Part shown: one piece after another, positions 1-11,052 of the stretch
Position numbering within the stretch: position 1 is the stretch's first letter
Layout of the letters: each line of letters starts with the position of its first letter
Assembly: GCA_017411665.1 (NCBI GenBank)
Contig: JAFQPT010000108.1
Span: 1 to 11,052, forward strand
From: Oscillospiraceae bacterium
GTDB lineage: Bacteria > Bacillota_A > Clostridia > Oscillospirales > Oscillospiraceae
DNA length: 11,052 nucleotides
Reading direction: 5' to 3'
The notes under the pieces: generated by a model
Told to the model about the DNA's origin: nothing
Database searches by the model: none
Seen by the model: the letters and a program-made list of their open reading frames with translations, nothing else
Program-made: the position numbers and the translations under genes

Positions 1-16
1 TCGCTTTTTATTATCT

Positions 17-23
17 GGGGGTG
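17..23 (+). promoter_or_regulatory. Ribosome binding site that decides the ExoIII start
   Basis: GGGGGTG ends 6 nt before the ATG at 30. The alternative GTG at 21 lies inside this site, so it is unlikely to be the start. Confidence 0.6.
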
Positions 24-29
24 TGTACT

Positions 30-779
30 ATGAAAATCATTACCTGGAACCTGAACGGGCTGTTATCCAGCGTTCAGAATCATGTGTTCGATGGCATTGC
101 GGCGCTGGAGCCGGATATTATTTGTCTGCAGGAGATACGGACACAGCAGGAGCCGGTCATACTGTCAGGCTATCACCACTTCTGGAACCACAGCGACAGG
201 GACGGTTATTCCGGTACAGCTGTCCTCACTAAAAGCAGGCCTGTGCAAGTCATTCGTGGCCTCGGGACAGAGGTAGACGAGGAGGGCAGGGTTCTGACAC
301 TGGAGTTTGAAAAATGCTTTCTTGTGAATGCCTATGCGCCCAATTCACAGCAGAACCTTCAACGGAGGGCATATCGAATGAACTGGGATACGCAGTTTTA
401 CGAGTTTGCGGGGACGCTGATGGAGGAAAAAGGAGTCATCATCTGCGGTGACTTCAACGTGACGAGAAGCGAGCTGGATATCTATGCGGAAAACCAGCGG
501 CAGGTATGGGCGCAGATGGGCTACGCATCCGACGAACGCTCCAATCTGGAGTCCTTTTTAGAACTGGGATATACCGATGTGTTCCGGTTTCTGTACCCGG
601 AAAAGCGCTCCTATACATGGTGGAGCAACCGGCTCAACAAGCGGAAAGAGAACCGGGGCTGGCGGCTGGACTACTTCTTTGTGTCCGATGACCTGCTCTC
701 TGGGGTCGTGCGGGTGGAACATCTGGAAGAAATGCGTGGCTCTGACCACTGTCCGGTGCTTCTGGAGGTGTCGGTGTGA
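30..779 (+). CDS. Exonuclease III / AP endonuclease family protein (ExoA/Xth type)
   Basis: A 249-residue protein of the endonuclease/exonuclease/phosphatase fold, the usual length for bacterial ExoIII/ExoA. The family cuts DNA 5' of abasic sites and removes nucleotides 3'->5' from duplex ends, and often has RNase H-like and 3'-phosphatase activity. The active-site set appears complete: N7 in TWNLNGL, E35 in LQEIR, Y102 in NAYAPNS, D141 and N143 in GDFNV, D214 in RLDYFFVS, and D239-H240 in GSDHCP. The ATG at 30 is preferred over an in-frame GTG at 21 because GGGGGTG at 17-23 lies 6 nt before it and the protein then begins MKIITWN, as in the family. The stop overlaps the GTG of the downstream reverse transcriptase by 4 nt, so the two are probably translationally coupled. 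It may be the host repair enzyme's paralogue carried by the element. Family assignment is secure; its role with the RT is inference. Confidence 0.95.
   Translation: MKIITWNLNGLLSSVQNHVFDGIAALEPDIICLQEIRTQQEPVILSGYHHFWNHSDRDGYSGTAVLTKSRPVQVIRGLGTEVDEEGRVLTLEFEKCFLVNAYAPNSQQNLQRRAYRMNWDTQFYEFAGTLMEEKGVIICGDFNVTRSELDIYAENQRQVWAQMGYASDERSNLESFLELGYTDVFRFLYPEKRSYTWWSNRLNKRKENRGWRLDYFFVSDDLLSGVVRVEHLEEMRGSDHCPVLLEVSV
764..770 (+). promoter_or_regulatory. Ribosome binding site of the RT, inside the ExoIII gene
   Basis: GGAGGTG lies 5 nt before the GTG at 776 and within the last codons of the ExoIII gene. It decides the RT start and, with the 4-nt overlap, supports coupled translation. Confidence 0.75.
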
Positions 780-2851
780 ACATTACGTTCCCCGACGAGT
801 TCCTTGCCGAGCAGTGGGACAGCATTGATTGGGATGCGGCTGCGGAAAAACTTGCCCTACTGCAGGAAAAGCTGACGATTGCGGCTTTCGGAAGAAAGGA
901 AAAGACCATCCGCAAGCTCCAGTATCAAATCGTCAATGAGATAGACATCAAATGCCTTGCTGTGCGGCATGTGGTGGCCTCCACATCGGGACCCGGCATC
1001 GATGGCGTCCGCTGGCGCACGTCGGCGGAAAAGATGCGGGCGGCAATCGCTCTGAATCCAAAAGACTATAAGGCGCAGCCTATGCGACAAATCCTGCTGG
1101 TGGTCAAGAACACGGGGAAGGAGCGCCGGCCGAGGCTGCCCACCTATTTTGACCGGGCCATGAATGTCCTCTACGGCTATGCCCTGATACCCGTTGTGGA
1201 GGCACAGGCAGAGAGGAAGTCCTTTGCCTTCCGGCAGGGACGCTCGTCGCAAGACGCCCATGCGTATGTTCTGGAAGCGCTAAAAGGGAACAACGCCCCG
1301 GAATATGTGGTCTGCGCGGATATCAAATCCTACTTTGCCAGCATCCAGCATTCATGGCTTCTGGAACACGCACCCATGGATAAGAAAATATTGGCGGAGT
1401 TCCTTCGTGCCGGATACGTCTTCGCCGGTGAGTTGTTCCCATCCGACGGAGAGGGTATCAGCGAAGGCTCCAATCTGTCTCCGTATCTTGGGAACTTTGT
1501 TTTGGACGGTTTGCAGAAGTACATCTATCGCGGCCTCTATGGAACCAGCGCACCGCAGGACTATGCGGATGGGAACCTCATCCGCTTCGCTGACGATATC
1601 CGCATCTTTGTCCGAACAAAGGAAAAGGGAGAGCGAGCTATAGAGCTGTTGGAAGACTTCCTCGCGGAACGTGGCCTGCGCCTGTCGCCGGAAAAGACGA
1701 TGCTCTGTAACATCAACGAGGGCATGACCTTCCTGTCCCGCACCTATATCCGCAAGGGAGGCCACATCTACTCCTATCCGTCTGACGCTGCAGTAGAGCG
1801 GTTTATTGCCGAGCTGCGTGAGGTGATACAGACCAACACCAAGTCGCAAAGAGCATTGATTGAGACCTTGAATAAGAAATTGAAGGGATGGGGCGCCTAC
1901 CACCGGTACAGCGATGCGGAGGAGGCGTTCCGGCGTGTGGATGCGGCGGTGCAGACTGCCCTGCTCGACGCTGCCATGGCCAAGCACCCGAAGCTGCCGA
2001 AGCCCAAAGTGATTTCCCGCTACTGGTATCGTGAATCGGATGGCAGGCACAGTTTTGCGCTGCCGGATGATAAGAGTATCCGGGTCACCCGATTGGCGGA
2101 TACCATCCTCCTGCAGCACAGTAAGGTGAAGACCAACGCAAACCCCTTTGTAGAGCGGGACTATACAGAAAGCAGGGGACATGAACGGGCAATTAAAAAC
2201 GTAACAGGCCCCTATAAGGCAATATGGGAGCGCCAGAACGGACGCTGCCATTACTGCGGACGACCCATCCTCGGCGACCAGGTTCGGACTATCGTGCAGT
2301 TAGATATCAGCAAGCCTCCATCCGTGAAAAACAGCGCGTACATCCATAAAATCTGCGTGGTAAATGAGTTTGAGCTGATTCGGACAGCGGAAGATATCAC
2401 AAGCATGCGGCCGTACGATGTCCTTAAAGCGCTGGAGGAGATTTCAGATAAGCCGGAACCAGGCACGAGGAGAAAGCGGGAAATCAATGAGAAGTGGAAG
2501 CACTATGGCTTCAAGAAATACCTGAGCGATTGCACTGCCGCGTCTGTTACGCTGACCTTCCGCGAGATAGAGGAACTGGATGGACAGCCTATGGCCGCCT
2601 CTGCCCGGAAATCGATGGGCTGGTGGTCGCCGAGGACGAACTGCAACACCATCGCGGAGGCGTGGCTGACGGAGGGGTACGTGCTCCACAATCTCGACCT
2701 TGAGAAGGAGAAAATCACGCTTCGCCGAAAAGAGGAGGGAATCGCCAGACTACAGGTGCCCAGAGCGCTGCTGGAGAAGAAGATTCCGGAAAACGCCATA
2801 TTTGAGCTGGAGACCCACATGGACTATATCATCAAAAAATACGGGCTGTAA
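776..2851 (+). CDS. Group II intron-like reverse transcriptase with HNH-like segment and DUF7662-like C-terminus
   Basis: A 691-residue RNA-directed DNA polymerase. RT blocks occur in order: SGPGIDG (72-77), the RRPRLPTYFDRAMN block (118-130), SFAFRQGRSSQDA (149-161), ADIKSYF with catalytic D182 (181-187), EGSNLSPYLGN (230-240), FADD with D273/D274 (271-274), GLRLSPEKT (300-308) and the TFLSRTYIR block (318-326). Residues 340-425 resemble the maturase/thumb X domain (LNKKLKGWGAYHRYSDAEEAF). Residues 491-527 hold CxxC...HxxC, like a degenerate HNH or zinc finger. Residues about 590-655 match the pattern LTFxEIEEL...SARK...WW...AEAWLxxGYxLxNLDL of a small family I recall as DUF7662. The GTG start overlaps the ExoIII stop (GTGA) and has GGAGGTG at 764-770. 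Intron-encoded proteins are usually shorter and lie inside catalytic RNA; I see no domain V-like hairpin downstream. It lacks the DGR-type SQ motif and retron signatures. The RT call is secure; its biological role is unknown. Confidence 0.93.
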   Translation: MNITFPDEFLAEQWDSIDWDAAAEKLALLQEKLTIAAFGRKEKTIRKLQYQIVNEIDIKCLAVRHVVASTSGPGIDGVRWRTSAEKMRAAIALNPKDYKAQPMRQILLVVKNTGKERRPRLPTYFDRAMNVLYGYALIPVVEAQAERKSFAFRQGRSSQDAHAYVLEALKGNNAPEYVVCADIKSYFASIQHSWLLEHAPMDKKILAEFLRAGYVFAGELFPSDGEGISEGSNLSPYLGNFVLDGLQKYIYRGLYGTSAPQDYADGNLIRFADDIRIFVRTKEKGERAIELLEDFLAERGLRLSPEKTMLCNINEGMTFLSRTYIRKGGHIYSYPSDAAVERFIAELREVIQTNTKSQRALIETLNKKLKGWGAYHRYSDAEEAFRRVDAAVQTALLDAAMAKHPKLPKPKVISRYWYRESDGRHSFALPDDKSIRVTRLADTILLQHSKVKTNANPFVERDYTESRGHERAIKNVTGPYKAIWERQNGRCHYCGRPILGDQVRTIVQLDISKPPSVKNSAYIHKICVVNEFELIRTAEDITSMRPYDVLKALEEISDKPEPGTRRKREINEKWKHYGFKKYLSDCTAASVTLTFREIEELDGQPMAASARKSMGWWSPRTNCNTIAEAWLTEGYVLHNLDLEKEKITLRRKEEGIARLQVPRALLEKKIPENAIFELETHMDYIIKKYGL

Positions 2852-2890
2852 AAAGAAAGGGGGGAGACTGCGAGATGCAGCCTCCCCCTT
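2851..2890 (-). terminator. Intrinsic terminator of the minus-strand operon, convergent with the RT gene
   Basis: A hairpin with outer arms GGGGGAG (2860-2866) and CTCCCCC (2882-2888), an A-C mismatch, and inner arms CTGC (2868-2871) and GCAG (2877-2880). Read on the minus strand it is followed by TTTCTTTTT, the expected U-tract, and it begins just beyond the stop of the 2904-3335 gene. On the plus strand there is no T-run after it, so any effect on the RT transcript would be through the hairpin alone. Confidence 0.75.
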
Positions 2891-2903
2891 GGGTCGTGTT
2901 CAG

Positions 2904-3335
2904 TTACTTCGGTTCCTTGCTTGCGCTGGTGTGGCAGATGTAGTCCTGAAGCCCTAAAGAAATGGTATCGTGATTTGCCCTGTAGAGCTTACCGTCGGAA
3001 TCGCGGGTGATAAGGAAGGCGTCTGTTCTGGCGTTGGGGTCGATGCCGGTGATGGTATAGACAACCTTCCGAAGCATGATTTTTCTTTGGTACCAGTCAG
3101 GGTTGCCTTTGAACCGGGCGGCATGGCGTTTATACTCCATGGCGGCGACAGCTTCCTCGTCGCTGGTATCCACGCCCTCCTCCGCAGCCGAGCACTTACA
3201 GGTGAAGGAAATGCTGTCCTCGTTGTAGCGCATGGGGCCGACACGGATAAGGATGCCCAGTTTCTTCTGGATGTCGGGAAGGACCTGCGCCAACTCGTCA
3301 CGCAGAGCGGTACATGTTTCCTTTGTGATTTTCAT
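2904..3335 (-). CDS. Hypothetical protein, 143 residues
   Basis: I do not recognise this family. It is a soluble, mixed-charge protein with no membrane segment. An N-terminal helical stretch (residues 1-25) is followed by a probable beta-rich part containing the pair CKC near residue 46. A segment around residues 60-110 (EAVAAMEYKRHAARF, then WYQRKIMLRKVVYTITGI) is rich in basic residues and could bind nucleic acid; that is inference. The start has AGGAGG, which overlaps the TAG stop of the upstream 131-residue gene, so the two are co-translated in one operon. It is the last gene before the terminator at 2851-2890. The opposite-strand open frame at 2970-3389 is a shadow. Confidence 0.75.
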   Translation of the reverse strand: MKITKETCTALRDELAQVLPDIQKKLGILIRVGPMRYNEDSISFTCKCSAAEEGVDTSDEEAVAAMEYKRHAARFKGNPDWYQRKIMLRKVVYTITGIDPNARTDAFLITRDSDGKLYRANHDTISLGLQDYICHTSASKEPK

Positions 3336-3349
3336 TGCGGTGTTTCCTC

Positions 3350-3745
3350 CTATTCAAGATTGATGGTGACATCTCCTACGTGCCGGTAGTTCTTGAGAAT
3401 GCATCGGCGAAGGCGCTTTGCCTCGGCAAGCAGTTTCTTCTTCTCACGGTAGAGATGCTTCGGGCGCGAAGCCGTATGCTCGATGCCGATTATCTCACCG
3501 TCTATGGGACTGCAGGCAGTTAGATGTTTGCCACTGTCATTGACATTCTCGCAAAGATAGGTGATTTCCCCATTGCCATAGTCATGGAAATCTTCCTCCC
3601 TCATCTTTGCCCGGCCAATACGGATTTCTTTGATGATGAAGGTCTGGGGATAGATAGTGTAGTGATACGGTTTCTCCCGGCTTGTACTTACAGCAGCTAC
3701 ACCGTAGAGTTTCGTATAGAGCGCATCTGGAATAGAGTAATCCAT
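3350..3745 (-). CDS. Hypothetical protein, 131 residues
   Basis: I do not recognise this family. The N-terminal half (residues 1-95) has a pattern of short beta-strand-like stretches such as YHYTIYPQTFIIKEI and GNGEITYLCENV. The C-terminal part, RPKHLYREKKKLLAEAKRLRRCILKNY, is a strongly basic helix of the kind that often contacts nucleic acid; function is not known. AGGAGG lies 8 nt before the ATG at 3745, and the gene begins 21 nt after the stop of the SpoVT-like gene and ends 14 nt before the next, so it sits mid-operon. The Asp/Glu-rich centre (EEDFHDYGNGE) contrasts with the basic tail. Confidence 0.75.
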   Translation of the reverse strand: MDYSIPDALYTKLYGVAAVSTSREKPYHYTIYPQTFIIKEIRIGRAKMREEDFHDYGNGEITYLCENVNDSGKHLTACSPIDGEIIGIEHTASRPKHLYREKKKLLAEAKRLRRCILKNYRHVGDVTINLE

Positions 3746-3766
3746 GTTCCTGTCCTCCTGAATGAA

Positions 3767-4264
3767 TCAAAGTGTGGCGTCAAGGATGGAAGCGGCCATC
3801 TCCAGAATGGCACGATTCCCTTCAATCTCGTCTGACGGCCCCACAAGGATGAGGGCTGCGATTATCTCCTCGCCGCGACGGACGGGGAGAGCCAGATAAT
3901 GGGTGCCATCCATGATGTGTCCGGACTGTGCATGCCCGCCATCACGGACCTGCTTGAAGATTGCGGCGGCCCCGATTTTGGCGTCCACGCCTCTCGATGA
4001 CGTTGTAAAAGCGTCTGCCAGCTTCAAGGTAAGGGAGGCGCCTTTGAGTTTGGGGAAGATGCCATTCAAAATCCGCCCGGCAGACACGGGCAGACAGTCC
4101 AGAGGAGAATAGGGTGTGGCGATGAGATATCTTCCACCTTCGTCTTCAGCGACGCTGAGTTCCAGAGGGTCGTTTTCCTGCAGGCGCAGGGAACGGCGAA
4201 GCTCCTTCGGGATAATGATTCTGCCAAGCTCATCGATTCTTCTGATGATTCCGGTTTTCTGCAT
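3767..4264 (-). CDS. AbrB/SpoVT-family transcription regulator
   Basis: A 165-residue protein whose first ~48 residues, TGIIRRIDELGRIIIPKELR and onward, are a textbook AbrB/SpoVT swapped-hairpin DNA-binding domain, the fold also seen in MazE-type antitoxins. SpoVT of Bacillus is about 178 residues with the same N-terminus and a C-terminal GAF-like sensor. Residues ~55-165 here, including GAAAIFKQVRDGGHAQSGHI and LPVRRGEEIIAALILVG, then a terminal helix, fit such a sensor domain but are diverged, so the ligand is unknown. It begins 14 nt after the stop of the small acidic gene, with GGAAGG before the ATG. It probably regulates genes of the element, perhaps linking them to growth phase or sporulation; that is inference. 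No toxin partner is visible, and the C-terminal sensor makes an antitoxin role unlikely. Confidence 0.9.
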   Translation of the reverse strand: MQKTGIIRRIDELGRIIIPKELRRSLRLQENDPLELSVAEDEGGRYLIATPYSPLDCLPVSAGRILNGIFPKLKGASLTLKLADAFTTSSRGVDAKIGAAAIFKQVRDGGHAQSGHIMDGTHYLALPVRRGEEIIAALILVGPSDEIEGNRAILEMAASILDATL

Positions 4265-4278
4265 AGCGCACCTTCCTT

Positions 4279-4527
4279 TCAGGAGAAGAACCCGACGTCC
4301 TGCATGGCCGCCTGCGTCAGACCGGCGTTGGTGAACAGCTCCTCGAAATCAGTTCGGTCCTCATACAGCTCGGACAGCAGGGAACAGAGAGAGTCCTTTG
4401 CTCCGGCCTCATAGGTCCAGTCGATACTGTCCGGGGAATAGTTGGCTTCAAACTCTCTGTGGTAATCTTCGGTGGCGCCTTCCAGTTGGTCTTCGTAGAG
4501 GGTGCGATAGATGCCTTCATAGTCCAT
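4279..4527 (-). CDS. Small acidic hypothetical protein, 82 residues
   Basis: I do not recognise this family. By my count it has 20 Asp/Glu and only four Lys/Arg in 82 residues, so it is strongly negative; tyrosines are frequent in the N-terminal half (MDYEGIYRTLYEDQLEG). It has no membrane segment or signal peptide. AAAAGGAG lies 9 nt before the ATG at 4527. It is the first gene after the hairpin at 4637-4663 and starts a tight block of four genes (82, 165, 131 and 143 residues). Small acidic proteins on mobile elements include DNA mimics that block restriction enzymes, but charge alone does not prove this. Confidence 0.75.
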   Translation of the reverse strand: MDYEGIYRTLYEDQLEGATEDYHREFEANYSPDSIDWTYEAGAKDSLCSLLSELYEDRTDFEELFTNAGLTQAAMQDVGFFS

Positions 4528-4636
4528 GGGTAAGGTCTCCTTTTGATGTTTGTATTTCTGCCTCCTGTGTGTTTCTATCTCCCGTCATCGGTAAAAGCAG
4601 ATACATCAGTATGGAAGATTACAGAGGAAAGAAGAA
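4528..4636. other. Intergenic leader before the four-gene minus-strand block
   Basis: A stretch of 109 nt between the small acidic gene and the hairpin at 4637-4663. It holds the ribosome site of the 82-residue gene and a short imperfect dyad, ATAC-ATCA-GTAT, at 4601-4612. I see no convincing -35/-10 pair on the minus strand, so the downstream block may depend on read-through or on a regulated promoter that I cannot call. Confidence 0.4.
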
Positions 4637-4663
4637 GGAGGCCGCTCATACAGAGCGGCCTCC
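4626..4663 (-). terminator. Terminator-like hairpin overlapping the end of the membrane-protein gene
   Basis: Arms GGAGGCCGCTC (4637-4647) and GAGCGGCCTCC (4653-4663) give 11 perfect base pairs around a 5-nt loop. On the minus strand the hairpin is followed by a pyrimidine run (TTCTTCTTTCC) rather than an uninterrupted T-tract, so it may terminate only part of the transcripts. The TGA stop at 4646-4648 lies within the stem, so the last residues of the membrane protein (GGRSV) are encoded by the hairpin. Confidence 0.65.
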
Positions 4664-4951
4664 CTTGGTGATGTAGGCGTAGGAGTCGTCCTGACTCCCC
4701 CGTGCAGAGTGCATGTTTTTATTGTGGTCTTCATCCCTCTCAAAGCTGCGGAAAGCGGAAAAGGAGGTGTTGTCCTGCCGGTGCATCCGGCCTCGAAGCC
4801 CCTTTTGCGCTGCTTTCCTGACAGTACGCTTCTCTCTACGTTTGATGCGTCCACTGGCAAAGGCATAGGCGAGGAAGCAACCGCAAAAAACACCTGTGAG
4901 GGAAGATATCAGCAGGGCAAGGCAGAACCAAATGGGATATCCATTCATCAT
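4646..4951 (-). CDS. Small single-pass membrane protein with basic tail
   Basis: About 101 residues. One hydrophobic segment, residues ~5-34 (IWFCLALLISSLTGVFCGCF and beyond), is followed by a very basic stretch (RIKRREKRTVRKAAQKGLRG). By the positive-inside rule this places the tail in the cytoplasm and the short N-terminus outside. The rest of the tail is polar and probably disordered. The strong site AGGAGGG overlaps the stop of the 1062-residue gene; ATG at 4951 or 4948 is favoured over an in-frame TTG at 4954, which is too close to the site. The tight link implies it is made together with the large acidic protein, whose negative charge could pair with this basic tail; that is inference. 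No family recognised. Confidence 0.7.
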   Translation of the reverse strand: MMNGYPIWFCLALLISSLTGVFCGCFLAYAFASGRIKRREKRTVRKAAQKGLRGRMHRQDNTSFSAFRSFERDEDHNKNMHSARGSQDDSYAYITKGGRSV

Positions 4952-4963
4952 CAAATCCCTCCT

Positions 4964-7900
4964 TTATACAGCGGCAATGGCCGCTTCTATCTCATCTGCT
5001 GTTGCCGCGCTCTCGGCGCCGGCGCCGATTGCCTCCACATCGCTGAGGAAGTCGCGCAGGCTCTCCACATGCGTTGACAGGTCAATATCGGAATCAGTAT
5101 CGTCCATCCCGACGCCATCATCCACAGGGTCGTGGATTTCAGTGTCAACGGCATCCGGCAAATCAGACTCCACGCCAAGGTCCAAATCATGGACGTCGGG
5201 CAATTCAACACCGGCGGCGCTGCTGGCATAAGTGTCTGCGATATGGGCCAGCATGGAATCGAAGCCGTGGAATATCTCATTGAGCGTTTCCGCGATGCCG
5301 CATACTCGGTCCACGAAAGTATCGTTGTCGATGGCAGACAGCTTCTCGCAGACAGATTCCTTGATAGCCTCTGTATCCGCCTGCCATTCCGGGTCAAACT
5401 TTTCGTTAAGGTAGTCGGCTACCCGCTCCAAAGGCGCCAACTGCGCTTCTACCTTGTTGAAGTAGTCTTCCATCAGCAGGTCCCCAACCGCGCCGGCATC
5501 CCCGGTACAGATAGCGTCCACCAGCGCGGACAGATGCTCCGCCTGATAGGTAATGCTGTTGATGGCGGCGTCCTCAATGGAGCTGAATACGTCGGAGAGC
5601 CGCTGCAGTGCATCCGGCTCCACTTCCTTGCCGGACCCTTTCATATCGGCTTCAAGCTCTTGTACTGTATCCGCAAAGGCGTCGTACAGGTCGCTTTCTG
5701 CATATTCACCGCGATGCTGGTCAAGGAAATCCTCCTGAAAGCTGAACGTCCCCTCCGGTCCCTGTGACAGGAAACGGTCAAGAGCGTCCTTGATGTCCTC
5801 AATGCTAACAACTGCGCCGGTTTCCTCTGCGACGACAGCTGCATCATCATCCTTCCTTTGTGCATCGGCGGCAGATGGTGGAGAAGTATCAGATGATGCG
5901 GTCCCTATATCGACGCTGGCAGCGTTCTCCGGTATATCCGGCGGTGGGATGCGGATGGCGTCAACAGCGTCATCGCTTAATCCCATCTTCTCCGCTGCCT
6001 GTTCAAACGATGCTATTTTATCTTCAGCAGATAAAGTGGGGTCATCTAAAAGGAGCAAATACTGGTCTGCGGCATCCATGCGGCTGTCAATGCGGGCGAT
6101 GGTATCCTGCATATCCCGGTAATCCGAGAGCAGGTCATCTACATCGTCGCCCAGATTCCGCATCACCCAATCCGGCTGACGGTCCAGTTCCTCATAACCA
6201 AGGTCACGGATTTCTTCCTGTAGGGCCTCTTTTTGTAGTGAGCCTTCTGTCTGAAACTCGTAGATGCTTTCACGAATCCGCTCCAGCTGCGCGTCTTGCC
6301 ATTCTTCTGCTGTTGCAGGAGCAGGGCAATCGTATGGGGCAGGGACGTAGTTATCGATGCTGGCCTCTCGGTCCGTAGCATCCTCATGGTATTCTACATC
6401 TTCCACAAGATTTTCCACAGCGGGAAGTCCTGCGTTGCCTGTTTCGACAGAAACTGCATCTGGCTGAGGGGAGTTATCTGCGGTATCGTTTAAATTCTCG
6501 GCAGCAGCTGCGGCATCTTCCTCGTCTATAATGTCTTCCGGTGCCGGAGGTTCAACACCGGTATCCACAGGGTCTGGCTCGGTCTCGTCCAGGGCAGCCA
6601 ATGTTTCCGTGATTTGATTGAGGTCGTCGCTGGAGATGCCGTAGTCCTCGTTTCCAGTTTTGCCAACTGCGTCCATCTCCGCACGAAGTACAGTGGCGAA
6701 GGCGGCGTCCACATCCACCTTATCTGATGCAGCCACCATCCTCGCTTTACTGTAGCCATCAATGGTGGATTCTATCTGCTCCATGCGTGTCTCCATCTTT
6801 TCAATGGCGGCAGACAGCTTTTCCTTCGCTGCTGCGATGGACTCTAATTTCTGCGCTGTGTCTGCGTCCAGCTGGACTGGCTCTGCGGTCACAGTCTGGC
6901 CGGAGCCGGTATCGGGAGCGGCCTTTGCGCGAAGTTCTGTCTCTGCCGCAGACAGCTGCTCTATTTTCTCCTGATAGGCTTCAACCGTGCCGCGGATATC
7001 GGGCAGAATGCTCTGCAGATACTCGGTATGCTTTTCAAACCCATCAGCAAGACGTTCCACAAAGCTGCCTTTTACGCTCTCCGTGACCTGCTCCTTATAG
7101 GCGTCTACGCTGATGCCCTTCCCGGCCGCCGCTGCCTCCACCTTCGGCTCGTTGGACCGGTATGCGGAGATGTCCAGAGAGCGGAAATAGGATGGAGTAT
7201 CCTTTCCAACGGCGGGGTCTACATCGCTGGCCATAACGCGCCCAAAGGGGTCTACGAGGTAGTGGTCGTGGTTGAACTCGACCAACCGAACATCCGGAAT
7301 AAACAGGCGCTCCGCCTGTCCGTTGATGGTCACTGTGTCGGGAATATCCCTGCCGCTGCGCCAGACTTCCAGACTCAAGTCCCGATTATCCGGCGCTTTG
7401 GTCATATCTACGCCCATGTACTGACCGGCGGCAGGATTGCGCTTATCAATGCCAAGCTGCTCCAAATCCACACCCCGGCCAGTCACCAACCCATCGTCCC
7501 GCACGGCGCCGGACATATCACGTACCAGGTCAGGCCGGTCTCTTGCAACGGATGTGTCTGCCCCGCGCTGCTCCTCCACAGTGGTTCCCGCATCCACCTT
7601 CGCCGGGTACTTCTGGTCAAAGTAGCTGCGGACAGCGATTTCCAGCATGGACTCCCAGATATTGCTGCGGGTCAGCTCGATGATGTTCATGGCGATTTCT
7701 CCGCCGGATACCGGCTTGCCTTTATCGCCGGGCATGCCGGTCTTATAAGCCTCTATATTCAGCTCCAGACGGTCCAGAAGGACGAAGGTGTTGCGGAACA
7801 GGTATTTGTCCTTCACCTCGTCATAGCGGGCTTTCAGGGCGTCGTAGCGGCTTTCAGACGGCTCCCGCTGTTCTGTGTCCCGAACGATAAAGCGCTCGAT

Positions 7901-8152
7901 ATCCTCCGGCTGCAGGTCTGCGAAGGTGGAGACCTTATCCGCTATGATATCCTGAATGGAGCGGTCAGTGGAGCGTGCCTCCTCCGCGATTTCCATACAG
8001 ATGCGCTCCGCGTCACGGTCCCCTAAAATCTCCGTCAGAGCTTCGACGATGCGCTCGCCAATGATTTCACCAAATTCCCGAATGTCCGCTGCAGTAAAAC
8101 CGTCTTCCGGTTCCGGCTGCTCCGTCATCTCTGTTACCAGCTTTTCTTCCAT
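4964..8152 (-). CDS. Large acidic coiled-coil protein of unknown function, 1062 residues
   Basis: I cannot assign a family. The start is ATG 8152, not the upstream ATG at 8272, because AAAAGGAGGAGGAG lies directly before it and the extra 40 residues look like translated leader. It has no signal peptide or membrane segment. Residues ~20-185 are a compact helical region; ~265-335 look globular and may be the conserved core (TVTINGQAERLFIPDVRLVE, then DHYLVDPFGRVM); ~355-470 are coiled coil (YQEKIEQLSAAETELRAK; EKMETRMEQIEST); the remainder alternates Asp/Glu/Ala-rich linkers with helical blocks and ends in a very acidic tail. Short motifs recur (DPVDTGVEPP near 527; DPVDDGVGMD near the C-terminus). 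Very large multi-part proteins are common in Firmicutes conjugative elements and phages; a structural or scaffold role is possible. It is divergent from the SMC-like ATPase gene and coupled to the membrane protein gene. Real coding is supported by length and start site. Confidence 0.85.
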   Translation of the reverse strand: MEEKLVTEMTEQPEPEDGFTAADIREFGEIIGERIVEALTEILGDRDAERICMEIAEEARSTDRSIQDIIADKVSTFADLQPEDIERFIVRDTEQREPSESRYDALKARYDEVKDKYLFRNTFVLLDRLELNIEAYKTGMPGDKGKPVSGGEIAMNIIELTRSNIWESMLEIAVRSYFDQKYPAKVDAGTTVEEQRGADTSVARDRPDLVRDMSGAVRDDGLVTGRGVDLEQLGIDKRNPAAGQYMGVDMTKAPDNRDLSLEVWRSGRDIPDTVTINGQAERLFIPDVRLVEFNHDHYLVDPFGRVMASDVDPAVGKDTPSYFRSLDISAYRSNEPKVEAAAAGKGISVDAYKEQVTESVKGSFVERLADGFEKHTEYLQSILPDIRGTVEAYQEKIEQLSAAETELRAKAAPDTGSGQTVTAEPVQLDADTAQKLESIAAAKEKLSAAIEKMETRMEQIESTIDGYSKARMVAASDKVDVDAAFATVLRAEMDAVGKTGNEDYGISSDDLNQITETLAALDETEPDPVDTGVEPPAPEDIIDEEDAAAAAENLNDTADNSPQPDAVSVETGNAGLPAVENLVEDVEYHEDATDREASIDNYVPAPYDCPAPATAEEWQDAQLERIRESIYEFQTEGSLQKEALQEEIRDLGYEELDRQPDWVMRNLGDDVDDLLSDYRDMQDTIARIDSRMDAADQYLLLLDDPTLSAEDKIASFEQAAEKMGLSDDAVDAIRIPPPDIPENAASVDIGTASSDTSPPSAADAQRKDDDAAVVAEETGAVVSIEDIKDALDRFLSQGPEGTFSFQEDFLDQHRGEYAESDLYDAFADTVQELEADMKGSGKEVEPDALQRLSDVFSSIEDAAINSITYQAEHLSALVDAICTGDAGAVGDLLMEDYFNKVEAQLAPLERVADYLNEKFDPEWQADTEAIKESVCEKLSAIDNDTFVDRVCGIAETLNEIFHGFDSMLAHIADTYASSAAGVELPDVHDLDLGVESDLPDAVDTEIHDPVDDGVGMDDTDSDIDLSTHVESLRDFLSDVEAIGAGAESAATADEIEAAIAAV

Positions 8153-8154
8153 GG

Positions 8155-8168
8155 CTCCTCCTCCTTTT
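8155..8168 (-). promoter_or_regulatory. Extended ribosome binding site that fixes the start of the 1062-residue protein
   Basis: On the minus strand AAAAGGAGGAGGAG leads into ATG 8152. The best-spaced GGAGG is at 8160-8164, 7 nt before the start. The ATG at 8272 has no comparable site. Confidence 0.8.
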
Positions 8169-8218
8169 CGGGAAGTATGTCCGAACCATGCCCCGCAGAG
8201 CAATCTGACATACTCCCG
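8169..8218. repeat. Inverted repeat in the divergent intergenic region
   Basis: Arms AGTATGTC (8174-8181) and GACATACT (8207-8214) extend outward to CGGG (8169-8172) and CCCG (8215-8218) with one unpaired A at 8173, a total of 12 pairs around a 25-nt centre. It lies immediately before the ribosome site of the acidic-protein gene and 33 nt before the ATG of the ATPase gene. It could be an operator read by both genes or an RNA hairpin in the leader of the minus-strand gene. It is not followed by a T-run on either strand, so it is not a standard terminator. Confidence 0.6.
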
Positions 8219-8236
8219 GTGTAGCACTTCCAGATG

Positions 8237-8243
8237 AAAGGAG
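8237..8243 (+). promoter_or_regulatory. Ribosome binding site deciding the ATPase start
   Basis: AAAGGAG lies 8 nt before ATG 8252, after which the protein begins MKISRVHLQHFKG as in RecF/SMC-like proteins. The in-frame ATG at 8234 would add only six residues and has no such site. Confidence 0.75.
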
Positions 8244-8251
8244 ACAACACA

Positions 8252-10042
8252 ATGAAAATCAGCAGAGTGCATTTACAGCACTTCAAAGGCATCACAGAGG
8301 CGGAGGTAGAGCCGGCAAAAGTCAATATCCTGGTCGGTGCAAATGGAATGGGAAAGACCAGCTTTCTCGAAGGTATCCGCTACGGCATTACAGGCAAAGG
8401 CACCGAGGACATGATTAACGTGGCATCCTGCGACGGGTCCGTGCTGGTGGATATCGATGGACTGGGGACGCTGGAGCGGCAGTTCCGGTATGACAAAACA
8501 AAGGTCAAAGTGTGCGGGAAAACCACCACGGCAAAAGCCGCCATGGAGACCCTTATCAACCTGTTGGGCTGCTCCTCCACCACGATGAATATGATGTTCT
8601 CCTCAGAGCTGGTGGAGCAGATGATGGGTACAGACCTCGCCCAATACCTGCTTAACGAGGGGTTCCTGAAAAATGACATGGATATCGACAAGCTGCTGGC
8701 GCTGTGCTCTCTGTCCCCGGAAGCGGAGGCAGAACTTCGTATGATGCTCCCTGCTGCGCCGGCGGCAATCTCCCTTGAGGACATCCAGGAGGCCTATGAC
8801 TTCTATTTCGCTGTCCGGACGGATAAGAAGAAGGCACTGGCGGAGGCAGAGGCTGTTGCAAAGTATAACGGCATCATTCCTACCCGCACGGCCAAAGACA
8901 TCCAGCAGGAGCAGGCGGCGGTAGCCGAGCGTATCGGAAAGCTTTCGGCAGAGCGTGACGGCTACGTGAATCTGAAGCGCGCCTACGATAACCATGTGTC
9001 GAATATGGAGGCGCTGGAGAAGAAACTGGCTGCATTCAACGGTGTGAAGGCGCCATCCAAATCCGAGCGGGAGCTGGTAGATGAAAAGCTCCGCGCTGCA
9101 AACGAGCTGCTGCGGGAAACGGAGAGCGGTATCCGGATTGCACAGCAGGATATTGCAGGTATGACGAAAATCCTCAACGCCCTTGAAAAACCCGTCTGCC
9201 CCATTAGCGAGAAGCTGGTCTGCGCCACTGATAAAACGAGCGTAAAATCGGAACTGGAGGCTATCATCGCCGATAAGAAGGCGTTGGTCGTAGCCGGTGA
9301 AAAGAAGATGAGGGAACTGGATGGAGTTATCCGGGAGCAGGAGGAGAAGCGGAAGGCATTGGAGAAGCAGATGTCCGATTACAATGCCAAGCTGGTCTAT
9401 TTCGAGCAGTATGAGAAGGAAAAGAAAGTTACCATCTCCGTTCCCGTGCAGCCGGATGGAAAGGAGCTGGGCCGCCTGCGCGAAGTAGCCAGAGCGCTTC
9501 AAAATGAGCTGGATACTGCTTTGAAGTACGCCAGAGCACAGGATGCAGAGCGTCGGTGCATGGGCCTGCGCAGCGCAGTGGATATCCACAATGAACTGGT
9601 AGCGCAGCTGTCCCCGAAGGGCGGCGTCCGGCAAAAGGTGCTGGAGTATCACGTCCATCCGCTGCAGGAATACTGCAACGATAAAATGACGTCTGTCCTG
9701 CCCAAGTACAAGATGGTGCTGGACTGCAGCAATGGATTCCGCCTGCGATTTGCAACTGCAACGGGCGAGATGATTACCTACAAAGCGCTGTCAAAGGGCG
9801 AACAGCTCCGTGCGGCATATATCCTCATGAGCATGTTCAACGCCCTCAATCAGTTCCGCATCCTCATGCTGGATAATCTGGACGGCCTCGACGAGGATTC
9901 CTGTATCCAGCTGCTGCAGCTTATCGCAAGGGACATCGACGATTATGACCATGTGTTCCTTTGCAGCGCCAATGAGAGTCTGTCCCGCGCAGCAGCGGCC
10001 AGCGGTATTACCGATATCCGCAGTATCTCTATCGCAAGCTGA
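8252..10042 (+). CDS. SMC/Rad50/RecF-like AAA ATPase
   Basis: A 596-residue ABC-type ATPase of the RecF/SbcC/Rad50/SMC superfamily. N-terminal MKISRVHLQHFKGI is followed by Walker A GANGMGKTS (29-37). Residues ~190-435 form a coiled-coil arm, EKKMRELDGVIREQEEKRK among others, interrupted near the tip by VCPISEKLVCATDKT with C316 and C324, like a zinc-hook but with seven residues between the cysteines instead of Rad50's two. The C-terminal head has the signature SKGEQLRAAYIL (514-525) and Walker B RILMLDNLDGLDEDS (536-550), with N542 where a catalytic Glu is usual. It is shorter than SbcC or Rad50 (around 1000 residues). The start is ATG 8252, with AAAGGAG 8 nt upstream; an ATG at 8234 precedes that site. 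No SbcD/Mre11-like nuclease is adjacent. It may act on DNA ends in element maintenance, repair or defence; the substrate is unknown. Confidence 0.9.
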   Translation: MKISRVHLQHFKGITEAEVEPAKVNILVGANGMGKTSFLEGIRYGITGKGTEDMINVASCDGSVLVDIDGLGTLERQFRYDKTKVKVCGKTTTAKAAMETLINLLGCSSTTMNMMFSSELVEQMMGTDLAQYLLNEGFLKNDMDIDKLLALCSLSPEAEAELRMMLPAAPAAISLEDIQEAYDFYFAVRTDKKKALAEAEAVAKYNGIIPTRTAKDIQQEQAAVAERIGKLSAERDGYVNLKRAYDNHVSNMEALEKKLAAFNGVKAPSKSERELVDEKLRAANELLRETESGIRIAQQDIAGMTKILNALEKPVCPISEKLVCATDKTSVKSELEAIIADKKALVVAGEKKMRELDGVIREQEEKRKALEKQMSDYNAKLVYFEQYEKEKKVTISVPVQPDGKELGRLREVARALQNELDTALKYARAQDAERRCMGLRSAVDIHNELVAQLSPKGGVRQKVLEYHVHPLQEYCNDKMTSVLPKYKMVLDCSNGFRLRFATATGEMITYKALSKGEQLRAAYILMSMFNALNQFRILMLDNLDGLDEDSCIQLLQLIARDIDDYDHVFLCSANESLSRAAAASGITDIRSISIAS

Positions 10043-10056
10043 TTTTTACCAAGTGG

Positions 10057-10088
10057 GAAGGAGCGTCCTCGTGGCGCTCCTTCTTTTT
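10057..10088 (+). terminator. Intrinsic terminator after the ATPase gene
   Basis: Arms GAAGGAGCG (10057-10065) and CGCTCCTTC (10075-10083) form 9 perfect pairs around a 9-nt loop and are followed at once by five T's (10084-10088). It lies 14 nt after the ATPase stop and separates that gene from the PadR cassette. Confidence 0.9.
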
Positions 10089-10099
10089 ACAATATTGTG

Positions 10100-10129
10100 T
10101 TGACAGACTATTACGTTTAACGATATAAT
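10100..10129 (+). promoter_or_regulatory. Sigma-A-type promoter of the padR-DUF2812 cassette
   Basis: TTGACA at 10100-10105 and TATAAT at 10124-10129, both perfect consensus, are separated by 18 nt. Transcription would begin near 10136. It is the only clear housekeeping promoter in the window. Confidence 0.88.
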
Positions 10130-10151
10130 ACTATTACAGTAAGCGTAATAG
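10108..10151. promoter_or_regulatory. Probable PadR operator: CTATTAC/GTAATAG boxes
   Basis: CTATTAC occurs at 10108-10114 and 10131-10137, and its reverse complement GTAATAG at 10145-10151. The second and third boxes form an inverted repeat with a 7-nt spacer, and an inner TTAC-A-GTAA dyad sits at 10134-10142. The first box lies in the promoter spacer and the others overlap the start of transcription, so a bound repressor would block RNA polymerase. PadR proteins commonly control their own operon; binding here is inference. Confidence 0.6.
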
Positions 10152-10153
10152 AT

Positions 10154-10161
10154 GGGCGGTG
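10154..10161 (+). promoter_or_regulatory. Ribosome binding site supporting a TTG start for the PadR gene
   Basis: GGGCGGTG, continuing into AT, matches the anti-Shine-Dalgarno partner GGAGGTGAT at all but one base and is spaced 7 nt from TTG 10167. The upstream ATG at 10152 has no ribosome site and lies only about 16 nt from the expected transcription start. Confidence 0.6.
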
Positions 10162-10166
10162 ATTGC

Positions 10167-10496
10167 TTGCATGACAGCTATAAGGGTGGCGCGTTGACGG
10201 AAGTGATGTTCTATGTGCTTTTGGCCACATTTACACCAAGACATGGATATGCCATCATGCAGTTCATTGAGCAGAAGACAGGCGGCAGACTTGAACTGGG
10301 TGCTGGAACGCTGTATGGAGCCATTAACACCCTTGTGAAGAAGAACTGGATTGAACCCTGCGGAGAGGACCAGGGGAGGAAGAAGGAGTACCGGGTAACA
10401 GAACTTGGACGGAGGATTGCAGAGCAGGAGCTGCAGAGGCTTCGCGGCCTAACTCAGGTTGCAGGTGAAATCATTGGAGGGTATACACATGAGTAA
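10167..10496 (+). CDS. PadR-family transcription regulator
   Basis: A 109-residue winged-helix regulator, the usual length of short PadR proteins. The family core is clear: YKGGALTEVMFYVLLATFTP (5-24), HGYAIMQFIEQKTGGR (26-41), LGAGTLYGAINTL (44-56, the recognition-helix region) and the wing GRKKEYRVTELGRR. A C-terminal helix for dimer formation follows. I prefer TTG 10167 to ATG 10152 because of the near-perfect ribosome site and because family members begin shortly before the YKGGALTE motif; the alternative adds five residues. The stop overlaps the start of the DUF2812 gene (ATGAGTAA), so the two are translationally coupled. Such PadR proteins usually repress their own operon and release it in response to drugs, antimicrobial peptides or envelope stress; the signal here is unknown. 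Confidence 0.92.
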   Translation: MHDSYKGGALTEVMFYVLLATFTPRHGYAIMQFIEQKTGGRLELGAGTLYGAINTLVKKNWIEPCGEDQGRKKEYRVTELGRRIAEQELQRLRGLTQVAGEIIGGYTHE

Positions 10497-11052
10497 GAAA
10501 TACTATCGCTTTTTTGGCGGTCTGCTGCAGACGCAGAGCAACTGGCTGAATAAGATGGCGGAAAAGGGGCATCGGTTGGTTCGGACAGGGAAGATGTCCT
10601 ATGAGTTTGAAGATTGTGAGCCGGGAACTTACCAGTATTGCATTGAATTTATTGCGGAGAAATCTCAGCAATCGGCACAGCAGTACAAGCAGTTCCTTGA
10701 GGATATGGGATACAAGGTGTTCTATAAGAATATCAACTTGAACTATTCCATAGGGAAGGTGCGGTATCGGCCATGGGCGGAAAAGGGCGGACGCATTGCG
10801 ACCAACGCCACGACCTTCAATAAGGAGCTGCTGATAGTGGAGAAAAGGAATGATGGGAAGCCTTTTGAACTGCACACGTCTTATGAGGACAAAATCGCAT
10901 ATACAAAGACCATGCGAAGCCCATGGCTGCTGATGGCCGCGCTGTTTCTGATTCTCGCAATCGTCCAGAAACTGTGGCCGATGGGCATTGTTGCGGTGCT
11001 GCTTTTCATCCCTGTGCTTCTGTATCAGAGGGAGCTTGCAAAACTCTCCAAA
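10489..11052 (+). CDS. DUF2812 domain membrane protein, 3' end beyond the window
   Basis: An open frame of 188 codons that reaches the window edge without a stop, so the C-terminus is missing. It begins MSKKYYRFFGGLLQTQSNWL, typical of DUF2812 proteins: a cytoplasmic domain of about 130 residues with the motif NWLNKMAEKGHRLVRTGKMSYEF, truncated here to NWLNKMAEKGHRL, and later YQYCIEF and FLEDMGYKVFYKN. Two hydrophobic segments follow at ~145-159 (PWLLMAALFLILAIV) and ~163-180 (PMGIVAVLLFIPVLL). GGAGGG at 10476-10481 lies 7 nt before the ATG, which overlaps the PadR stop by 8 nt. DUF2812 genes are often found next to PadR regulators in Firmicutes; the biochemical function is not known. A role in envelope-stress sensing is inference. 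Confidence 0.88.
   Translation, partial: MSKKYYRFFGGLLQTQSNWLNKMAEKGHRLVRTGKMSYEFEDCEPGTYQYCIEFIAEKSQQSAQQYKQFLEDMGYKVFYKNINLNYSIGKVRYRPWAEKGGRIATNATTFNKELLIVEKRNDGKPFELHTSYEDKIAYTKTMRSPWLLMAALFLILAIVQKLWPMGIVAVLLFIPVLLYQRELAKLSK

Follow-up and report, generated by a model that had tools for sequence, protein, structure and literature searches.

Does a bacterial exonuclease III (ExoIII) gene that runs directly into a reverse transcriptase (RT) gene encode part of a functional unit and, if so, what would such a unit do? The question is raised by the window (the whole 11 052-nt stretch that was analysed), where a plus-strand gene for an ExoIII/APE-family nuclease of 249 aa (positions 30–779; ATG at 30, stop codon at 777–779) is followed on the same strand by a gene for an RT of 691 aa (776–2851; GTG at 776, stop codon at 2849–2851). 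A search for close relatives of the window sequence found no near match.

The gene pair and its products

The preliminary description had the two genes overlapping by 4 nt and placed the RT ribosome-binding site inside the ExoIII gene. Both statements are borne out: the RT start and the ExoIII stop share GTGA (plus strand, 776–779), and GGAGG (plus strand, 764–768) lies within the ExoIII gene, 7 nt upstream of the GTG. The overlap is not a matter of chance since the same 4-nt arrangement (ATGA or GTGA) is kept in 8 out of 9 paired loci, L003 having TAATG instead. A hairpin detected in a terminator scan between the RT gene and the convergent minus-strand genes (2860–2888) is terminator-like on the minus strand; over positions 1–4300, 4 terminator-like sites were found versus 4.4 expected by chance.

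The nuclease, identified by profile and residue comparison, matches the NCBIfam xth model (TIGR00633, 1.1e-73) and possesses the catalytic-type residues N7, E35, Y102, D141, N143, D214, D239 and H240, whose roles we assume to be those assigned in the ExoIII/APE1 family. Among 120 fused ExoIII–RT proteins (see below), the Y, D, N, D, D and H are present in every case, N7 in 118 and E35 in 119. LINE-1 endonuclease chains match the window ExoIII at 1e-7, and the bacterial exodeoxyribonucleases 8igi and 5cfe match it far better.

Four Pfam domains, all on the plus strand, are found in the RT: RVT_N (residues 14–91; 815–1048), the RVT_1 polymerase domain (residues 111–320; 1106–1735), the GIIM maturase/X (thumb) domain (residues 341–417; 1796–2026) and DUF7662 (residues 580–651; 2513–2728), for which a profile search found no PDB relative. 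The first three make up the RT and maturase/X layout of mobile group II introns. The best PDB match, over residues 13–506 (E 1.4e-82), is 6me0, which we take to be the T.el4h intron RT/maturase, and the best NCBIfam model is group_II_RT_mat (TIGR04416; 222.7 bits, cut-off 300 bits). Sequence comparison places a FADD catalytic motif at residues 271–274 (plus strand, 1586–1597) and GISEG as the RT4 motif (plus strand, 1454–1468), where intron RTs have PQG. The catalytic Asp residues are intact in 240/240 family RTs, in which the second position of the FADD-type motif is Ala in 230 and Ile in none. Towards the C terminus, a C-C-H-C cluster (residues 491–527; plus strand, 2246–2356) formed by Cys491, Cys494, His524 and Cys527 is, by comparison, what is left of the endonuclease domain of group II RTs, with Val at the position of the HNH histidine. 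These Zn ligands are kept in 240/240 family RTs, and a His at the HNH position occurs in 0/240. Loss of this histidine alone is no proof of a nuclease swap, since it is also absent from 7 out of 14 comparable intron RT rows, including L026 and L028, whose loci have intron RNA.

Scanned with Rfam models at their gathering cut-offs, none of the 16 family loci showed intron RNA (domains D1–D4 and D5), nor did positions 1–4300 of the window when these were also scanned by E-value, whereas all 9 intron control loci scored; L052 and L053 match as well, L052 (which has one half of a family RT gene at a distance of 2.5 kb from its intron) being outside the 16. An ordinary group II intron was therefore rejected. 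Judging from profile and PDB matches, the best of which are group II RTs, and from a tree of the family with intron-type RTs, the window RT is of the group II intron type, without an intron.

Linkage and fusion across loci

Whether RT homologues regularly have an adjacent ExoIII gene was one check proposed for the pair, and the association held: ExoIII is adjacent or fused to the RT in 17 out of the 18 loci where the RT is intact and the sequence upstream of it is available. This count excludes fragments or broken genes (L007/L029/L044, L008/L021/L052, L013, L031/L045 and L033), contig edges (L009/L018/L047 and L035), further entries for a place already counted, and RTs that are intron-type or unclassed; the 17 include the near copies L054 and L055, which with L012 and L042 form one element family, as well as two loci from one genome, L040 (where a transposase-like gene interrupts the ExoIII gene) and L041. 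In the exception, L005, no ExoIII was found in the 613 bp upstream of the RT. A pair split by insertion was considered and rejected: the same genome has an ExoIII (L098), but no RT is seen in the 270 nt that follow it, and L005 therefore stands as an exception. Transposase-like debris, as judged by eye, lies upstream of the L005 RT.

PF03372 and PF00078 were both present in all 120 matches listed in a search with one fused protein as query (a choice biased towards fusions), the domain order being APE, then RT, in one protein. In a tree of RTs, the family forms a single clade (100/100) with respect to 13 intron-type RTs; both basal branches include fused members, and the split pairs are nested. 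The ancestral form was probably one polypeptide, the window pair then being a fusion later split into two overlapping genes. In the ExoIII tree, the RT-linked enzymes fall outside a clade (100/100) holding 26 of the 27 unlinked ExoIIIs. The fusions are split there, 12 out of 27 siding with unlinked enzymes with weak support (55/73), and since they form more than one group ExoIII may have been acquired more than once. The same 11-row clade of pairs is recovered in both trees, with support of 100/97 for ExoIII and 100/100 for RT. Comparison of L042 and L054 gave dN/dS values of 0.038 for ExoIII and 0.059 for RT; both genes are under purifying selection. As to the possibility that the linked enzyme is simply the sole repair enzyme of its host, it turned out to be an extra copy beside an unlinked ExoIII in 5 out of 8 host genomes; G003 yielded the linked enzyme only. 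The functional unit envisaged in the preliminary description is thus well supported at the sequence level by conserved adjacency, fusions, the clade shared by both trees, intact active sites and purifying selection.

Genomic setting and candidate roles

The distribution of the family is patchy, on mobile-element-like DNA. Named plasmids and phages gave best matches of only ~35% identity (for plasmids, among the first 5000 records listed), and the annotated ones, for plasmids among the matches listed, are group II intron or retron-type RTs. No constant partner besides ExoIII was found in the loci compared. A YpsA/SLOG gene lies upstream in L006, L010, L043 and the L012/L042/L054 element; it was rejected as a third component and assigned to the mobile element because a similar gene occurs away from the pair, ahead of the relaxase gene of L157 and of L158 (by eye) and near the unlinked ExoIII of L122. 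A diversity-generating or template-repeat element was rejected, there being no direct repeat longer than 27 nt in the window.

Chance adjacency within a mobile element packed with genes, or an ordinary group II intron next to a host xth, is an extremely improbable explanation: the patchy distribution and L005 would fit it, but it is contradicted by the fusions, and the conserved overlap, the lack of intron RNA and the second, unlinked ExoIII in 5/8 hosts also stand against it. An autonomous retroelement in the style of APE-type non-LTR retrotransposons, whose ExoIII would nick the target and whose RT would start at the nick to copy the mRNA, bicistronic or fused, is in our estimate improbable. 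The fusions do have the same domain order, and one genome, G006, with two pairs and two fusions, suggests by its sequence that the pair moves by itself: its two pair copies differ by a dS of 0.26–0.29 amid flanking genes that are ancient paralogues (one at 62% aa with saturated dS, presumably DUF6465-like, and three downstream at 30–33% aa), and homology ends sharply, at the RT stop codon and ~17 nt before ExoIII. One pair copy ends within the tail of a relaxase-type gene which, in loci lacking the pair, is whole (L157 and L158) or nearly whole (L156), and 3′ remnants of RT genes stop at or near the stop codon. However, several copies occur in G006 only (G001–G005 and G008 have one full-length copy each, G007 none), the small number of junctions inspected showed neither a conserved terminal sequence nor a target duplication, and a clean empty site is missing because the left flank of L041 is other than relaxase. 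In addition, no extra synonymous constraint was found at the gene ends among 7 paired RTs, and in the L042/L054/L012 element the gene and its neighbours diverge together. A separately evolved bacterial counterpart of these retrotransposons, which would have lost the ribozyme, exchanged HNH for an AP endonuclease and copied its own mRNA from ExoIII nicks, seems to us quite improbable.

A retron- or DRT-like system for defence or signalling, in which the RT would make cDNA and ExoIII would process it or remove the RNA template, appears unlikely. Recognised or candidate defence genes were found within 6 kb in 6 out of 13 representative loci (one per group of related loci) versus at most 2 out of 11 intron controls among the matches listed, a small difference; the scan of 110 neighbours, with 25 of 53 families listed for PADLOC and 25 of 98 for Pfam, gave type I and IIG restriction-modification, BrxB, BrxA-type proteins, an FRG protein and a GajB-like UvrD helicase. 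In the window, no recognised defence gene lies beside the pair. Against such a system, no retron, DRT or UG family model is the best match of the window RT among the NCBIfam and PADLOC matches listed: Drt3a scores 36.3 bits against a 200-bit cut-off, and the top DRT model of PADLOC, RT_UG4 (67 bits), falls below the general RT model (114.7; 25 of 52 families listed). Moreover, the direct flanks of L042, L054 and L012 are 27–64% identical per 100-nt step, compared with 58–93% for the gene. A linked noncoding RNA was rejected on account of these flanks, unconserved in one element family, and of the unconstrained gene ends; nor was a template RNA found. A unit purely for patch repair of DNA, in which ExoIII would open abasic sites and the RT would act as a gap-filling or end-joining polymerase, is rather unlikely. 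ExoIII resects 3′ ends, a polarity unsuited to joining 3′ overhangs by microhomology, the family is patchy and on mobile elements, and 5/8 hosts already own an unlinked ExoIII. In its favour are ExoIII/APE family membership, Y-family polymerase (IMS) genes near 3 out of 13 loci (L040, L046 and L056, by cluster) and the domesticated group II RT G2L4, which acts in double-strand break repair, including end joining (PMC12337344).

The explanation that we tentatively favour, with somewhat less than even confidence, is a nuclease–polymerase unit in which ExoIII readies a 3′ end and the RT extends it, serving mobile elements as an accessory module in repair or defence. ExoIII would incise abasic or nicked DNA, or trim a 3′ end, to give a 3′-OH; the RT would bind via its thumb and C-terminal domains and extend this end with DNA or RNA as template. 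The RNA of the hybrid may also be removed by ExoIII, given the RNase H activity of the E. coli enzyme. The APE nuclease may have replaced the old HNH domain, now without its histidine. The module would most likely serve in repair of, or defence against, damaged or invading DNA: among the retroelement, repair and defence roles proposed in the preliminary description, we lean towards the latter two and away from the first because of the copy numbers, the genomic setting and the lack of intron RNA. Our confidence in the nuclease–polymerase unit is reduced because half of the comparable intron RTs lack the HNH histidine and the fusions fall into more than one clade of the ExoIII tree. The probabilities assigned to the competing explanations overlap and do not sum to one.

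Relation to known systems

No ExoIII–RT pair was found in titles and abstract openings among the matches listed, preprints and most subscription papers being outside the scope. The arrangement is best known from animal and plant jumping genes and is seen here in bacteria, often fused. A large bacterial family joining an RT to an APE-type nuclease bears on how RTs gain such nucleases, could uncover a novel mechanism of repair, defence or retroelement function, and supplies a natural nuclease–polymerase fusion. If it were a true counterpart of the retrotransposons, intron-to-LINE evolution could be watched in bacteria.

The RT-linked ExoIIIs share family and active-site residues with ordinary bacterial ExoIII (xth) and differ in their position outside the clade of unlinked enzymes. 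The group II intron RT/maturase 6me0 is the best PDB match of the window RT, which differs in having no intron RNA, GIS.G for PQG, a DUF7662 tail and an ExoIII partner; it also lacks the HNH histidine, as do some introns. In LINE-1 ORF2p, an APE-family nuclease is followed by an RT in one protein. The fused relatives likewise combine APE nuclease and RT, whereas the window has two overlapping genes. The likeness to eukaryotic non-LTR retrotransposons noted in the preliminary description is one of architecture, the RT being best matched by group II intron RTs; the ExoIII is nearer to bacterial exodeoxyribonucleases, and retrotransposition is hypothetical here. Group II introns are thought, in one account (PMC4244168), to be ancestral to non-LTR retrotransposons. 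The word 'exonuclease' is absent from the main text of the G2L4 paper (PMC12337344). G2L4, as described there, is an RT of group II type with no intron, like the window RT; it has YIDD where the window RT has FADD, its RT4 motif is AQG, and both the D and the En domain are absent.

Overlapping and fused ExoIII and reverse transcriptase genes

In the window, an ExoIII gene (30–779, + strand; NCBIfam xth TIGR00633), preceded by 29 visible bases, is followed by the gene for a 691-aa reverse transcriptase (RT; 776–2851, +) carrying RVT_N, RVT_1, GIIM and DUF7662. The preliminary description had claimed a 4-nt overlap and an RT ribosome site inside the ExoIII gene; both were found, as GTGA at the junction and GGAGG 7 nt 5' of the RT start, and the overlap is retained in 8 of 9 paired loci. 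The genes 3' of the RT are on the minus strand and mostly without known family; there are also an SMC/RecF-like ATPase gene (8234–10042, +) and a PadR regulator gene. Divergent from the ATPase gene is one for a 1062–1102 aa protein with no Pfam family (4964–8272, −). No relatives of the ATPase were found in IMG/VR with the patterns used, or in 8 host genomes at 1e-10. A membrane-type ORF (10459–11052, +) follows the PadR gene, an order presumably matching that of PadR operons in which a DUF2812-like protein is encoded.

A protein search with the window RT gave 374 matches, the best 120 of which are 60–99% identical to it and nearly all share its Pfam set. GTDB contigs, IMG/VR and related genomes were scanned for loci, yielding nine pairs (window, L002, L003, L004, L006, L010, L011, L040 and L041) and eight fusions (L012, L042, L043, L046, L054, L055, L056 and L108), in which a single frame of 941–967 aa carries both domains. 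Where the RT is intact and the sequence upstream of it is available, ExoIII is adjacent or fused at 17 of 18 loci (exception: L005), as expected if the linkage noted in the window is a general one. A search with one fusion, a query that biases the list towards fusions, gave 1122 proteins with both domains in all of the best 120; one of these 120, from a Rikenellaceae bacterium, is named exodeoxyribonuclease III. GTDB records containing family members have titles that comprise Oscillospiraceae, Ruminococcus, Clostridia, uncultured bacterium and one Holosporaceae assembly. The distribution of the RT family is patchy, since matches occur in 7 of 400 genomes from the family of host genome G006 (1e-60; some via intron-type RTs) and 4 of 394 from the order of G005 (1e-150). 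In L040, a gene that is transposase-like by eye (5890–7479, −; 529 aa), flanked on each side by the same 29 nt, breaks up the beginning of the ExoIII gene, and in L035 (G375) a second ORF, RT-like by eye (3–1118, +; 372 aa), points towards a family member at the contig edge.

Trees and active sites

Of the 27 unlinked ExoIIIs in the ExoIII tree, 26 group together in a clade (100/100) containing no linked members; the remaining one, L098, shares a long branch with two fusions. A pair clade of 11 rows (nine pairs, L108 and protein P0232) is common to both trees (100/97 ExoIII; 100/100 RT). The other 25 fusions are monophyletic in the RT tree (100/100); the ExoIII tree splits them, placing 12, with weak support, toward the unlinked enzymes. 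When 13 intron-type RTs were included, 25 family RTs formed one clade (100/100) with fusions on both basal branches and pairs nested; by parsimony, the fused form would therefore be older and the window overlap a later split. The objection that the linked ExoIII is simply the host's sole repair enzyme fails for 5 of 8 host genomes (G001, G002, G005, G006 and G202), where a further unlinked ExoIII is present. G003 yielded no ExoIII besides the linked one, and G004 and G008 each yielded just one, which was not seen beside the RT.

In 120 fused proteins, the ExoIII positions aligned to Y102, D141, N143, D214, D239 and H240 are invariant, and N7 and E35 are kept in 118 and 119, respectively. Across 240 RTs, the three catalytic Asp and the C-C-H-C zinc ligands are invariant, while the HNH histidine position is never His and is Val or Ile in 234. 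Most family members have GIS.G at the RT4 motif, as against PQG. Loss of the HNH histidine is not peculiar to the family: among the 14 intron-type RT rows having this region, seven have it (L037, L064, L065, L066, L068, L069 and L070) and seven lack it, including L026 and L028, loci with intron RNA. Between L042 and L054 (dS above 1), ExoIII has a dN/dS of 0.038 and the RT one of 0.059; between L040 and L041, the RT value is 0.127.

Intron RNA and mobility

An ordinary group II intron is ruled out: Rfam models detected group II RNA in 0 of 16 family loci (a set exclusive of L054, L055, L056 and L108), and none in window 1–4300 even at E up to 1, whereas the D1–D4 models match all 9 controls, which are loci carrying intron-type RTs (D5 also in 8). 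L052 and L053 likewise match group II RNA models. A 349-aa open frame in L052 (8980–10026; G007) corresponds to the RT C-terminal half (residues 348–691) and lies 2.5 kb from a true group II intron.

The two pairs of G006, L040 and L041, are 92% identical (dS 0.29 RT, 0.26 ExoIII) between flanking genes that are ancient paralogues. Their shared sequence runs from ∼17 nt 5' of ExoIII to the RT stop codon, and in L041 (3296–3414) the stop codon joins directly onto the tail of a relaxase-type gene, which also occurs at three loci lacking the pair (L156, L157 and L158). These limits and this junction, together with two 3' remnants of the RT (L041 7186–7454; L045 245–513) and an internal fragment (L044), suggest that ExoIII and RT are able to move together, by whatever route. 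Against mobility, a single full-length copy is present in 6 of 8 genomes scanned and none in G007, and the gene evolves together with its neighbours in one element family.

Neighbourhood, proposed mechanism and comparison with LINE-like elements

Among the matches listed, and as raw counts, a defence gene, recognised or candidate, lies no more than 6 kb away at 6 of 13 representative loci: type I restriction-modification (L004 and L010), an MmeI-type IIG enzyme 86 nt off (L043), BrxB (L046, to which a BrxA match probably belongs, judging by its position beside BrxB), FRG, candidate PDC-S15 (L011), and a UvrD helicase with GajB as best match (L056). Intron controls, counted apart from homing endonucleases and RTs, have such genes at no more than 2 of 11 loci (PDC-S47; a type IV enzyme). 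Among the neighbouring proteins, large serine recombinases are common (6 of 110). About 200 nt of noncoding DNA immediately before a ParB-like gene recurs in L042 (12200–12490, reverse-complement coordinates), L054, L012 and, weakly, L043; it is 86–98% identical, compared with 60–90% in most coding steps, and may serve the mobile element as a centromere-like or RNA element.

We favour a mechanism in which ExoIII would make a 3' end ready and the RT would then extend it. Any template, target or biological role proposed for the pair is conjectural. An APE nuclease fused to an RT without the HNH histidine fits, but does not prove, nuclease replacement. The likeness to LINE-like elements drawn in the preliminary description is apt as regards architecture, without thereby establishing shared ancestry.
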